Shown here: one piece after another, positions 1 through 64,000 of the stretch | Layout of the letters: every line of letters starts with the position of its first letter | Position numbering within the stretch: position 1 is the first letter of the stretch | DNA from: Kineosporia succinea | GTDB taxonomy: Bacteria > Actinomycetota > Actinomycetes > Actinomycetales > Kineosporiaceae | DNA: 64,000 nt | Direction: 5' to 3' | Assembly: GCF_030811555.1 (NCBI RefSeq) | Contig: NZ_JAUSQZ010000001.1 | Span: 7,437,241 to 7,501,240, forward strand | Program-made: the position numbers and the translations under genes | The notes under the pieces: generated by a model | The model's database searches: none | What the model saw: the letters and a program-made list of their open reading frames with translations, nothing else | Told to the model about the DNA's origin: nothing

Positions 1-28
1 GAGTCCTAGAAGGAGTTGTCACGGGTTT

Positions 29-652
29 TCAGGCGTTCGGGTCGACGAGCCAGAAGCGGCCCGGCTCGTCGTGGGTCAGGATCATGCCCATCTGACCGGC
101 TGCGAGGTAGCCGTCGTCGCCGTGGCTGAAGGTGTGGTCGCGGCCGGACTTCTCGACGGTGAAGTGCTGCCGGGCGTCGTCCGGGTCGCAGGTTCCGGCC
201 CCGATGGCCGACGGGGTGATCTGGCCGCGCTCGGGCATCTGCCAGCACAGCGGGTCGTCCTGGCCCGAGCTGTCGATGCCCTTGATCTGGTAGAGGCCGG
301 GGCCGACGGACGTGAAGACGAACAGCTGGCGGCCGCTGCCGTCGTCGGTCATCTCCAGGCCCTCGTCGTAGAGGGCGAGGACGCCTGCCGTGACCTCGCC
401 GGGCATGATGCTGAGGCCCGGGCCGCCTTCCGGGACCGACGGGGCGCCGCTCGCCGGGGTGCTCTCGGTGCCGGTCTCGGCGCCGGTCCGGGTGCCGGTC
501 TCGGCGTCGGTGGGAGTCACGGTCGTGCTGGTCTTGGTGGACGTGGTGGTCCTCGTGGTCGAGGCCTGCGCGTCGGACCCGCCGCAGGCGGTGGTCACCA
601 GCGCACCGAGCACCAGGAACGATGCGGCGGCAGTGCTCTTGAGCGTTGGCAT
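29..652 (-). CDS. Putative lipoprotein with beta-trefoil-like C-terminus
   Basis: Predicted exported lipoprotein of 207 aa. The N-terminus is a short basic segment, then a hydrophobic stretch ending in a lipobox-like LVTTAC followed by GG, so Cys near residue 20 would be lipidated. A Thr/Ser-rich linker (many T, TE, TG steps, about residues 25-65) leads to a globular C-terminal half. Phrases such as LFVFTSVGPGLYQIKG, DPLCWQM and GRFWLVDPNA resemble the repeats of ricin-type beta-trefoil domains; that assignment is inference. The ATG is chosen because it gives a complete lipoprotein signal; the frame stays open upstream but has no signal there. It is a separate unit downstream of phoU on the same strand. 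Function unknown. Confidence 0.75.
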   Translation of the reverse strand: MPTLKSTAAASFLVLGALVTTACGGSDAQASTTRTTTSTKTSTTVTPTDAETGTRTGAETGTESTPASGAPSVPEGGPGLSIMPGEVTAGVLALYDEGLEMTDDGSGRQLFVFTSVGPGLYQIKGIDSSGQDDPLCWQMPERGQITPSAIGAGTCDPDDARQHFTVEKSGRDHTFSHGDDGYLAAGQMGMILTHDEPGRFWLVDPNA

Positions 653-762
653 GACTGCTCCCTGTGGAGGTTCGATCGTCACGATCCGGACAGGAAGTGA
701 GATGCGGTATGGGCCCATTTGGATCGGGAAAGCCGGAGTGACCTGGGTCACATCCGCCCGAA

Positions 763-1437
763 TCAGGAGCCGTCGCCGTGCAGCGCCTCGGACGCCCCGG
801 TGACCAGGAACTCGACGCGGTGCGCGACCGAGACGGCCTGGTCGCCGAACCGCTCGTAGAAGCGCCCGGCGAGGGTCATGTCGACCACGGCCTGCACGCC
901 GCCCGACGGGGGCTGCCGCAGGATCACGGTGAACAGGTCGCGGTGCAGGCGGTCCATCTCGTCGTCGTCGGCCTCCATGCGCCGGGCGGCGTCGAGATCC
1001 CGGTCGGCGATGATGCCGGCGACCCGGGCGGCCAGGCGCCGGGCGCTGTCGCCCATCCGCTGGATGTCGGCACGCAGGTCGGGTGGCACGGCGCAGTCGG
1101 GGTGACGCAGGCAGACGAGTTTGGCCACGTGCCGGGCCAGGTCGCCCATCCGCTCCAGCGAACCGCTCATCCGCAGGGCGGCCAGCAGCGAGCGCAGGTC
1201 GGTGGCGACCGGGGCCTGGCGGGCGATCAGCACCAGAACCTGTTCCTCGACCTCGTCGTGCAGCCGGCTCATCCGCTCGCGGTCGCCGATGACGCTCTCG
1301 GCGAGGGCCCGGTCGGCCTCGAGCAGGGCGGTGGTGGCCCGGCCGATCGCCTCGCCGGCCAGCTCGGCCATCTCCACGAGCCGCGCGTCGACGGCCTGCA
1401 GCGCGGCCTCGAACTCCCTGCGCACACTTCCGCTCAC
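763..1437 (-). CDS. phoU: PhoU family phosphate regulator
   Basis: PhoU-type protein, 224 aa, the usual length for the family. PhoU proteins are all-helical metal-binding regulators that couple the Pst phosphate transporter to the PhoR-type kinase and act at the cytoplasmic face of the membrane. The sequence shows two three-helix-bundle repeats: the first contains DLRSLLAALRMSGSLERMGDLARHVAK, of which ERMGD is the classic metal-binding E-x3-D; the second contains DMTLAGRFYERFGDQAVSVAHR, with ERFGD in the same place. GTG start preceded by GAGAGGTGAAA. No pst or phoR genes lie in the window, so it is a stand-alone phoU here, as is common in actinobacteria. Confidence 0.93.
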   Translation of the reverse strand: MSGSVRREFEAALQAVDARLVEMAELAGEAIGRATTALLEADRALAESVIGDRERMSRLHDEVEEQVLVLIARQAPVATDLRSLLAALRMSGSLERMGDLARHVAKLVCLRHPDCAVPPDLRADIQRMGDSARRLAARVAGIIADRDLDAARRMEADDDEMDRLHRDLFTVILRQPPSGGVQAVVDMTLAGRFYERFGDQAVSVAHRVEFLVTGASEALHGDGS

Positions 1438-1568
1438 GCGGTTTCACCTCTCCCCGCCCGGCTTCCGGTGAGACGCGATGCCACGCTGCCGGACACCGTC
1501 GATCATCACCCTAGCGGCGTGAGGGACCGCGCCTCCAGGCTCGGGCGGCGGCAGGGCACCCTTCCTGC

Positions 1569-2003
1569 GTGGTCCTCCTGGTCAACATCACGCGTGAGGC
1601 GTTTCTCGACCACGCCCGCGAGCGCCGGATCGCCGCCGTGGCCGCCCCGTCCACCCCCGGCGGGTGGACGGCCGTGCAGTCGGACACCGTTCTGGCGCAC
1701 GAACTCCCGGCCGGTTCCCGCTTCGTCGACGCGGACACCGACGACGACGGGACGCTCCACCTCGTCGTCGTCGGTGTCCACCGGCATCGCCTGACCTGGT
1801 TGCCGGGCGGGGCGCCGAGCGGTCCGGTCGCCGAGGCCGCCGCCGCTCCGGGCGGCCGGTTCGCCCCGGCGCCCGCGGCCCGCACGACCCCCGAGGTCGC
1901 ACTCCGGTTCCCGCCGGGTTCCGGGGACGGCCCGATGGACAACCCGAGCAGGGTCCTGGACGAGCTGATCCACGCGGCCCACCCGGCGGCCCGGCCCTGC
2001 TGA
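1569..2003 (+). CDS. Hypothetical protein
   Basis: Possible 144-aa protein with a GTG start and strong GC3 bias in this frame, which is the main support. No recognisable ribosome binding site precedes the GTG. The N-terminal part is acidic (FVDADTDDDGTLHLVVVGV) and the C-terminal part Ala/Pro-rich, with no recognised domain. Just after the stop, another frame (about 2000-2100) shows equally strong GC3 bias and encodes a plausible GVFALPTFYL-containing peptide. The true gene may therefore be longer and interrupted by a frameshift near 2000. Existence and start are uncertain. Confidence 0.45.
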   Translation: MVLLVNITREAFLDHARERRIAAVAAPSTPGGWTAVQSDTVLAHELPAGSRFVDADTDDDGTLHLVVVGVHRHRLTWLPGGAPSGPVAEAAAAPGGRFAPAPAARTTPEVALRFPPGSGDGPMDNPSRVLDELIHAAHPAARPC

Positions 2004-2171
2004 CCGGCGAGGCCGACCATGCGCTCCGGACGGGCGTCTTCGCGCTGCCGACCTTCTACCTGACCCGCAAGCTGCGCGGGTACCGGCGCCGGACCACGTG
2101 TCCGAATCGCGTTCTTCGCTCCCCTACGATGTGCACGCTCCCGGAACCGTCACCTCAGGAAGGCCGCAGCC

Positions 2172-2984
2172 ATGACCACGCCGGACTGGGCACCTCCCGG
2201 ACTCGACCTCGACGTGCCCTCGCCGGCCCGCGTCTACGACTACTTCCTCGGCGGGGCGCACAATTTCGCCGTCGACCGGGAGTTCGCCGAGAAGGTGCGC
2301 GCGGTCATCCCGACGATCGCGACCGCGGCGCAGACCAACCGGGCGTTCGTGCAGCGGGCGGTCACGTTCATGGCCGGGCAGGGCGTCGGCCAGTTCCTCG
2401 ACCTGGGCTCGGGCATCCCGACGATGAGCAACGTGCACGAGATCGTGCGGCCGCTGGTGCCGCACGCACGCGTGCTCTACGTCGACCACGATCCGGTCGC
2501 CGTCGCGCACAGCCGGCTGATCCTGAAGGACGACCCCGCCACCGGGGTCCTGCGCGCGGATCTGCGCCACCCGCAGGACATCCTGGGCTCCCCCGAACTC
2601 GCCGACCTGCTCGACCTGTCCCGTCCGGTCGGGCTGCTGCTGGCCTCGGTGCTACCGTTCGTGCCCGACCGTGACCAGCCGCACGAGGCGGTGGCCCAGT
2701 TGCGCGACGCGGCCGCCCCCGGCAGCTTCGTGGCGATCACGCACGTCATCGACGAGCCCGGCCGGGCGGGTGGCCCGGACACCACCCGCGAGGCGGCCGG
2801 GCTCTACCGCGGGGCCTCGGACTCGATGGCGGTGCGCACCCGCGAGCAGGTCGAGGCGTTCTTCGGCGACTGGGACCTGGTCGAACCGGGCCTGGTCTGG
2901 ACCGCGCAGTGGCGCCCCTCGTGGCCCGACGAGGCCGAGCACGCCGAGGGGGCACTCGCGGTCGCCGGTGTGGCCCGGCGCTGA
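2172..2984 (+). CDS. SAM-dependent methyltransferase, PF04672 (DUF574) type
   Basis: 270-aa member of the actinobacterial S-adenosyl methyltransferase family PF04672. The family signature is clear: SPARVYDYFLGG-HNFAVDR near the N-terminus, then the SAM-binding loop QFLDLGSGIPT (about residues 75-85) and an acidic residue at the end of strand 2 (YVDHDPVAV). ARVYDYxLGGxxNF is diagnostic. The family is greatly expanded in filamentous actinomycetes; substrates are mostly unknown. ATG start with GGAAGG about 8 nt upstream. It stands alone and converges on the GGDEF gene. Confidence 0.92.
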   Translation: MTTPDWAPPGLDLDVPSPARVYDYFLGGAHNFAVDREFAEKVRAVIPTIATAAQTNRAFVQRAVTFMAGQGVGQFLDLGSGIPTMSNVHEIVRPLVPHARVLYVDHDPVAVAHSRLILKDDPATGVLRADLRHPQDILGSPELADLLDLSRPVGLLLASVLPFVPDRDQPHEAVAQLRDAAAPGSFVAITHVIDEPGRAGGPDTTREAAGLYRGASDSMAVRTREQVEAFFGDWDLVEPGLVWTAQWRPSWPDEAEHAEGALAVAGVARR

Positions 2985-2988
2985 GACG

Positions 2989-4743
2989 TCACCGGGGGCG
3001 GGTCGTCGGCCGCAGCTCCGGCCGCCAGGCCTGGAGCCGGCCCTTGCCCCGCCCCTTCGCCTCGTACATCGCCAGGTCGGCCCGGATCAGCAGGTCCTCG
3101 AGCCCGGCCCCGGGTTCGCCGCGCACCAGGCCGATGCTCGCGCCGATCGTGTACTCCCCGTCCGGGCCGGACGTCAGCATCGACGTACCCAGCACCACCC
3201 GCTCGGCGATGCGGGCGGCGGCGTCCTCGTCGATACCGCGCAACAGCACCGCGAACTCGTCGCCACCCAGCCGGGCGACCACGTCGTCCGTACGCACCAG
3301 GCTCTGCAGCAGGGCGGCCACCCGCACCAGCAGGGCGTCGCCGGCGGCGTGGCCGAGGTTGTCGTTGACCTCCTTGAAGTCGTCGAGGTCGATGAACAGC
3401 ACGCTGACCGGCCCGGGATCCGGATGGGACAGGACCTGCCCGGTGGCCTCGGTGAAGCCCGTGCGGTTGACCAGCCCGGTCAGCGGGTCGGTGAGTGCCT
3501 GCACGCGTAACTCGCTGTGCGCCAGGCTGTTGCGGTAGGCCAGCAGCACCTGGTTCAGGATGCTTCCGGCGGTGGCCGTGACGTCCTTCGGCACCGGCCC
3601 CGGAAAGCCGAGAGCGACCGCCTCGGTGGGCGTCTCGTCATAGATCAGGGGTTCCCAGTGGCAGTCCTCGCCCAGGGGACGCCAGAACGCCGGCGACCCC
3701 AGATCACCGGCCGGCGGCAGCCGTTCGGGTGTCCGGGCCAGGAATCCGGCGCTGCTGGTGATTTTCACACCCTGGTCGTCACGGCGCACCGAGACCGCCC
3801 GCAGTCCGGGCGTGTCGGCGACCAGCGCCTCGATCGCGCGCAGGCCGATCACGCGGATCCGGGCCTCGTCGAGGGCACCGAGCAACTCCTGCCCGGTGCG
3901 TGAGATCAGCCGCTCCCGGCGGGCACTCGCCTCCCGGGCGGCGATCGAGACGGCCAGCTGCCACCCGAAGAAACTCACCGTGGCCGTGCTCAGCAGCCCC
4001 GCGACCAGCGCGGCCCGGAAGATCCGGGGATCGGCCTCCGGCTGCGCCTGGGCCCAGAGCGGCACTCCCACGACGAAACTCAGCAGGTACAGCACCGTCC
4101 GCAGCAACGCCCGCCGGCTGGAGGTGTAAAGCCCCCGGTACAGGATGGTCTGGAAAGCGATGCCGAACGCGACCAGCGGCACCTGTGAGAACACCAGAAC
4201 CAGCGTGAAACAGCCCGCGTCGAGCACGTCCGCCGCGACGGGTGCCCGGGCCCGGCGGTAACCCACCACGAGCGAGGCGGCCAGCACCAGCAGCGTGGCC
4301 GCCATGAAGGCCTTCTGCCCGCTCGCCAGCACGAGCGGTGGGGCGCAGGCCGCGACCGTGCCGAGGATGACCACGCCCGCGATCCAGCGGGTGCGGGCCA
4401 GCGCCTCGTCCCGCAGCGGCAGCCGCCACCAGGCGGGCGTCCCGCCCGGGACCTCGTCCCGCGCCTGATCCCGCTCGTGATTCTGTGCCTGGCCCCGCGC
4501 CTGGTCTTGTGCCTGATCCCGTGCCTGGTCTTGCGCCCGATCCCGTGCCTGGTCTTGCGCCCGATCCCGTGCCTGGTCTTGCGCCCGATCCCGCGTCCGG
4601 TCTTGCACCCGATCCCGCGCCTGGTCTTGCGCCTGATCCCGCGCCCGGTCCCGCGTCTGATCCCGCGGGGGCAGAGGCCACCACGACGGTAACCGTCCCC
4701 TTCGACCTCTGCCCACGACGTCGTCCCCCACGACCGCGCTCAT
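2989..4743 (-). CDS. Membrane GGDEF-domain diguanylate cyclase with repeat-rich N-tail
   Basis: Predicted inner-membrane c-di-GMP synthase, about 584 aa. The order is a basic N-terminal tail, a highly repetitive hydrophilic segment of RDRAQDQA-type octapeptides, a membrane region of about six hydrophobic helices (from ARTRWIAGVVILG to the segment after PRIFRAALVAGLL), a GAF-like linker, and a C-terminal GGDEF domain. That domain has DPLTGLVNR, FIDLDDFKEVND, the intact active-site motif GGDEF (RLGGDEFAVLL) and YEAKGRGKGR. An RxxD inhibitory site is not obvious before GGDEF. ATG at 4743 is chosen. A GTG at 4785 is also in frame; the GGGGAG motif lies between them, about 15 nt before the ATG. 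The repeat tail is peculiar to this protein and probably unfolded. Confidence 0.88.
   Translation of the reverse strand: MSAVVGDDVVGRGRRGRLPSWWPLPPRDQTRDRARDQAQDQARDRVQDRTRDRAQDQARDRAQDQARDRAQDQARDQAQDQARGQAQNHERDQARDEVPGGTPAWWRLPLRDEALARTRWIAGVVILGTVAACAPPLVLASGQKAFMAATLLVLAASLVVGYRRARAPVAADVLDAGCFTLVLVFSQVPLVAFGIAFQTILYRGLYTSSRRALLRTVLYLLSFVVGVPLWAQAQPEADPRIFRAALVAGLLSTATVSFFGWQLAVSIAAREASARRERLISRTGQELLGALDEARIRVIGLRAIEALVADTPGLRAVSVRRDDQGVKITSSAGFLARTPERLPPAGDLGSPAFWRPLGEDCHWEPLIYDETPTEAVALGFPGPVPKDVTATAGSILNQVLLAYRNSLAHSELRVQALTDPLTGLVNRTGFTEATGQVLSHPDPGPVSVLFIDLDDFKEVNDNLGHAAGDALLVRVAALLQSLVRTDDVVARLGGDEFAVLLRGIDEDAAARIAERVVLGTSMLTSGPDGEYTIGASIGLVRGEPGAGLEDLLIRADLAMYEAKGRGKGRLQAWRPELRPTTRPR
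4460..4668 (-). repeat. 24-bp coding minisatellite in the GGDEF gene
   Basis: Imperfect tandem repeat of about 24 bp (core CGATCCCGTGCCTGGTCTTGC on the + strand), eight or more units. In the GGDEF frame it encodes the octapeptide RDRAQDQA, giving a strongly charged Arg/Asp/Gln tract ahead of the membrane domain. The unit is a multiple of 3, so copy-number change keeps the reading frame. Confidence 0.85.
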
Positions 4744-4880
4744 CCGGTGCCGGAGGAGCTCTCCCCTTCTCGGCGTCCGGGGCACCGGCCTTGACCGCGC
4801 GATCCGCCGCTCAGGTCACCCGGCATCGGAAGCGGCCAAGACCGGGGGCCACCGGAACTCCGGCTCCCAGGACGCCACCA

Positions 4881-5114
4881 AGGTCACCCGGCCAAGGTCA
4901 CCCAGCAGAGGTCACCCGGGCCGAGGTCACTGGGCCGGGTTCACCGGGCCGGGTTCACCGGGCCGAGGTTCACCAGGCAGAGGTCACCGGGCCAAGGTCA
5001 CCAGGCAGAGGTCACCAGGCAGAGGTCACCGGGCCAAGGTCACCAAGCAGAGGTCACCGGGCCAAGGTCACCAAGCCAGGTTCACCAGGCCAAGGTCACC
5101 GGGCCAGGTTCACC
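4881..5114. repeat. 14-bp intergenic tandem repeat array (AGGTCACCGGGCCA)
   Basis: About 16-17 degenerate head-to-tail copies of a 14-15 bp unit, consensus AGGTCACCGGGCCA, with variants such as AGGTCACCAGGCAG, GGTTCACCAGGCCA and GTTCACCGGGCCGG. The array fills most of the gap between the start of the GGDEF gene (4743) and the stop of the SnoaL-like gene, whose TGA (5110-5112) lies in the last copy. Nothing else is seen in 4744-4880. There are no spacers, so it is not CRISPR. The 14-bp unit is not codon-periodic, so the array is probably non-coding. Confidence 0.85.
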
Positions 5115-5481
5115 ACCGCTCGGTCAGGTGCTCCCGCCCGGCCGGCGGCTCGTAGGCCTCCGGCCAGAAGTCGGTGATCCGCGTGATCAGCCCGTCCGCG
5201 GACAGGTCCAGCCAGACACACGCGTCCATACGCTCCGAACCGACCGCGACCTCGAGCCACAGCGCCACCGACGGCCCGTCCGCCACCACCCGCCGCACCG
5301 ACAGGTGCCAGTCACCGGGATATTCAGCATTGAAGCGCACGAAACGCTCGAGACCCACGATGCGCTCGCGGGTCTGCGGCATCTCGTAGACCACGTCGGG
5401 ACTCAGAAGCGCGGCCAGGCCCTCCCAGTCACGGCTCTTGAGCAACTCGACGTAGGTCGTCCCGGCCTGCCCGGCGCTCAC
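5110..5481 (-). CDS. SnoaL-like / NTF2-fold protein
   Basis: 123-aa NTF2-superfamily (SnoaL-like) protein: N-terminal helix YVELLKSRDWEGLAALLSPDVVYEMPQTRERIVG, followed by curved-sheet strands ending in ITDFWPEAYEPP. Such folds act as small polyketide cyclases, isomerases or hydrolases, or only bind ligands; no specific reaction can be assigned. The GTG start overlaps the TGA of the P450 gene (GTGA), so the two are translationally coupled and presumably act on the same small molecule. Its stop codon sits inside the 14-bp repeat array. Confidence 0.85.
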   Translation of the reverse strand: MSAGQAGTTYVELLKSRDWEGLAALLSPDVVYEMPQTRERIVGLERFVRFNAEYPGDWHLSVRRVVADGPSVALWLEVAVGSERMDACVWLDLSADGLITRITDFWPEAYEPPAGREHLTERW

Positions 5482-6848
5482 GGGCGGCCGTGCAGCGCCA
5501 CCGGCAGCCGCTCGATGCCGTAGACCGCGGACAGCTTGTGGAAGCCGAGTTCGTCGGGCGTCCCGGTGACCTCGAGGTCGGGGAACCGGACGGCCAGGGC
5601 CCGCAACGAGATCCGCAGCTGCATGCGGGCCAGCTCGGCCCCCACACAGCGGTGCATGCCGTGCCCGAACGCCAGGTGCCGGGTCGGCTCGCGGTGCGGG
5701 TTGAAGGTGTTGGGATCCCCGGAGTCACCGGTGAGCTTCGGGTCGCGGTTCGCCGCCATCAGCGAGAACCCGACCACATCGCCCTCCCTGATCTGCGCGT
5801 CCCCCAGCACCAGGTCCTTCTTGGCGATGCGCAGGAACGCCAGCTGCACGACCGTGAGGTGGCGCAGCAGCTCCTCCACGACCCGGTCGACCGAGGACGG
5901 GTCGTCACGCAGCAGGTCCATCGCACCCGGGGTCCGGGCCAGCGTGTAGACCGCGAGCGCGAGCATCGACGCGGAGGTCTCGTAGCCGCCGAGGAAGACG
6001 CCGTCGGCGATGCCACCGAGGGTGAGGTCGTCGAGCTCGTCCGCGTGCTCCCTGAGCAGGCCGCCGATGAGCCCGGGCCCGGGCTCCAGGCGCTGGGCCG
6101 CGACCGCCTTGATCAGGAACTCGCGGGTGTGCGCGGCGGCGCCGAACACGCCCGGGCCGCCCTGGGTCAGGTCGAACCGGGCGACCCCCAGGTCGCGGAA
6201 GCGCTCGCGGTCTTCGACGGGCAGGCCGAGCAGCTCACAGATGACGGTGAACGGGACCGGGAAGGCGAACTCCTTGACCAGGTCGACCTCGGCCCCGGCG
6301 CTCTCCATGGCGTCGAGCCGCTCGTTGACGATGCGGGCGATGACCGGCTCGAGCCGGGCCAGCCGGCGCATCGTGAACTCGGGCGTCAGGTAGCGGCGCA
6401 GCGCGGTGTGCAGCGGCGGGTCGGTCATGCCGAGGCCGCCGATCTGCTCCTCGTCGCTGCGGCCCTCCTGGGACACGAACTGGCCCAGGTCGTTGGACCA
6501 TGAGGTGCCGTCGGCGAGACCGGCGCGGGACTGGTCGTACCCGCTGACGAGCCAGACGTCCCGGCCGAAGAGCGTGGCGAGCTTCTTGACCGGTTCCTCG
6601 GTGGTGAGCCGGGTCAGCTCGGGCAGCGGGTCGATCCCGTCGCGCTCGAGCGGCAGCTTGACCGAGTCCGGCAGGAAGCGCAGGGTGCGCAGGTCGATGC
6701 CCCGGCTCAGACGGCGCCGGACGATGATCCCGGCCAGCTTGGTGAAGGGCTTGGTGAAGGGCTTGGTCAGGGGCGCCGGGGGACGCAGGCGACGCCTGGT
6801 CACGCCGGGTCCGTCCAACGGCGGCGAGGACCTCAGAACGCGTGACAA
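5478..6848 (-). CDS. Cytochrome P450
   Basis: Bacterial class I cytochrome P450, about 456 aa, a heme monooxygenase needing external ferredoxin and reductase. It has the I-helix oxygen-binding segment GGYETSAS, the K-helix ExxR as EELLR, and the heme-binding loop FGHGMHRCVGAELAR with the Cys ligand. The N-terminus is longer than usual and contains a 12-bp duplication (TKPFTKPFTK). TTG start at 6848 with AAAGG about 8 nt upstream; a later start would remove the repeat. It is coupled to the SnoaL-like gene. The two may form a small tailoring unit; the substrate is unknown and no ferredoxin gene is adjacent. Confidence 0.93.
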   Translation of the reverse strand: MSRVLRSSPPLDGPGVTRRRLRPPAPLTKPFTKPFTKLAGIIVRRRLSRGIDLRTLRFLPDSVKLPLERDGIDPLPELTRLTTEEPVKKLATLFGRDVWLVSGYDQSRAGLADGTSWSNDLGQFVSQEGRSDEEQIGGLGMTDPPLHTALRRYLTPEFTMRRLARLEPVIARIVNERLDAMESAGAEVDLVKEFAFPVPFTVICELLGLPVEDRERFRDLGVARFDLTQGGPGVFGAAAHTREFLIKAVAAQRLEPGPGLIGGLLREHADELDDLTLGGIADGVFLGGYETSASMLALAVYTLARTPGAMDLLRDDPSSVDRVVEELLRHLTVVQLAFLRIAKKDLVLGDAQIREGDVVGFSLMAANRDPKLTGDSGDPNTFNPHREPTRHLAFGHGMHRCVGAELARMQLRISLRALAVRFPDLEVTGTPDELGFHKLSAVYGIERLPVALHGRP

Positions 6849-7153
6849 TGGAGTGGCCTTTCGGACGGGCGGGAGTGCGGACCTGAGGTTAGGCGCTCGT
6901 CACTGCCGGTCGTCGGGCGGGGTCGCGTCATTGCCACCTGTCGGACGGGTCCTGGTACCGGAGTGACTCCAAGGTCAATTCGACCTAGTGCGCTGCCCGG
7001 TTGTCCAGCACATTGAGGACATCGACGGCAGGTCGTCGAGGGCCGTTCACCCCGTCCGCCGCCGGTCGTGTGCCTCCACGGTGATGATGCGGTCGTGACG
7101 GCGGACGCGCGAACTGGGCGCCGGTGGGCCCCTCCGGTGCCCAGGTGCGCAGG
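6849..7153. other. Intergenic region upstream of the P450 gene
   Basis: About 305 bp between the P450 start and the end of the luciferase-like gene. No open frame with good codon bias was found. It is less GC-rich near 6960-7020 and contains a short inverted repeat GGAGTGACTCC next to a TTGACC-like hexamer on the minus strand. It presumably carries the P450 promoter, but no convincing -35/-10 pair was found. Confidence 0.4.
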
Positions 7154-8149
7154 TCAGGGGAAGTTCGGCAGGACCTGAGCGGCCGTTCGGGCGAGGATCT
7201 CGTCGTTCTCGGCGGCCGGGAAAGGGGCCAGGACGACCGAGGTGGCCCCGGCTTCCAGCAGGGACCGGATCTTGGTCACACACTCCCCCGGGGTACCGCA
7301 CACCGTGAAGGTGTCCACCCAGGCGTCCGGCAGCGCATCAGCGATGAGTGACAGGTCGCCGAGCGCCAGGATCTCCCCCATCCGCTCGTGGATGCCGTGC
7401 ACCCCGGTCAGCGCGCTCGGGCCGATCGCCCGGAGGTAGAACGCCAGGGCGCTGCGACCGTGGGCCCGGGCGACGTCCCCGTCCTCGTGCACGCTGTAGA
7501 TCACGAAGACCGGCATCCGGTGGGCGGTGACGTCACGCCCGGAGCGGGCCGCGCCGGCCGCTATGCGCTCGCGGGCGTAGGCCACGTAGGTCGGCGCGGC
7601 CAGGGCGGACAGGATCGTGCCGTCGGCGAGCTCCCCGGCCAGCTCCAGCGAACGGGGCCCGACGACACCCGCGTACAGGTCGACGCCGTCCGGGTTCGGA
7701 TGGGTGAGCGTGACCTGGTCGAAGCGGTAGGGGCCGTCGTCGACGGTGAGGGTCTGCCCGGCCAGCAGGGCGCGGACGGTCTCGAGGACGCCGCGCAGTG
7801 AGGTGAGGGGGGACGCGGGGTACAGGCCCATCTGCCGGGTCCAGAAGGGGACGCCGTGGCCGATGCCCGCGACGAGGCGCTCGGGGAAGGCGAGGCTGAG
7901 GGTGGCGATCTCCATGGCGGTGACCGCCGGGTGCCGCACCACCGCCGACATGATCCCGATGCCGACACCGATCTCCCGCGTGGAGGCCAGGGCGATCGCG
8001 GCGCCGGCCGGGCCGGAGAGCATGAAATAGTCCTCGGCCAGCCAGAGTTCGCCGAAACCGGCACGCTCGACGGCGGCGCAGACTCCGGCCAGCTCGGCGG
8101 GCGGGGTGGTGCCGTGAACCAGTGCGCCGACCGGGGAACGGCCACTCAT
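7154..8149 (-). CDS. Luciferase-like (LLM class) flavin-dependent oxidoreductase
   Basis: 331-aa TIM-barrel oxidoreductase of the bacterial-luciferase/F420-dependent family, using FMN or F420. It shows the N-terminal strand VGALVHGTTPPAELAGVCAAVERAGFGELWLAEDYF, the IGVGIGIMSAVVRHP strand and the LVAGIGHGVPFWTRQMG segment typical of LLM proteins. Actinobacterial members often use F420; that is inference. ATG start with GAGGACC about 7 nt upstream. It follows the same strand as the P450 but is separated by 300 bp, so it is probably a separate unit. Confidence 0.88.
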   Translation of the reverse strand: MSGRSPVGALVHGTTPPAELAGVCAAVERAGFGELWLAEDYFMLSGPAGAAIALASTREIGVGIGIMSAVVRHPAVTAMEIATLSLAFPERLVAGIGHGVPFWTRQMGLYPASPLTSLRGVLETVRALLAGQTLTVDDGPYRFDQVTLTHPNPDGVDLYAGVVGPRSLELAGELADGTILSALAAPTYVAYARERIAAGAARSGRDVTAHRMPVFVIYSVHEDGDVARAHGRSALAFYLRAIGPSALTGVHGIHERMGEILALGDLSLIADALPDAWVDTFTVCGTPGECVTKIRSLLEAGATSVVLAPFPAAENDEILARTAAQVLPNFP

Positions 8150-8310
8150 CGTCGGTCCTCTCCGTCGTTCCGGGTGTCGGGGAAGGACAACGATGGAACC
8201 AGGGTGTGCGCACGGGGGTGGGGACCGGTCGACGCGTGACCGGGCCGGGTCCGGCGATCACCAGCCGGATCACCGACGAGGCCGCTGAACGTCGCAGCCC
8301 TATGCCCGCA

Positions 8311-9447
8311 CTAAGCACCCGACCCGGCACTGAGGCCCGGGGCCCGCAGCCGCGGCCCGGTCCCGACGGGAACCCCCTCATCGAGCAGCCGCCGGTACAG
8401 CGCCAGGTGGGACTGCGCCGACGCCTCCCAGGTGTGCGCCGACGCCAACGCGGAGCCGCGGTGGGTGCGGCCGGCGTCGGCCGGGCCCACCAGGTCGGAC
8501 AGCAGCGCCTCCCCCAGGGACGCCGCGTCACCCGCGAACCGCACCGCGTCACGGAACACCTCACGCAGCACCGGCAGGTCGCGCACCACCACCGGGCGGC
8601 GCGCGGCCAGGGCCTCCATCGCCGCCAGCCCGAAGCCCTCGGCGGTGCTCGGGAACGCGAACGCCGCGCACGAGGCGACCAGGCCGGGCAGGTCGTCGTC
8701 CGGCACCGGCCCCAGAACCGTCATGCGCACCCCCAGTTCCGCCACCAGCTCGTCGACCTGCGCGCGGTAGTCCCGGTAGTCGAACAGCGTCTCGCCGCCG
8801 GCCACCAGCAACTGCACCCCGGGCCGCGCGGTCTGCACCGCGGCCATGGCCCGCACCAGGTCGAGCGTGCCCTTGCGGGGCTCGATGCCCCCGACCGCCA
8901 GCACGAACTCCCCGAACCGCGAGGTCCACGACCCGTCGGGCACCGCGGTGGCGAAGCGTCGCGCGTCCACCCCGTTCGGGATCACCGTGGCCCCGATGCC
9001 CCACCCCTGCTCCAGCTCCCCGGCCACCGACGCCGAGACACACACGTGCGCAACCGGTTCGGTGATCGCCCGCTCGTGACAGGCCGCCAGCTGCGGCGTG
9101 GTGAAGTGGTCGAGGTGGTGCACCGTGCGCACCCGGCCGGGCACGGCGTTCGCACTGATGCAGTCCTGCGCGTGCACCACGTCGTAGTCGCCCTCGAAGG
9201 CCTCGCCCAGCACCGCGATCGAACGCAGGATCCGCTCCCCCACCGATTCCCCCTCCAGCGTGGGGAAGGGCACGGCCCGCACCCGCACCGCCTCCTCGAC
9301 CGGGCGGAAGAACGTCTCGTCGCCGCCGCGCCCCAGGGTCCACACGGTGACGTCCTGCCCCGCCCGCGCGAGAGCCTCGGCCAGGGCCAGGGTGTGCACC
9401 ACGCCCCCGCGCGGCCGCGTCGAATAGGTGAGCAGGCTGATCCGCAT
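8311..9447 (-). CDS. MSMEG_0565-family glycosyltransferase
   Basis: 378-aa GT-B fold, GT4-like glycosyltransferase. It begins MRISLLTYSTRPRGGVVHTLALAEAL, the typical start of the MSMEG_0565 family, and has the donor-site region GGIEPRKGTLDLVRAM and the FAFPSTAEGFGLAAMEALA motif with the nucleotide-sugar-binding acidic residue. This ATG is preferred over an upstream in-frame codon because it matches family N-termini and has GGGGAG just before it. It is divergent from the flavoprotein gene and shares the 127-bp intergenic region with the Nit1C operon. This is the usual arrangement of the family, though its acceptor is unknown. Confidence 0.9.
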   Translation of the reverse strand: MRISLLTYSTRPRGGVVHTLALAEALARAGQDVTVWTLGRGGDETFFRPVEEAVRVRAVPFPTLEGESVGERILRSIAVLGEAFEGDYDVVHAQDCISANAVPGRVRTVHHLDHFTTPQLAACHERAITEPVAHVCVSASVAGELEQGWGIGATVIPNGVDARRFATAVPDGSWTSRFGEFVLAVGGIEPRKGTLDLVRAMAAVQTARPGVQLLVAGGETLFDYRDYRAQVDELVAELGVRMTVLGPVPDDDLPGLVASCAAFAFPSTAEGFGLAAMEALAARRPVVVRDLPVLREVFRDAVRFAGDAASLGEALLSDLVGPADAGRTHRGSALASAHTWEASAQSHLALYRRLLDEGVPVGTGPRLRAPGLSAGSGA

Positions 9448-9574
9448 CTCCCCAGCCTGCTGCGAAAAGCGTTTCTCGGCAAGCCTTGTCACAGAAAGCC
9501 AAACGTTACGTCCGAAATCCAGAAGTGTTCCGGATGAAACACCCCGGCAATCGCAGCTGCCTTGACTGGACGGC

Positions 9575-10870
9575 ATGAAGGCAAAGGACGACCTCTCGGG
9601 TCACCTGCTCGCCGGTGGGCTCGACGGCCGGCACGTTCCGGTCGCGGTCATCGGCGGCGGCCAGGCGGGCCTCGCCGCCAGCTACTGCCTCTCGGCCGCG
9701 AAGGTCGAGCACGTCGTTCTCGAGCGTCACCGGATCGGGTTCGAGTGGTCCGAAAGGCGCTGGGACAGCTTCTCTCTCGTCACCCCGAACTACCAGTGCC
9801 TGCTGCCCGGCCACGAGTACGCGGCCGGGGATCCCGACGGCTTCATGGTGCGCGACGAGATCGTCGACTACCTGCGCGACTACCGGCACCGGTTCGACCC
9901 GCCGCTGCACGAGGGCGTCGACGTCACCCGGCTCGGCCACGACGGCCACCGGTTCACCCTGACCACGAACCGGGGCCGGTTCTTCGCCTCCCAGGTGGTC
10001 GTCGCGACCGGCGCCTACCACCGGCCACGGATCCCGAGATTCGCCGAACGCCTGCCCGGCAGCATCATTCAGATCCACTCGGCCGACTACAAGAACCCGC
10101 GGCAACTGCCCGAGGGGGCCACGCTCGTGGTCGGCACCGGCCAGTCGGGCGCCCAGATCGCCGAGGACCTGCACCTGGCCGGGCGCACCGTGCACCTGGC
10201 CACCGGCAACGCACCCCGGGTGGCCCGGTTCTACCGCGGCCGCGACTGCATGACCTGGCTCGACGAGATCGGCCACTACACCAAGGGAATCACCGAGTTC
10301 GCCGACCAGGAGGCCACGCGTCACAAGGTCAACCACTACGTGACCGGCCGCGACGGCGGGCGGGACCTCGACCTGCGCGCCTTCGCCCGTGACGGTATGC
10401 ACCTCTACGGCCGTCTCGCCGACATCACCGGCCCGGTGGCGCATTTCGCCGACGACCTGAGGAGCAACCTCGACGGGGCCGACGCGGTGATGGAGGGCAT
10501 CAAGGACCTGATCGACGCCCACATCGAGCGCGAGCACCTCGACCAGCCCACCGAAGAGCGCTACACACCCGTCTGGGAACCCGGCCACCACGTCCCCACG
10601 CAGGTCGACCTGACGAGAAGCGGCATCACGTCGGTGATCTGGTGCACCGGCTTCGACGCCGACTACCGCTGGGTCGACCTGCCCGTCTTCGACGGGCGCG
10701 GCTACCCCGCACACCACCGCGGTGTCACCAGCCGGCCCGGGCTCTACGTGCTCGGCCTGCCCTGGCAGTGGACCTGGGGTTCGGGCCGCTTCCGCGGGGT
10801 CGGCGAGGACGCCCGGTACCTGACCGAGCAGATCGTGCGGGCCACCCAGAGCACGCGGCGCGTGGCATGA
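9575..10870 (+). CDS. MSMEG_0569-family FAD-dependent oxidoreductase (NitH-like)
   Basis: 431-aa flavoprotein of the group B monooxygenase / MSMEG_0569 type. The FAD Rossmann motif VAVIGGGQAGLAASYCLS starts near residue 24 and a second dinucleotide (NADPH) motif VVGTGQSGAQIAEDLHL near residue 188. The C-terminus ends with YVLGLPWQWTWGSGRFRGVGEDA, a segment conserved in the family. It is the first gene of the Nit1C operon and its TGA overlaps the ATG of the amidohydrolase (ATGA). Nit1C clusters have been linked in the literature to growth on cyanide as nitrogen source and to nitrogen starvation; the flavoprotein's own reaction is not established. ATG start, weak ribosome binding site. Confidence 0.92.
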   Translation: MKAKDDLSGHLLAGGLDGRHVPVAVIGGGQAGLAASYCLSAAKVEHVVLERHRIGFEWSERRWDSFSLVTPNYQCLLPGHEYAAGDPDGFMVRDEIVDYLRDYRHRFDPPLHEGVDVTRLGHDGHRFTLTTNRGRFFASQVVVATGAYHRPRIPRFAERLPGSIIQIHSADYKNPRQLPEGATLVVGTGQSGAQIAEDLHLAGRTVHLATGNAPRVARFYRGRDCMTWLDEIGHYTKGITEFADQEATRHKVNHYVTGRDGGRDLDLRAFARDGMHLYGRLADITGPVAHFADDLRSNLDGADAVMEGIKDLIDAHIEREHLDQPTEERYTPVWEPGHHVPTQVDLTRSGITSVIWCTGFDADYRWVDLPVFDGRGYPAHHRGVTSRPGLYVLGLPWQWTWGSGRFRGVGEDARYLTEQIVRATQSTRRVA

Positions 10871-11679
10871 TCCACTGCGACGCGCACCGGCACCTGGGCG
10901 TGCTGCCCGAATACCCGTTCTACGGCGGGCCCCCGATCCGGGCCGACGTCACCGCCCGGGCCACGATCCGCGAGTTGCTCAAGGATCTCGACGCGGAGAA
11001 CACCGAACGCGCCCTGGTCATCCCCAACTACGGTGTGCCGCAACCCGATCTGGCGTTCAGCTTCAACGAGCTGGTGGTGGAGGCGGCCCAGACCGACGAA
11101 CGCGTCCGGGCCGGACTCTGGGTGTCGGCCCGACCGGAGGACGCCGAGCGCACGGCCCAGGCCCTGAAACTGGCCGGCGAACCCGGTGTGAAGGCCCTGA
11201 AGCTGAGCTTCCTGCTCGGCGGCAGCGTCGACGACACCACCCCCGGACTCGAGGCCATCTTCCGGGCGGCCCGCCGGCACAACCTGGTCGTGCACGTGCA
11301 CACCAGCCCGGGCGGCGCCAGTGACATCGACGAGATCGGCAAGCTCGTCGAGCGGTACGCCGACGACGTGAAGCTGCACCTGGTGCACCTCGGCGGCGGC
11401 ATGAGCGGCCACATGAAACTGATCGGCGGCCGCTTCTTCGACTGGATCGACCAGGGCAAGCAGGTCTACACCGACCTGTCCTGGGCGATCGGGTTCGCAC
11501 CACGCTGGCTGGCGCGGGAGATCTCCCGGCGCGGCCTCGGCCACGACCGGGTGCTCTTCGCCAGCGACCAGCCCTGGGGTGACTTCGAGGGTGAATATGC
11601 CCGCCTCAGAGCTGGGTTCGGGGACGGTGAACTGGCCGCCCTCGCCCTGCACGGAACGTTCGAGAAACTCTACGACTAG
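10867..11679 (+). CDS. Amidohydrolase-2-like metal-dependent hydrolase
   Basis: 270-aa TIM-barrel protein of the amidohydrolase superfamily. The start MIHCDAHRH carries the metal-binding HxxxH-like cluster, VVHVHTSPGG gives a mid-barrel His pair, LHLVHLGGG a further His and VLFASDQPWGDF the Asp near the end, in the order expected for amidohydrolase-2 enzymes. The ATG overlaps the preceding stop. Its place inside the Nit1C operon implies it acts on the same pathway intermediate, possibly hydrolysing an amide or decarboxylating a product; the substrate is unknown. Confidence 0.85.
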   Translation: MIHCDAHRHLGVLPEYPFYGGPPIRADVTARATIRELLKDLDAENTERALVIPNYGVPQPDLAFSFNELVVEAAQTDERVRAGLWVSARPEDAERTAQALKLAGEPGVKALKLSFLLGGSVDDTTPGLEAIFRAARRHNLVVHVHTSPGGASDIDEIGKLVERYADDVKLHLVHLGGGMSGHMKLIGGRFFDWIDQGKQVYTDLSWAIGFAPRWLAREISRRGLGHDRVLFASDQPWGDFEGEYARLRAGFGDGELAALALHGTFEKLYD

Positions 11680-11703
11680 ATCGACGACCAGAAGGGTCCC
11701 GAC

Positions 11704-12216
11704 ATGACCGACCTGACCGAGCTCGAGCAGAAGTCCCTCGAGGAGATCCCCCACCCCTCCCTGCCCGAGGGGTCCAGCATCTACGGCGGCACCAAGGTCT
11801 TCCCCGACTACCAGGCCGAGAACGGCGAGAGCTACTTCACCCTCGTGCACGGCATCGCCCACGAGTCGTCGGTGAGCTTCGTCGCGATCCTGCAGGCCAC
11901 CCGGGCGCTGCGCAAAGGCTTCGAGTCGGCCATCTACTTCTACGGCCCGGGCTCGCTGAACGCCCTGGCCACGCGCGGTTTCCCGACCACCGGCACGAGC
12001 GCCTTCCCGGGCGAGCACAACATCAACTCCTCCCTGGCCACGTTCATCAAGGAGGGCGGCAAGGTCTACTGCTGCCGGTTCGGGCTGTCGCTGCACGGCG
12101 CCCGTGAGGAAGACCTGATCGAGGGCGTCATCCCCACGCACCCCCTCGACGTGCAGGACGCGCTGATCCACTACGCGCGCAAGGGCGCCATCATCAACTC
12201 GACCTACATGATCTGA
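11704..12216 (+). CDS. MSMEG_0572/Sll0783-family nitrogen-starvation protein (NitB-like)
   Basis: 170-aa member of the MSMEG_0572/Sll0783 family, a signature gene of Nit1C clusters induced by nitrogen limitation in cyanobacteria and mycobacteria. Recognisable pieces are GGTKVFPDYQAENGESYFTLVHGIAHESSVSFVAILQATRALRKGF, YFYGPGSLN, and the end KGAIINSTYMI. The family looks like a DsrE-like alpha/beta fold with a conserved Cys pair region (VYCCRFG), but its biochemical role is unknown. ATG start; it follows the amidohydrolase by 24 bp and precedes the radical SAM gene by 9 bp, so it is co-transcribed. Confidence 0.92.
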   Translation: MTDLTELEQKSLEEIPHPSLPEGSSIYGGTKVFPDYQAENGESYFTLVHGIAHESSVSFVAILQATRALRKGFESAIYFYGPGSLNALATRGFPTTGTSAFPGEHNINSSLATFIKEGGKVYCCRFGLSLHGAREEDLIEGVIPTHPLDVQDALIHYARKGAIINSTYMI

Positions 12217-12225
12217 GGTCTGCTC

Positions 12226-13278
12226 ATGGACACCGTCACGAGAGTGAACCTCGCCGTGCGCGGGGTGCGGGTCGACGCCCCGGTGCGGCGCAGCAAGGGC
12301 GCCGGGCCCAGCGACGACGGGCACCTGCTGCTCGACGGCGAGAACGCGGCCCTGCCGATCGTCGCCGACAGCCCGTACGTGATCCGTCAGGGCCGGGTCT
12401 ACGAGGGCCGCATCGACCTCGGCCTGAGCGTGAACACCGTGGCCCGGCCGAAGTTCTACGACCTCACCACCGCTGACGGTGTCCCCTACGAGAAGATCGC
12501 CCTGCTGCATGGGAAGGACGTGCTGGCCACCACGGTCGTGCAGACCTGCATCCGCTACGACGAACCCCAGCGGTGCCGGTTCTGCGCGATCGAGGAGTCG
12601 CTGAAGCAGGGCTCGACCATCGCCGCGAAGACGCCCGCCCAGCTGGCCGAGGTGGCCGAGGCCGCGGTCCGGCTGGACGGCGTGCGGCAGATGGTCATGA
12701 CCACGGGCACCACCACCGGCCCGGACCGCGGCGCACGCAACCTGGTGCGCTCGGTCCGGGCGGTGCTGGCCGCGGTGCCGGGCCTGCCGATCCAGGTCCA
12801 GATCGAGCCACCGCGTGACCTTTCCGTGCTGCAGGACCTGAAGGACGCCGGGGCCGAGTCGATCGGTATCCACGTCGAGAGCATGGACGACGACCTCCGC
12901 CGGCGATGGATGCCGGGCAAGGGCAGCGTGCCGATGGCCGAGTACGAGGCGGCCTGGGACGAGGCGGTGCGGATCTTCGGCCGTAACAAGGTGTCCACGT
13001 ATCTGCTGATCGGCCTGGGCGAGACCCCCGACGAGCTCGTGGCCGGGGCGAGATCGCTGATCGAGCGGGGCGTCTACCCGTTCGTGGTGCCGATGCGCCC
13101 GATGGCGGGCACCCTCGCCCGCCGCGACGGCGCGACCACCGCCCCCGCGTCCGTCGTCGCCGACGTCACCACCCGCGTGGGCGCCCTGCTGCGCGAGGCC
13201 GGGATGGCCGGTGACGACCAGGGCGCCGGCTGCGCGGCCTGCGGCGCGTGCAGTGCCCTGAAGGCGGCGGGCGGATGA
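12226..13278 (+). CDS. MSMEG_0568-family radical SAM protein (NitD-like)
   Basis: 350-aa radical SAM enzyme of the MSMEG_0568 family. The cluster-binding cysteines are C108, C117 and C120 (CIRYDEPQRCRFC), a CX8CX2C spacing instead of the canonical CX3CX2C. The SAM-binding beta-barrel follows (VMTTGTTTGPDRGARN, QVQIEPP, YLLIGLGETPDEL). The C-terminus holds a second cluster of close cysteines (GCAACGAC), probably an auxiliary iron-sulfur or metal site. The substrate is unknown; radical chemistry beside a nitrilase suggests formation or breakdown of a nitrile-containing small molecule (inference). The last codons overlap the next gene (ATGA). Confidence 0.93.
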   Translation: MDTVTRVNLAVRGVRVDAPVRRSKGAGPSDDGHLLLDGENAALPIVADSPYVIRQGRVYEGRIDLGLSVNTVARPKFYDLTTADGVPYEKIALLHGKDVLATTVVQTCIRYDEPQRCRFCAIEESLKQGSTIAAKTPAQLAEVAEAAVRLDGVRQMVMTTGTTTGPDRGARNLVRSVRAVLAAVPGLPIQVQIEPPRDLSVLQDLKDAGAESIGIHVESMDDDLRRRWMPGKGSVPMAEYEAAWDEAVRIFGRNKVSTYLLIGLGETPDELVAGARSLIERGVYPFVVPMRPMAGTLARRDGATTAPASVVADVTTRVGALLREAGMAGDDQGAGCAACGACSALKAAGG

Positions 13279-14702
13279 CGTCCCTGGTCGAGGAGCTGGG
13301 CGCAGCTCTGCTGCACGACCTCTCGGCGCCGCGGCGCACGCCCCGGTTCTTCGTCGAGGACGCGGACAGCACGGCTCTCGCGGCGTACCACCGGCTGCGC
13401 CGTGAGGAGTTCGTGGAGGCCCAGGGTCTGTTCGAGGGCAGCGACCTCGACGAGCACGACGCCGACGAGCGCACCGTGGTGCTGGTGGCCCGGTCCGCCG
13501 ACGGCACCGTGCTCGGCGGGGTGCGGCTCGGGCCCGCCACCACCGGCCCCGATGTCGGCTGGTGGCAGGGTGGGCGCCTGGTCACCCGCGGAAGTGCCGG
13601 GGCCGGGGCGGCTCTCGTGCGCGCGGCCTGCGCCCGGGCCGAGGCGATGGGCGTGCTGCGCTTCGACGCGACCGTGCAGCCGCGCTACCGGTCGTTCTTC
13701 GCCAAGCTCGGCTGGGACTACGTGCGCCCGGTCGTCCTCAGCGGCCACCCGCACGAGCTGATGCGCTGGCCGATCGGCCGGATCGAGGCGCTGGCCTCGG
13801 CCACCAAGAAGGATCTCGGCGCCCTGCTCGCCCCGTTCGACGCGGTGGGCGGGACGGGTTTCGTCGGTGACGACGGTGCTCCCGTGCCGGGCTCCGACCT
13901 GGTCGCCGCCTGCGACGCGATCCTGCCCTCGATGGTCGAGCGTGACCCGGAGTGGGCCGGATGGTGTTCCGTGCTGGTCAATCTCAACGACCTGGCCGCG
14001 ATGGGGGCCGAGCCGGTGGCCCTGCTCGACGCGGTCGGGGCCCGGGACGCCTCGTTCGCCGCACGCGTCCTTCACGGTCTGCGAAGGGCGAGCCAGGCCT
14101 ACGGGGTGCCGCTGATCGGCGGTCACACCCAGCTCGGCGTCCCGGCCGCGCTGAGCGTGACCGCCCTGGGACGCACCAACCACCCGGTGCCCGGCGGCGG
14201 CGGCCGGCCCGGTCACGACATCCGGCTCACCGTCGACACCGGAGGTGCCTGGCGGCCGGGATACGCCGGGCGGCAGTGGGACTCGACCTCGCACCGCACC
14301 ACCGCCGAGCTCCGGGCCATGACCGGCACGGTCGCCCGCACCCGCCCGGCGGCGGCCAAGGACGTCTCGATGGCCGGGATCGTGGGCACCCTGGGCATGC
14401 TGGCCGAGGCCAGTGGCTGTGCGGCCGTGCTCGATGTCGCGGCCGTACCGAAACCTCCGCACGCCACCACCGGCGACTGGCTCACCTGCTTCCCGGGCTT
14501 CGGGATGCTGACCGCCGGCGATGCGGGCGCCGCCGGCGATGCGGGCGCCGCGGGCGCCGGGCCCGCCGTCACCGCGGTCTGCGGCGAGCTCACCACCGGC
14601 ACCGGAGTGCAGCTGCGCTGGCCCGACGGTGAACTCACCACCGCCCTGACCGGGGGCGTGACCGGCCTCGGGCCCTCGAAACCAACGGGAGACACACGAT
14701 GA
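13275..14702 (+). CDS. GNAT acetyltransferase - AIR synthase-like fusion (MSMEG_0567 type; NitE/NitF)
   Basis: 475-aa two-domain protein. Residues about 20-150 form a GNAT N-acetyltransferase (RFFVEDADSTALAAYHRLRREEF, VLGGVRLGP, GAALVRAACARAEAMG, YRSFFAKLGW), matching the MSMEG_0567 N-terminal family. Residues about 160-475 form an AIR-synthase (PurM)-related domain with NLNDLAAMGAEPVALLDAVG and LIGGHTQLGVP, the ATP-binding PurM signature seen in the Sll0787 family. Other Nit1C clusters carry the two as separate genes; the fused form is typical of actinobacteria. An Ala/Gly linker GDAGAAGDAGAAGAG near residue 415 comes from an 18-bp duplication. ATG overlaps the radical SAM stop; the stop overlaps the nitrilase start. 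Confidence 0.93.
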   Translation: MTSLVEELGAALLHDLSAPRRTPRFFVEDADSTALAAYHRLRREEFVEAQGLFEGSDLDEHDADERTVVLVARSADGTVLGGVRLGPATTGPDVGWWQGGRLVTRGSAGAGAALVRAACARAEAMGVLRFDATVQPRYRSFFAKLGWDYVRPVVLSGHPHELMRWPIGRIEALASATKKDLGALLAPFDAVGGTGFVGDDGAPVPGSDLVAACDAILPSMVERDPEWAGWCSVLVNLNDLAAMGAEPVALLDAVGARDASFAARVLHGLRRASQAYGVPLIGGHTQLGVPAALSVTALGRTNHPVPGGGGRPGHDIRLTVDTGGAWRPGYAGRQWDSTSHRTTAELRAMTGTVARTRPAAAKDVSMAGIVGTLGMLAEASGCAAVLDVAAVPKPPHATTGDWLTCFPGFGMLTAGDAGAAGDAGAAGAGPAVTAVCGELTTGTGVQLRWPDGELTTALTGGVTGLGPSKPTGDTR

Positions 14703-15538
14703 GCACCCTCACGCTGGGCGTCGTCTCGGCGCCGTTCGACCGCGACCTGGAGGCCGACTTCGCCCGGGTCGCGGGTCTGATCGAGCAGGCCCGGGCCCAG
14801 GGGGTGCAGCTGCTCGCCCTGCCCGAGGCCACGCTCGGCGGCTACCTCAGCGACCTGCGCGGAAGTGCCCCGCCGCCGCCCGCGTTCCGGGTGGACGGTC
14901 CCGAGATCGCCCGGCTCGCCGCGCTGGCCGGGGAGATGGTGGTGTGCGCCGGTTACTGCGAGCTCGGCGAGAACGGCGAGGTCTACAACAGCGTGGTCTG
15001 CGTCGACGGTTCCGGGGTGCTGGGCAACCACCGCAAGGTGCATCAGCCGCTGCGCGAGGACGCCCACTACACGGCCGGTTCCGGCTTCCGCGCGTTCGAC
15101 ACCCCGGTCGGCCGGATCGGGATGGTCATCTGCTACGACAAGGCGTTCCCGGAGTCGGCGCGCTCGCTCGCGCTCGACGGGGCGCAGATCGTGGTGTGCG
15201 TGTCGGCCTGGCCCGGCAGCCGCACCGACGCCCCCGAGAACCTCGAGGACGACCGCTGGAAGCACCGTTTCGACATCTTCGACGCCGCGCGGGCCCTGGA
15301 GAACCAGATCGTCTGGCTGTCGGCCAACCAGAGCGGCACCTTCGGGTCGCTGCGGTTCGTGGCCAGCTCGAAGATCGTCGGCCCGGGTGGGGACGTGCTG
15401 GCCGGCACCGGGGTCGGTGAGGGGATGGCGGTGGTCTCCCTGGACGTGGAGGGTTCCCTGGCCTCGGCGCGCCGGGCCATGGGGCACCTGCGCGACCGCC
15501 GTCCGGCCGCGTACGCCCGGCTCGAACCGGTCGGCTGA
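14699..15538 (+). CDS. nitC: Nit1C nitrilase, catalytic triad intact (NitC-like)
   Basis: 279-aa carbon-nitrogen hydrolase of the Nit1 branch (Sll0784/MSMEG_0566 type). The full triad is present: Glu43 in LLALPEATLGGYLSD, Lys113 in GNHRKVHQP and Cys145 in MVICYDKAFPESAR; the ANQSG segment near residue 210 is also conserved. Family knowledge: these enzymes hydrolyse nitriles or cyanide-derived adducts to acid plus ammonia, and NitC is needed for cyanide assimilation in several Nit1C strains. The ATG overlaps the stop of the fusion gene (ATGA). A paralog follows 3 bp after its stop. Confidence 0.93.
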   Translation: MSTLTLGVVSAPFDRDLEADFARVAGLIEQARAQGVQLLALPEATLGGYLSDLRGSAPPPPAFRVDGPEIARLAALAGEMVVCAGYCELGENGEVYNSVVCVDGSGVLGNHRKVHQPLREDAHYTAGSGFRAFDTPVGRIGMVICYDKAFPESARSLALDGAQIVVCVSAWPGSRTDAPENLEDDRWKHRFDIFDAARALENQIVWLSANQSGTFGSLRFVASSKIVGPGGDVLAGTGVGEGMAVVSLDVEGSLASARRAMGHLRDRRPAAYARLEPVG

Positions 15539-15541
15539 GCG

Positions 15542-16372
15542 ATGGGGACGGGGGTCACCATCGCCTCGGCGGCCGCGGGTTTCGGCCGTGACCTGGAGTT
15601 CGACCTGGCCCGGGTGCGCACGCTGATCGAGCAGGCCCGCAAGGCCGGTGCCGACCTGCTCGTGCTGCCCGACGCCGCGCTCGGCGGGTACCTGGCCGAC
15701 CTGCGCAACCCGGACACGGACACGCTGCCCCCGGCCCTGGAGCCCGACCACGAGCTGATCGGGCGGGTCGCGCGGGCCGCGGCCGGGATGGTCGTGTGCG
15801 TCGGCTACTGCGAGCTGGGTGACGACGGGCGGCGGTACAACAGCGCGGTCTGCGTCAGCGGTGACGGCGTGCTCGGGCGTCACCGCAAGGTGCACCTGCC
15901 CCGGGGCGAGGAGAAGGCCTACGCGCCCGGTGAGGGGTTCAGCGCGTTCGACACCCCGGCCGGGCGGATCGGGATGCTCATCGACTACGACAAGACCTTT
16001 CCCGAGTCGGCCCGGTCCCTGGCCCTGGACGGCGCCGAGGTCGTGGCCTGCCTGTCGGCCTGGCCGACCAACATCAGCAACCGGGCGCCGCGCATGAGCG
16101 ACGACCGCCAGTCGCGCCTGTTCGACCTGTACGACCGCTCCCGGGCGGCCGAGAACCAGGTGGTGCTGGCCTCGGCCAACCAGACCGGCTCGCTCGGCGG
16201 GATGCGCTTCCTCGGCCAGGCCAAGGTGGTCGGCCCGGGCGGCGACATCCTGGCCCGCACCTGGGCCAAGGCCGGGCTGGCGGTGGCCACGCTCGACGTC
16301 GGGGCCGAGATCGCGGCCGCCCGGCGGGTGCTCGACCACCTCTCCGAACGCCGCCCGCACACCTACCGCTAG
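15542..16372 (+). CDS. Second Nit1C nitrilase paralog with degraded triad (probable pseudoenzyme)
   Basis: 276-aa nitrilase-fold protein, clearly paralogous to the gene just upstream (shared GRDLEFDLARVRTLIEQAR, VCVGYCELG, FDTPAGRIGM, YDKTFPESARSLALDGAE). The catalytic Glu is Asp44 (LPDAALGGYL) and the catalytic Cys is Asp148 (MLIDYDKTFP); only Lys116 (GRHRKVHLP) survives. Without the nucleophile the usual thioimidate chemistry cannot occur. The frame is intact and codon bias normal, so it is kept as protein: it may form hetero-oligomers with the active copy, bind the nitrile, or catalyse something else. ATG starts 3 bp after the nitC stop, so it is coupled. Confidence 0.92.
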   Translation: MGTGVTIASAAAGFGRDLEFDLARVRTLIEQARKAGADLLVLPDAALGGYLADLRNPDTDTLPPALEPDHELIGRVARAAAGMVVCVGYCELGDDGRRYNSAVCVSGDGVLGRHRKVHLPRGEEKAYAPGEGFSAFDTPAGRIGMLIDYDKTFPESARSLALDGAEVVACLSAWPTNISNRAPRMSDDRQSRLFDLYDRSRAAENQVVLASANQTGSLGGMRFLGQAKVVGPGGDILARTWAKAGLAVATLDVGAEIAAARRVLDHLSERRPHTYR

Positions 16373-16382
16373 GACGGATCCG

Positions 16383-16664
16383 TTGCCCGAGATGTACTTC
16401 CACGTCACCTGGCCCGACGGCACTGCCCAGAGCTGCTACTCGCCGTCGCTGGTGATCGAGGACTTCCTGACGCCCGGCCGGAGCTACCCGGTGGCCGAGT
16501 TCGTGCGGCTCAGCGACGAGGCCCTGACCATCGCCTCCGACCGGGTGCGGGCGAAGTTCGGCTTCGCCTGCACCAGCGCGGCGGCGACCCGTTCGGCCAT
16601 TGCCGACCGCGCCCGCTCACACGACGGGGGCGAGGTCACCGTGGTCGGTTTCGGCCGCGCCTGA
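16383..16664 (+). CDS. MSMEG_0570-family nitrogen starvation response protein (NitG-like)
   Basis: 93-aa small protein of the MSMEG_0570 family, beginning MPEMYFHVTWPDG, which matches the family's MPEMxF start. For that reason the TTG at 16383 (AGGACGG about 8 nt upstream) is chosen rather than the ATG three codons later. It has further family text FLTPGRSYPVAEFVRLSDEAL. Function unknown; it is the last gene of the Nit1C operon, 10 bp after the second nitrilase. Its 3' end overlaps the convergent MdaB-like gene by 48 bp. Confidence 0.9.
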   Translation: MPEMYFHVTWPDGTAQSCYSPSLVIEDFLTPGRSYPVAEFVRLSDEALTIASDRVRAKFGFACTSAAATRSAIADRARSHDGGEVTVVGFGRA

Positions 16665-17264
16665 CCCGGACAGCACCTCGAGCTGCCGGTCCAGGTGGGC
16701 GCCGAAGTTCTCGATCCCGGCGGCCACGTCGCCGTCGCGGAAGATGTCGTGCACCCCGTAGGGCTCGAGCACGGTGCAGCCCACGAACCGGTAGCTGGTG
16801 GTGATCCCGAGCAGCGCCTCGGCCAGGGTCGCGCCCTTGAAGAGCACGCTGTCCGGGTTGCCGAACGTCTCCGCGGGCGCGTTCCAGGTGCTCGACACCA
16901 GGAAGCCCCGGCCCCGCAGGCGTCCGCCCGTGCCGTACTGGCGTGTGGGGTCGGAGCGGGTGCGCCCGTCGTCGGTGAGGAACGCCTTGCTGTGCAGCCC
17001 GGCGTTGAAGACCTCGTCGACGTAGCGCTTGTGGATCCACGGGGCGCCGAACCAGTTGATCGGCGTCTGCAGGATCACCAGACCGGCGTCCAGGTGGCGC
17101 TCGACCTCGACGTCGGGATCGTAGGCCTCCTCGACGCGGGTCTCGGTGACGTGGTGGCCCCGCCCGGTCAGGTGGGTCCGGGCCCGGGCGACCATGGCCG
17201 CGGTGAGGCCTCCCTCGGACCAGTCCGGGTAGGTCAGGTGGGCGTTGACGAGGTGGATGCGCAC
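16617..17264 (-). CDS. NAD(P)H-dependent flavin oxidoreductase, MdaB-like
   Basis: 215-aa flavodoxin-fold quinone reductase close to MdaB/modulator of drug activity. Recognisable segments are RIHLVNAHLTYPDWSEGGLTAAMVARA, VILQTPINWFGAPWIHKRYVDEVFNAGL and the glycine-rich GRGFLVSSTWNAPAETF. MdaB-type enzymes reduce quinones by two electrons using FAD/FMN and NADPH. GTG at 17264 chosen because AGGAAG lies 6 nt upstream; an upstream extension would be read through promoter DNA. It is divergent from an XRE regulator, which probably controls it through the 25-bp inverted repeat between them. Confidence 0.9.
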   Translation of the reverse strand: MRIHLVNAHLTYPDWSEGGLTAAMVARARTHLTGRGHHVTETRVEEAYDPDVEVERHLDAGLVILQTPINWFGAPWIHKRYVDEVFNAGLHSKAFLTDDGRTRSDPTRQYGTGGRLRGRGFLVSSTWNAPAETFGNPDSVLFKGATLAEALLGITTSYRFVGCTVLEPYGVHDIFRDGDVAAGIENFGAHLDRQLEVLSGSGAAETDHGDLAPVV

Positions 17265-17341
17265 GGTTCGCTTCCTTCGGTGCCGGGGTCGGTGGGATCC
17301 CCACTCTCGGCAGCGCCCGGCGGCCGAGGGAGTCCCGCGCC

Positions 17342-17366
17342 AGGGGGTCATTGCCAGGGACCCCCT
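17342..17366. promoter_or_regulatory. Inverted-repeat operator candidate between mdaB-like and XRE genes
   Basis: Perfect 8-bp inverted repeat AGGGGGTC-N9-GACCCCCT in the 134-bp divergent gap, 33 bp before the regulator's ATG. Size and position fit a dimeric helix-turn-helix repressor site controlling both genes. Binding by the adjacent XRE protein is inference. Confidence 0.5.
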
Positions 17367-17398
17367 CGGAGACCACCCGGCGTCGTACATTCGTCGTC

Positions 17399-18265
17399 AT
17401 GGACAGCCAGACCGAGATCCGCGCGTTCCTGATCTCGCGCCGTAACCGGCTCACGCCCGAGCAGGCCGGGCTGCCGGACTTCGGCGGCCGCCGCCGGGTG
17501 CCCGGGCTGCGCCGCGAGGAGGTCGCGCTGCTGGCCGGGATGAGCCGGGAGTACTACGTGCGCCTGGAGCGCGGTCACGCGGCCGGGGTGTCCGAGGCGG
17601 TGCTCGAGAGCGTCGCCCGGGCCCTGCGGCTCGACGAGGCCGAGCGGGCCCACCTGAACGACCTGGTGCGCGCCGCGAACGGCCGCTGCCGGGCCGGCCG
17701 CGAGACCACCGTGCGCCCGGTCGTGCGCCAGCTCCTCGACGGCATGCGGGACGTGCCCGCGTTCGTGCAGAACGGCCGTCTCGACGTGCTCGCGAGCAAC
17801 CGCCTGGCCGGGGCCGTGCTCGCCCCGGTGCTCGACACGGCCGAGCACCCCAACGTCGCCCGGTTCGTGTTCCTCGACCCACGGGCGCGGACGTTCTACC
17901 GCGACTGGCCCGACACGGCGCGGCAGACCGTCGCCCTCCTGCGCACCGAGACCGGGCGCTCCCCCTCCGACGCCGTGCTCGCCGGCCTGGTCCGCGAACT
18001 CTCCACGCACTGCGAGCCGTTCCGGCGTCTGTGGGCCGACCACGACGTCCGCAGGCACCGCACCGCCATCACCAGCCTGCACCACCCGCTCGTGGGTGAC
18101 CTCGATCTCTCCTGTGAGGGGTTGGGACTCACCAGCGACCCGGGGCTCGTGATGGTCGCCTACGCGGCGGCCGACGAGGCCTCGGACGACGGCCTGCGTC
18201 TGCTCGCGAGCTGGTCCGCCCCGGATTCCGGAACATCACGGCCGGACATCGACCAGATTCGGTAA
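17399..18265 (+). CDS. XRE/MmyB-like transcriptional regulator
   Basis: 288-aa regulator. Residues about 15-75 are an XRE helix-turn-helix with the MmyB-type signature GLRREEVALLAGMSREYYVRLERG. The C-terminal two thirds form the MmyB-like ligand-binding domain (PAFVQNGRLDVLASNRLAGAVLAPVLD, FLDPRARTFYRDW, HPLVGDLDLSCEGLGL); in MmyB this domain binds a fatty acid. ATG at 17399 chosen at the start of the conserved region. Divergent from the MdaB-like reductase, which it likely represses. A second regulator of the same type occurs at 25982. Confidence 0.9.
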   Translation: MDSQTEIRAFLISRRNRLTPEQAGLPDFGGRRRVPGLRREEVALLAGMSREYYVRLERGHAAGVSEAVLESVARALRLDEAERAHLNDLVRAANGRCRAGRETTVRPVVRQLLDGMRDVPAFVQNGRLDVLASNRLAGAVLAPVLDTAEHPNVARFVFLDPRARTFYRDWPDTARQTVALLRTETGRSPSDAVLAGLVRELSTHCEPFRRLWADHDVRRHRTAITSLHHPLVGDLDLSCEGLGLTSDPGLVMVAYAAADEASDDGLRLLASWSAPDSGTSRPDIDQIR

Positions 18266-18345
18266 GGAATCGGTGGGTGCCCCGGTCAGACCTGCCCGTC
18301 ACGGTTGAGAGGTCAGAACGACTCCTCTCCCGAAAGGCAGTTCTC

Positions 18346-20493
18346 GTGGCTGCGTTCCTCTACCGGCTGGGCGCCCTGGCGGCCCGGCGACGGCTGACCT
18401 TCCTGGGGCTGTCCCTCACCGCGGTCGCCGCGGTGCTGGCCCTCGCCCTCAGCTCACCGGGCTCGCTGGACAGCGGCAGCTCGATCCCCGGCTCCCCCGC
18501 CCAGGCCGCGCTGGAGAAGATGGAGCGGCACTTCCCCTCCGGCGGAGGGGTCGTGGGTGACGTGGTGTTCGTGGCCCCGGACGGCGCCCGCATGAGTGAC
18601 GCGAACCTGAGGGCCCGGATGGAGGAGTCCCTGCAGCGCATCGGGACGCTCGCGGAGGTCGGTGAGGAACCGGAGTTCTCCGAGGACGGGCGGATCGCGC
18701 TGGCGTCGGTGACGTTCGACGTGCCCGGGGACGAGGACGTCGATCCGGCCCTGCAGGACGACGTGCGGGCGCTGGGCGCCGGTTTCGGCGCCGACGGCGC
18801 CCGGGTGCTCTTCGGCGGGGACGCGTTCGAGGAGGAGCACGCCCCGTTCGGGCCGACCGAGGTCATCGGCATCGGTGTGGCCCTGCTGGTCATGCTGATC
18901 ACGTTCGGCTCGGTGATCGCGGCCGGGATCCCGCTGCTGACGGCCGTTCTCGGGGTCGGGGCCACGGTCGGCGGGACGCTGCTGGCGGCCAACGCCTTCG
19001 GGGTGAACATGAACGCGCTGACCCTTTCGATCATGCTGGGGCTGGCCGTCGGCATCGACTACGCGCTGCTGATCCTCTCGCGGCACCGTGAGCAACTGGC
19101 CCAGGGCCTGCCGGTCGCCGAGTCGATCGCCCGGGCCACCGCCACCGCGGGCAGTGCCGTGGTGTTCGCCGGCCTGACCGTGATCATCGCCCTGTCCGGG
19201 CTGATGGTGGCCGGGGTGCCGATGCTGACGTCGATGGGCCTGGCCTCGGCGGGCGCGGTGGCCGTCGCCGTGCTGCTCGCCCTGACGCTGCTGCCGGCCG
19301 TGCTCGCCCTGGCCGGTGAGAAGCTGCGGCGGGCACCTCGGGAGCCGAGAAGCCGCACGCCGTGGTCGGTGCACTGGGTGCGGGCCGTCATCCGCCACCC
19401 CCGCACCGTCGTGGCGGTCGTGGTGCTCGGCCTGAGCGTGGTCGCGGTGCCCGCGGCCCAGCTGGAGCTGGCGCTGAACGACAACGGTTCCACCACGGCC
19501 AGTTCCGAGCCCCGCCAGGCCTACGACCTGATCGCCGCGTCGTTCGGCCCGGGTGCCAACGGCCCGCTCGCGGTGCTGGTCGAGGGCTCGTCGCCGCAGG
19601 CCCTGGCCGAGACCGTCGCCGCCACGGTCGAGCAGGTGCCCGGCGTGGCCGGGGTCAGCCCGGTGCAGCTGGCGCCGGACGGGCAGGCCGCCCTGATCGG
19701 CGTCGTGCCGCGGACCGGCCCCCGCGAGGGCGCCACGAACACCCTGGTCTCGAACCTGCGCACCACCCTGGAACCGATCAGCGCCGCTGCCGGCACCTAC
19801 GTCGCCGTCACCGGCCTGACCGCCGTCAGCATCGACGTCAACGACAAGCTCAACGGCGCCCTGCTGCCCTTCACGGTCGTGGTGGTCGGGCTGTCGCTGC
19901 TCCTGCTGATGATCGCCTTCCGCTCCTGGACGATCCCGCTCAAGGCCACGGCCGGGTTCCTGCTCTCGGTCGGCGCCGCGTTCGGCGCGATGGTCGCGGT
20001 GTTCCAGTGGGGCTGGCTGGCCGGTCCGCTGGGCGTGCCCTCCGAGGGACCGGTCGCCAGTTTCGTGCCGATCATCATCATGGCCGTGCTGTTCGGGCTG
20101 GCCATGGACTACGAGGTCTTCCTGGTCTCGGCCATGCGGGAGCACTACGCCCGGCACGGCCGGGCGCAGGACGCGATCCTGGCCGGGGCGCGGCACACCG
20201 GGCGGGTCGTGGTCGCGGCGGCCGCCATCATGATCTCGGTGTTCGTCAGCTTCCTGTTCTCCTACGACCCGAACATCATGCCGATCGCCTTCGCCCTCGG
20301 TTTCGGGGTGCTCGTCGACGCCTTCGTGGTGCGCCTCACCCTGGTGCCCGCGGTGATGCAGCTGCTGGGTGACCGGGCCTGGCGGCTGCCCCGCTGGCTC
20401 GACCGGGTCGTGCCGGCCATCGATGTCGAGGGACAGAACCTGAACCCGCAGAACGACGGACGCGGCGAACGGGAACCTTCTCCGGTCGCCTGA
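18346..20493 (+). CDS. MMPL/RND-family transporter
   Basis: About 715-aa MMPL-type transporter with twelve predicted membrane helices in two RND halves. It shows TM1 (LTFLGLSLTAVAAVLALAL), the first soluble loop with GDVVFVAPDG, the TM2-6 block with GIDYALLILSRHREQL (family motif with the proton-relay Asp-Tyr pair), and the second block with FGLAMDYEVFLVSAMREHY. Actinobacterial MMPL proteins move lipids or drugs by proton motive force; the substrate here is unknown. GTG at 18346 chosen, 8 nt after AAAGG. A strong terminator hairpin follows. The adjacent OmpR/kinase genes may regulate it. Confidence 0.92.
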   Translation: MAAFLYRLGALAARRRLTFLGLSLTAVAAVLALALSSPGSLDSGSSIPGSPAQAALEKMERHFPSGGGVVGDVVFVAPDGARMSDANLRARMEESLQRIGTLAEVGEEPEFSEDGRIALASVTFDVPGDEDVDPALQDDVRALGAGFGADGARVLFGGDAFEEEHAPFGPTEVIGIGVALLVMLITFGSVIAAGIPLLTAVLGVGATVGGTLLAANAFGVNMNALTLSIMLGLAVGIDYALLILSRHREQLAQGLPVAESIARATATAGSAVVFAGLTVIIALSGLMVAGVPMLTSMGLASAGAVAVAVLLALTLLPAVLALAGEKLRRAPREPRSRTPWSVHWVRAVIRHPRTVVAVVVLGLSVVAVPAAQLELALNDNGSTTASSEPRQAYDLIAASFGPGANGPLAVLVEGSSPQALAETVAATVEQVPGVAGVSPVQLAPDGQAALIGVVPRTGPREGATNTLVSNLRTTLEPISAAAGTYVAVTGLTAVSIDVNDKLNGALLPFTVVVVGLSLLLLMIAFRSWTIPLKATAGFLLSVGAAFGAMVAVFQWGWLAGPLGVPSEGPVASFVPIIIMAVLFGLAMDYEVFLVSAMREHYARHGRAQDAILAGARHTGRVVVAAAAIMISVFVSFLFSYDPNIMPIAFALGFGVLVDAFVVRLTLVPAVMQLLGDRAWRLPRWLDRVVPAIDVEGQNLNPQNDGRGEREPSPVA

Positions 20494-20520
20494 TCACGGG
20501 GAGACCCGGACGACCCGGGC

Positions 20521-20549
20521 GCACGGGCGGGCCACCGGCCCGCCCGTGC
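20521..20549 (+). terminator. Rho-independent-type terminator after the MMPL gene
   Basis: Perfect 13-bp stem GCACGGGCGGGCC / GGCCCGCCCGTGC with a 3-nt ACC loop, 27 bp after the MMPL stop. It has no U-tract, as is usual in high-GC actinobacteria. Confidence 0.7.
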
Positions 20550-20580
20550 CTACGCTGGTGACCATGACAAGAGGAGCACC

Positions 20581-21276
20581 ATGACCGAGCGGCCCGACCG
20601 GGTGCTGGTCGTCGACGACGACCAGGGCATCCGCGACCTGCTCACCTCCGCCCTGACCTTCGCCGGTTTCGAGGTCGAGGTGGCCGGGGACATCCCGCAG
20701 GCCCTGGCCGCCGTGCAGCGCCGCCTCCCCGACGTGGTCGTGCTCGACGTGATGCTGCCCGGCGGAACCGGTTTCGACATCGTGCAGATGCTGCGCAGCC
20801 AGTCGATCGGGGTGCCGGTGCTGTTCCTGACGGCGAGGGACGCGGTGGAGGACCGGGTGCGCGGCCTGCAGCTGGGGGGCGACGACTACGTGGTGAAACC
20901 GTTCAGCGTGGTCGAGATCGGGGCCCGTCTGGAGGCGCTGCTGCGGCGCTCGCGCGGTCACGCCGCCGAGGCCGGGTCGGCGCTGACCCTGCACGACCTG
21001 AGCGTCGACCCGCTGCGGCACGAGGTGCGGCGCGGCGAGCGGCTGATCAAGCTGTCGCCCACCGAGTTCAAGCTGCTGCACTTCCTGATCACCCATCCCG
21101 GGCAGGTGCTCTCGAAGGGCCAGATCCTGGAAGCGGTGTGGCAGTACGACTTCGGCCGGGACTCCACCGTGGTCGAGCGGTTCGTCTCGCACCTGCGCCG
21201 CAAGGTCGACGAGGGCGAGACACCGCTGATCCAGACCGTCTGGGGCGTCGGCTACGTGTTGCGGGTCGAATCGTGA
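20581..21276 (+). CDS. OmpR-family response regulator
   Basis: 231-aa two-component response regulator. The receiver domain has VLVVDDDQGIRDLL, the phospho-acceptor Asp in VVVLDVMLPGGTG, the Thr in FLTARD and Lys in VVKPFSVVE. The C-terminal winged helix (from LHDLSVDPLRHEVRRGERLIKLSPTEFKLL to VWGVGYVLR) is of OmpR/PhoB type. ATG start after AGAGGAG. Its TGA overlaps the GTG of the kinase (GTGA), so they form a cognate pair. Confidence 0.95.
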   Translation: MTERPDRVLVVDDDQGIRDLLTSALTFAGFEVEVAGDIPQALAAVQRRLPDVVVLDVMLPGGTGFDIVQMLRSQSIGVPVLFLTARDAVEDRVRGLQLGGDDYVVKPFSVVEIGARLEALLRRSRGHAAEAGSALTLHDLSVDPLRHEVRRGERLIKLSPTEFKLLHFLITHPGQVLSKGQILEAVWQYDFGRDSTVVERFVSHLRRKVDEGETPLIQTVWGVGYVLRVES

Positions 21277-22724
21277 CGCGGTTGCTGCGCCGCTGGCAGG
21301 CGGGCATCCGCACCCGGCTGATCGCGGGCTTCCTGCTGCTGTGCACGCTCGCCCTGGCCGTGAGCGCCACGATCACCGCGTACATGGTGAACGGCTACAT
21401 CTTCGACCGGTCGGTGGAGAAGCTGCGTGACGACGCGCAGCGCATGGGGGCCCTGACCCGGTCGGGTCCGCAGGTGGTGAACGCCGACCAGTTCGACACC
21501 GTCTTCGGGCCCCCGCTCGGCATTCTCGGCCTCGACACCGGCGGCGAGGTGCTCTTCTCGATCGGCGAGAGCGACTCCCGCGAGAACGAGCTCGTGCGCC
21601 TCACGCAGGACGCCGCGCCCTACCAGGTGGTGGTGACCGACGACGACGTGGCCGGCGTGCGGGTGGTGACGCCGGGTCTGCGGGTGGGCCCGGTCGGGGA
21701 CGGCGAGACGGTCGACGTGGCCTCGATGGTGCTGGTGAACGACACCGACATCGACAGCGAGACGATCTGGGACTTCGTCTACCGGATGGCCGCGGTCACC
21801 GGGGTCGCCCTGGTGGCGCTGTTCGGCCTGGGCCTGGTCGTGCTCCGGGTCGGGCTGCGCCCGCTCTCGCAGATGGTGCGCTCGGCCGACGCGATCGCCC
21901 GGGGGTCCCGCGAGGAGCGCCTGCCGATCTCCGACCTGGGCTCCGAGACCGACCGGTTGGCCGTCGCGGTGAACCGGGCCTTCGACGCGCAGGCCGAGGC
22001 CGAGGCCCGGGCCCGCACCTTCGCCGCGGACGCCTCGCACGAGCTGCGCACGCCGGTCGCGACGATCTCCGGCTGGCTGGAGCTGTACCGCCAGGGCGGG
22101 CTGCCGGGAGCGGCCGTCGACCAGGCGTTCGCCCGCATCGAAGACGAGGTGGCCCGGATCCGGCTCCTGGTCGAGGAACTCGGCCTGCTGGCCCGGCTCG
22201 ACACCGGCCGCCCGCTCGACCTCGAGCCCCTCGACCTGGCGCAGCTCGCCGCCTCCATCGCCGAGGACTCGTCCATCATCTATCCCGACCTCGACCTCAT
22301 CGTCGAATCCCCGCCCTCCCTGCCGGTTCTCGGCGACGCGGCCCGCCTGCAGCAGGTGCTGCGCAACCTGGTCGGCAACGCCGTGCAGCACACCCCGCCC
22401 GGCACCCGGGTGCGTCTCGTGCTGACCCAGGCCGGGCCCGAGGCCCGGGTGGCCGTCACCGACGACGGCCCGGGCATTCCCGCGGCGGACCTGCCCCGGC
22501 TGTTCGACCGGTTCTGGCGGGCCGAGGCCAGCCGCAGCCGCGACCACGGCGGTTCCGGCCTGGGCCTGGCGATCGTGCAGGCCATCGTGCGGGCGCACGG
22601 CGGCCGGGTGGGGGTGGTCTCCGAGGTCGGGACCGGCACCACGGTGAGCCTGTACCTGCCGACCGCACCTGGCGGCGTGCGACTTTCGTACCATGCCCAC
22701 GCCGGGGCGGATCAGACGGAATGA
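21273..22724 (+). CDS. Sensor histidine kinase (HAMP-HisKA-HATPase)
   Basis: 483-aa membrane sensor kinase. It has TM1 near residues 12-35, an extracellular sensor of about 130 aa, TM2 (FVYRMAAVTGVALVALFGLGLVVLRV), a HAMP linker, a HisKA domain with the phospho-His in ASHELRTPVATISGW, and an HATPase with NLVGNAVQHT, DDGPGIP and GGSGLGLAIVQAI. The organisation matches TcrY/TrcS-like actinobacterial kinases. GTG start overlapping the regulator stop. The signal is unknown; proximity suggests the MMPL transporter or the small membrane protein downstream as targets. Confidence 0.94.
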   Translation: MTRLLRRWQAGIRTRLIAGFLLLCTLALAVSATITAYMVNGYIFDRSVEKLRDDAQRMGALTRSGPQVVNADQFDTVFGPPLGILGLDTGGEVLFSIGESDSRENELVRLTQDAAPYQVVVTDDDVAGVRVVTPGLRVGPVGDGETVDVASMVLVNDTDIDSETIWDFVYRMAAVTGVALVALFGLGLVVLRVGLRPLSQMVRSADAIARGSREERLPISDLGSETDRLAVAVNRAFDAQAEAEARARTFAADASHELRTPVATISGWLELYRQGGLPGAAVDQAFARIEDEVARIRLLVEELGLLARLDTGRPLDLEPLDLAQLAASIAEDSSIIYPDLDLIVESPPSLPVLGDAARLQQVLRNLVGNAVQHTPPGTRVRLVLTQAGPEARVAVTDDGPGIPAADLPRLFDRFWRAEASRSRDHGGSGLGLAIVQAIVRAHGGRVGVVSEVGTGTTVSLYLPTAPGGVRLSYHAHAGADQTE

Positions 22725-22793
22725 GGTAGAGCCCGGCCGGGGCGGCCGACAGGATCGAGGAGTCAGAAACCAGCACTCACCGGGAGACTCGTC

Positions 22794-23153
22794 ATGAAGA
22801 AGGTCCTGATCGGCATCCTCGTCCTCGGCGTCCTGGGCGTCGGCCTGCTCGCGGGCGGCGGCTACTTCGTCTACCGGCTCTTCAACCAGAGCACGGTCTC
22901 CCCCGAGGCCTACGAGGCGGTGCGGGTCGGCGACAGCCAGAGCTCGGTCGGCACCGCACTCTCCGACGCGGTCGCGTTCAGCGCCTCCGAGGTGTACGGC
23001 GACAGCACCACGAAGCCGGAACCCGTTCCCGAGGGCGCCACCTGCGAACACTACATGTCCGGCGACGTCACCGACGACGCCGGGAACGTCTACTACCGCT
23101 TCTGTTTCAGCGACGGGAAGCTCACCGAGAAGACCCGCATCGTGATCGCCTGA
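22794..23153 (+). CDS. Small membrane-anchored or exported hypothetical protein
   Basis: 119 aa with an N-terminal hydrophobic helix (KKVLIGILVLGVLGVGLLAGGGYFVYRLF), then a hydrophilic extracytoplasmic domain with two Cys (TCEHYMSG and YRFCFSDG) that could form a disulfide. The layout (AYEAVRVGDSQSSVGTALSD, then YYRFCFSDGKLTEKTRI) resembles BamE/SmpA-like small domains, but this is only a structural guess. ATG start after GGGAG. It follows the two-component pair by 69 bp on the same strand, so it may belong to the same regulon. Confidence 0.8.
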   Translation: MKKVLIGILVLGVLGVGLLAGGGYFVYRLFNQSTVSPEAYEAVRVGDSQSSVGTALSDAVAFSASEVYGDSTTKPEPVPEGATCEHYMSGDVTDDAGNVYYRFCFSDGKLTEKTRIVIA

Positions 23154-23162
23154 AGCGGGCGC

Positions 23163-23685
23163 TCAGCCCGTGAACCCGGCGGCGCGCAGTGCCTCGTCGA
23201 TGCGGGCCCGGTGCTGCGCCTCCCAGGCGTCGAGCAACTCACCGGCCTCGCGGGCCAGCCGGGCCCGCGACGCCGCGAGCACCTGCGGCGCCCGGCCGGC
23301 CGGAACGACCACCACGCCTTCCTCGTCGGCCACCACGATGTCGCCGGGCCCGACGAGAACCCCTCCACAGGTGACGGTCTCACCGAGAGAGCCGAGTTCC
23401 TTCTTGGTGCCCGGGATCGGGACGACGCCCCGGGCGAAGACCGGGAAACCCGCCGCGCGCACCTCGGCGAGGTCGCGGATGACACCGTCGACCACGAAGG
23501 CCGCCACACCACGGCGCTGGGCCACGGCACACACGTTGCCGCCGGCCGGCGCATGGTCGAGGTCGCCCGACTCCACCACGATCACCGATCCGGGCTCGGC
23601 CCGGTAGATGGCCGCATGGAGCATGAGATTGTCGCCGGGGGTGGTCGCCGGGGGTGGTCGCCGGGATCTCGCGACAGCCGATCAT
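23163..23685 (-). pseudogene. RraA/HMG-aldolase-like gene, frame broken by a 13-bp duplication
   Basis: RraA-like (4-hydroxy-4-methyl-2-oxoglutarate aldolase / former demethylmenaquinone methyltransferase) coding region. From 23624 to 23163 it encodes 153 aa with MLHAAIYRAEPGSVIVVESGD, GGNVCAVAQRRGVAAFVVDGVIRD, FARGVVPIPGTKKE and DEEGVVVVPAG, all core RraA motifs. The ATG at 23624 is internal to the family. Upstream, a 13-bp unit (GTCGCCGGGGGTG) is duplicated at 23631-23656. Removing one copy joins an in-frame MIGCREIPATTPGDN to LMLHAAIY, restoring GDNLMLHAA. Even so, about 60 N-terminal residues typical of the family are not seen. It is either a decayed gene or, less likely, a sequencing artefact; a short protein from 23624 is possible. 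Confidence 0.75.
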
Positions 23686-23800
23686 CACGGCACGGTATCG
23701 AGGTACTAGCACCAATGGCCTATCCGGACATTGTGGACACTGACTCGCCGTGGCGCGTAGACAACTCCCTGTACGGAAACATTGACCGCGTGCCCTGGAG

Positions 23801-24658
23801 ATGACCGTGAACCGACGCCTCGCCCAGCACTCCGCCGTCGCCGCGCTCGGGGTGCTGACCGCCCTGACGTTCGCCGCCGCCCCGGCCCGGGCCGCCGAGA
23901 TCACCTGCGCCCCTGATCCTCACGAGATCGACGACCCGGCGCTCGGGGTGGGCGATCCGGTCGTCACCGCGTCGATCGCGGTGGGCGGCACGGCGTCGCG
24001 GGCCATCTGCCAGACCCGCGACCCGTTGCCCGGAAAGCACGCGCCGCAGGACGTGGACTACATCGGGTTCACCGCCACGCAGGGGCAGGCCTACACCGTC
24101 GACCTGGTCGCCGCGGGCAGCGGGCTGACCGATCCCTTCGTCGGCTTCCTGAAGCTGAACGACGACGGCTCGACGACGTCGGCGGTGCAGAGCTCGGCCT
24201 ACGACGGGCGGCACTCCACCACCGTGCCGCTCGACGCGGGCCGCTACGCGATCCTGGTGGCCGACGGCAGCCAGGAGGGCTACCCCGACCACGTCCTGGG
24301 CACCAAGACCATCCAGGGCGAGGCCGGCACCTACACGGTGAAGCTCAGCGCGAGCGCGCCGCCGCCGGTGCTGAAGTCGGTGAAGATCACGCCGAATCCG
24401 GTCAAGGGCGGTGACAGTGCCACGGCGACGCTGACTTTCACCGGCCCGATCCTGCCCGGTGGCACCACCGCGCCGCTCTCGAGCAGCAACGCGTTCGTGG
24501 CCGGCGGCGCGGGCTCGCTGTTCGCCCCGGAAGGCGCCACCACGCTGAGGATCCCGATCCGCACCGGGCGGGTCTCCCAGGACACCCCGGTCACGTTCAG
24601 CGCCTGGGTCACGGGGGTCGGGCCGACGCTGAGCACCCAGCTCACCGTGCGCAGGTAG
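23801..24658 (+). CDS. Secreted protein with PPC-like and Ig-like domains
   Basis: 285-aa Sec-exported protein: basic N-terminus, hydrophobic core and AAAPARA-A cleavage site near residue 32. The mature part has a PPC-like beta-sandwich (VDYIGFTATQGQAYTVDLVAAGSG, then DAGRYAILVADGSQ) and a C-terminal Ig-like domain (VLKSVKITPNPVKGGDSATATLTF to STQLTVRR). The two Cys near residues 36 and 70 may form a disulfide. No catalytic motif is seen; a surface or binding role is likely. ATG preceded by GGAG; a GTG two codons later is possible. The AT-richer 100 bp upstream probably holds its promoter. Confidence 0.82.
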   Translation: MTVNRRLAQHSAVAALGVLTALTFAAAPARAAEITCAPDPHEIDDPALGVGDPVVTASIAVGGTASRAICQTRDPLPGKHAPQDVDYIGFTATQGQAYTVDLVAAGSGLTDPFVGFLKLNDDGSTTSAVQSSAYDGRHSTTVPLDAGRYAILVADGSQEGYPDHVLGTKTIQGEAGTYTVKLSASAPPPVLKSVKITPNPVKGGDSATATLTFTGPILPGGTTAPLSSSNAFVAGGAGSLFAPEGATTLRIPIRTGRVSQDTPVTFSAWVTGVGPTLSTQLTVRR

Positions 24659-24747
24659 AGGAACAACCGCTTTTGGAGGACCACGTATCACATCAGTCCC
24701 GAGCCTCCTCATCTGTGGGTCATCACCCGACAAGAGGGAGCTGAAAG

Positions 24748-25008
24748 ATGGGATGGTCCAGAGCGCTGCGCCGCACGGCGGCGGTGGTGCTGCTCATCAT
24801 GGGGATCACCGTGGTCGGACAGACCGCGGCACAGGCGTCACCCGGGCCCAGCTGCACGGCAGGCGAGGAGTACCAGGCGACCGGCAACTACTACCTGGGC
24901 CTGGCTCAGGCCTACAGGGCGCTCGGCCTCTATTCGCAGGCGATCGACTACTCGAACGCGGCCACGTTCTACTTCCGCCTGGCCTACGTGAATCTGGCGG
25001 CCTGCTGA
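24748..25008 (+). CDS. Small secreted protein, 86 aa
   Basis: Predicted Sec substrate: RRTAAVVLLIMGITVVGQTAAQA-SP gives a signal peptide of about 30 aa, leaving a mature protein of about 55 aa. The mature part begins and ends with Cys (SCTAGEEYQ and NLAAC), which would pair to close a Tyr-rich helical segment (NYYLGLAQAYRALGLYSQAIDYSNAATFYFRLAY). This is reminiscent of a single TPR hairpin. AGAGGGAG precedes the ATG. No homologous family recognised; no neighbour gives a clear role. Confidence 0.78.
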   Translation: MGWSRALRRTAAVVLLIMGITVVGQTAAQASPGPSCTAGEEYQATGNYYLGLAQAYRALGLYSQAIDYSNAATFYFRLAYVNLAAC

Positions 25009-25135
25009 GGTCCCACCGATGGTTCCCTGGTGCCCGGCGGCCGGCCGGCCGTCGGGCACCGCTGCGCGGGGCGACCCGTTCCTCACCCAGGACCGACCGC
25101 CCCGGCCCGGTCCGCGTCCACCCCGCCGGGTCGTC

Positions 25136-25879
25136 TCAGTGCGCGTTCAGGGCCTCTACCGCCGCGGGGTAGCGGCCCTCGACCTCGGCCCGGCGCAGGA
25201 AGCTCACGGTCCTGACCAGGATCTCGTGCGCGTCGGGCTCGCTCTCCAGCAGCGCCATCACCTCGTCGGCGAATTCGTCGAGGGGCATGAAGTGCTCGAC
25301 GTCCGAGCCCCCCGGGAGCAGCTCGGTGCGCACGGCGGGCGGGACGATCTCGATGACCTGCACGGGGGTGCCCGCCAGCTGCAGGCGGATCGACTCGGTG
25401 AACAGGTGCACGAACGCCTTGCTGCCGTTGTAGGTGGGGGTCAGGGCCAGCGGGACGTGGGCCAGGCCGGACGAGACGGTCACCAGGGCGGCCCGGGGCC
25501 GGGTGCGCAGGTGGTCGACGAAGGCGGCGATCAGGCGCAGCGGGCCGTTGACGTTGGTGTCGACGATGCTCGTCGCGTCGGCCAGGAAGTCCGGCCCGAG
25601 CACGTTCTCGGCCTTCATGATCCCGGCCATCGCGATCAGCACGTCCAGGTCGGGGTACTGCTCGAGCACCTCGTCGCGGGCCCGCAGCACCGAGGCCGGG
25701 TCGGTGGTGTCGATGACGACCGTGCCGAAGCCGTGCTGCTGCTTCAGCTCGGCGAGGAGCTGGGCGCGGCGACCGCCGATGATCACGGTGTTGCCCGCCG
25801 CCCGCAGCCGCACGGCCAGGGCCAGGCCGATGCCCGAGGTGGCGCCGGGGACGAAGATGGTGTTTCCGGTGATGTTCAT
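25136..25879 (-). CDS. SDR-family oxidoreductase (DltE-like)
   Basis: 247-aa short-chain dehydrogenase. It has the NAD(P)-binding GATSGIGLALA near residue 14, an acidic DTTDP segment, MAGIMK in place of NNAG, and catalytic Ser-Tyr-Lys in VSSGLAHVPLALTPTYNGSKAF. The sequence resembles DltE-type SDRs. The ATG lies 102 bp from the divergent XRE regulator that starts at 25982. The arrangement repeats the mdaB/XRE module at 16.6-18.3 kb, so redox-enzyme induction by a small ligand is likely (inference). Confidence 0.9.
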   Translation of the reverse strand: MNITGNTIFVPGATSGIGLALAVRLRAAGNTVIIGGRRAQLLAELKQQHGFGTVVIDTTDPASVLRARDEVLEQYPDLDVLIAMAGIMKAENVLGPDFLADATSIVDTNVNGPLRLIAAFVDHLRTRPRAALVTVSSGLAHVPLALTPTYNGSKAFVHLFTESIRLQLAGTPVQVIEIVPPAVRTELLPGGSDVEHFMPLDEFADEVMALLESEPDAHEILVRTVSFLRRAEVEGRYPAAVEALNAH

Positions 25880-25981
25880 GCCGTCGAATCTGCGGGCACC
25901 CGGTCCGGAACGGGAGAGGACCTTCGTTCGTAGGACTCCGGGTCCCTGGATCCGACGCCGGGGATCGGCCAGGGTGGGGAC

Positions 25982-26845
25982 ATGGATCGTCCCGCCCTGG
26001 CCACCTTCCTGCGCGCCCGTCGCGACGGCCTGCAGCCCGAGGACGTCGGGCTGCCCCCGGGCGTGCGGCGGCGCACGGCCGGGTTGCGGCGCGACGAGGT
26101 GGCGGCGCTGGCCGGGATGTCCACCGACTACTACGTGCGCATGGAGCAGGAGCGCAGCCGCCAGCCGTCCGAGCAGCTGCTGTCCGCGCTGGCCCGGGCG
26201 CTGCGCCTCGACAACGACGAGCGCGACTACCTGTACCGGCTGTGCGGGCAGTCCGCGCCCGAGCGCTCGCCGCTGGACACCCATGTGGCCCCGGCCCTGA
26301 TGCGGGTGCTCGACCAGCTCACCGGCACACCCGCCCTGATCATCTCCAGCCTGGGCGAGACCCTGGTGCAGAACCGGCTCTCCCTCGCCCTGCACGGCGA
26401 CCAGTCGCGCTTCACCGGCCCGGCGCGCAGCAGCGTCTACCGCTGGTTCACCGACCCCCGCGAGCGCGACGCCTATCCCCCGGCCGACCACGAGCACCAG
26501 AGCCGGGTGCAGGTCGCGCACCTGCGGGCCAGTTACGGGCTGGGCGGTGAGCGCTCGCGGGCGGGAGCGCTGGTTCGGGCGCTGCGCAGGGCCAGCCCGG
26601 AGTTCACGGCGATCTGGGAGCTGCAGGAGGTGGCCCGGCGGTTCGACGACCACAAGACGCTGGTGCACCCGGAGGTCGGTGAGATCGAGCTGGACTGCCA
26701 GGCCCTGTTCACCGAGGACCAGGGTCAGACGCTGCTGGTGCTCACCGCTGCTCCCCGCAGTGAGGCGGCGCAGAAGCTGGAGCTGCTGGCGGTGCTGGGC
26801 CAGCAGCGGTTCCGGCCGACTCCGGACGACGAGCTCAGCCGGTGA
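25982..26845 (+). CDS. XRE/MmyB-like transcriptional regulator
   Basis: 287-aa regulator of the same family as the one at 17399: HTH with GLRRDEVAALAGMSTDYYVRMEQER, then the MmyB-like domain (PALIISSLGETLVQNRLSLALHGD, YRWFTDPRERD, HPEVGEIELDCQALFTEDQGQTLLVLTA). The N-terminal MDRPALATFLRARRDGLQPEDVGLP is canonical for the family. It is divergent from the DltE-like SDR, its probable target. Its stop overlaps the convergent adenosine deaminase end by 11 bp. Confidence 0.9.
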   Translation: MDRPALATFLRARRDGLQPEDVGLPPGVRRRTAGLRRDEVAALAGMSTDYYVRMEQERSRQPSEQLLSALARALRLDNDERDYLYRLCGQSAPERSPLDTHVAPALMRVLDQLTGTPALIISSLGETLVQNRLSLALHGDQSRFTGPARSSVYRWFTDPRERDAYPPADHEHQSRVQVAHLRASYGLGGERSRAGALVRALRRASPEFTAIWELQEVARRFDDHKTLVHPEVGEIELDCQALFTEDQGQTLLVLTAAPRSEAAQKLELLAVLGQQRFRPTPDDELSR

Positions 26846-27860
26846 ATCCCTGGGTGTAGGCGTCAATCTCGGCCATGAGCGTCTTCTTTCCGGCGTCGCT
26901 CAGGAACGACGCGGTGACGGCGGCGCGGGCGAGGTCGGCCACGCCGTGGTGGTCGAGGCCGAGCAGGCGTGCGGCCACGGCGTACTCCTCCTCGAGCGTG
27001 GTGCCGAACATGGGCGGGTCGTCGGAGTTGACGGTGACGGTGACGCCGGCCTCGACCAGGCGGGCCAGCGGGTGCTCCTCGATCGAGGCGACGGCGCGGG
27101 TGCGCACGTTGGAGGTCGGGCAGACCTCGAGCGCGATGCCGTGCGTGGCGAGGTGCCGCATCAGGGCCGGGTCCTGCGCCGCCGCGATCCCGTGACCGAT
27201 GCGTTCGGCACCCAGCTCGTTCAGCGCGTCCCACATCGTCTGCGGCCCGGTGGTCTCGCCGGCGTGCGGGACGCTGTGCAGACCGGCCGCGCGGGCGGCG
27301 TCGAAGAACGGGCGGAACTGCGGCCGGGGCACGCCGATCTCGGGCCCGCCGAGGCCGAAACCGACCAGGCCGTCCGGGTGTTCGTCGAGAGCGAGGCGCA
27401 GGGTGGCCTCGGCGGCGGGCAGGCCCTCCTCGCCGGGGATGTCGAAGATCCAGCGCAGGTCGATGCCGAAGTCGCGGGCGGCGGCCGTTCTCGCGTCTTC
27501 GATGGCGGCGCACACCGCGGGGGCCGGGATGCCCCGGCGCACGTGGGAGTACGGGGTGACGGTGAGCTCGGCGTACCGGACCTGCTGGCGGGCCAGTTCG
27601 CGGGCGACCTCGTAGGTGAGGGTGCGCACGTCCTCGTCGTCACGGATCAGGTCCATGACGCTGAGGTAGACCTCGATGAAGTGGGCGAAGTCCTTGAACG
27701 CGAAATAGTCGGCCAGGGCGGCCGGGTCGGTGGGCACCGGCGAGCGGCCCTCGTGGCGGGCGGCCAGCTCGGCCACGATGCGCGGTGAGGCCGAGCCGAC
27801 GTGGTGCACGTGCAGCTCGGCCTTCGGCAGCCCGGCGATGAAGGTGGTCAGGTCGGTCAC
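26835..27860 (-). CDS. add: Adenosine deaminase
   Basis: 341-aa adenosine/adenine deaminase family enzyme: purine salvage, adenosine to inosine plus ammonia, with one zinc ion. The N-terminal metal motif is KAELHVHHVGSAS, a variant of the usual ELHxHLDG in which Leu-Asp is replaced. Later motifs are HAGETTGP (His-Glu catalytic pair), GHGIAA and TVNSDDPPMFGT (metal-binding Asp and substrate Asp). This HVHHVGS variant is also known in actinobacterial ADA-like proteins, so substrate preference may differ. GTG at 27860 chosen, with AGGAGAA 4 nt upstream. Confidence 0.92.
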   Translation of the reverse strand: MTDLTTFIAGLPKAELHVHHVGSASPRIVAELAARHEGRSPVPTDPAALADYFAFKDFAHFIEVYLSVMDLIRDDEDVRTLTYEVARELARQQVRYAELTVTPYSHVRRGIPAPAVCAAIEDARTAAARDFGIDLRWIFDIPGEEGLPAAEATLRLALDEHPDGLVGFGLGGPEIGVPRPQFRPFFDAARAAGLHSVPHAGETTGPQTMWDALNELGAERIGHGIAAAQDPALMRHLATHGIALEVCPTSNVRTRAVASIEEHPLARLVEAGVTVTVNSDDPPMFGTTLEEEYAVAARLLGLDHHGVADLARAAVTASFLSDAGKKTLMAEIDAYTQGFTG

Positions 27861-27932
27861 GGGTTCTCCTGGAGCTCGGATGCGCGGCGGGCCACATCCT
27901 CTCAGCCTTGAGATCCGGCCGGAGCTGCCGAT

Positions 27933-28664
27933 ATGACCGGTGTGGCCAGCTCGCGACGCAAACCGGTACGCGGGCGCCCCACCCTGCGGCGGCGATGGCA
28001 GGCCCTGGTCCGGCACCGGGTGAAGCCGGTGGTCATCGGTGGGGCCGCCCTGACCGCGGCCGCGACCGCGACCCTGGGGCTGGTGCTGCACGGCCTGATC
28101 GACGACGTGCCGCCGGCGCCGCGTCCGCTGGGGGCGACGCTGCCGCTGGACTGGAGGGGTCTCGCCTGCGCCGTCGACACCGCGGATGCTTCCGACCCCG
28201 ACCTCGTCACGCACGTCTTCGACGCCGAGCAGCGGGCCAACGCCCGGATCATCGTGCGGACCGCGGCCCGGCTGGACCTGCCGCCCCGGGCCTGGATCAT
28301 CGCGCTGGCCACCGCCATCCAGGAGTCGAGCCTGCGCAACCTCGACCACGGCGACGTCGTCGGCCCGGACTCGCGCGGGCTGTTCCAGCAGCGCGCCGCC
28401 TGGGGACCGGACCGGGCCCGGATGAACCCGGCCGCCGCGACCCGCCTGTTCCTGACCGGCGGACGCGGCGGGCAGGCGGGCCTGACCGATATCCCCGGCT
28501 GGCAGGACCTTTCGCTGTCCCGGGCGGCTCAGGCCGTGCAGCGCTCCGCGCATCCGGAGGCGTACGCGAGCCACGAACTCGAGGCGACCGCCCTGGTCCT
28601 GGAGAACACCGACGACCCGGTGACCGCCGCGTCCCTGCGGGCCGCCTGCACCCGTCCCGCCTGA
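27933..28664 (+). CDS. Membrane-anchored lysozyme-like hypothetical protein
   Basis: 243 aa: a basic N-terminal tail, one membrane helix (KPVVIGGAALTAAATATLGLVLHGL), then an extracytoplasmic domain. The core RANARIIVRTAARLDLPPRAWIIALATAIQESSLRNLDHGD, then SRGLFQQRAAWGPD, has the look of a lytic-transglycosylase/lysozyme fold, where the Glu in AIQES would be the catalytic acid and GLFQQR the usual GLxQ. Enzyme activity is an inference from this motif. ATG start; divergent from the deaminase gene. Confidence 0.82.
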   Translation: MTGVASSRRKPVRGRPTLRRRWQALVRHRVKPVVIGGAALTAAATATLGLVLHGLIDDVPPAPRPLGATLPLDWRGLACAVDTADASDPDLVTHVFDAEQRANARIIVRTAARLDLPPRAWIIALATAIQESSLRNLDHGDVVGPDSRGLFQQRAAWGPDRARMNPAAATRLFLTGGRGGQAGLTDIPGWQDLSLSRAAQAVQRSAHPEAYASHELEATALVLENTDDPVTAASLRAACTRPA

Positions 28665-28719
28665 GACCGCCTTGCCTGCACGCTCCCGCCTGAGACCCGT
28701 CCCGCCTGGAACAGGGCGT

Positions 28720-29529
28720 TCAGCCCTGGGCCGTGGGCCGCACCACGATCTCGTTGACGTCCACGTCGTCCGGCTGATCGATCGCGAAGGCGATGGCCCG
28801 GGCGACGGCCGACGCGTCGATCGCGACCTCCTGCACCTGGTCCCAGGTCGCGACGCCGTCCGGGTTGCTCTCCGGGGGACGCTCCCCCACGAACTCGGTG
28901 CGGATCATGCCGGGCGAGACCGCGGTGACCCGGATCGAGGGGCCGGCCTCCTGGCGCAGGGCCTCGGAGATCGTGCGCACGGCGTTCTTGGCCCCGGCGT
29001 AGATCGCCTGTCCGGCCACGATTCTCAGGCCGGAGGTCGAGACGGTCTGCACGAAGTGGCCGCCGCCCTGCTCGCGGAAGACCGGCAGGGCGGCGGTGAT
29101 CCCGTACACGACGCCCTTGAGGTTCACGTCGATCATGTCGTCGACCTGCTCGTCGGTCAGGGTCTCGATCGGGGCGACGGTGGCGACCCCGGCGTTGCTC
29201 ACCAGCACGTCCATCCGCCCGAAACGGTTGCGGGCCAGGGAAATCAGGGCCTTGACGTCCTCGCGGCGGCGCACGTCGGTGACGGCCCAGGCCACGTTCT
29301 CGGCGCCAGTGTTCTCGCCGCCAGCGTTCTCGGCGCCAGTGTTCTCGCCGCCGGCGTTCTCGGCGCCGACGCTCTCGCCGCTGATGCGGGCCGCGACCTG
29401 CTCGAGCCGGTCGGCGCGACGGCCCCCCAGCACCAGACGCGCACCCTGCCCGGCCAGCAGCTCGGCCGTGGCCGCGCCGATCCCGCTGCCGGCTCCGGTG
29501 ATGACGACGACCTTGCCTGCGATGCTCAC
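28720..29529 (-). CDS. SDR-family oxidoreductase with pentapeptide-repeat insertion
   Basis: 269-aa short-chain dehydrogenase: TGAGSGIGAATAELLA cofactor loop, VSNAGVATVAP, catalytic Ser in VSTSGLRIV and YAGAKNAV (YxxxK). Between beta-2 and beta-3, where an SDR normally has a short loop ahead of the VTDV adenine-binding strand, sits an inserted tract of GAENAGGENT type encoded by 15-bp repeats. GTG start with TGGAGGA 4 nt upstream. It is divergent from a TetR gene and controlled by a palindrome pair (see operators). Substrate unknown. Confidence 0.92.
   Translation of the reverse strand: MSIAGKVVVITGAGSGIGAATAELLAGQGARLVLGGRRADRLEQVAARISGESVGAENAGGENTGAENAGGENTGAENVAWAVTDVRRREDVKALISLARNRFGRMDVLVSNAGVATVAPIETLTDEQVDDMIDVNLKGVVYGITAALPVFREQGGGHFVQTVSTSGLRIVAGQAIYAGAKNAVRTISEALRQEAGPSIRVTAVSPGMIRTEFVGERPPESNPDGVATWDQVQEVAIDASAVARAIAFAIDQPDDVDVNEIVVRPTAQG
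29296..29385. repeat. 15-bp coding tandem repeat inside the SDR gene
   Basis: Six consecutive 15-bp units of GTTCTCGGCGCCAGT / GTTCTCGCCGCCAGC type (+ strand), encoding alternating GAENA and GGENT pentapeptides within the SDR. The last two units are more diverged. Confidence 0.85.
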
Positions 29530-29542
29530 GGTTCCTCCAAGT

Positions 29543-29554
29543 GGACACGTGTCC
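29543..29554. promoter_or_regulatory. TetR operator candidate, SDR-proximal
   Basis: Perfect 12-bp palindrome GGACACGTGTCC, 13 bp upstream of the SDR start codon. It is one of two such sites in the divergent gap and is probably bound by the adjacent TetR protein. Confidence 0.65.
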
Positions 29555-29576
29555 GTTTGACTCACCCACCATAAGC

Positions 29577-29588
29577 GGACGCGTGTCC
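29577..29588. promoter_or_regulatory. TetR operator candidate, TetR-proximal
   Basis: GGACGCGTGTCC, differing from the perfect palindrome by one base; centre-to-centre distance to the first site is 34 bp, just over three helical turns. It lies 25 bp before the TetR GTG. Confidence 0.6.
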
Positions 29589-29613
29589 GGTTGGCCAGCG
29601 GCACAATGGCCGG

Positions 29614-30171
29614 GTGACGAGTTCGACAGGATCGACGGGACGGCGCGCGGACGCCGAGCAGAACCGCGCGCGCATCGTGGAGGTGGCCCGGGCGGCCCTG
29701 ACCCGCAGCAGCGACGCGGCGCTCAACGCGATCGCGAAAGAGGCCGGGGTCGGGCAGGGCACGCTCTACCGGCACTTCCCCACCCGTGAGGCCCTGCTGG
29801 TCGAGGTCTACCGCACCGATCTGCGTGACCTGCTCGACGCCGCCCCCGGCCTGCTGCGCGAGCACGCGCCCGACGTGGCGCTGCGGCGCTGGCTCGACCG
29901 GCTGGCCGCCTACGGGCGGATCAAGCACGGCGCTGCCCAGGCGGTGCGGGCCGCCACCCGGGCCGACCTGTCGGCCGAGTACTACGCCGAGACCGTCGCC
30001 ACCATCGGGCTCCTGCTCACCGCCGGGCAGGACGCCGGGTCGCTGCGCCCCGACACCGACGCCGAGGACGTGCTGCTGCTGGTCGGGTTCCTGTGGCGGG
30101 TGCCGAACGAGGACTGGGAGGCGCGCACGGCGCTCCTGCTCGACGTGGTGATGGACGGGCTGCGGTGCTGA
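29614..30171 (+). CDS. TetR-family regulator
   Basis: 185-aa TetR repressor: N-terminal HTH (NRARIVEVARAALTRSSDAALNAIAKEAGVGQGTLYRHFPTREALL) and a ligand domain of TetR_C type ending LDVVMDGLRC. GTG start. It is divergent from the SDR gene, with two matching 12-bp palindromes between them, so it most likely represses both itself and the SDR until a small ligand binds. Confidence 0.92.
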   Translation: MTSSTGSTGRRADAEQNRARIVEVARAALTRSSDAALNAIAKEAGVGQGTLYRHFPTREALLVEVYRTDLRDLLDAAPGLLREHAPDVALRRWLDRLAAYGRIKHGAAQAVRAATRADLSAEYYAETVATIGLLLTAGQDAGSLRPDTDAEDVLLLVGFLWRVPNEDWEARTALLLDVVMDGLRC

Positions 30172-30202
30172 CCGGGCCTACGATTCGCGGCATGGATCAG
30201 CG

Positions 30203-31342
30203 GTGGACGGGAAAGCGGTGACCCGGCAGGTTCTGGAGGTGGGCGGCTCGAACCGGGCCCCGCTCGAGCGGAGCTCGGCCCGCCGCGCGGTGATCGCCGG
30301 GGTGCTGGTGCTGGCCGTCGCGGGAGCCTTCGCGGGCTGGCGGATGCACACCGCCGCGGGTCACCGCGCGACCCAGCAGGCGGCGTTCGAGCAGGCGGCG
30401 GGTGCTCTGGCCGGGGCCGAGGGAGTCCGCTACCAGGACGGGACCTTCGACGTCCGGATCACCTCGGGCGGGGCGTTCACCGGCACGGCCGTGCTGCGCA
30501 GCACGCCGACGCCGGTGATGCGGGTGGCCGGCGAGACCTACATCGAGGCGTCGGCGCTGCTCGTCAACGCCCTGACCGACAGCAGCGACGAGACCCGGGG
30601 CGCCTGGGTGCACGTGGGGCCGTTCGCGGCCGCCCGGCTCGAGTCGCCGTTCCGGGCCTACGCCGACCTGCCCGCCTCCCCCACCGACCTGGCCGACCGC
30701 GTGCGCCGGGAGCTCGGGGCCGGGACCACGACGTTCGCCGGCGATCTGGAACGCCGGAGCTACCAGGGCACCGACGTGTGGGAGGCGGACACCGCCCTGG
30801 GGCCGGTCCGGATCACCGCCGACGCCCCGCACCGTGTGTTCACCGTGCCCTCGCAGCTGGTGGCCCCCGACGACCGCTCGGTCTCGACCGAGGGCACGAT
30901 CGACGTGCTCGACGCCGCGACCGTGAGCGCCACCAACGGCGAGGTCGCCGACCAGGTGCGCGACGCGTCCCCACGGGTGCTGGACCTGGCGTACGCGATC
31001 GCGCTGGAGCAGGAGTCCGGCCCGGACTGTTTCACCGATCCGGCGGTCTGCACGGCGGCGAGCACCGCCACGGTCAGCGTGCGCCCGGGTGAGAGCCCGG
31101 CGGACGCCGAGCGGGTGCGGGTCACCTACTCGGCCACCATGGGCACCGCCGGCCGGAAGATCGGGTCGTGCACGTCGTCCCCCGTTCTCGAGGTGGGCGC
31201 ACCCGAGACGATCAGCTGCGAGCACCGCAACACCGCCCGGGCACTGCGGGGGGCCGACGTCCTGTCCTACGAGATGACCTCCAAGGCAAGGGTTTTCACG
31301 TCGCTGGACGCGACGGGGATCATCGCCGGCCTGACGCCCTAG
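30203..31342 (+). CDS. Membrane-anchored hypothetical protein
   Basis: 379 aa with a single N-terminal membrane helix (RRAVIAGVLVLAVAGAFAGW near residues 27-46) and a large extracytoplasmic part. No Cys lipobox is present at the helix end. The mature region has internal text such as FDVRITSGGAFTGTAVLRSTPTPVMRVAGETYIEA, with beta-rich character recalling LppX/LprG-like domains, and three Cys near the C-terminus (DCFTD, VCTAAS, SCTSS plus SCEHR). Function unknown. GTG at 30203 is tentative; a GTG at 30218 is also possible. Confidence 0.75.
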   Translation: MDGKAVTRQVLEVGGSNRAPLERSSARRAVIAGVLVLAVAGAFAGWRMHTAAGHRATQQAAFEQAAGALAGAEGVRYQDGTFDVRITSGGAFTGTAVLRSTPTPVMRVAGETYIEASALLVNALTDSSDETRGAWVHVGPFAAARLESPFRAYADLPASPTDLADRVRRELGAGTTTFAGDLERRSYQGTDVWEADTALGPVRITADAPHRVFTVPSQLVAPDDRSVSTEGTIDVLDAATVSATNGEVADQVRDASPRVLDLAYAIALEQESGPDCFTDPAVCTAASTATVSVRPGESPADAERVRVTYSATMGTAGRKIGSCTSSPVLEVGAPETISCEHRNTARALRGADVLSYEMTSKARVFTSLDATGIIAGLTP

Positions 31343-31343
31343 G

Positions 31344-32417
31344 TCACGGCGCCGGCTCGAGCACCGGGCGGGCGAGGGCCTCGTCCACGTCGTCCGGGGC
31401 CTGGCGCTCGTCGACACCCGACATCCGCAGCAGGTCGACGGCCAGCCCGCGGATCTGGCCGATCATCATCGCCGAGGCCAGGCGGGGTTCCTCGCCCAGC
31501 GCCTCGCCGGCGGTGCGGGCCGCGTGCAGGACCGTGGGCACGACCGTCGTCCCGGTACCGGTCCCGAGCAGCACGCCGAGATCGGTGACCGCCCCGGACA
31601 ACTCACGCAGAGCCTGCTCGAGCGGGGCCGGCAACGGAGCCCCGCTGCGGGCGACCACGACGCCCGAGCGGGCCAGCACGCGCAGGTTGCGCACGGCGTA
31701 GTCGAGGTGGCGGACGGTCTTCTCGAAGTCCGGGCGGTCGCCGTTCCGGCGCCGGAGCCAGGACGTCTCGCGCACGGCCTGCATCCCCGAGCGCAGCGCG
31801 TCGATGCGGGCGTCGAGTCGGCGGGCCTGCTCGAGGGCGTCGAGGGCGGCCGGGACCTGGCCACCGGACGCGGCGGCCCGGACGGCGTCGAGAACCTGGC
31901 TGACGGCGACCAGGGTGGAGCGCAGGTCCTCGCGCAGGTGTCGCGCCGGGGCCCGGCCGGTGAAGGCCTGGCTGATCACGAGGGCGCAGCCACCGCCGAT
32001 GACGACGTCGACCAGGCGCGCCGAGACCCCGGAGGGGGCGACCGCCGGCCCGACGGCGACGTAGAGCGCGGAGACGGACCCCTGCACCACGACGACCGCG
32101 TTGGCGCTGGTGAGAACGGCCAGCAGGCTGAGGACGAGGACCGACCCGGCGACCGTGACCAGGGGCTCGTCGGTGAGCAGGCGCAGCAGGTGCGCGGTGA
32201 GGATGCCGACGAGCACGCCGCCCCAGACCTCCAGGGCGCGGCGCACCCGCTGGCCGCGGATCTGCCCGAGCACGAGCATGGTCGAGGCGGGGGCGAAGAA
32301 GCTCTCCGGCCGGACGCCGAGAATGCTGGTCGCGATCAGCCAGGCGATGCTGGCGGCGATCACCGACTCGGTCACGAAGAGCCAGCTTCCGGAGAGTCTC
32401 CGGTGGAGCAGTGCCAC
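31344..32417 (-). CDS. FUSC-like / aromatic acid exporter family membrane protein
   Basis: About 357 aa. The N-terminal half has about six membrane helices (VTESVIAASIAWLIATSILG, FFAPASTMLVLGQIRGQRVRRALEVWGGVLVGI, VTVAGSVLVLSLLAVLTSANAVVVVQGS) with the FUSC/YccS-type GQRVRRALE motif. The C-terminal half is a soluble helical domain (HLREDLRSTLVAVSQVLDAV to MMIGQIRGLAVDLL). Related proteins export aromatic acids or polyamine-like compounds; the substrate is unknown. GTG start at 32417 after GGAGG. It converges with the preceding gene with 1 bp between the stops. Confidence 0.85.
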   Translation of the reverse strand: MALLHRRLSGSWLFVTESVIAASIAWLIATSILGVRPESFFAPASTMLVLGQIRGQRVRRALEVWGGVLVGILTAHLLRLLTDEPLVTVAGSVLVLSLLAVLTSANAVVVVQGSVSALYVAVGPAVAPSGVSARLVDVVIGGGCALVISQAFTGRAPARHLREDLRSTLVAVSQVLDAVRAAASGGQVPAALDALEQARRLDARIDALRSGMQAVRETSWLRRRNGDRPDFEKTVRHLDYAVRNLRVLARSGVVVARSGAPLPAPLEQALRELSGAVTDLGVLLGTGTGTTVVPTVLHAARTAGEALGEEPRLASAMMIGQIRGLAVDLLRMSGVDERQAPDDVDEALARPVLEPAP

Positions 32418-32578
32418 GAGTTCGAGCCTCCGCGGTGGTGGTGGGGATGCGGGAGGCGGCACTGCGCTCCGGTTCAGGACCAGGAACGACCCTACGTGTT
32501 CAGTACGGCGGCCCCGTCCGCTTCCTGCACCCTTACGGCGCGCTTTTACCCGGCCGAAACCGGATGTTGACGTGGCTC

Positions 32579-34666
32579 CTAGGCTGAGGTCCGCGAGCGG
32601 TGCAGCAGCCAGACGAAGTACGGCGCCCCGATCAGCGCCATCATCAGCCCGGCCGGGATCTGCGACGGGGCGATGACCGAGCGGCCGATCGCGTCCGCGA
32701 CCACCACGAGCAGACCGCCGATGAGCATCGCGACCGGCACGATCCGCCCGTGCCGCACACCGACCAGGGCGCGGGCCAGGTGCGGGGCGACCAGACCGAC
32801 GAAACCGACCACACCGACGGCGATCACGCTGACGGCGGCGACCGCGGCCGCGGTCGTCAGGAGCACCAGCCGGGCGTGCTCGCGGCGCACGCCGAAGATC
32901 TGCGGGGTGTCCTCGTCGATCGCGAGAAGGTCGAGCTGACGGCGCATCCCGAACACCAGCGGGGTCGCGACGAGCAGCACGGCGAGCACCGGGAGCACGT
33001 CCGGGGCGGTCCGGCCGTAGGTGGTGCCGGACAGCCAGGTGAGGATGCGCGGCGTGTCGTACGGATCGGCGCGCAGCAGCAGGAACGTGCTGAGACCGGT
33101 GAGCGCGTAACCGCATCCGATCCCGATGAGCAGGAACCGGTCGGGCAGGAACCCGCCGCGCCACGACAGCGCGGCGATGAGGGCGAACGTGCCCAGGCCG
33201 AGAGCGACCGCCATGACGATCAGGGTGGGACGCCCGCCGGGGACGCCCGAGGTCACCACGATCACCGCGCCGAACCCGGCGCCGGCGGTGATGCCGAGGA
33301 TGCCCGGTTCGGCCAGCGGGTTGCGCACCGTGCCCTGCACCACGGTCCCGGACAGCGCGAGCGCGGCCCCCGCGGCGACGGCGGCGGCGACCCGCGGGGC
33401 CCGGTCGTCGAGGGCGCGGGCGATCAGGTCGGGGGCGCTGCCCTGGATCCACAGCCCGATGTCGCCGACGCGCAGCCACAGGCTCCCGGCCAGCAGGCCG
33501 ACCGTCGCGGCGAAGACGAGGAGCACGGCGACGACGACCGTCACGGTGACGAAGCGGCCCCGGGAACGGACGGCGACGTGGGCACGCGGCGCCGAGCCCA
33601 TGTCCCGCAGCCGCAGGGCGAGGACGACGATGACGACGGCGCCCAGCAGCGAGGTCGGGATCCCGGTCGGGATCGAGGCCGCGGCCTGGGCGCCCATGAC
33701 CGCCCGCAGCACCACGTCCGACAGCAGCACCAGCAGGGCGCCGGCGAGCGCACAGGCCGGGATCAGGAAGACGTGACGGCTCAGGACGCCGATGCGGCTG
33801 GCGGCCAGGCGCACGGCGACCGGCGCGGCCAGGCCGACGAAGGCCAGCGGACCCGCGAGGGTGACCGCGACCCCGGTCAGCAGCACCGCGCAGAGCACGG
33901 CCAGGATCCGGGTCGAGCGCACCGGGACGCCCAGGGAGGCGGCCGCGTCGTCCCCCGTTCCGAGAACGTCCAGGCGCCGTGACAGCAGGAGCGCCACGAC
34001 CAGGACGACGGCGATGACGGGCGCGGTGCGGGTGGCGGCGTCGAGGTTCAGCTGCGCGAGAGATCCACTGCCCCAGGCGTACAGGCCGGTGGTGCCCTCG
34101 CGGAACAGGATCAGCAGGGTGGCCGAGGCGGCGTCGAGGGCCATCGCGACGGCCGATCCGGCGAGGATCAGGCGCGTGGAGGCGGCGCCCGTTCCCGCGC
34201 CGGCCAGGCCGAGGACGACAGCGGCGGCCAGGATCCCGCCGGTGAAGGCGACGGTGCCGGAGGCCCACAGCGGCACGGTGATCTGGAACGCGGCCACGAC
34301 GGTGAGAGCGAAGTACGCGCCGCCGGTGACCGCGAGGGTGTCGGGCGAGGCGAGCGGGTTGCGGGTGACCGACTGCAGCAGGGCCCCGCCGGTGCCGAGC
34401 GCGACGCCGACCGCGACGCCGGCGAGGACCCGGGGCAGGCGCGAGCCGGTCAGGACGTCACCGACCGGGACCCCGCCGACGCTCTCGCGGGCCCCGAGGG
34501 CGTAGCGCAGGAGGTCCCAGAAACCGACCCCGGACGTGCCCTGGGTGATGTGCCAGGCCCCGGTGACGACGACGACGGCGAACAGGGCGGTGAGCACGGC
34601 GGCCCCGCTCGCGCCGCGGCCGATCCCGATCCCGGGAAGCGGCCGCGGCGCGGGGGTTTCGCTCAC
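32579..34666 (-). CDS. Iron-siderophore ABC permease, fused double FecCD domain (FhuB-like)
   Basis: 695-aa permease with two consecutive FecCD domains of about 330 aa each, as in FhuB, so it needs no partner permease. Both halves carry the family signatures: GTGGALLQSVTRNPLASPDTLAVTGGA and LSGTVVQGTVRNPLAEPGILGITAGAGFG, and the cytoplasmic coupling helices LAGPLAFVGLAAPVAVRLA and VVGFVGLVAPHLARALVG. About 20 membrane helices are expected. Its ATG overlaps the binding-protein stop (ATGA). It is the last gene of the operon. Confidence 0.94.
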   Translation of the reverse strand: MSETPAPRPLPGIGIGRGASGAAVLTALFAVVVVTGAWHITQGTSGVGFWDLLRYALGARESVGGVPVGDVLTGSRLPRVLAGVAVGVALGTGGALLQSVTRNPLASPDTLAVTGGAYFALTVVAAFQITVPLWASGTVAFTGGILAAAVVLGLAGAGTGAASTRLILAGSAVAMALDAASATLLILFREGTTGLYAWGSGSLAQLNLDAATRTAPVIAVVLVVALLLSRRLDVLGTGDDAAASLGVPVRSTRILAVLCAVLLTGVAVTLAGPLAFVGLAAPVAVRLAASRIGVLSRHVFLIPACALAGALLVLLSDVVLRAVMGAQAAASIPTGIPTSLLGAVVIVVLALRLRDMGSAPRAHVAVRSRGRFVTVTVVVAVLLVFAATVGLLAGSLWLRVGDIGLWIQGSAPDLIARALDDRAPRVAAAVAAGAALALSGTVVQGTVRNPLAEPGILGITAGAGFGAVIVVTSGVPGGRPTLIVMAVALGLGTFALIAALSWRGGFLPDRFLLIGIGCGYALTGLSTFLLLRADPYDTPRILTWLSGTTYGRTAPDVLPVLAVLLVATPLVFGMRRQLDLLAIDEDTPQIFGVRREHARLVLLTTAAAVAAVSVIAVGVVGFVGLVAPHLARALVGVRHGRIVPVAMLIGGLLVVVADAIGRSVIAPSQIPAGLMMALIGAPYFVWLLHRSRTSA

Positions 34667-35718
34667 TTGGCGGTGAGGATGTTCACGTAGGCGTCGATGG
34701 CCTGCTCGTTCGACTTCGGGCCGCCCGCGCCCCAGACGCTGTTCGGGAAGGCGTGCGCGCGTCCCTCCTTGACCGAGGGCAGCGCCTTCCAGATCGGGCT
34801 CTTCTCGAGCTCGGTGACGTAGTTGTCGGCGGTGCCGTCGTTGGCGTAGAAGAGCGTCGCGTCACCGACGGCGGTCAGGCCCTCGATGTCGGTCTGGGCC
34901 AGGCCGTAGGACTTGTCGACGCCACCGCTGCCGTAGGCGGTGTTGATCTCGTCGGTCCAGGCCGAGGTCATGCCGAGCGCCTCACCGATCTCGGTGAACA
35001 GCGCGCCCTTGCCGTAGGGGCGGATGACGACGTTGCTGCCCTCGATCCAGCCGTCGAAGAACAGGAAGTCGGTCGGCTTCACGCCGGCGTCGGCGACCTT
35101 CTGCTTGGCGTCGGCGAAGTGCTGGTCGAACTCCTTGAGCACCGCGTCGGCCCGCTCGGTGCGCCCGGTGGCCTCCCCGATCATCGAGAAGACCTCCTTC
35201 ATGTTGTCGATCTGGCCGGAGGCGTCGGCCCCGACGGTGGCGAGCACCGGGACGCCGCGCTTCTCGAGCTTGGCCAGCAGCTCGTCGTCCTTCTGGTAGA
35301 CCTCCATGACGATGAGGTCGGGGTCCGTCGCGTAGAGGGCGTCGAGGTCGGGCTCGCCGCGCTCGCCGACGCTGACGGCGTCCTCCGGGAGCTTCTCGGC
35401 GGTGACGTACTGCGTGTAGCCGTCGGGCGAGGCGACGCCGACCGGGTTGACGCACAGGGTGATCAGGTCTTCGGTCTGCTGCCACTCCAGCACCGCGACG
35501 CGCTCGGCGGGCTTGTCGAGCTTGACGGTGCGGCCGACGCCGTCGGTCATCTCGACCGGGCCGGTCGCGGTCTCGGTGGTGTCGTCGGCGCAGGTCTGCG
35601 AGGCGGGGGTGCTGACCGCAGCGGCTTCCTCGACGTCCGTGGTGCCGCAAGCGGCGAGCGCCAGGGCGATCACGGCGAGCGACGCGGCGCCGGAGGCGCG
35701 GCGGTTGAGGGAGATCAT
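34663..35718 (-). CDS. Iron-siderophore ABC transporter substrate-binding lipoprotein
   Basis: 351-aa class III binding protein (FepB/FhuD type). The lipobox is ALAACG with Cys about residue 24. The body holds GVGRTVKLDKPAERVAVLEWQQTEDLITLCVNPVGV, LYATDPDLIVMEVYQKDDELLAKLEKRGVPVLATV and the long interdomain helix that joins the two lobes in this class. It delivers ferric siderophore to the double permease. Overlaps the ATPase stop and the permease start, so translation is coupled. Confidence 0.93.
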   Translation of the reverse strand: MISLNRRASGAASLAVIALALAACGTTDVEEAAAVSTPASQTCADDTTETATGPVEMTDGVGRTVKLDKPAERVAVLEWQQTEDLITLCVNPVGVASPDGYTQYVTAEKLPEDAVSVGERGEPDLDALYATDPDLIVMEVYQKDDELLAKLEKRGVPVLATVGADASGQIDNMKEVFSMIGEATGRTERADAVLKEFDQHFADAKQKVADAGVKPTDFLFFDGWIEGSNVVIRPYGKGALFTEIGEALGMTSAWTDEINTAYGSGGVDKSYGLAQTDIEGLTAVGDATLFYANDGTADNYVTELEKSPIWKALPSVKEGRAHAFPNSVWGAGGPKSNEQAIDAYVNILTAK

Positions 35719-36554
35719 GCGAGTGTCTCTTTCGGGGTGATCGGGAGAGTGCGGACGACGGGGTGCCGTCCCAGGGGATCGATGCGCAGGCGTCCGGTTC
35801 CCGGCTCGGTGGTGACCTCGACGGGCAGGCCGTAGACCTCGGTGAGGTGCTCGGCGGTGAGCACCTCGCGCGGGGTGCCGGTGGCGTGGACGCGCCCGGC
35901 GTGCAGGAGCACGAGGGTGTCGGCGATGCGGGCGGCGTGGTCGAGGTCGTGCAGGACGATCCCGACGGCCACGCCGCGCTGGTCGGCGAGGTCGCGGACC
36001 AGGTCGAGGGTCTCGACCTGGTAGCGCAGGTCGAGGTGGTTGGTGGGTTCGTCGAGGAGGACGACGTCGGTCTCCTGGGCGAGGCAGGCGGCGAGCCAGA
36101 CGCGCTGCATCTCGCCGCCGGACAGTTCGCCGACGGGCCGGGCGGCCTTGTCGGTGGTGCCGGTGGCGTGCAGGGCGCGCTCGATCGCCTCCCGGTCGTG
36201 CGCGGACGGGCCACTGAAGCGGCGCCGGTGCGGATGACGCCCGAACGCGACGACCTCGCTGACCGTCAGCCCGTGCGGTGCGTGGCGCGACTGGGTGAAA
36301 AGCGTGACCTTCCGGGCGAATTGGCGCACGCTGAGGGCGGCCGCCGATTGCTCGTCGAGGAGCACGCGGCCGGTCTCGACGCGGTGCAGTCGGGCGAGGG
36401 CGCGCAGCAGCGTGGACTTGCCGCTGCCGTTCGGCCCGACCAGCGCCGTGATCCGCCCGGGTTCCAGTCCCAGGGAGACCCCGTGCACCACCGTGGTGCG
36501 GCCGTAGCGGAGAACGAGCTCCTCGCCGCGCAGGATGGCGGCCGGGGTGGACAT
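35715..36554 (-). CDS. Iron-siderophore ABC transporter ATP-binding protein
   Basis: 279-aa FepC/FhuC-type ATPase: Walker A GPNGSGKSTLL, Q-loop TLFTQSRHAP, signature LSGGEMQRVWLAACLAQ, Walker B DVVLLDEPTNHLD and H-loop IVLHDLDHA. First gene of the minus-strand operon ATPase-binding protein-permease, with an iron-box-like sequence 15-35 bp upstream of its start. Confidence 0.95.
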   Translation of the reverse strand: MSTPAAILRGEELVLRYGRTTVVHGVSLGLEPGRITALVGPNGSGKSTLLRALARLHRVETGRVLLDEQSAAALSVRQFARKVTLFTQSRHAPHGLTVSEVVAFGRHPHRRRFSGPSAHDREAIERALHATGTTDKAARPVGELSGGEMQRVWLAACLAQETDVVLLDEPTNHLDLRYQVETLDLVRDLADQRGVAVGIVLHDLDHAARIADTLVLLHAGRVHATGTPREVLTAEHLTEVYGLPVEVTTEPGTGRLRIDPLGRHPVVRTLPITPKETLA

Positions 36555-36569
36555 GGATCGGGCTCCGTG

Positions 36570-36589
36570 AGGGTAGGCAAACCTTACCT
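36570..36589 (-). promoter_or_regulatory. DtxR/IdeR-type iron box
   Basis: AGGTAAGGTTTGCCTACCCT (minus strand) matches the TTAGGTTAGSCTAACCTAA iron-box pattern in its core and symmetric arms. It sits 16 bp upstream of the ABC ATPase start, where Fe(II)-loaded IdeR/DmdR would block transcription. Assignment by similarity to known boxes. Confidence 0.7.
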
Positions 36590-36632
36590 GACGGAGATTA
36601 GGCGGGAGGAGGGATTGTCGACAATCCCGTGC

Positions 36633-37478
36633 TCAGGACACCGGATAGAGGTTTTCGGACACCTGGTTCTTGGCCAGCAGACCGGGCGTCACCTTCATCA
36701 CGCGACGGAACGCGGCGATGAACGTGCTGGGGTGGGAGTAGCCGAGCTGGTCGGACACGTCCTGCACCTCGGCCCCGGCCGAGAGCAGGGCCAGGGCCTG
36801 GTGCACGCGCAGGGCCTGCCGCCACTGGGCGAACGACAGCCCGGTGGCCTCGCGGAAGGCCCGGGTGATGGTGCGGTCGCTCACGCCCAGCAGCGTGGCC
36901 CACTCGGTCAGGCCGCGGTCGTCGGCGGGGTCGGCCAGCAGCGCCTGCGCGATCGCGTCGATGCGCGCGTCGCGGGGCAGGTCCAGGGCGATCTGGCGCT
37001 CGGCCGCCTCGAGCACGTCGAACACCACGGCCTCGGTGCGGACGCGGGCGGCCTCGTCCAGATCGGGGCGGGCCAGGCGCAGCAGCAGCGACTCCAGCAG
37101 CGGGGTGATCGTGATCGACGTCGGGCCGGGGAAGGAGACCGGGGTGCGCTCGGGGACGAAGAAGGCGTCGTGCAGGCGGGCGGCGGCCGTGACCCGGCCG
37201 CCGTGCACCACACCGGCGGGCAGCCAGAGGCCGAAACCGGGTGGCACGGTGAAGATCTGGTGCTTGATCCGGGCGGTGAGGGTGCCGCCGCGCACCCAGA
37301 CGAGCTCGTGCATGGGGTGCACGTGCGGCGCCCACTCGGCCGCGACCGGGTGCGCCTCGGACTCGGACACGATCGCGCCGGGCGACGGGTCGCCGACCGG
37401 CACGGTGGCGCCCGCGCGCACGACGGTGCCCGGGTCACGGCGCCAGGTGCCGAGGCCGAGGTCGTCAGGGGTGGTCAC
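36633..37478 (-). CDS. AraC-family transcriptional regulator
   Basis: 281-aa AraC/XylS regulator. The N-terminal cupin-like sensing domain has WAPHVHPMHELVWVRGGTLTARI and a VPPGFGLWLPAGVVHGG metal/ligand-like barrel. The C-terminal double HTH has LGVSDRTITRAFREATGLSFAQWRQALRVHQALALL and VSDQLGYSHPSTFIAAFRRVMKVTPG. GTG start. Placed directly upstream of the siderophore operon on the same strand, as in YbtA-like systems, so it may activate siderophore uptake when the siderophore is present (inference). Confidence 0.9.
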   Translation of the reverse strand: MTTPDDLGLGTWRRDPGTVVRAGATVPVGDPSPGAIVSESEAHPVAAEWAPHVHPMHELVWVRGGTLTARIKHQIFTVPPGFGLWLPAGVVHGGRVTAAARLHDAFFVPERTPVSFPGPTSITITPLLESLLLRLARPDLDEAARVRTEAVVFDVLEAAERQIALDLPRDARIDAIAQALLADPADDRGLTEWATLLGVSDRTITRAFREATGLSFAQWRQALRVHQALALLSAGAEVQDVSDQLGYSHPSTFIAAFRRVMKVTPGLLAKNQVSENLYPVS

Positions 37479-37520
37479 GCCCCGAGAATACGGCGCTCGT
37501 CACCGGATCCGGCCGGGTCG

Positions 37521-38243
37521 TCACCAGACCAGGCAGAACGGCTTCCCGGCCGGGTCGGCGTAGACCCGCCAGTTGTCACCCTCGCCGTCCAGCCTGCTCG
37601 CACCCGCCGCGAGGGTCAGGGGCTCGGCGGCCTCCACGTCGTCGACCAGCACGTCGAGGTGCACCTGCTGCGGGTGCGCGGGGTCGGGCCAGCGCGGCGC
37701 GGTGTAGGCCTCGACCTGCTGGAACATGACCGGCTGGGCGCCGTCCTCACCGATCATGGCCATGCCCTCGGCCTCGAACGTGACCGGCTTGCCCAGCAGC
37801 CGGGCGTAGAAGTGGCTCAGCACCTGGGCGTCGGGGCAGTCGAGCATGACCCCGGCCAGCGTGACGTTCTCGGCCTCGGCGTTCAGCGCCAGGTCGAACG
37901 GGTGACCGGCCGGGTCGGCGAGCGTGTGCCAGTGCTCGCCCCGGCGCAGCAGCGTGGCACCCAGGGCCTGCGCCCGCTCGGCCGCGGCGTCGATGTCGGC
38001 CGCCCGGAAGTCGAGGTGCGCCTGCTGCGGGTGCGCCGGGTCGGGCCAGCGCGGCGGCACGTGGTCGGGCGCCAGCTGGAAGCCCAGACGCCAGCCGTCA
38101 CCGGTCTCCAGGCTGATCCAGTCGTGCTCGGCGCCGGGCCGGCGGCGCAGGCCCGCGAGCTCCTCGTAGAACGAGGCCAGGCCGGAGATGTCCGCCGCGT
38201 CGAGCGCGACCGCGCGCAGCGAGCCGATCGGTTCGTTGGTCAT
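37521..38243 (-). CDS. Tandem VOC (glyoxalase-like) domain protein
   Basis: 240-aa protein made of two glyoxalase/VOC domains (about residues 8-115 and 122-238). They are related to each other: both carry a PPRWPDPAHPQQ-HLD or APRWPDPAHPQQVHLD segment followed by a WHTLADPAGHPF- or WRVYADPAGKPF-type end. Many actinobacterial members of this type have no known reaction; dioxygenase, epimerase, or resistance roles are possible. ATG start; divergent from the trehalose-phosphatase-like gene. Confidence 0.88.
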   Translation of the reverse strand: MTNEPIGSLRAVALDAADISGLASFYEELAGLRRRPGAEHDWISLETGDGWRLGFQLAPDHVPPRWPDPAHPQQAHLDFRAADIDAAAERAQALGATLLRRGEHWHTLADPAGHPFDLALNAEAENVTLAGVMLDCPDAQVLSHFYARLLGKPVTFEAEGMAMIGEDGAQPVMFQQVEAYTAPRWPDPAHPQQVHLDVLVDDVEAAEPLTLAAGASRLDGEGDNWRVYADPAGKPFCLVW

Positions 38244-38306
38244 GGCCTCATCCTGCCGGTCCCGCGCGTGTTGCCCGCCCTCGGCACTCCTGAAATGCTC
38301 GGCCCC

Positions 38307-39095
38307 ATGGACGAACGGGACTCGCTCATCGCCGCCCTCTCCGACCCCGACCGCCGCACCGGCATCGTCATGGACTTCGACGGTGTCCTGTCGCCCATCA
38401 TCGACGATCCCTCGGCCAGTGCGCTCCTGCCGGGAGCGGCCGTCACCCTCGAACGGCTGGCGGCCCGCCTCGACCTGGTGGCCCTGCTGTCCGGGCGCCC
38501 GGTGGCCTTTCTGGCCGAACGCATCCCGCTGCCCGGGGTGGTGCTGCTGGGCTCCTACGGCCTCGAGCGGCACCACGACGGATCGACCGTGACCGGGCCC
38601 GGCGTCCAGGAGTGGCTGCCCCGCGTGGCCACGGCCCGTGACCTGCTGACCGAGGCGCTGGGGGCCGTGCCGGGCATCCACATCGAGGCCAAGAGCGTTG
38701 CGGTGGCGGTGCACTGGCGCAACGCCCTCGACCGGGAGGCCGCCGCCCTCCTCGTCGACGACGCCGTGGCCCGGGCCGCGGAACGCACCGGGCTGGCCCC
38801 GGAACCGGGAAAACTGGTGCAGGAGCTACGGCCGCCGCTGCCGGTCAACAAGGGCACGGCACTGCGTCAGCTGATCGCGGAGCAGCGGCTGGATCTCGTG
38901 GCCTACGCCGGTGACGACCGCGGCGACCTGCCCGCGTTCGCGGCGGCGCGGGAGGCCGGGGGCGCTTCGCTGGTGGTGCACGGGCACGAGACCGCACCCG
39001 AGGTGGCGGCCGTGCCGGGGGTGCACTTCGAGAACCCGGGCGAGTTCGTCGTCTGGCTCGACGAACTCAGCCGCACGCCCGACCCGGCGCTCTGA
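38307..39095 (+). CDS. otsB: Trehalose-6-phosphate phosphatase-like HAD hydrolase
   Basis: 262-aa HAD phosphatase of the trehalose-phosphatase family. It has motif I DFDGVLSPI (nucleophile Asp and acid/base Asp), motif II LLSGRPVAFLAERI, the cap region EAKSVAVAVHWRNA, and C-terminal motifs NKGTALRQL and YAGDDRGDLPAF. These fit OtsB, which removes phosphate from trehalose-6-phosphate. No otsA is nearby. ATG at 38307 chosen; an ATG four codons upstream (38295) is equally possible and neither has a clear ribosome site, so the mRNA may be leaderless. Confidence 0.88.
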   Translation: MDERDSLIAALSDPDRRTGIVMDFDGVLSPIIDDPSASALLPGAAVTLERLAARLDLVALLSGRPVAFLAERIPLPGVVLLGSYGLERHHDGSTVTGPGVQEWLPRVATARDLLTEALGAVPGIHIEAKSVAVAVHWRNALDREAAALLVDDAVARAAERTGLAPEPGKLVQELRPPLPVNKGTALRQLIAEQRLDLVAYAGDDRGDLPAFAAAREAGGASLVVHGHETAPEVAAVPGVHFENPGEFVVWLDELSRTPDPAL

Positions 39096-39197
39096 CCCGA
39101 ACCGCCCGCCCCGCGCCGTGAAGCTCGAGCCCGGCCCGAACTGCCCGGGCCCGAGCTACCCCGGCCCCAGCTACCCGGCCCCAGCTACCCGGCCCGC

Positions 39198-39533
39198 TCA
39201 GACCCCGGCGACGATCACCGTGAGCAGGACGACCGCGTCGGTCACCGCTTCGAGATCGTGCCGGGCGTCGGGGATCCGCACGAGATCGCCCGCCTCGCCC
39301 GCCCAGGTCTCGTCGCCGGCGTGCAGGCGCACGCTCCCGCGCAGCACCTGCAGCGTGGCCTCGGGCGGGCTGTCGTGCTCACCCAGCCGGCGGCCCGCAG
39401 TCAGGGCGATGACGGTCTGGCGCAGGCGGTGCGTGTGGTCGGGGAACAGCGTGTGGGCGCTGCGGCCCGCGGGGGCGGAGGCGGCCAGCCCCAGGTGCTC
39501 GCGGGCGAGGTCGTCGAGGCGAATCGTGTTCAT
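39198..39533 (-). CDS. Small cupin-domain protein
   Basis: 111-aa single-domain cupin: RLRQTVIALTAGRRLGEHDSPPEATLQVLRGSVRLHAG, then GDLVRIPDARHDLEAVTDAVVLLTV. The first metal motif has only one His (GEHDSPPEA), as in many small cupins with a sensing or protective role. GGATG precedes the ATG. Convergent with the trehalose-phosphatase-like gene; the 100-bp gap holds short GCTACCCGGCCCC repeats. Confidence 0.85.
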   Translation of the reverse strand: MNTIRLDDLAREHLGLAASAPAGRSAHTLFPDHTHRLRQTVIALTAGRRLGEHDSPPEATLQVLRGSVRLHAGDETWAGEAGDLVRIPDARHDLEAVTDAVVLLTVIVAGV

Positions 39534-39545
39534 GCGCGCATCCTT

Positions 39546-41690
39546 TCAGAGTCCCGGCGAGGTCTGACGGGCCGGGGTCCCCGGGCCGAGCACGCCCAGG
39601 GCGTACGCGGGCCACGGCACCGTTCCGCCGGTCTCCCGCAACGATGCCGGGCCGACGGCCTGGCGCAGGTGGCCGAGCGCCCGGTCGCCGGCCGGCACCG
39701 GCGGTGTGCCGTTCGCCGGAACCTCCTGCAGGAAGACGAGATCCAGCCCACCCGGCCCGTCCAGCCAGGTGTCGAGCACCCTCAGGCGGGTGCCCGGGGC
39801 GAACATCACGTCACCGGCCTGGGGACGGTCGTCGAGCAGCGGCGTCACGACCCGCGCGGTCTGCGCCCAGATCACGTACATCCCGGTGGTCGCCGGACGC
39901 GGGACGACCGCACCGGCGACCAGCGCGGTCGCTCCTGCCGGGCCTGCCTCCGTGAGGACGGATCCCGGTGCCGGTGGGCCCTCACGCCACCGGCGGGAGG
40001 CGTCCGCACCCCGCACCACCGGACCGCGATGGGTGGGCAGCAGACCCAGCCCCGAGTCCAGGCAGGCCAGGTACGCGTCCTGTTCGGCCGACCGCAGCGG
40101 CGAGCGCAACGCGACCGGCCCGAAGGGATCGTCGGGACGGGCCGCCATGAACAGGCTCAGGCTGACGAGATCGACGGCGGCGGCGGCGGCCAGGTCGTTC
40201 GCACCGAGCGCCGGGATGCGGCTGACGGCGCGGCGGGCGGCGGGTGCGTGGGCGTCCCAACGGTTCCCGATGACGGCGCGCGCCTGGTCCCGGGCGCCGG
40301 GCGCGATCCGGGGCCGGGCCTCGCCGGGCGGAGGTCCGGTGACCACCGGGGTACTCGTGACGACTGCGGGTCGTGCCGCGTCGTCCGTCCTTGAATGCTC
40401 TGGCGTGGAAACGATGTCGCGGACATCGAGCCGCACCTGATGGCGGTGGGCGACGTCGCCGAGCTCGGCGCGCAGGTCGGCGTCGACCTGCCCGTGCACC
40501 ACAACCCGGAGCCGCGCGCGGACAGGATCGCTCAGCGCCGCGACCAGACCGGCCAGCACCTCCGACGCACCGCTCGGCAACGCAGCGCCCGGTGCTCCCA
40601 GGTCGAGTCGCACCGTCGCGACGTCGACGGCGGCGGACTCCTCCGGGGCCGCCCCCGGGCCCGGCCGGTGCAGCCACAGCCCGGCGCGGGTCAGCGTGAG
40701 CTGCCAGTCCGGGCCGAAAGCGTAGACGGGGCGCACCGGATCGACCGCACGCAGTCCTTCGGCCGGGGGCCGCCAGATCAGGGGCGAGACGTCTCCGGCG
40801 CCGGACCGGCACAGGACGGAGGCGACGAAAGGTGACCAGGTGCCGCGTCCACCGTCACCGACCGCCAGCACCCGGCCGTCACCACCGACCGGGAAACCGC
40901 TGAGAACCTCCACGTCGAGCCGCATCTCGCGGGCGACGGCCCGCCCCAGCGGCAGCAGGTCGGCGCCGCCGACGGGAACCAGGCGCAGCGGGTGACGGGT
41001 CCAGGAGTGCCGCTCGAGCAGCAGCGTCAGCAGGGCGACGGCGCCGGGGATGCTGCCGTGCCCCTCGCCCGCCACGGCGCACAGCACGGCCGGGCGCTCT
41101 CGCTGCGCGGGCACGGCGCAGGCCACGTCGTCCGGCCCGGTGGGCGCGGAACCGGCGGCGCACAGCACCATTCCGGCCGGGACGGGCCGCAGTTCGAGCG
41201 CACCGAGCGAGATCACGTCGGCGGCCGGGCCCCAGTCGGGAACCGGCCAGCGCGGGCCGAGCGGGGTGGCGTCGTCCCCCGGAGGGAACGACCACCACTC
41301 GCTCCCCCCTTCCCAGGGCCCCTCGCCCCAGGCGAAGAGCGTTCCCCCCGGGGCCAGGAAGACGTCCCCGGCGGGGGCGACGACGGTGACGTCCCAGTCG
41401 TCCGCGATCTGGCGAGCCAGGGCGGGCCGGCCGCGGCGCCCGAGACCGGCGCCGGACAGCGCGAGCACCAGCCGGTTTCCGGGCATCTGCTCGAGCACCT
41501 CGGACAGGGCCGGCCCGACCGCCGCGGCCAGGTGCGAAGGCACCATGACCAGCGCGACCGTGACCGACGCGTCCGTACGCAGTTTCGCGATCCAGGCGAC
41601 CTGATCGGGGGCGAGTTCCGGTGCGCCGCGCAGCACGAAACACGGCCCGACGCGCTGGATCACCACAGCGTCGCCGTGGGAGGCGTTCAT
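39546..41690 (-). CDS. Large unknown protein with ADP-ribosyltransferase-like C-terminal region
   Basis: 714 aa, cytoplasmic or secreted by a non-Sec route (no signal peptide). Residues about 1-330 form one or two alpha/beta domains with text such as NRLVLALSGAGLGRRGRPALARQIADDWDVTVVAPAGDVFLAPGGTLFA and AVPAQRERPAVLCAVAGEGHGSIPGAVALLTLLL. A proline-rich linker lies near 465-490. Residues about 560-700 look like an ADP-ribosyltransferase fold: DAYLACLDSGLG, VVRGAD (Arg of the R-S-E triad), then QAGDVMFAPGTRLRVLD, which aligns with the family's EExVxFPPGTxFxV. The STS and ExE motifs are degenerate. It overlaps the lectin gene stop (TGATG). Confidence 0.7.
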   Translation of the reverse strand: MNASHGDAVVIQRVGPCFVLRGAPELAPDQVAWIAKLRTDASVTVALVMVPSHLAAAVGPALSEVLEQMPGNRLVLALSGAGLGRRGRPALARQIADDWDVTVVAPAGDVFLAPGGTLFAWGEGPWEGGSEWWSFPPGDDATPLGPRWPVPDWGPAADVISLGALELRPVPAGMVLCAAGSAPTGPDDVACAVPAQRERPAVLCAVAGEGHGSIPGAVALLTLLLERHSWTRHPLRLVPVGGADLLPLGRAVAREMRLDVEVLSGFPVGGDGRVLAVGDGGRGTWSPFVASVLCRSGAGDVSPLIWRPPAEGLRAVDPVRPVYAFGPDWQLTLTRAGLWLHRPGPGAAPEESAAVDVATVRLDLGAPGAALPSGASEVLAGLVAALSDPVRARLRVVVHGQVDADLRAELGDVAHRHQVRLDVRDIVSTPEHSRTDDAARPAVVTSTPVVTGPPPGEARPRIAPGARDQARAVIGNRWDAHAPAARRAVSRIPALGANDLAAAAAVDLVSLSLFMAARPDDPFGPVALRSPLRSAEQDAYLACLDSGLGLLPTHRGPVVRGADASRRWREGPPAPGSVLTEAGPAGATALVAGAVVPRPATTGMYVIWAQTARVVTPLLDDRPQAGDVMFAPGTRLRVLDTWLDGPGGLDLVFLQEVPANGTPPVPAGDRALGHLRQAVGPASLRETGGTVPWPAYALGVLGPGTPARQTSPGL

Positions 41691-42619
41691 CAGCGGGCCG
41701 CCCACAGGGTGCTGCCGTCGAGCGTGATCGTCACGTTGCCGTCGGACTGGAGGTTGAGGACGGCGCCGGGGCGCTCCATGGTGTTGCTGCTCCACAGCAC
41801 GGTGCCGTTGGAGTACACCACCAGGTTGCCGTCACCCTGGAAGCCCACCTGGTCGCCCCCGGAGATCCCGGCCGACCAGACCTGGGTGTCGTTCTCGTCG
41901 ATGAGGATGAGCTTGCCGTCACCGGTGAGACCGAACTTGATGCGGTTGGTCTCCCAGTACTGGTCGTGCCGCAGTTCGGAGCCCGCGCGCACGATCGTGG
42001 TGCCCCAGGTCGGGGCGGCGGCCTCGGTGGTCGTGCTGCTGGTGGACGTGGTGGTCTTCGTCGAGCCCGGGTCGCCCGAGCCCTCGGCCGGGTCGGGATC
42101 GGTGCCGGCGGCCGGGGCCGCCGACGTCGGGGCGGCCGTGGCGTGCTTGACCGGGGCCTTCTCCGCGTCCTTCGCGCCCTTCGCCGTGCCCTTCTCCGGG
42201 TCCTTCGACTTCTCCGCGGTGGGCTCGGGCTCGCTCGGGGTCGGGCTCGGGTCCTGCGGGATCACGGCGGACGAGCCGCCGTCGGGACTCGCCTGGGTGG
42301 CGTCGTCGTCGTTCAGCAGACCGGGCACGATCAGGGCCAGGGCGGCGACCACGCCGGCCACCGCGACGGCCCCGCCGACGACCGGGCCCCGGCGGGGGCG
42401 GTCCGGGCGCGGCACCGGACGGGCCACGTCGGCCTCGGCGTGGTCACCCGAGGCGTCCAGGTCGTCCGCGAGCACCAGCACCGGGGACGCATCGGGGGCG
42501 GTGACGCCCGCGGGCCTCACCGCGGGGATGTCGTCGGCGCCCAGCCGGGGCAGGGCCACCCCACGAGGAATCCGGCCGCCGTCAGTGTCGTCGACGGGTC
42601 CGGGGACGTCGTGGGCCAT
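41690..42619 (-). CDS. Membrane-anchored bulb-type (mannose-binding) lectin domain protein
   Basis: 309-aa type II membrane protein. It has a cytoplasmic N-terminal region of about 85 aa, one membrane helix ([25 protein letters not shown]), then an exposed Pro/Thr/Ser-rich stalk (about 130-205). The C-terminal B-lectin domain has the mannose-site motif in near-canonical form as [20 protein letters not shown] (QxDxNxVxY) and a second one as [26 protein letters not shown] precedes the ATG. Coupled to the unknown ART-like gene, suggesting they act together at the cell surface. Confidence 0.9.
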
Positions 42620-42785
42620 CGGTCTTCCTTTCGGTGCGCGAGAGACACGGGGACGATGCCCGGTGGTTGCACACGTCGCGCCCACCGAACCTGGGTCACC
42701 GTCGGCCGCGACGGAAGTCCCGCTGACCGGAAACCCCCCGTTCGGGCGGCATGAAGCTTCTCACAGGCACGGAACGACACGGATC

Positions 42786-42857
42786 GACGACCGGTCAGCC
42801 GACCCACGACGTCGGCCCTCGCCTCGGATCGGACTTGACGACCGTTCAGCCAATCCC
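42786..42857. promoter_or_regulatory. Direct-repeat pair upstream of the LuxR gene
   Basis: Two copies of GACGACCG(G/T)TCAGCC(G/A)A(C/T)CCC begin at 42786 and 42837, 51 bp apart (about five helical turns), in the gap between the lectin and LuxR start codons. Possible activator or autoregulatory sites. Confidence 0.4.
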
Positions 42858-42913
42858 GATTCTTGTGGGACTTAGGCACCCAAACCAAGGAAACACAGAT
42901 TCGGAGTGACACG

Positions 42914-44434
42914 GTGAAGGGCGAGGACGTGCCCAGCTCCACGGTGACCCGTCAGGCTCCGGGCCTCCCGGTGTTGCGACACCACGTGCAGCGGCTGCGA
43001 GCCGGGGCCGGCGGGGTGGTCCTGGTCGAGGGCGAGCCCGGTGCCGGTCGTTCCACCCTGCTGCGGCTCCTGGTCTCGGAAGGCACCGCGGTCACGGTGC
43101 TGTCCGGCGGGGCCGACGAGATGAGCTCGCGGTTCTCGCTGCAGATTCTGCAGGACGTGCTGGAGGACGACTCGCTGAGCTCGGTGGAGGCGGTGGCGAC
43201 CGAGGTGGCGGCCCGGGCCGGGGAACGCCCGGTCCTGCTGGTCGTCGACGATCTGCAGTGGGCCGACGAGACGACGCTGCGGGCCTGGCACCGTCTGGCC
43301 CGCCTCACCCGGACACACCCCGTGCTCCTGGTCGCCGCGCTCCGCCCGGCCCCGCACCGCGAGGACGTGACGTCGCTGCGCCGGGCCCTCGTCCGGACCG
43401 GCGCCGCGACGATCGCCCTGGAACCGCTGGCGGCGCCGGCGATCGACCGGTGGCTGAGGACGCCGGGCCGGTACCGGCCCGCGAGCCCGGGCGCCGGCCG
43501 GGCCCTGCGCCGGCTGGCCCACCGGACCGGCGGCAATCCGCGCTACCTCAGTGACCTGATCGAGATGGCCGAGGCCGCCCCGTCCCCGGCCCCCGGCCCG
43601 CCCTCCACCGGTCTGCCCACCGGCCTGGCGGCACGGCTCGAACTGCGCCTGGACTTCGTCAGCGCCGGCACCCTTCAGCTCCTGCGCGCGGCCGCCCTGC
43701 TGGGCGACTGCTTCTCGGTGCCGGACCTGCTCGCGATCGGTGACCTGCCCCTGCCCGCCGTGGTGACCCAAATCGAGGAGGCCCGCCGGGCCGGCCTTCT
43801 CGGCGAGCAGGGCACCCGTCTGACGTTCCGTCACCCGATCCTGCGCGACGCCCTCCTCGAACGGATGCCGACCGGGGTGCGCCAGGCGCTGCGCGACCGG
43901 GCCGAGCACGATCTGGCCCGTGCCGGCCGCGACCCCGTCCCCGCCCGGCGGGCCGCCGTTCCCCCGGTCCCGGCCGACGCCCCACCGGTCTCGACCGGCA
44001 CGACAGCAGTCCCCCTCGGCACGACAGCAGTCTCCCTCGGCACCACAGCAGTCCCGCTCGGCACCACAGCAGTCCCGCTCGGCACCACAGCAGGCCCCCG
44101 CGAGGCCGCCGCGGTCCCTGTCGAGGCCGCCGCGCGAGAGCATGATGCCCGGCTGCCGGGCGTCGCCGGGCACCGTCGCGTCGCCGGGCGCCGCCGGGGC
44201 GGCACACACCACCCGGGAACCGGATGGTCCTCACTCACACCGGCCGAGGCCGGTGTCGCCCAACTCGTCGCCGAGGGACACACCAACGCCGCTGTCGCCG
44301 CTCAGCTGTTCGTGTCCCGGCGCACCGTCGAGGGGCACGTGTCGCACGTCCTGGCCAAGCTCGGCCTGCGCTCACGGGTCGAGCTGGCGAGGGACGCGGG
44401 TCGCCGGTCGTGGGGGCCGATCCGGGCCGGGTGA
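42914..44434 (+). CDS. AAA-ATPase/LuxR-type transcriptional regulator, compact form
   Basis: 506-aa regulator of the LAL type. Residues about 25-250 form the STAND-like ATPase with Walker A GEPGAGRSTLL and Walker B LLVVDDLQWAD, followed by a winged-helix-like part (FRHPILRDALLERM). The C-terminal 60 aa are a LuxR/GerE HTH (LTPAEAGVAQLVAEGHTNAAVAAQLFVSRRTVEGHVSHVLAKLG). LAL proteins are typically about 900 aa with a large TPR sensor; here that region is replaced by a short linker containing GTTAVPL heptad repeats. GTG at 42914 with GGAG 7 nt upstream. Divergent from the lectin gene. Confidence 0.88.
   Translation: MKGEDVPSSTVTRQAPGLPVLRHHVQRLRAGAGGVVLVEGEPGAGRSTLLRLLVSEGTAVTVLSGGADEMSSRFSLQILQDVLEDDSLSSVEAVATEVAARAGERPVLLVVDDLQWADETTLRAWHRLARLTRTHPVLLVAALRPAPHREDVTSLRRALVRTGAATIALEPLAAPAIDRWLRTPGRYRPASPGAGRALRRLAHRTGGNPRYLSDLIEMAEAAPSPAPGPPSTGLPTGLAARLELRLDFVSAGTLQLLRAAALLGDCFSVPDLLAIGDLPLPAVVTQIEEARRAGLLGEQGTRLTFRHPILRDALLERMPTGVRQALRDRAEHDLARAGRDPVPARRAAVPPVPADAPPVSTGTTAVPLGTTAVSLGTTAVPLGTTAVPLGTTAGPREAAAVPVEAAAREHDARLPGVAGHRRVAGRRRGGTHHPGTGWSSLTPAEAGVAQLVAEGHTNAAVAAQLFVSRRTVEGHVSHVLAKLGLRSRVELARDAGRRSWGPIRAG
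43997..44095 (+). repeat. 21-bp coding tandem repeat in the LuxR linker
   Basis: Four full units of about GGCACGACAGCAGTCCCCCTC plus a partial fifth, encoding GTTAVPL heptads between the ATPase region and the HTH. In frame, so the copy number can vary without loss of function. Confidence 0.85.
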
Positions 44435-44446
44435 CGGGCCGGGTGA

Positions 44447-44465
44447 CGGGCCGGGTAACGGCCCG
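44447..44465. terminator. Terminator hairpin between convergent LuxR and DeoR genes
   Basis: CGGGCCG-GGTAA-CGGCCCG, a perfect 7-bp stem with a 5-nt loop in the 46-bp convergent gap. Neighbouring GGGCCGGGTGAC repeats allow alternative pairings. Likely bidirectional. Confidence 0.5.
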
Positions 44466-44480
44466 GACGACGGGCCCGAC

Positions 44481-45239
44481 TCAGGCCCGGACGACGCGCG
44501 GGCCGGCCAGCCCCAGTGCGGCCGCGGCGCTGTCTTCCAGCCCTGAGTCGGTGACCAGCACGTCCAGGTCGGACACCGAGCCGAAGCGGGCCAGCGAGTA
44601 GTTCTCGATCTTGGAGTGGTCGGCCAGCAGCACCGTGCGCCGGGCCGCGCTCATCATCGACGCCTTCACCGACGCCTCACCCGGATCCGGCGTGGTCAGG
44701 CCCCGTTCCAGCGAGACACCGCTCGCGGCCATGAAGGCCACGTCGACATACATGCGCGACAGGGGCTGAAGCAGCCACTCGTCGACGGTCGCGAGCGTGC
44801 TGCGCCGCACGCGCCCGCCCAGCAGGATCACGGTCAGGTTGGGCCGGGGCGTCAGCATCATGGCGATGGCCGGGGAGTTCACGATGACGGTGAGCTCGCG
44901 GTCGGCCGGCAGCACCTCGGCCAGGCGGCTCGTGGTGGACCCGGCGTCGATCACGATCGAGCCCTCGTCGGGCACCTCGGCCAGCGCGGCCTTGGCGATG
45001 CGCTCCTTCTCCGTGGTCATCACCGAGTCGCGCACGGCCAGCACCGGATCGGGCGCGCGGCCCACCGGCACCGCCCCGCCGTAGACGCGCCGCACGTTGC
45101 CCGAGCGCTCCAGAACCGTCAGGTCACGGCGGATGGTCTCGGTGGTGACCGCGAAATCGGTGGCCAGAGTGACGACGTCGACGCGCCCCTCGTCACGGGC
45201 CAGGCGAAGGATCTCCTTCTGCCGCTCGTCCGCGTTCAC
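44481..45239 (-). CDS. DeoR/GlpR-family transcriptional regulator
   Basis: 252-aa DeoR-type repressor. The N-terminal HTH reads RQKEILRLARDEGRVDVVTLATDFAVTTETIRRDLTVLERSGNVRRVYGGAVP, which is the family signature. The C-terminal sugar-phosphate isomerase-like sensor has VIDAGSTTSRLAEVLPADRELTVIVNSP and RTVLLADHSKI. It would sense a phosphorylated sugar or sugar alcohol. GTG start with GGGAGGAGG upstream. Divergent from the ECF sigma gene; no sugar-metabolic gene is adjacent, so its target is not obvious. Confidence 0.93.
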   Translation of the reverse strand: MNADERQKEILRLARDEGRVDVVTLATDFAVTTETIRRDLTVLERSGNVRRVYGGAVPVGRAPDPVLAVRDSVMTTEKERIAKAALAEVPDEGSIVIDAGSTTSRLAEVLPADRELTVIVNSPAIAMMLTPRPNLTVILLGGRVRRSTLATVDEWLLQPLSRMYVDVAFMAASGVSLERGLTTPDPGEASVKASMMSAARRTVLLADHSKIENYSLARFGSVSDLDVLVTDSGLEDSAAAALGLAGPRVVRA

Positions 45240-45330
45240 GCCGGACCTCCTCCCACCCCTCGTTCCGCCTGCTCGTCCGGTCACGAAGGTATCCATCGCC
45301 GGACCCAAAGTCATACTTCCCCCTCGTGGC

Positions 45331-45352
45331 TTTGCGATGTAGGCATCGAAAA
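45331..45352. promoter_or_regulatory. DeoR operator candidate
   Basis: TTTGCGATG-TAGG-CATCGAAAA, arms matching at 8 of 9 positions, in the 171-bp divergent gap between the DeoR and sigma genes. AT-rich flanks with CGAT cores are typical of DeoR-family sites. Binding is inferred. Confidence 0.45.
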
Positions 45353-45410
45353 CCACAAAACAGGTATTGTCACGGGTGAACTGAGCGGCGCCGGCGCGAA
45401 GGATGGCGGC

Positions 45411-46034
45411 ATGACCTCCCTCTCCCGGCGTCAGGCCGACCGGGTCGCCGACGCGTTCGCCCGTGAGCTGTACGCCAACCACGCGGTCGCGCTCCTGGCC
45501 TACGTGAACCGGATGCTGGACGATCCCCAGCAGGCCGAGGACGTGGTGCAGGAAACCGTCCTCCGGGCCTGGCGGCACGCCGACCGGCTGAACGACGAAC
45601 CGGCCCAGCTCTACCGCTGGCTGAGCACCGTCGCCCGCAACATCTGCTCCGACCGGATCCGTGCCCGCAACGCCCGGCCCACCGAGGTCGAGGAGAGCGC
45701 GAAGGAGACCGAGGCCGCCCCCGACCACTCGGCCCAGGTCGTCGACACCGTGCTGCTGGCCCAGGCGCTGTCCGGCCTCTCGCACAAACATCGGCAGGCG
45801 CTCGAGCACGTGTACCTGGCCGGGTACAGCACCACCGAGGCCGCCGCCCTCATCGGTGTTCCCGTGGGCACGGTCAAGACCCGTACCCACCACGCCCTGC
45901 GGCGTCTTCGCACCCGCCTGGCCCCGGAAGGGTTCGTGGGCACGGCCGGGGAAGTGCCGGCTCCCCGGGCGCATCGTCCGGTGGCGGCCCCCGGGGCCGG
46001 GACCTCGGCGGGGCCCTGGCTCGCGACCGGCTGA
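45411..46034 (+). CDS. ECF RNA polymerase sigma factor
   Basis: 207-aa ECF sigma factor: region 2 (ELYANHAVALLAYVNRMLDDPQQAEDVVQETVLRAWRHADRL, then LYRWLSTVARNICSDRIRARNARP) and region 4 (LSGLSHKHRQALEHVYLAGYSTTEAAALIGVPVGTVKTRTHHALRRLRTRL). A 30-aa tail follows region 4. AAGGA lies 8 nt before the ATG. No anti-sigma gene follows directly; the next gene on the strand is the EccC-like ATPase, 91 bp away, which might be in the same transcript. Confidence 0.93.
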   Translation: MTSLSRRQADRVADAFARELYANHAVALLAYVNRMLDDPQQAEDVVQETVLRAWRHADRLNDEPAQLYRWLSTVARNICSDRIRARNARPTEVEESAKETEAAPDHSAQVVDTVLLAQALSGLSHKHRQALEHVYLAGYSTTEAAALIGVPVGTVKTRTHHALRRLRTRLAPEGFVGTAGEVPAPRAHRPVAAPGAGTSAGPWLATG

Positions 46035-46125
46035 CGGACGTGCCCGGGCGCGTGTGAACACGACGCCGGGACCGGCGATAATGCTCGTCGCAGACCTGAT
46101 CCGGATCCAGAGAGGACCGCCGCCC

Positions 46126-47526
46126 GTGCACGTCCCTGGCGACCTTCTGGGTCTGGACCGACTCCTGCCCCCGCTGCTGCCCGACGCCGGGCTCGGGCTC
46201 GGCACCCGCAGCCTCCAGAAGCCGTTGCACGCGCCGATCGGGTTCGACGACGCGTCGGTCCGGTGGGCGGACCTGAGTGGGCACACGCTGGTGGCCGGGC
46301 CCGGCGGTTCCGGGCGCAGCAGCACGATCTGCACCCTGATGGCCGGGCTGGCGCTGCTCGGCACGCCGCGTGAGGTGCAGTTCTACGTGCTCGCGACCGG
46401 TCCGGGGCCGGCCGATCTGGCGGACCTGCCGCACGTCGGGGGTGTGGTCGACCCTCAGGACCGGCCGGCCGTGATCGGGCTGCTGCAGCACCTGGCCGCG
46501 CGCCCGGATCACGACGTGGCGATCTATCTGGTCGTCGACTGCCCGGCGCAGCTGGCCCGGCTGGGGCCCGAGCTCATCGCCACCGCCGACGCGGCGCCCG
46601 GGCGTGAGGTGCACCTGCTGATCTCGGCCGACGACGCCGACCAGGTTCCCGAGGGCTTGAGGACGTGGTTCTCGACGCGCGTCGACCTGGAACCGGACGC
46701 GCGGGGCCGGGTCACGGAGCTGGGCGGCGGTTCGGCGGCACAGACCTTCACCGGTGTCGCCGCGCGTATCGGGATCCCCGGCGAGGGCGAGAGCGCGGCC
46801 CAGGCCCGGCGGCGCCTGGCCGGCGACGTCTCCCAGGTCTGGCACCCCCGGGAGGGGGCGCCGCGCGTGCCCGGTGCCGACGCGTCCTCAGGCACCGAGA
46901 CCCGCGACCGCACGCGAGCCGGAGCCCGCGTGCACCTGGGCGAGGGCGGGCCGGTGCACGACTTCGGCCGGCACCGGGCGCTGATCGTGCGGGGCGCCCG
47001 GGCGTCGGGCAAGAGCGCCCTGCTGCGCGACATCGCCGGTCAGCTGGTCGAGGGCCGCACACCCGCCGAGGTACGGGTGCTGCTCGTCGACCACCGTGCC
47101 GGCCTGATGGACGCGGTCGACGAGAGTTACCTCCTGGGCCACGCCTTTCACGCGGCAGCTCTGCGCGACCTGGTCGACGGCACGCTGTGGGCGCTGTCGG
47201 GGCGGCGGGGTGACACCGACTGGCGGGGTCCGCGGCTGTACGTGCTCGTCGACGACCATGTGCACGCGGCCGACGACGAAGACATCTGGGCTCCGGTGCT
47301 GGAGCATCTCGAGGCCGCGGCCGACTCCGGGGTGCACCTGGTGCTGGCCGAGGCCGCCGACGCCCCGGCCGCGGTGATCGACGACGAGGTCAGCAGCATC
47401 ACCCTGAGCCAGGCGCTGCTCGACATCGGGGCGGCGAGCGTCGATCTGGAGCCGGGGTCGGTGATCTACCGGGCCGGCGGTCAATCTCGGAGTTTCGCGA
47501 AACCGGCTGACTTCACCGCGATTTAG
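46126..47526 (+). CDS. Orphan EccC-like (FtsK/SpoIIIE) double ATPase, no membrane anchor
   Basis: 466 aa with two FtsK/EccC-type ATPase domains matching the second and third domains of the type VII secretion ATPase EccC. Domain A has VAGPGGSGRSST, then GTPREVQFYVLATGPGPADLADLPHVGGVV (EccC has FYCLDFGGG here, so its Walker B is lost). Domain B has Walker A RGARASGKSALLRD, TPAEVRVLLVDHRAGLMDAVDESYLLGHA and Walker B LYVLVDDHV. The membrane helices and first ATPase domain are absent. GTG at 46126 with AGAGGA is preferred; ATG 46081 is possible. No other esx or ecc genes are nearby. Confidence 0.82.
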   Translation: MHVPGDLLGLDRLLPPLLPDAGLGLGTRSLQKPLHAPIGFDDASVRWADLSGHTLVAGPGGSGRSSTICTLMAGLALLGTPREVQFYVLATGPGPADLADLPHVGGVVDPQDRPAVIGLLQHLAARPDHDVAIYLVVDCPAQLARLGPELIATADAAPGREVHLLISADDADQVPEGLRTWFSTRVDLEPDARGRVTELGGGSAAQTFTGVAARIGIPGEGESAAQARRRLAGDVSQVWHPREGAPRVPGADASSGTETRDRTRAGARVHLGEGGPVHDFGRHRALIVRGARASGKSALLRDIAGQLVEGRTPAEVRVLLVDHRAGLMDAVDESYLLGHAFHAAALRDLVDGTLWALSGRRGDTDWRGPRLYVLVDDHVHAADDEDIWAPVLEHLEAAADSGVHLVLAEAADAPAAVIDDEVSSITLSQALLDIGAASVDLEPGSVIYRAGGQSRSFAKPADFTAI

Positions 47527-47846
47527 CAGTCGTTACGCGGGTCAGCGCCGATCGGTTCACCGGGTTTCGTTTCAGGGCCATCACTTCTGGACGCGTGGAC
47601 GCCGGCTTGCGTCGTCGTAAGGGCGTCCAACCTGGACATACCGCATCCTGTGGCACGTCGCCGCGAGATGAGCATCACCAGCTTTCACTGCCCGTCAGTG
47701 GTTTTCACCTCCTTCTGGTCCGGTCGCGGCTCAAGCGGGTTTTGAGGGACGTGTGACGCCCACCTGAGCCAGGGCGGGGCTGAATCTCCTCCAGCGCGTT
47801 CGTTGCGAACACTCCTGAAACGCTGACCGGGAAGGACGCCCCACCC
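47527..47846. other. Intergenic region before the DUF1800 gene
   Basis: About 320 bp without a credible gene. It is less GC-rich than its flanks. The only structure noted is CACTGCCCGTCAGTG followed by GTTTT at 47686-47705, a weak terminator-like hairpin that could end the EccC-like transcript. The DUF1800 promoter presumably lies in the second half. Confidence 0.4.
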
Positions 47847-49613
47847 ATGCACGAGCTGTCCCCGCCGCCCCCACCCCCGCCTCCGGCGGGCACCCGGCGG
47901 TCCCGACGGGTCGCGGAGCCCCCGAACGTCTCGCGGCGCAATCTGGTGCTGGCCGGTGGCACGGGAACGGTCGCCGCGGCCGCCACCGCCGCGCTGCTGC
48001 TGCGGCCCTCGGGCGGTGACGCCGCCGCTCAGGGACAGGTGAGCCTGACGGGGGCACCGGCTCTGACAGCGGCGCAGCAGAAGGCCAACGCGACCGAGGC
48101 GGCCGAGGTGGCCGAGGCGGCGGAGACGACCGGGGCGACCACGTCGTCCTCAAGCACCTCATCGGCACCGAAGGCGACCGCCGCCGCCTGGTCGATGGAC
48201 TCCGACCTCGACCCGGCGCTGCTGCTGAGCCGGGCCACCTACGGGCACACCACCGCCTCGGCCGCGGAGCTGAAGAAGCTCGGGCCGAAGAAGTGGCTGG
48301 AGTGGCAGCTCAAGCCCGCGAAGATCGCCGATCCGGGCGTGAAGGCGGTGGACGCGTACTGGCCGCAGCTGAAGCGCACGATCGCCCAGGTGACCTCGGC
48401 CACCGACGACAAGCAGTACTGGATGCCGCTGATGGGCGACCACGTCGGGCGGGCGATCTGGAGCAGGCGGCAGCTGTTCGAGGTGATGGTCGACTTCTGG
48501 TCGAACCACCTGAACGTGTTCCCCTCCGACGCGCCCGGTGGCACCTACGAGACCCGGCACGCGTACCAGCGCGACGTGATCCGCAAGAACGCCCTGGGCA
48601 CGTTCGAGGCGATGCTGCTGGCCAGCGCCTTCCACCCGACGATGCTGGCGTACCTGAACGGCAACGGCTCGACCGGCAAGGAGCCGAACGAGAACTACGC
48701 CCGGGAGCTGCTGGAGCTGCACACCGTGGGCGTGGACGCGGGGTACACCGAGCGCGACGTGCAGAAGGGCGCGCTGCTGCTGACGGGATGGAAGCTCACC
48801 GACGAGCTGGCCGCGACCTACGTGCCGGCCAACCACTACGTCGGGGCCCTGAAGGTGTTCGGGTTCAGCACGGCCAACTCCTCGGGTTCCGCGGGCAAGG
48901 CGGCGCAGCGGGCCTACGTCCGCCATCTGGCGCGGCACCCGAAGACGGCCCAGCACCTGGCCCGGAAGCTGGCGGTGCGGTTCGTGAGTGACAACCCACC
49001 GGCTGCTCTGGTCCGGCGGATGGCGGCGGCCTACACCCAGCACGGCACCGCGATCGCGCCGGTGCTGCGAGTGCTGTTCTCGTCGGCGGAGTTCGGGGCC
49101 TCGAAGGGCAAGAAGGTGCGCCGCCCGCTGGAGCAGCTGGTGGCCACGGCCCGGGTGCTCGACCTGAAACCCGCGACCGACCCGATCGGCCTGCTCGACC
49201 TGGTGCAGATCAGCCGCGGCTGCGGGCACGGGCCGATCAGCTGGCCGCAGCCCAACGGGTACGACGACTCGGCCGCGTCGTACCAGTCGCCCGCCGCGGC
49301 GCTGTCGATCTTCAACACCACGTCGGCCTGGCTGCTCGGTGGCGGGGCCCGGCTCAAGAATCCCGGTGTGGTGGGCTTTCTCAAGAACCCGCCGACGACC
49401 CGCACCGCCGTGGTCACCGCCGTGGCGCAGAAACTGCTCGGCCGCAAACCGACCACGGGCGAGCGCAAGGCCGTGACCACCCTGCTGGACTCGGCGAAGC
49501 TGGGCGGGCGGGCACTGCCCACCACGTTCGGCGCCGGTTCCGGTGAGCAGCGCGAAACCATCTACCTGACAGCGCAACTGCTGCTGTCGTCCCCCGCCCA
49601 CCTGACCCGTTAG
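47847..49613 (+). CDS. Tat-exported DUF1800 protein
   Basis: 588 aa. The N-terminus has a poly-Pro tract, then the twin-arginine signal SRRNLVLAGGTGTVAAAATAALLL. The DUF1800 body contains LLSRATYGHTTASAAELKKLGPKKWLEWQLKP, MVDFWSNHLNVF, YNxxVIRKNALGTFEAMLLASAFHPTMLAYLNG, and NENYARELLELHTVGVDAGYTERDV. DUF1800 proteins occur next to DUF1501 proteins across bacteria; their function is not established. GGAAGGA precedes the ATG. The DUF1501 partner begins 14 bp after its stop. Confidence 0.93.
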   Translation: MHELSPPPPPPPPAGTRRSRRVAEPPNVSRRNLVLAGGTGTVAAAATAALLLRPSGGDAAAQGQVSLTGAPALTAAQQKANATEAAEVAEAAETTGATTSSSSTSSAPKATAAAWSMDSDLDPALLLSRATYGHTTASAAELKKLGPKKWLEWQLKPAKIADPGVKAVDAYWPQLKRTIAQVTSATDDKQYWMPLMGDHVGRAIWSRRQLFEVMVDFWSNHLNVFPSDAPGGTYETRHAYQRDVIRKNALGTFEAMLLASAFHPTMLAYLNGNGSTGKEPNENYARELLELHTVGVDAGYTERDVQKGALLLTGWKLTDELAATYVPANHYVGALKVFGFSTANSSGSAGKAAQRAYVRHLARHPKTAQHLARKLAVRFVSDNPPAALVRRMAAAYTQHGTAIAPVLRVLFSSAEFGASKGKKVRRPLEQLVATARVLDLKPATDPIGLLDLVQISRGCGHGPISWPQPNGYDDSAASYQSPAAALSIFNTTSAWLLGGGARLKNPGVVGFLKNPPTTRTAVVTAVAQKLLGRKPTTGERKAVTTLLDSAKLGGRALPTTFGAGSGEQRETIYLTAQLLLSSPAHLTR

Positions 49614-49626
49614 GCGCTCTCTGATC

Positions 49627-50877
49627 ATGGATGTTACGTGTGGATGCCCCGAGAACGCCGGCCTGACGCGGCGCGGCCTGCTGCGCGGTCTCGGTGCGGC
49701 CGGGGTCGCGGCGGGTCTGACCACGGCCTCGGGCGTCGAGCTGGCGTTCGGCGCGGCGGCGGGAACCGGCACGCTGGTGGTGCTCTCGCTGCACGGCGGG
49801 TTCGACGGCCTGTCGGCGATCGTGCCCAACGGCGACGCGGACTACCTGAAGTCTCGCCCGAACATCGGCGTGCAGGCGTCGGTGACCAAGAAGGTCGACT
49901 CGATGTTCGGCCTGCACCCGGCACTGAAGCCGATCTACGGCCTGTGGGACGCCGGTCAGATGGCGGCCGTGCACGCGGTCGGGCAGGACGACCCGAGCCG
50001 TTCGCACTTCGCGGCGCAGGAGGCGATGGAGCGCGCGGCACCCGGATCGTCGCTGCGCACCGGCTGGATCGACCGCACGCTGGGCAGTCTCGGCAACCCG
50101 GGCGGCCTGACCGGCACCCAGGTCGGCGAGGGCAGCCAGATGCCGACGTCGATGCTCGGCCCCAACCTGAAGTTCGCGGTCAGCTCGATCGCGGGGGTGA
50201 AGCTGGAGGGCAGCGGGGCCGAAGTGCCACTGTCAGGCTGGAAGTCGGCGCTGAAGGCGTCGCGGGCGGGCACCCCGGCCACGGTCTGGCAGCCCCTGAC
50301 CGCGGGGTTCCAGGCGGTGGGCAATCTCAGCGGCCTGGCGCGGGAAGCCGCTGATCCGTCGGCCTACGGCTACCCGGACTCGCCCCTGGGCCGGGCGCTG
50401 CACGACGTGGCCCGCCTGATCAAGGCCGACCTGGGGCTGAGCGTGGCCACGGTCGACCAGGGCGACTGGGACATGCACGCGGGTCTGGGCAAGCACGACT
50501 CCGGCTGGATGTACCGCCAGCTCACCGAGCTCAGCACGGCCCTGGCCGCGTTCGCCGAGCACCTGGGCACGACCGGCATGGCCAAGACCACCCTGGTCAC
50601 GCTCAGCGAGTTCGGCCGGCGCATCGACGAGAACGGTTCCGGTGGGCTGGACCACGGCCACGGCAACGCGGTGTTCCTGCTGGGCGGTGGCCTGAAGAAG
50701 GGCGTGCACGGCAAATGGCCCGGCCTGGCCGCGAAGGACCGCGTCGACGGTGACCTGGCCGGCACCACCGACTACCGCAGCATCGTGGCCGAGCTGCTGA
50801 CTGAGCGCTGCGGTGTGAAGTCGACGACCGGTGTCTTCCCCGGCTACAAGCCCGAGCCGGTGGGCCTTTTCGCCTGA
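49627..50877 (+). CDS. Tat-exported DUF1501 protein
   Basis: 416 aa with twin-arginine signal LTRRGLLRGLGAAGVAAGLTTASG. DUF1501 resembles the alkaline-phosphatase/sulfatase fold: VVLSLHGGFDGLSAIVP at the N-terminus, VGQDDPSRSHFAAQEAMER, VDQGDWDMHAG and LVTLSEFGRRIDENGSGGLDHGHGNAVFLLGG are family-conserved, with His and Asp residues placed as in metal phosphatases. Reaction unknown. Ends the operon, followed by a strong terminator. Confidence 0.93.
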   Translation: MDVTCGCPENAGLTRRGLLRGLGAAGVAAGLTTASGVELAFGAAAGTGTLVVLSLHGGFDGLSAIVPNGDADYLKSRPNIGVQASVTKKVDSMFGLHPALKPIYGLWDAGQMAAVHAVGQDDPSRSHFAAQEAMERAAPGSSLRTGWIDRTLGSLGNPGGLTGTQVGEGSQMPTSMLGPNLKFAVSSIAGVKLEGSGAEVPLSGWKSALKASRAGTPATVWQPLTAGFQAVGNLSGLAREAADPSAYGYPDSPLGRALHDVARLIKADLGLSVATVDQGDWDMHAGLGKHDSGWMYRQLTELSTALAAFAEHLGTTGMAKTTLVTLSEFGRRIDENGSGGLDHGHGNAVFLLGGGLKKGVHGKWPGLAAKDRVDGDLAGTTDYRSIVAELLTERCGVKSTTGVFPGYKPEPVGLFA

Positions 50878-50884
50878 TCGGACT

Positions 50885-50928
50885 CCCGCGCCGGTGGCCG
50901 TCCGCTCACCCCTGGCCACCGGCGCGGG
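50885..50928 (+). terminator. Terminator after the DUF1800-DUF1501 operon
   Basis: Perfect 15-bp stem CCCGCGCCGGTGGCC / GGCCACCGGCGCGGG with a 14-nt loop, 8 bp after the DUF1501 stop. No U-tract. Confidence 0.7.
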
Positions 50929-50970
50929 CCGGCGCGCGACGGGTTGTCTTGCAGCCGGGACACGTTGCGC

Positions 50971-51174
50971 TCAGTCACTCTCTCTCGGACCGAACAGCAT
51001 CCAGAGCGCGGTTCCTGCCGTCGCCGACAGAAAGATCGCTGGCGCGAACCAGAAGACCCTGAGACTTATCAGTTCGGCCCGGTATGCGAGAAATGCTCCC
51101 AGCACAACGACTGCGTCGATGGCCAGGTGGCCTCCGAGAAGCTTCGCACGGGCGGTCATCCCGTTCGCGCTCAT
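50971..51174 (-). CDS. Small two-helix membrane protein
   Basis: 67 aa with two hydrophobic helices (LAIDAVVVLGAFLAYRAEL and VFWFAPAIFLSATAGTALWMLFG) joined by a short loop, ending in a charged GPRESD. AGGAGG 5 nt before the ATG at 51174 is strong support for this start. No family recognised. It sits alone, convergent with the DUF1501 gene. Confidence 0.72.
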   Translation of the reverse strand: MSANGMTARAKLLGGHLAIDAVVVLGAFLAYRAELISLRVFWFAPAIFLSATAGTALWMLFGPRESD

Positions 51175-51482
51175 CGATCCCTCCTTCGTGAACCGGTCAA
51201 GGAGTCGAGGACGTGACACGTGGATCCGCACGACGCCCCTGACTGTTATCCCGCTGTCAGCAGAGCAGCCTCACCGGCGGGCACTGACCCGGTGCCAGGT
51301 CCGTAGGGGCCTATCTCTCGCCCGACCGGCGCCTGAATGCAGCCTGTGAGTGACCTATGACCCGAACGGCCCAGGACCACCGACCCGATTGGCCGACCAC
51401 AGAGTAACTTGAGCCTCAAGCAGGCGGACGGCGGCTCCGAAAGGTTTCTCAGTCGAACCGGTTCCAAGGGGACCCGGGCTGG
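51175..51482. other. Upstream region of the sugar-binding/chemotaxis operon
   Basis: About 308 bp without a credible gene. It holds CTTGAG-C-CTCAAG (51408-51420), the FliA-like CTCA-N17-TCCGAA element described separately, and a duplicated AAGGGGACC just before the first start codon. It also contains the minus-strand promoter of the small membrane protein. Confidence 0.45.
51415..51441 (+). promoter_or_regulatory. FliA (sigma-28)-like promoter candidate
   Basis: CTCA-N17-TCCGAA, 42 bp before the start codon of the sugar-binding protein. It resembles flagellar sigma promoters, whose -10 element is GCCGAA/GCCGATAA-like. It overlaps a perfect 6-bp inverted repeat (CTTGAG/CTCAAG). Assignment by similarity only. 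Confidence 0.4.
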
Positions 51483-52595
51483 TTGAAGGGGACCACCTTG
51501 TCGCGTAGAGCCCTTGCATGGGTCTCAGTGGTGTGTGCCGGTGCCGTGGTGCTGGCCGGTTGCGGTAGCAGTGACGGTGAGGCGGGGTCGTCGGTGTCGG
51601 TCTCCGCGGGCCTGATCGGGGTGGCGATGCCGACCACCGGGTCGGACCGCTGGATCGCCGACGGCGAGAACATGAAGAAGCAGTTCGAGCTGCTCGGGTA
51701 CCAGACCGACGTGCAGTTCGCCGAGGACAAGGTCGACGACCAGATCGCGCAGATCCAGGCCATGGTCGACGGCGGCGCGAAGGCCGTCATCGTCGGTGCG
51801 GTGGACGGGTCGGCGCTGACCGGCGTGCTGGCCAAGGCGGCCGCGGCCGACGTCGAGGTGATCGCGTACGACCGGCTGATCCGTGACACCCCGGACATCG
51901 ACTACTACGCCAGCTTCGACAACTTCCGGGTCGGCGTGCTGCAGGCCGACTACCTGGTGAAGACGCTGAAGCTGACCAAGGCGGGCGGGCCGTACAACCT
52001 CGAGCTGTTCGCGGGCGACGCCAAGGACAACAACGCCGGGTTCTTCTTCGACGGTGCGATGAGCGTGCTCCAGCCCTACATCTCCTCGGGCAAGCTCGAG
52101 ATCCGCAGCGGGCAGACCGCGTTCGCCAAGGTGACGACCGAGGGCTGGAACGGCGAGGTCGCGGGCGAGCGGATGACGAGCCTGCTCAACAGCGACTACG
52201 CCGGCACGGACGTCGACGCGGTGCTCTCGCCCTACGACGGCATCTCGCGCGGCATCATCGCGTCCCTGCAGAAGAAGGGCTACGGCACCAGGAACAAGCC
52301 GCTGCCCGTCATCACCGGGCAGGACGCCGAGCTCGACTCGGTCAAGGCCATCGCCGACGGCACACAGGGTCAGACCGTGTACAAGGACAGCCGCGAGCTG
52401 GCCAAGGTCGCGGTGCAGATGACCGACTCGCTGCTGTCCGGCGGCACCCCCGAGGTCAACGACACGAAGCAGTACAACAACGGGGTCAAGGACGTGGCCT
52501 CGTTCCTGCTGCAGCCGGTGAGCGTGGACAAGGACAACTACGAGAGCGTTCTCGTCGACGGCGGGTACTACACCGCAGACCAGATCGGAAACTGA
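51483..52595 (+). CDS. ChvE/XylF-like sugar-binding lipoprotein
   Basis: 370-aa periplasmic-type sugar-binding lipoprotein (multiple-sugar class, ChvE/XylF-like). Signal [22 protein letters not shown] with lipobox LAGC near residue 27. The body has [87 protein letters not shown], and [26 protein letters not shown], typical of this class. No ABC ATPase or permease is near; instead a chemotaxis receptor follows by 7 bp. TTG at 51483 used; a TTG at 51498 with AGGGG 7 nt upstream may be the true start. Confidence 0.88.
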
Positions 52596-52602
52596 GCCAG
52601 CG

Positions 52603-54183
52603 ATGAACACTGTGGTCTCCCGCTTCCTCGACCTGCCCACCTGGACCAAGCTGACCGCCCTGGTCGCCGCCAGCGTGATCGCCCTGCTCACCTGCCTCGG
52701 CCTGAGCTGGGACACGAACCACTCCTCGAGCACCACCAGCAAGCAGCTGCGCGACCTGAACTCGGCCGACGCGATCGCCCTGCAGCTGAACGGTCTCGCC
52801 GGCGAACTGAAGTCGCAGGTGCTGAGCTCGATCCTGAGCGACGACACGGCCCGGCAGCAGGACGCCATCAAGGACCAGGCCGCCACCGCCCAGGGCCTGG
52901 TCACCGAACTCGACGCGCTCGAGCTGCCCGCCGGCAGCCAGGTCACGGTCGACCGGATCAACACCGTGATGAACGAATACCTCAGCGTCGTGGACACGTT
53001 CGTGCAGGGCGCGAAGGCCGACCCCACCACGGCCCGGCTCAACTGGGAGCAGGTCGGCGTGGACAACTACCTGGTCAGCGCGGTCACCGCGAACGGCCGG
53101 GCGTACTTCGCGCAGCAGGTCGACGCGGCCGAGGCCAGCCAGGCCGCGACCGCCCGGCGGCACTTCCTCACCATGGTGATCGCCGTCGCCGTCGCCGCCC
53201 TGGTGCTCGTGGTCATCGCACGGTTCGTCGTCACCGCCGTCACCCGCCCGCTGGTGCGGGTGCGCCGCTCGGTCGACGCGATGGCCGAGGGCATCCTCAC
53301 GGTTCCCGCCGACGTGCACTCCAAGGACGAGATCGGCCAGATGGCCGTGGCTCTCGACCGGGCGCGCGACCAGGTGCGCGCGGTCGTGACCTCGGTCTCG
53401 ACGTCCGCCACCGCCCTGGCCGACTCGGCCCGGCAGATGGCCGGCAACTCGTCCACCATGGTCGCCTCCGCCGCGACCTCCTCGACGCAGGCCGGTGAGG
53501 CCTCGGGCGTCGCGGCCGACGTGTCGAACAACGTGCAGGCCATCGCCAAGGGCTCGGAGGAGATGGACTCGGCCATCCGCGAGATCGCCCGCAGCGCCAG
53601 TGAAGCCGCCGACGTCGCCAGCCAGGCCGTCGAGGTCGCCGGCTCGACCACCGCCCAGATCGGCCGGCTGGGCGAGTCCTCGGCCCAGATCGCCACCGTG
53701 GTCGAGATGATCACCTCGATCGCCGAGCAGACCAACCTGCTCGCGCTCAACGCCACGATCGAGGCCGCCCGCGCCGGTGAGAGCGGCAAGGGCTTCGCGG
53801 TGGTCGCCAACGAGGTCAAGGACCTGTCGCGGGCCACCGCCCAGGCCACCGGCGAGATCACCAAGTGGGTGACCTCGATCCAGACCGACACCGGGGACGT
53901 GGTCACGGCCATCGGTGAGATCAGCTCGGTCATCGACCGGATCCGCGACTACCAGAACGTGATCGCCACGGCCGTCGAGGAGCAGTCCTCCACCGCCGCC
54001 GAGATCAGCCGCGGGGTCATGGCCCTGTCCGACGGCGCCCGCGGTATGGCGACCAACGTCTCCACCATCGCCGACGCCACCCGCATCACCACGCACGGCC
54101 TGTCGGAGTCGGAGGCCTCGGTCGCCGAGCTCAGCCGGATGGCGGCCGAACTGCAGAGCCGGGTCAACCAGTTCACTGTCTGA
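52603..54183 (+). CDS. Methyl-accepting chemotaxis protein
   Basis: 526-aa chemoreceptor: TM1 ([20 protein letters not shown]), an extracytoplasmic helical sensor (about residues 38-185, four-helix type), TM2 ([23 protein letters not shown]), HAMP, and a cytoplasmic coiled-coil with the signalling hairpin [36 protein letters not shown], which is the CheA/CheW-binding tip. Seven bp downstream of the ChvE-like gene, so the pair probably senses a sugar through binding-protein docking, as Trg/Tar do. Implies a motile organism. Ends in a 17-bp terminator stem. Confidence 0.95.
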
Positions 54184-54205
54184 CCGGTCCGACCCACACC
54201 TGAGA

Positions 54206-54243
54206 GTGAGGACGAGGTGCCCGGGTGGGCACCTCGTCCTCAC
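54206..54243 (+). terminator. 38-bp perfect hairpin after the chemotaxis gene
   Basis: GTGAGGACGAGGTGCCC / GGGCACCTCGTCCTCAC, a perfect 17-bp stem with a GGGT loop, 22 bp after the MCP stop. Strong terminator without a U-tract. Confidence 0.75.
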
Positions 54244-54281
54244 CGTGGTTCGTCCCCGGACAGGCCCTAGGCTTGCGAGCC

Positions 54282-54914
54282 GTGACGAACGAACTGGCCG
54301 GCCTCGTGAGATCAGTGCTCGACGAACCCCGCCCCTGGAAGGTGACGCAGGTGGGCGCGCCGGTGCTGCGGCAGACGGCGGTGCCGTACGACGGGCAGCT
54401 CGACGAGGCGCTGCTGCACGAACTGCTCGACGCCATGCGCGCGCACCTGCCCGGTGTGGGCGTGGGGCTGGCGGCTCCGCAGATCGGGATCGGTCTGGCG
54501 GTGGCCGTGATCGAGGATCCGGGAGGCTCCGACCCGGCCGTCAACGAGGTGCGGGAGCGTCCGGCGCAGCCGCTGCTGGAGCTGGTGAACCCGGTCGTGA
54601 CGCCGATCGGCGACGAGAAGGTGGCGTTCTACGAGGGCTGCCTGAGCGTCGAGGGGCTCGGTGCGGTGGTGTCACGCTACCGGCGTGTTCTTCTCAAGGC
54701 CCAGGACCGTCACGGAAAGCCCTACGAGGCCGAGCTTTCGGGCTGGCCGGCGCGGATCGCGCAGCACGAGACCGATCACCTGAACGGCACGATCTACCTG
54801 GACCGGGCCGAGATCCGTTCACTGTCCACGGTCTCGGCGATGCAGGAACGCTGGAACCAGCCGACGCCCGCCGAGGCGTCGGCCGTGCTGGGGTTCCCGC
54901 TGCGTCAGAGGTAG
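54282..54914 (+). CDS. def: Peptide deformylase
   Basis: 210-aa peptide deformylase, which removes the formyl group from nascent proteins; Fe/Zn enzyme. All three motifs are intact: GVGLAAPQIG, EGCLSV (metal Cys) and QHETDHLNG (two metal His and the catalytic Glu). GTG at 54282 chosen just before the conserved domain; an upstream in-frame start would lie in the terminator region. Its 3' end overlaps the next, convergent gene by 10 bp. Confidence 0.95.
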   Translation: MTNELAGLVRSVLDEPRPWKVTQVGAPVLRQTAVPYDGQLDEALLHELLDAMRAHLPGVGVGLAAPQIGIGLAVAVIEDPGGSDPAVNEVRERPAQPLLELVNPVVTPIGDEKVAFYEGCLSVEGLGAVVSRYRRVLLKAQDRHGKPYEAELSGWPARIAQHETDHLNGTIYLDRAEIRSLSTVSAMQERWNQPTPAEASAVLGFPLRQR

Positions 54915-55165
54915 AGGTCGAAGGTGCTGGCGGCGGGCGGCTCTTCGGCACGCTGCGCCGCCGGCTTGGCCGTCTGGCGCTCCGAGGCCAGCTCGGCCGC
55001 GGAGATGGCGGCCTGGTCGAGCGAGACCCGGGCCTCGTCCATGTTCAGCACCTGCTGGTCGGCACCGGCCTTCTGATCCTCCTCGAGGATCTTCTGGTCG
55101 GTCACCAGCTGCTTCTGCAGGTTCAGCATCGAGGATGAGTTTCCCCCGACGGGGCTGACGTCCAT
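54905..55165 (-). CDS. Small helical hypothetical protein
   Basis: 86 aa, without signal peptide, rich in Gln, Asp and Ala: SSMLNLQKQLVTDQKILEEDQKAGADQQVLNMDEARVSLDQAAISAAEL predicts one long amphipathic or coiled-coil helix, with a Pro/Ala tail ending FDLYL. Similar short LQ-Q-DQ-K-A-DQ proteins are seen near motility or cell-surface genes in some bacteria, but no function is established. GGAGGT lies about 10 nt before the ATG. It might be a helical secreted or docking peptide; this is speculation. Confidence 0.68.
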   Translation of the reverse strand: MDVSPVGGNSSSMLNLQKQLVTDQKILEEDQKAGADQQVLNMDEARVSLDQAAISAAELASERQTAKPAAQRAEEPPAASTFDLYL

Positions 55166-55252
55166 GACTGGGCACACCTCCGGGACGTTTCGTGCGGACG
55201 CAAGATCCATCGGCCAGTACCACAGCTGTATAAGAGATTTTCGTTGCCGTGA

Positions 55253-56428
55253 TCAACTGCTCCGCGCGAGCTGGGGCAGGCGTTGCGGGGCGCCCGCGAG
55301 TGCGGCCGTGACCAGGGCCGCCAGGGCGAGGGCGAGCGTCAGGGTGCCGACCGCCTGCCCGACGGTGGACGCGAGGGCGAGCGCGCCGGTCGCGGTGGTC
55401 ACGACGCCGCACGCGCCGTAGGCGACGGCGGCGTACCCGGAGGCGGCGCGGCCCTGGTGGGAGGGGCGCAGGCCGTGGGTGACGGTGGCCAGGCCGAGGC
55501 TGTAGGCGGGGCCCTGCCCGAGACCGCAGACGATCGCGCCGACGGTGAGGAGCCACAGGTCGGCGGTCTCCAGGGCGGTCGCGATCAGGGCCAGGCCGGC
55601 GACCAGGGGGATGCACAGCTGCCAGGCCCGCAGGCGCAGGAGGTCGCGGCGGCAGGCGGTCTGCGCGGCCCAGGCCGCGGCCAGGAAGACGCCGACCGGT
55701 AACACGGCCTGCAGCAACGAGATCGAGGGCAGGGCGCCGCGCAGGGTCGCGGGTACCAGGGCGAGGACGACGCCGGCGGCGCTCCAGGCCATGGCGCCCA
55801 GCAGCAGTCCGGCGCGGCGGTGGCGGGCGCGGTAGAGGCCGGGGGTGGACACGTCGGGCGCGGTGCGCACGCTGGCGTGCCGGGTGCGCAGGTGCACGGC
55901 GAGCACGGTCACGGTGACGAGCAGGTGCAGGCCGAACACGGTGACGGCGGGGGCGGGCAGGGTGGATCCGAGCAGGCCGCCGCCGAGATTGCCCACGAGG
56001 GAACCGATCACGGCACCGGAGGCCACGACCGTGCGGGCGCGTTCGCCGAGCCCGGCCAGGGCCAGGGTGGCGCAGGCGCCGGTGGCCAGGCCGACGCTGA
56101 CGCCGGAGGCCAGGCGGCCGGCCAGCAGGAAGCCGAAAGTGCCGGATCCGAGGGCCATCAGGAGGTCGGCGGCGACGCTGAGCGCGAGCGCGGCCGTCAG
56201 CACGCGCGGGGCGCGGGCGTTCAGGTCACGGGTCATGACGGTGACCAGGGTGGTCACCAGGGCGAGCAGGTACAGGCTGAAGACGACCGACTGGGCCAGT
56301 GACGTCAGCGCGTAACGGTCGGTGTAGAGCGGCACCAGCGGGTTGGGGAGGTTCACCCCGGCCAGCACCACGCAGAAGGCGACCACCGGGACCACGCCGC
56401 CGGAACGTCCACTCTTGATCGTGCCCAC
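55253..56428 (-). CDS. MFS-family transporter
   Basis: About 391-aa major facilitator transporter with twelve predicted helices: GVVPVVAFCVVLAGVNLPNPLVPLYTDRY at TM1, FLLAGRLASGVSVGLATGACATLA, then TACRRDLLRLRAWQLCIPLVAGLALIA in the second half. The R-x-x-G-x-x-x-G motif in TM2-4 fits drug/metabolite exporters. The GTG at 56428 is chosen by hydropathy; a longer start (GTG at 56446 or ATG further up) cannot be excluded and no good ribosome site is seen. Divergent from an Lrp/AsnC regulator, its probable controller. Confidence 0.88.
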   Translation of the reverse strand: MGTIKSGRSGGVVPVVAFCVVLAGVNLPNPLVPLYTDRYALTSLAQSVVFSLYLLALVTTLVTVMTRDLNARAPRVLTAALALSVAADLLMALGSGTFGFLLAGRLASGVSVGLATGACATLALAGLGERARTVVASGAVIGSLVGNLGGGLLGSTLPAPAVTVFGLHLLVTVTVLAVHLRTRHASVRTAPDVSTPGLYRARHRRAGLLLGAMAWSAAGVVLALVPATLRGALPSISLLQAVLPVGVFLAAAWAAQTACRRDLLRLRAWQLCIPLVAGLALIATALETADLWLLTVGAIVCGLGQGPAYSLGLATVTHGLRPSHQGRAASGYAAVAYGACGVVTTATGALALASTVGQAVGTLTLALALAALVTAALAGAPQRLPQLARSS

Positions 56429-56614
56429 CGGAAACCACCGCTCTGCCGCCACCGTCCCGAGCCGATAGCAGCCTCGTCGCGGCATCAGCAATGCAGGCAC
56501 GAGTGTGGAAAGGATGGCCGGAACGGGCAAGACTTTGCCTCACGGTTGAACAATCTGTTCAACTGGGCGCGGCACGGGGGCACGGATCCGATCAGGACGA
56601 TCAACGGGAGCGGC

Positions 56615-57070
56615 ATGACTGGGATCGACGGCATCGACGGGCGCATCCTGCGCACGCTCGACGCCTCTCCACGCGCCACGGTGCAGTACGTGGCCGAGCA
56701 CCTGGGCATCGCGCGGGGCACGGCGCACTCGCACATCGGGCGGCTCTTCGAGGGCCCCCACCTGTGCCCGGTGAGCTCCCGGCTGCGGCCGGCGAGCGTG
56801 GGGCGTCCGTTGCGGGCGCAGGTGACGGCCGAGGTCGACCAGTCGACGTTCGAGGGGATGATCGGCGACCTGTCGAAGATCCCGGAAGTGGTCGAGTGCG
56901 TGGCGATCTCGGGGGCGAGCGACCTGGCCATCGAGATCCTGGCGCGGGACGCGGACGACGTCTATCGCATCACGCAGCGCATCATGGAGTGCCGCGGGAT
57001 CCGGCGCACGGCCACGAGCCTGGTGCTGCGGGAGCTGATCCCCCGGCGGATGTCGCAGCTGCTCGATTAG
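56615..57070 (+). CDS. Lrp/AsnC-family regulator
   Basis: 151-aa Lrp/AsnC protein: HTH part IDGIDGRILRTLDASPRATVQYVAEHLGIARGTAHSHIGRLF, then an AsnC ligand-binding domain LRAQVTAEVDQSTFEGMIGDLSKIPEVVECVAISGASDLAIEILARDADDVYRI. GGGAG precedes the ATG at 56615. Divergent from the MFS transporter, a common pairing for amino-acid or peptide export control (inference). Confidence 0.92.
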   Translation: MTGIDGIDGRILRTLDASPRATVQYVAEHLGIARGTAHSHIGRLFEGPHLCPVSSRLRPASVGRPLRAQVTAEVDQSTFEGMIGDLSKIPEVVECVAISGASDLAIEILARDADDVYRITQRIMECRGIRRTATSLVLRELIPRRMSQLLD

Positions 57071-57143
57071 GCCGGGCGGGTGAACGGGGCCCGATTCCGC
57101 CCTTGAGTGAGGGGAAACACCCGGGAATCACCCATGATGAGCC

Positions 57144-57425
57144 GTGCCCATGTCCCAGTACCGCATCATCGCCGACGAGATCGCGGCACGGATCCAGTCC
57201 GGGCACCACGCGCCGGGCACCCTTCTGCCCAGCCCGGGTGACCTCGAGCACCTGGGGCACCGGCTCGGGGACGCCCGCGACGCGTTGCGCTGGCTGGTGC
57301 GGCACGGCTGGGCCGAGATCCGGCCGGGCACCGGTTATCACGTGACCGAGCAGCCGCCGCAGGACGAGTGGGAGCAGTTCACCCGGCACGTGGACGGGTA
57401 TCTCGACGGGCTGCGCGACAGCTGA
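57144..57425 (+). CDS. GntR-type winged-helix mini-regulator
   Basis: 93 aa, essentially only a GntR HTH: YRIIADEIAARIQSGHHAPGTLLPSPGDLEHLGHRLGDARDALRWLVRHGWAEIRPGTGYHV, with no effector domain. It may be a stand-alone DNA-binding partner. The DLEHL segment deviates from the usual LAxxxGVS. GTG at 57144 is tentative; an ATG two codons later is an alternative and no clear ribosome site is visible. Confidence 0.75.
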   Translation: MPMSQYRIIADEIAARIQSGHHAPGTLLPSPGDLEHLGHRLGDARDALRWLVRHGWAEIRPGTGYHVTEQPPQDEWEQFTRHVDGYLDGLRDS

Positions 57426-57563
57426 TCCGGCTCCGCCGATCGGCCGAAACCCCGCTCCGGCATTGGGACGACGGGCAGCTCCGCCACTGTCCCGGTGCGC
57501 CGCCGGCCAGCAGAATGACGCGTATCAACTCAGGGGGCACCGCACCACGGGTGGAGCTGAAAC

Positions 57564-58376
57564 GTGAACATCGCGGGGAAACTGGACGCGAACGCCGATC
57601 TGATCGTCGTGATCGCCGTCGCCGGGGCCCTGATCACGATTGTCCTGGGCATCGTGATCGGCCAGCTCAAGCTGGAATGGCTGAAGCAGCGGCAGGCGAC
57701 GGCCTGGACGCTGGTGGCGGTCCTGACCATCGGGGCCGCGCTCACGGCGGCGATCAGGAGCGCCACGGTCGATCGCAGCACGACGAGCAGCAGCGCGAGC
57801 AGCAGCACGAGCAGCGCCTCGGCCGGCGCGCGGATCGTCTCGCCGGAGCGGGATCAGGAGGTGGAGCGGGACTTCGTCCTCACCGCCGACCTCACCGACG
57901 ATCTGGCGGAGGGCGAGGAGGTGCACCTGCGTCACCGCCTCGTCGGCACCCTGCCCTGGAGCGTGTGGACGGAGCCCTGCCGGGTTCTGGCGGGGAGGGT
58001 GACCTGTACCGGCACGATGGGGTTCGTCTACCAGAAGGTGAAGTACTACGAGCTGGACCTGCTCGTGCTCCATGTGCCCGCGTCCGCCCGGCGGGACCTG
58101 ACGCTCGACGCGCCGGAGGGCACGACCAGCCTGGCCCACACCCTCGTCCACCGGGCCGAGGCCAGGCGTCCCGCGAAGAAGACCACCAAGCCGCAGCGAG
58201 ACGATCCGGTCTCTCACCCGAACCGGACCTCCGACCCGGATCCGGACCCGACGGCGTCCTTCGGTCCCACTCCGGAGGTCACGGCGTCGGAGGACGAGGA
58301 GTTCTCCACCCCTGAGCCCGAGCCCAGTGACGAGCCGCCCTCCCCCACGGGCGAGGAGGACGGCGGCTCCCCGTGA
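57564..58376 (+). CDS. Two-helix membrane protein with extracytoplasmic Pro/Asp-rich tail
   Basis: 270 aa. Two membrane helices near the N-terminus (LIVVIAVAGALITIVLGIVIG and TAWTLVAVLTIGAALTAAI), a Ser-rich spacer (STTSSSASSSTSSASA), a beta-rich domain (ARIVSPERDQEVERDFVLTADLTDDLAEGEEVHLRHRLVGTLPWSVW with two Cys in PCRVLAGRVTCTG), and a Pro/Glu/Asp-rich C-terminal tail. Function unknown. ATG at 57564. No signal of operon with neighbours. Confidence 0.8.
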   Translation: MNIAGKLDANADLIVVIAVAGALITIVLGIVIGQLKLEWLKQRQATAWTLVAVLTIGAALTAAIRSATVDRSTTSSSASSSTSSASAGARIVSPERDQEVERDFVLTADLTDDLAEGEEVHLRHRLVGTLPWSVWTEPCRVLAGRVTCTGTMGFVYQKVKYYELDLLVLHVPASARRDLTLDAPEGTTSLAHTLVHRAEARRPAKKTTKPQRDDPVSHPNRTSDPDPDPTASFGPTPEVTASEDEEFSTPEPEPSDEPPSPTGEEDGGSP

Positions 58377-58464
58377 CCGGCACACTCATGGCCCTGGTGT
58401 TGCCGGTGGTGCGGGCAGCGGCCACGATGGAGGTGCCCACCCCGCTCCTGCCGAGAGGTGTCCT

Positions 58465-58533
58465 GTGCGCTTCCTTGTCGTCATCGTCGTGATCGTGGTC
58501 GTCGTCTTCCTGTTCCGGCGTTTCGTGCGCTGA
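58465..58533 (+). CDS. 22-aa single-helix membrane peptide
   Basis: GTG start with AGAGGTG 6 nt upstream, encoding MRFLVVIVVIVVVVFLFRRFVR: a single hydrophobic helix of Val/Ile/Phe ended by a basic RRFVR tail. The size and layout resemble small membrane regulatory proteins or type I toxin-like peptides; no antisense RNA gene was identified. It is the only open frame in this gap with a good ribosome site. Existence is plausible but unproven. Confidence 0.5.
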   Translation: MRFLVVIVVIVVVVFLFRRFVR

Positions 58534-58541
58534 CACCCGGC

Positions 58542-59270
58542 TCACACCTGCAGGCGCAGGTCGGCGGCGAGCGCCGCGGCCTGCGTCTCCAGGTAGAAGT
58601 GGCCACCGGGGTAGACCCGCAGCGTGAGCGGCCCGGCCGAGTGCCGCTGCCAGGCACGGGCCCCGGCGATGTCGACCAGCGGGTCGTGGTCACCCATGAG
58701 AACGGTGACGGGGCAACGCGGTTCGCTCCCCTCGCGCCAGGTGTAGGTCTCGATGGCGGTGTAGTCGGACCGTAGCGCCGGCAGCACCATGGCGACCAGG
58801 TCCGGGTCGTCGAGGGCCGCGACCCCCGCACCGCCGAGCCCACGCACGTCCCGCACCAGTTCGCGGTCGTCGCTCAGGTGCACGGCCCGGTCGGAGGGCC
58901 ACGACGGGGCGTTGCGTCCCGACGCGAACAGCCGCTGCGGCCCGGCCCCGCCCAGGCGCCGCGCCACCTCGTACGCGACCACGGCACCCATGCTGTGCCC
59001 GAAGAACGTCAGCGGCCCGGCCGGGATCCGCTCGGCGACCTGGTCGGCGAGCCGCGTGATCGAGGAGGCGAAGGGCTCCCGGAGCCGGTCCTGCCGGCCC
59101 GGGTACTGCACGGCCAGCACCTCCACGGCCGCCCTGTCCCCGGTGGGGCCCAGGGCCCGCGCCAGGGACGCGAAGGCGCTGGCCGCCCCGCCCGCGTGCG
59201 GGAAGCACAGCAGGCGGGGCGCGCTCGTCCCGGTGGCCCGGTTCAGGCGGCGGAACCACAGGCTGTCCAT
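58542..59270 (-). CDS. Type II thioesterase of the polyketide cluster
   Basis: 242-aa alpha/beta-hydrolase thioesterase (TEII): removes misprimed acyl groups from carrier proteins. Catalytic Ser93 lies in FFGHSMGAVVAYE, Asp in MGDHDPLVD, His in YPGGHFYLE; the RLLCFPHAGGAAS start is typical of TEII. ATG overlaps the PKS stop (TGATG), so it is translated with the synthase. Clear sign of a PKS cluster extending to the right. Confidence 0.93.
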   Translation of the reverse strand: MDSLWFRRLNRATGTSAPRLLCFPHAGGAASAFASLARALGPTGDRAAVEVLAVQYPGRQDRLREPFASSITRLADQVAERIPAGPLTFFGHSMGAVVAYEVARRLGGAGPQRLFASGRNAPSWPSDRAVHLSDDRELVRDVRGLGGAGVAALDDPDLVAMVLPALRSDYTAIETYTWREGSEPRCPVTVLMGDHDPLVDIAGARAWQRHSAGPLTLRVYPGGHFYLETQAAALAADLRLQV

Positions 59271-62200
59271 CAGTCACGCTCCGGGTCGGCCGCCGGGTAG
59301 TGCCCGGCGCGCACGAAGAAGTCCACGTAGCGGGTGAACAGCTCGCCGTCGATCACCGGGTCGCCCGCCAGGTGCGGGGGCAGCGCCGCCCGGGTCCCGG
59401 TGGTGTCGATCGGCGGGTAGAACGAGCCCGGGTGCGCGTTCATCAGCTGGAAGGCCTCGAGCAGCGGCAGCAACGGGTTGGCCGGGTCCTGCTGCACGTG
59501 CTCCAGCCAGCGCTGCGGGTCGAGCGGGTCCAGCCGGTAGCCGGCCGCCCGCAGCCCGTCGACCATCTCGGTGAAGGGCAGCGGGTGCTCGTTGAACAGG
59601 TGGAACGTGCGGTTGTGGGTGGTGGTGTCCCGGGCCAGGGTCGTGATCACCGCGCTGACGTGGTCGACCGGCAGCATGTGCACCGCCCCGGCCAGGTCCG
59701 CCGGAACCGCCCGGGCGTGCAGCATGCCCTTGAGGCTGAGCCACACGAAGTCCCGGGTCTGGCAGGCGCCGCTGTTCCGGTCGCCGCAGATCACGTCGAC
59801 CCGGTACACCGAGACCGGCAGACCGCGCTCCCGGGCCTGCTCGACCAGCTGCTCGCCGACCCACTTCGTCTGCAGGTAGCCGCTGGGCAGGGCCTCGGCG
59901 GGGCCGGTCGGATCGGTGACGCGCAGCGGCACCTCCCCCGGGCCGGCGAACACCCCGGTGGTGGACACGTGATGCACGGGCACCGGCCGGTGCCGCGCGG
60001 CCAGGCGCAGGATCTCCTGTGTGCCGCCGACATTGGCGTCCCGCAGCTCCGGGTAGGGCCGCAGCCAGTGCACCGTGGCTCCCGCGTGCCACACCACGTC
60101 CACCGTGCGGGCCAGCCGGTCGAAGGTCTCCGGCGGCAGGCCGAGACCGGGGGCGGCCAGATCGCCCACGAGTACCGACACCCGGTCCAGGTCCACGTCG
60201 TCGCTCAGCCCGTACCACTCCAGCCCGGCCGCCAGCCGCTGCCGGGCCTGGCCCGGATCGGCGCCGCGCACCAGGCAGTGGATCCGCGCCCGGGTGGTGC
60301 GCAGCAGGTCGCGCAGCACGAACCCGCCGAGGAACCCGGTCGCCCCGGTCAGCAGGATCTCCCGGGGGTGCGGCGTGAGATGCACCGGTCCGGTGGGCCG
60401 GACGTCGTCGGCCAGCCGGGCCTCAGCCTCGAAGTCGATACCGGCAGCGGCCTCGGTCCCACTGAGCTCGGCCTCCAGATAGGCGGCCAGGCGCGCCGGG
60501 CTCGGGTGGTCGAACACCGCGGTCCCGGCCAGCCGCACCCCCGCCGAGGCTCCGAGCCGGTTCCGCAGCTCCACCGAGGTGAGCGAGTCGAGACCGAGCT
60601 CGGGGAACGGACGATCGGCCGGCACCGCGTCCGGGTCACCGAGCCCCAGCACGGCGGCGGTCTCCGCCCGGACGGCGGCCAGCACGACCCGCGACCGGGC
60701 CGCCGGCCCGAGCCCGGCCAGGGCCCCTCCCAGGGACACGGCCGCGGCGGCGCTGTTGTGCGCGGCCCGCCGTCCCCTCGCCCGGGCCAGCCCGTCGAGC
60801 ACCGGTGACGCCGGCTGAGCCTGGGCCCGCAGCGCCTCGAGGTCCATCGGGGCCACGACGACGGCCGGGGCGTCCAGACCCATCGCCAGGTCGAGCAGCG
60901 CGGGCCCCTCGTTCTCCGGCACCGGCCGGAACCCGGCGCGCGCGATACGGTTGCGATCGGCCTCGGAGAGCCCGGACCCCATACCGGTCGGCTGGTCCCA
61001 CAGCCCCCAGGCCACCGACGTCGCGGCCAGCCCGAGCCCGGCGCGATGGGCCGCCAGGCCGTCGAGGAACGCGTTCGCCGCCGCGTAGTTGCCCTGCCCG
61101 GCACCACCGATCACCCCGGCGATCGACGAGAACAGCACGAACGCGTCCAGGTCGTGCGTGAGCTCGTGCAGGTTCCAGGCCGCGACCGCCTTCGGGGCCA
61201 GCACCGACGCCAGCCGCGCCGGACTCAGCGACCCGATCAGCCCGTCGTCCAGGACCCCGGCCGCGTGCACCACCCCGTTGACCCGACGGCCCTCCAGCAG
61301 GGCCGCGAGCTGCGCGCGGTCGGCGACGTCGCAGGCGGCGAACTCGGCCTGCGCGCCGAGCGCGGCCAGGTCGGCCCGCAGGCGCTGCGCCCCGGCGGCC
61401 CCGGCCCCGCGCCGGCTGACCAGCAGCAGGCGCTTCACCCCGTGTTCCCCGGCCAGGTGCCGGGCGAACAACGAGCCCAGCGTCCCGGTGGCCCCGGTGA
61501 CGAGAACCGTCCCGTGCCAGCGGGACTCCTTTCCCGTCCGGGCGGAAACGGCCCGCAGCCGCGGCCGCAGCACGACGCCGTCACGCACGGCCAGCTGAGG
61601 CTCACCCAGCCCGCACAGCAGCGGGACGAGCGCGTCCGACTCCGGGCGGCCGTCGGAGTCGACCAGCACGATCCGCCCCGGCGCCTCGCTCTGCGCCGAG
61701 CGCACCAGCCCCCACACCGCGGACGCACCGGGATCGGTCACGTCCAGGACGGCCCCCCGGGTGACCACGGCCAGCGGACGATCGCCGGCCAGCCCCTCCT
61801 GCACGAACCCGAGCACCCGTTCCAGGCCGCTCGCCAGCACCCCGGCCTCGTCGTCCCCCGTCCGCTCGCAGTGCAGAACATCCACCGGCCCAGCCGTTCC
61901 CGTGACCGACACCGGGGTCCAGGCCATCTCGAACAGGCTGTCCCGCGGCACCCCGACCACGTCCGGGCTCCCGAGGTGCACCGCCTCGGCCCGGGCCACG
62001 AGCGCCCCCGAGCGGTCGGCCAGCGTCATCGTGAAAGAGCCCTCGCCCGTGGGCATCAGGTGCACCCGCAGCGCGGTGGCTCCGCTCGCGTAGACGCGCA
62101 GCCCCTGCCAGCGCACCGGTTCCCTCCCTCCCAGCGCGGCGTCCAGCAGCGCCGGATGCAGCACCCGGCCCCGCACGTCCAGATCGGGCAGGGCCACCTC

Positions 62201-64000
62201 GCGCAGCTCGTCCTCGCCGAGGCGCCAGGTGCCCTCGCCCCTGGCCTCGGCCCCGGGCGGTGGCCACGGCGCCAGGCCGGATTCCGGCGCCGGGCCGACG
62301 GTGGTGTGCAGCGAGCCGTGGGCCACCCGGATCCACGCCTCGTCCGAGCCGTCGGGACGGGCGTGCACCGTGAGAGCGTCTGCGGTGACGATCATCTGGA
62401 TCTCCAGGGCACCCCGGTCCGGACGCGGCAGAGGAGTTTCGAGGGTCAGTTCCCGCACCCCCGAGAACCCGGTCTCGTCGGCGGCCGTCAGCGCCAGTTC
62501 CGCCAGCACCGCGGGCAGCGGATCGGTGCGAGCCACCCGCCCGGTGAGCACGACCCCGCCCGCATCGGCCAGCGGCACGGCCGGGCCCACCACCGGATGG
62601 CCGGTCACCGCCCGCTGCGAGGAGACCCAGAACCGGCGCCGCTGGAACGGGTACGACGGCAGGTCGACCGGCCCGGTCCCGGTCCCGGCGAAGAACGCCT
62701 TCCAGTCGACGGAGACCCCGCGGGTGTGCAGATCACCGAGAGCCGCTGCGACGGCGCGGGTCTCGGGCTCATCGGCGTGCAGCAGAGGCACCGCACCGGT
62801 CCCGATCAGACCGGAGAGCACCGTTCCCGGCCCGACCTCCACGAACGTGGCCGCCCCCAGCCCGGTCAGGCAGAGGGACGCGTCGGCGAACCTCACGGCC
62901 TCCCGCACCTGCCGCACCCAGTAGTCGGGCGAGGTGAGATCGGCCGTGGCGTCACCGGTGAGCGTCGACACGATCGGGATCCGCGGTGCGTGGTACCGCA
63001 GCGTGCGGGCGACCGTGCGGAACTCGTCGAGCATCGGGTCCATCAGCGGCGAGTGGAAGGCATGGCTCACCCGCAGCCGCCGGATCCGGAACCCCCGGGC
63101 CGCGGCGTCCTCCCCCACCGCCAGCACGGCCTCCTCGCCGCCGGACAGCACCACCGACGACGCCGCGTTCACCGCCGCCAGCACCACGCCGTCACACATC
63201 AGCGGCTCCACGACCGTCGCGGGAGCGGCCACCGCCAGCATCGCCCCGCCCGGCGGCAGCGCCTGCATCAGCCGGGCGCGGGCTCCGACCAGCCGGGCCG
63301 CGTCGGGCAGGGACAGCACCCCGGCGACGTGCGCGGCGGCCAGCTCGCCGATCGAATGGCCCGCCAGCAGATCGGGTTTCACACCCCAGTGCTCCAGCAA
63401 CCGGAACAGCGCCACCTCGAGGGCGAACAGCGCGGGCTGGGCCTGCCCGGTGTTCTCGAGACCGTCCGGGACGTCACCGAGCACCAGGTCACGCACGGGC
63501 ACGTCCAGCTCGGCGCAGACCGCGTCGAACGCGTCGGCGAACGCGGGGTACCCGGCGTGCAGTTCACGGCCCATGCCCGGACGCTGACTGCCCTGCCCCG
63601 GGAAGACGAACGCCGTGCGCCCGGCGACCGGTTCGCCCGGAACGGCCCGGCGCAGAAGTCCGGCGAGTTCGGTGTTCCCGCGGCCGGCGACCGCGATCCG
63701 CAACGGCAGGTGCGCACGGCCGGTGGCGAGGGTGCGGGCGACACCGGCCAGATCGGCACCGGTTTCGATCACCTCGGCGATGCGCGCGGCCTGAGCGGTC
63801 AGCGCGGCCGGGGTGCGGGCCGAGACCAGCAGCGCGATCGCGGGCAGCCCGTGATCGTCCGGAGCGACCTCCGGCGGGGCCTGCTCGAGGATCACGTGCG
63901 CGTTGGTACCGCTGACCCCGAACGCCGAGACCGCCGCCCGGCGGGGACGGTCCGTGCGCGGCCAGGGACGCAGATCCCTCACCAGTTCCACCGACCCGCG
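59270..64000 (-). CDS. Modular type I PKS, terminal module with reductive release (partial)
   Basis: The C-terminal 1577 aa of a PKS running beyond the window. The order is the end of a KS (AFGVSGTNAHVILEQ), an AT (FVFPGQGSQ, active-site GHSIGE, HAFH specificity motif, which predicts malonyl-CoA), a DH-like region without the HxxxGxxxxP motif, a KR with TGATGTLGS and YAAANAF plus the B-type LDD motif, an ACP (LGLDSLTSVEL) and a terminal thioester reductase (LLTGATGFLGGFVLRDLL, SGYLQTKWVGEQ). The product should carry a beta-hydroxy group from the last step and be released as an aldehyde or alcohol. The gene has no start in the window; its first in-window codon is in frame with the translation shown. 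Confidence 0.95.
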   Translation of the reverse strand, partial: RGSVELVRDLRPWPRTDRPRRAAVSAFGVSGTNAHVILEQAPPEVAPDDHGLPAIALLVSARTPAALTAQAARIAEVIETGADLAGVARTLATGRAHLPLRIAVAGRGNTELAGLLRRAVPGEPVAGRTAFVFPGQGSQRPGMGRELHAGYPAFADAFDAVCAELDVPVRDLVLGDVPDGLENTGQAQPALFALEVALFRLLEHWGVKPDLLAGHSIGELAAAHVAGVLSLPDAARLVGARARLMQALPPGGAMLAVAAPATVVEPLMCDGVVLAAVNAASSVVLSGGEEAVLAVGEDAAARGFRIRRLRVSHAFHSPLMDPMLDEFRTVARTLRYHAPRIPIVSTLTGDATADLTSPDYWVRQVREAVRFADASLCLTGLGAATFVEVGPGTVLSGLIGTGAVPLLHADEPETRAVAAALGDLHTRGVSVDWKAFFAGTGTGPVDLPSYPFQRRRFWVSSQRAVTGHPVVGPAVPLADAGGVVLTGRVARTDPLPAVLAELALTAADETGFSGVRELTLETPLPRPDRGALEIQMIVTADALTVHARPDGSDEAWIRVAHGSLHTTVGPAPESGLAPWPPPGAEARGEGTWRLGEDELREVALPDLDVRGRVLHPALLDAALGGREPVRWQGLRVYASGATALRVHLMPTGEGSFTMTLADRSGALVARAEAVHLGSPDVVGVPRDSLFEMAWTPVSVTGTAGPVDVLHCERTGDDEAGVLASGLERVLGFVQEGLAGDRPLAVVTRGAVLDVTDPGASAVWGLVRSAQSEAPGRIVLVDSDGRPESDALVPLLCGLGEPQLAVRDGVVLRPRLRAVSARTGKESRWHGTVLVTGATGTLGSLFARHLAGEHGVKRLLLVSRRGAGAAGAQRLRADLAALGAQAEFAACDVADRAQLAALLEGRRVNGVVHAAGVLDDGLIGSLSPARLASVLAPKAVAAWNLHELTHDLDAFVLFSSIAGVIGGAGQGNYAAANAFLDGLAAHRAGLGLAATSVAWGLWDQPTGMGSGLSEADRNRIARAGFRPVPENEGPALLDLAMGLDAPAVVVAPMDLEALRAQAQPASPVLDGLARARGRRAAHNSAAAAVSLGGALAGLGPAARSRVVLAAVRAETAAVLGLGDPDAVPADRPFPELGLDSLTSVELRNRLGASAGVRLAGTAVFDHPSPARLAAYLEAELSGTEAAAGIDFEAEARLADDVRPTGPVHLTPHPREILLTGATGFLGGFVLRDLLRTTRARIHCLVRGADPGQARQRLAAGLEWYGLSDDVDLDRVSVLVGDLAAPGLGLPPETFDRLARTVDVVWHAGATVHWLRPYPELRDANVGGTQEILRLAARHRPVPVHHVSTTGVFAGPGEVPLRVTDPTGPAEALPSGYLQTKWVGEQLVEQARERGLPVSVYRVDVICGDRNSGACQTRDFVWLSLKGMLHARAVPADLAGAVHMLPVDHVSAVITTLARDTTTHNRTFHLFNEHPLPFTEMVDGLRAAGYRLDPLDPQRWLEHVQQDPANPLLPLLEAFQLMNAHPGSFYPPIDTTGTRAALPPHLAGDPVIDGELFTRYVDFFVRAGHYPAADPERD

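Follow-up and report, generated by a model that had tools for sequence, protein, structure and literature searches.

In a Nit1C-type gene cluster of Kineosporia succinea, a CN-hydrolase gene whose product carries Asp in place of the nucleophilic Cys (nit2) was found directly behind its intact paralogue (nit1). The pair is common in such clusters across genera and families of Actinomycetota and is no oddity of the K. succinea genome. We lean towards nit2 being a functional Cys-less paralogue (a pseudonitrilase) that binds a ligand and works as a partner or subunit in the pathway of nit1. The nitrilase superfamily is defined by Cys, and here several actinobacterial families have a Cys-less branch fixed next to an intact twin. 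The DNA analysed, hereafter the window, comprised 64,000 nt of this soil bacterium (GCF_030811555.1, NZ_JAUSQZ010000001.1, 7,437,241-7,501,240, forward strand).

The nit1 gene (14699..15538, + strand) encodes a CN-hydrolase of 279 aa with the full catalytic set E43 (14825-14827), K113 (15035-15037), E120 (15056-15058) and C145 (TGC, 15131-15133). The nit2 gene (15542..16372, + strand) encodes 276 aa with D44 (15671-15673), K116 (15887-15889), E123 (15908-15910) and D148 (GAC, 15983-15985). Both reading frames are intact and three bases separate the nit1 TGA from the nit2 ATG. The proteins are 56% identical over 271 aligned columns, i.e. paralogues. An earlier note on this DNA had described such a tandem, with E43/K113/C145 in the first protein and D44/K116/D148 in the second, and both the arrangement and the residues were confirmed. 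The second Glu, retained in both proteins, was absent from that description. Both scored above the cut-off of PF00795 CN_hydrolase (nit1 139.5 bits, nit2 123.9 bits, cut-off 23.2), and the Glu-Lys-(Glu)-Cys set is complete in nit1 and reads D-K-E-D in nit2. The latter thus belongs to the family through its fold and descent and not through its catalytic set. Neither protein qualified as a Nit6803 nitrilase (TIGR04048; 43.3 and 24.3 bits for nit1 and nit2, cut-off 502.6) or reached the cut-off for N-carbamoylputrescine amidase (TIGR03381; 116 and 104 bits, cut-off 410.25). Comparisons of profile, sequence and fold placed AguB and the Pyrococcus PH0642 amidase among the closest families; nit2 differs from them by the missing catalytic Cys, and the pair by not reaching the AguB score cut-off. 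From its sequence, nit1 is apparently an intact, normal-looking amide- or nitrile-cutting enzyme. The nitrilase fold is confidently predicted to be kept by nit2: the AlphaFold2 model had a pLDDT of 92.8, and the 50 Foldseek matches listed were all CN-hydrolases (TM-scores 0.73-0.87 by query length).

Relatives were collected from Actinomycetota by a scan with two peptide patterns, GML[IV]D[YF]DK and RAAENQV[VW], and the best 80 of 472 were used; these 80 loci cover 7 families. The first pattern includes the Asp at the nucleophile position, which biases the 80 loci towards Asp, so that they are by themselves no proof of its invariance. A second set of loci, independent of nit2, was therefore built on MSMEG_0572. 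Whole genomes were sampled within Actinomycetota, at the class level (n=394). Loci L016, L027 and L028, and L198 (1000 bases of genome G005), were left out. Residue counts were pooled over 116 nit2 and 131 nit1 proteins, among which at least five genomes were met by two routes (three of Kineosporia, and those of contigs L045 and L066).

With some genomes thus duplicated, the nucleophile position was Asp in 116/116 nit2 and Cys in 131/131 nit1 proteins. In the MSMEG_0572-anchored set, free of the pattern bias, Asp was found in 30/30 nit2. The catalytic Lys of nit2 was kept in 81/81 and 35/35 proteins of two sets and the second Glu in 81/81 and 34/35. The general-base position drifts (D in 108, G in 6, H in 1 and Q in 1 of 116) and is dispensable in nit2. 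Of the two replacements described in the earlier note, Asp for Cys is thus invariant among the proteins examined and Asp for Glu is not. Many residues of the pocket motifs are common to the two proteins: LP.A.LGGY, HRKVH, YDK.FPE, SAWP, ENQ and NQ.G were invariant in 52 aligned nit1 and nit2 rows. Other highly conserved residues are peculiar to nit2, e.g. T152, R181, Q190, L193 and K243. C86 was invariant among the nit2 proteins examined. In the set drawn from the best 80 of 472 relatives, 150 columns were conserved at ≥98% in nit2 vs 125 in nit1 (nit1 of L067, matched in three pieces, was excluded from this set and from the dN/dS set).

Among MSMEG_0572-anchored loci with nit1, nit2 was also present in 30/45. 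The earlier note gave one nitrilase as normal for Nit1C clusters, which is the state of the classical cluster; in the Actinomycetota cluster the pair is common. Among the 394 genomes, nit1 and MSMEG_0572 were both present in 32 of the 33 that bear nit2. No nit2 was detected in 16 of 48 nit1-bearing genomes, so nit1 is not strictly dependent on nit2. In the best 80 of 472 loci, the first cluster gene detected on the upstream side of nit2 was always nit1 (80/80), and the spacing was ≤60 bases in 75 of 79. One genome (G470) carries an intact nit2 as an orphan: nit1, MSMEG_0572 and the cluster radical SAM gene were sought there and none was found, so nit1 is not strictly required either. A stable orphan lineage was considered and rejected, as five genomes of the G470 family were examined, two had any match and only G470 had the orphan. 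On plasmids, identity above 60% occurred in only four Rhodococcus records among 43 matched records.

In a tree of 38 rows, nit2 formed one clade with one change of label (SH-aLRT 89); it arose from one old duplication. Purifying selection acts on it to a degree comparable with nit1. Over the 3161 pairs with dS of 0.15-1, nit1 had a median dN/dS of 0.241 and nit2 one of 0.196, and dN of nit2 was below that of nit1 in 3145/3240 pairs; in neither count are the pairs independent. In the ten closest pairs, all from Kineosporia, nit2 dN/dS was 0.115-0.215, lower than that of nit1 in four and higher in six, so over short distances it is not clear that nit2 is under the stronger constraint of the two. 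The distances of nit1 and nit2 gave a partial correlation of 0.39 over 78 loci; among 15 gene pairs this ranked fifth, after nit1-AIRS, AIRS-GT, nit1-GT and nit2-AIRS, i.e. no special coevolution. With this result and the orphan nit2, an obligate nit1-nit2 complex is unproven. An adaptation of the nit1 interface to nit2 was dropped as evidence. At helix positions 193, 194 and 197 the nit1 proteins from loci without nit2 do have other residues, but mostly in one clade of 12 rows (family f106); of the other four rows, loci L193 and L167 had none of the differences, L173 had a single one (Q193) and L120 branches deeply.

The pair lies within a series of cluster genes. These encode an MSMEG_0565 family glycosyltransferase (8311..9576, - strand; TIGR04047, 428.1 bits, cut-off 259.85) and, on the + strand, an MSMEG_0569 family flavin-dependent oxidoreductase (9575..10870; TIGR04046, 622.2 bits, cut-off 498.35), an Amidohydro_2 protein (10867..11679, a chosen start in an ORF that opens at 10642; PF04909, 72.7 bits, cut-off 26.4), an MSMEG_0572/Sll0783 family nitrogen starvation response protein (11704..12216; TIGR04044), an MSMEG_0568 family radical SAM protein (12226..13278; TIGR04043, 495.6 bits, cut-off 303.7), a GNAT and AIR-synthase-like fusion (13248..14702, scanned from 13275; TIGR04045 and TIGR04050) whose stop overlaps the nit1 start and, behind nit2, an MSMEG_0570 family nitrogen starvation response protein (16383..16664; TIGR04042, 119.2 bits, cut-off 79.85). 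The DsrE-like score of the MSMEG_0572/Sll0783 family protein was 21.6, slightly below the Pfam cut-off of 22.7. Six Nit1C-type families (TIGR04044, 04043, 04045, 04050, 04042 and 04046) were above cut-off, with GNAT and AIRS fused; TIGR04049 (sll0787 AIRS) scored under its cut-off. The Nit1C label of the earlier note stands on these families and not on the nitrilase. The classical cluster has one subfamily-1 nitrilase of the TIGR04048 type (Podar et al. 2005, PMC1199592). The window cluster shares with it radical SAM, GNAT, AIRS, a flavoprotein and two small uncharacterised families and, unlike it, has two CN-hydrolases of another branch, one without nucleophile. No TIGR04048 match was found at E≤1e-60 in the K. 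succinea genome and none above cut-off in the 394 class genomes, the best two (484 and 460 bits) being in genomes without MSMEG_0572. The two genes replace the classical nitrilase instead of accompanying it.

The window cluster is the actinobacterial version of Nit1C, which in Mycobacterium smegmatis is the GlnR-controlled gpr operon (MSMEG_0565-0572). In the accessible part of the published work, GlnR control and peroxide resistance are reported for this operon (PMC6039565), MSMEG_0571 and MSMEG_0566 are CN-hydrolases by annotation, and MSMEG_0566 is called a putative aliphatic amidase with a possible contribution to nitrogen assimilation (PMC6039565). The accessible data also give MSMEG_0566 as GlnR-dependent in nitrogen starvation (8.94-fold, wild type vs glnR deletion) and up 2.96-fold under nitrogen limitation (PMC4222082, PMC4617892). 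Both clusters hold two CN-hydrolases, and six window families above cut-off are named for MSMEG_0565, 0567-0570 and 0572. Kineosporia has another gene order and an additional amidohydrolase. Four loci of one family (L112, L113, L145 and L155) match the MSMEG order, with nit1 at 0571 and nit2 (D-K-E-D) at 0566, and MSMEG_0566 is the presumed nit2 orthologue by gene order only. An active aliphatic amidase requires a Cys nucleophile, in place of which every nit2 examined has Asp; for MSMEG_0566 the annotation was compared only. If it is the orthologue, it has probably been misannotated as a nitrogen-releasing amidase. No mention of a missing nucleophile in MSMEG_0566 was found in the literature searched, including the accessible text of PMC6039565, nor was a description of a pseudoenzyme branch in the nitrilase superfamily found in that literature.

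A protein without the thiol would form neither the thioimidate nor the thioester intermediate of nitrilases and amidases, and so should not hydrolyse substrates in the nitrilase manner. With its Lys-Asp pair and kept pocket, nit2 may bind an identical or related ligand but not turn it over. It would then work with nit1, as its subunit or partner, or else hold a ligand within the nitrogen-starvation pathway that the cluster encodes. Pseudoenzyme paralogues have lost a catalytic residue, keep fold and selection and have their gene near that of an intact paralogue, and nit2 resembles them in these respects. A decaying duplicate under relaxed selection would also have lost its nucleophile and be missing from some nit1 genomes, as nit2 is, but this reading is very improbable: it is refuted by the column conservation, the residue retention and the dN/dS values, low even within Kineosporia, and by the spread over seven families. 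The chance that the Asp is a sequencing or assembly error is negligible, since a D..K..D protein is present in 5/6 genomes of the genus (window included), the other four copies being 87-89% identical with the same residues, and in many other genera. Error and local oddity are thus ruled out. The earlier note had proposed a conserved pseudo-nitrilase linked to its paralogue, to be given up if it were confined to this genome, under relaxed selection or had Cys restored on resequencing; the proposal withstood all three.

The remaining alternatives give nit2 a function of its own. The main one, possible if tentative, is that nit2 is an enzyme with other chemistry in the same pathway, in which D148 with K116 and E123 provides a general base or carboxylate nucleophile for a more activated substrate. 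Every nit2 protein examined keeps D148 and K116, and position 44, needed in nitrilases, drifts. The change from Cys to Asp takes two base changes (TGC to GAC), and no drift from GAC to one-step residues was seen. The conserved residues specific to nit2 and the orphan gene point the same way, but no naturally occurring enzyme of the nitrilase fold is known to us to have Asp as its nucleophile residue. That the fold was rebuilt around an invariant Asp148-Lys116-Glu123 into an active enzyme supplying a missing Nit1C/gpr step seems doubtful; if true, nit2 would be a non-thiol catalytic class within a superfamily thought to be Cys-dependent. The orphan, the lack of special coevolution with nit1 and the nitrogen regulation of the M. 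smegmatis operon in the accessible reports would also suit a nit2 that senses or regulates the nitrogen-starvation response on its own, binding a metabolite and working apart from nit1. This is rather unlikely given that nit2 nearly always shares genome and cluster with nit1. The pair is also a clean handle on a poorly understood cluster pathway. The full conservation of D148 exceeds the needs of a passive scaffold and also fits a catalytic role.

The genome containing the window (8.07 Mb, single contig) carries a compact cluster running from an MSMEG_0565-type glycosyltransferase gene (8311-9576, minus strand) to MSMEG_0570 (16383-16664). Between them lie, in order, MSMEG_0569, an amidohydrolase gene, MSMEG_0572, the radical SAM gene MSMEG_0568, a GNAT-AIRS fusion, nit1 (14699-15538, plus strand) and nit2 (15542-16372, plus strand). 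The nit1 start overlaps the stop of the gene upstream by 4 bases and nit2 starts 3 bases after the nit1 stop, which makes co-translation likely. The Amidohydro_2 gene (10867-11679) had no NCBIfam match; it is a frequent cluster member in related loci and, as a difference from classical Nit1C, is not among the genes described in the available text of PMC1199592.

Nit1 has E43, K113, E120 and C145. Nit2, 56% identical to it, has D44, K116, E123 and D148, and is indeed the paralogue with Asp for Glu and Cys described in the earlier note. Cys was found at the aligned position in all five other CN-hydrolase matches of this genome, so within it the replacement of the nucleophile is particular to nit2. 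Both proteins were assigned to CN_hydrolase by profile search. Neither was identified as the Nit6803 nitrilase (TIGR04048), hallmark of classical Nit1C: this family gave no match at E <= 1e-60 in the window genome and its cut-off was exceeded in 0 of 394 genomes of the class. The top-scoring families, N-carbamoylputrescine amidase and archaeal nitrilase, were both far under their cut-offs. The Nit1C label given earlier thus holds for the relatedness of the cluster and fails for the nitrilase itself; the accompanying statement that Nit1C normally has one nitrilase agrees with the single gene described in the available text of PMC1199592. AlphaFold2 gave confident folds (pLDDT 92.8 for nit2, 91.7 for nit1), and Foldseek grouped nit2 with amidases and nitrilases.

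Relatives were scanned using one genome per species; 472 were found and the best 80 of these were analysed. All 80 are Actinomycetota and fall into seven families and 18 named genera, with one further record lacking a genus, so that the recurrence of the linked pair across genera, raised in the earlier note, was confirmed. In this best-80 set, the nearest detected same-strand cluster gene upstream of nit2 was nit1 in 80/80 cases, and the nit1 stop lay at most 60 bases from the first aligned nit2 codon in 75/79. The residues at the general base, Lys, second Glu and nucleophile were E-K-E-C in 80/80 nit1 (window included, L067 left out) and, with the window added, D-K-E-D in 80/81 nit2 and H-K-E-D in one. 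The D..K..D protein was present in five of six Kineosporia genomes and absent from G005. Since the Asp was itself part of one scan pattern, a second set was anchored on MSMEG_0572.

MSMEG_0572 was carried by 19/396 genomes of the phylum and 60/394 of the class (overlapping draws). All 81 MSMEG_0572 places outside the window, with flanks, and six nit-bearing loci of relatives made up 87 loci. Both genes were found in 35 (30 of the 81 anchored loci), nit1 alone in 16 (15), nit2 alone in none (0) and neither in 36 (36), some of these empty loci stopping at a contig edge or holding a stand-alone MSMEG_0572 copy. Nit1 was E-K-E-C in 51/51. The nucleophile Asp and the Lys were present in 35/35 nit2 and the second Glu in 34/35; the first-Glu position was D in 28, G in 6 and Q in 1. 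The 30 anchored nit2 were DKED (22), GKED (6), DKDD (1) and QKED (1). In other actinobacterial lineages, MSMEG_0572 clusters with amidohydrolase, radical SAM and AIRS-like genes (L115, L116, L118, L119, L126-L128) had no CN-hydrolase by the profile used. Family f106 loci L129-L131, L133, L136, L138, L174 and L177-L181 hold MSMEG_0572 copies 66-75% identical to that of the window; no other cluster gene was found in the fetched stretches (some short), save an AIRS-like match in L129. Seven of the genomes behind these loci have two copies each.

In whole genomes, the nit2 profile had matches at E <= 1e-45 in 49 of 394 class genomes, and scores split into >=422 bits (nit2) and <=374 bits (nit1). 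Nit2 was present in 33 and nit1 in 48 (both 32, nit1 alone 16, nit2 alone 1). MSMEG_0572 was found in 48/48 nit1 genomes; 12/60 class genomes with MSMEG_0572 had neither nit gene. Family f106 accounts for 15 of the 16 nit1-only genomes. Where f106 clusters lack nit2 and MSMEG_0569 was not detected, the place between nit1 and the glycosyltransferase is taken by another FAD-binding protein (frame in L134, L137 and L143; L143:14118-15713, the Pfam scan covering L143 only). The orphan nit2, in genome G470, is an open D-K-E-D frame (L200:9542-10402) followed four bases after its end by an aldose 1-epimerase frame. Searches of G470 found neither nit1 nor MSMEG_0572 nor the radical SAM gene of the cluster, and among five genomes of its family it is the only one with an orphan.

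Proteins were then pooled (131 nit1 and 116 nit2, at least five genomes being counted twice). Ten columns were >=90% fixed to different residues in nit1/nit2: E43/D44, C145/D148, A149/T152, W187/Q190, R190/L193, L200/A203, V221/L224, G238/W241, M261/L264 and D266/E269. Other active-site motifs were common to both (52 aligned rows). Asp148 was present in 116/116 nit2, a count inflated by common ancestry, although position 44, of the same ancestry, has drifted (Asp in 108/116, otherwise G 6, H 1, Q 1). Asp in place of Cys is thus invariant among the nit2 proteins examined, and Asp in place of Glu is not (8/116 differ). The general base of nitrilases is therefore dispensable in nit2, and no replacement of Asp148 or Lys116 was seen. 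TGC to GAC takes two base changes, and of the several other residues one base step from GAC none was seen at position 148 in the 116 proteins.

A tree of 97 rows (54 nit1, 38 nit2, five outgroups), made by a quick method and with several long branches, required one label change each for nit1, nit2 and outgroups; branch support was 89 for nit2 as one side and 30 for nit1. L120 joins at the base; it is an E-K-E-C protein from a different class, and the locus fetched for it holds no nit2. At columns with differing nit1/nit2 consensus it is nit2-like in 31, nit1-like in 25 and neither in 41. L120 retains both Glu and Cys; most likely, then, an E-K-E-C enzyme was ancestral and nit2 lost the nucleophile after duplication.

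dN/dS was calculated according to Nei-Gojobori for 81 loci, the pairs not being independent. Medians were 0.196 for nit2 and 0.241 for nit1 (3161 pairs, dS 0.15-1), with nit2 lower in 2457/3161; dN was lower for nit2 in 3145/3240 pairs. In the ten Kineosporia pairs, nit2 dN/dS was 0.115-0.215, below nit1 in four and above in six. Across 78 loci, the mean protein distance came to 0.274 in nit2 and 0.350 in nit1, compared with 0.159 in MSMEG_0572, 0.290 in radical SAM, 0.354 in AIRS and 0.357 in the glycosyltransferase. The constraint on nit2 thus resembles that on the core cluster proteins, and selection on it is not relaxed.

The nit2 observation is thus real, widely conserved and under selection. 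Nitrilases and amidases work through a covalent intermediate that requires the thiol, and nit2, lacking it, would be unable to form one. The kept pocket, the invariant Lys-Asp pair and the strong selection argue, with somewhat better than even probability, for ligand binding without nitrilase-type turnover, with nit2 either partnering nit1 or serving to hold a ligand. The main rival, an Asp-Lys-Glu enzyme, is rather unlikely. Against an obligate nit1-nit2 complex stand the G470 orphan, the 16 nit1-only genomes, the arrangements in which other genes separate nit1 and nit2 and an unremarkable nit1-nit2 distance correlation (78 loci). Nit2 represents a pseudoenzyme branch within the CN-hydrolases that has become fixed in the actinobacterial form of a known cluster; the molecular role given here is inferred. 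A literature search, with most subscription journals outside its coverage, found no described nitrilase-superfamily pseudoenzyme.

In the available text of PMC6039565, MSMEG_0565-0572 form gpr, a GlnR-controlled operon of M. smegmatis. Its deletion resembles glnR deletion in peroxide sensitivity in nitrogen-free medium, biofilm expression was verified for all eight genes, and according to the authors the peroxide effect is not assignable to single genes. A GlnR site is listed at MSMEG_0572 (PMC3662644, available text). Loci L112, L113, L145 and L155, all from one family, share the order 0572, nit1, 0570 (not detected in L113 and L145), 0569, 0568, 0567, nit2, 0565, which fits the MSMEG numbering; MSMEG_0571 should therefore be nit1 and MSMEG_0566 nit2. 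MSMEG_0566 is annotated as an aliphatic amidase. Under nitrogen starvation its expression is 8.94-fold higher (MSMEG_0571, 48.04) in the wild type than in a strain deleted for glnR (PMC4222082, available text), and it increases 2.96-fold (MSMEG_0571, 4.06) in nitrogen-limited continuous culture (PMC4617892, available text). Selenocysteine read-through of the MSMEG_0571 UGA into the genes after it was also proposed (PMC6039565, available text); in the window (15536-15541), only 3 bases separate the nit1 UGA from the nit2 start, an arrangement with no hint of such a fusion. On plasmid pN9T4-1 of Rhodococcus qingshengii N9T-4, the cluster includes two genes labelled 'carbon-nitrogen hydrolase family', of which the second encodes a D-K-E-D protein.
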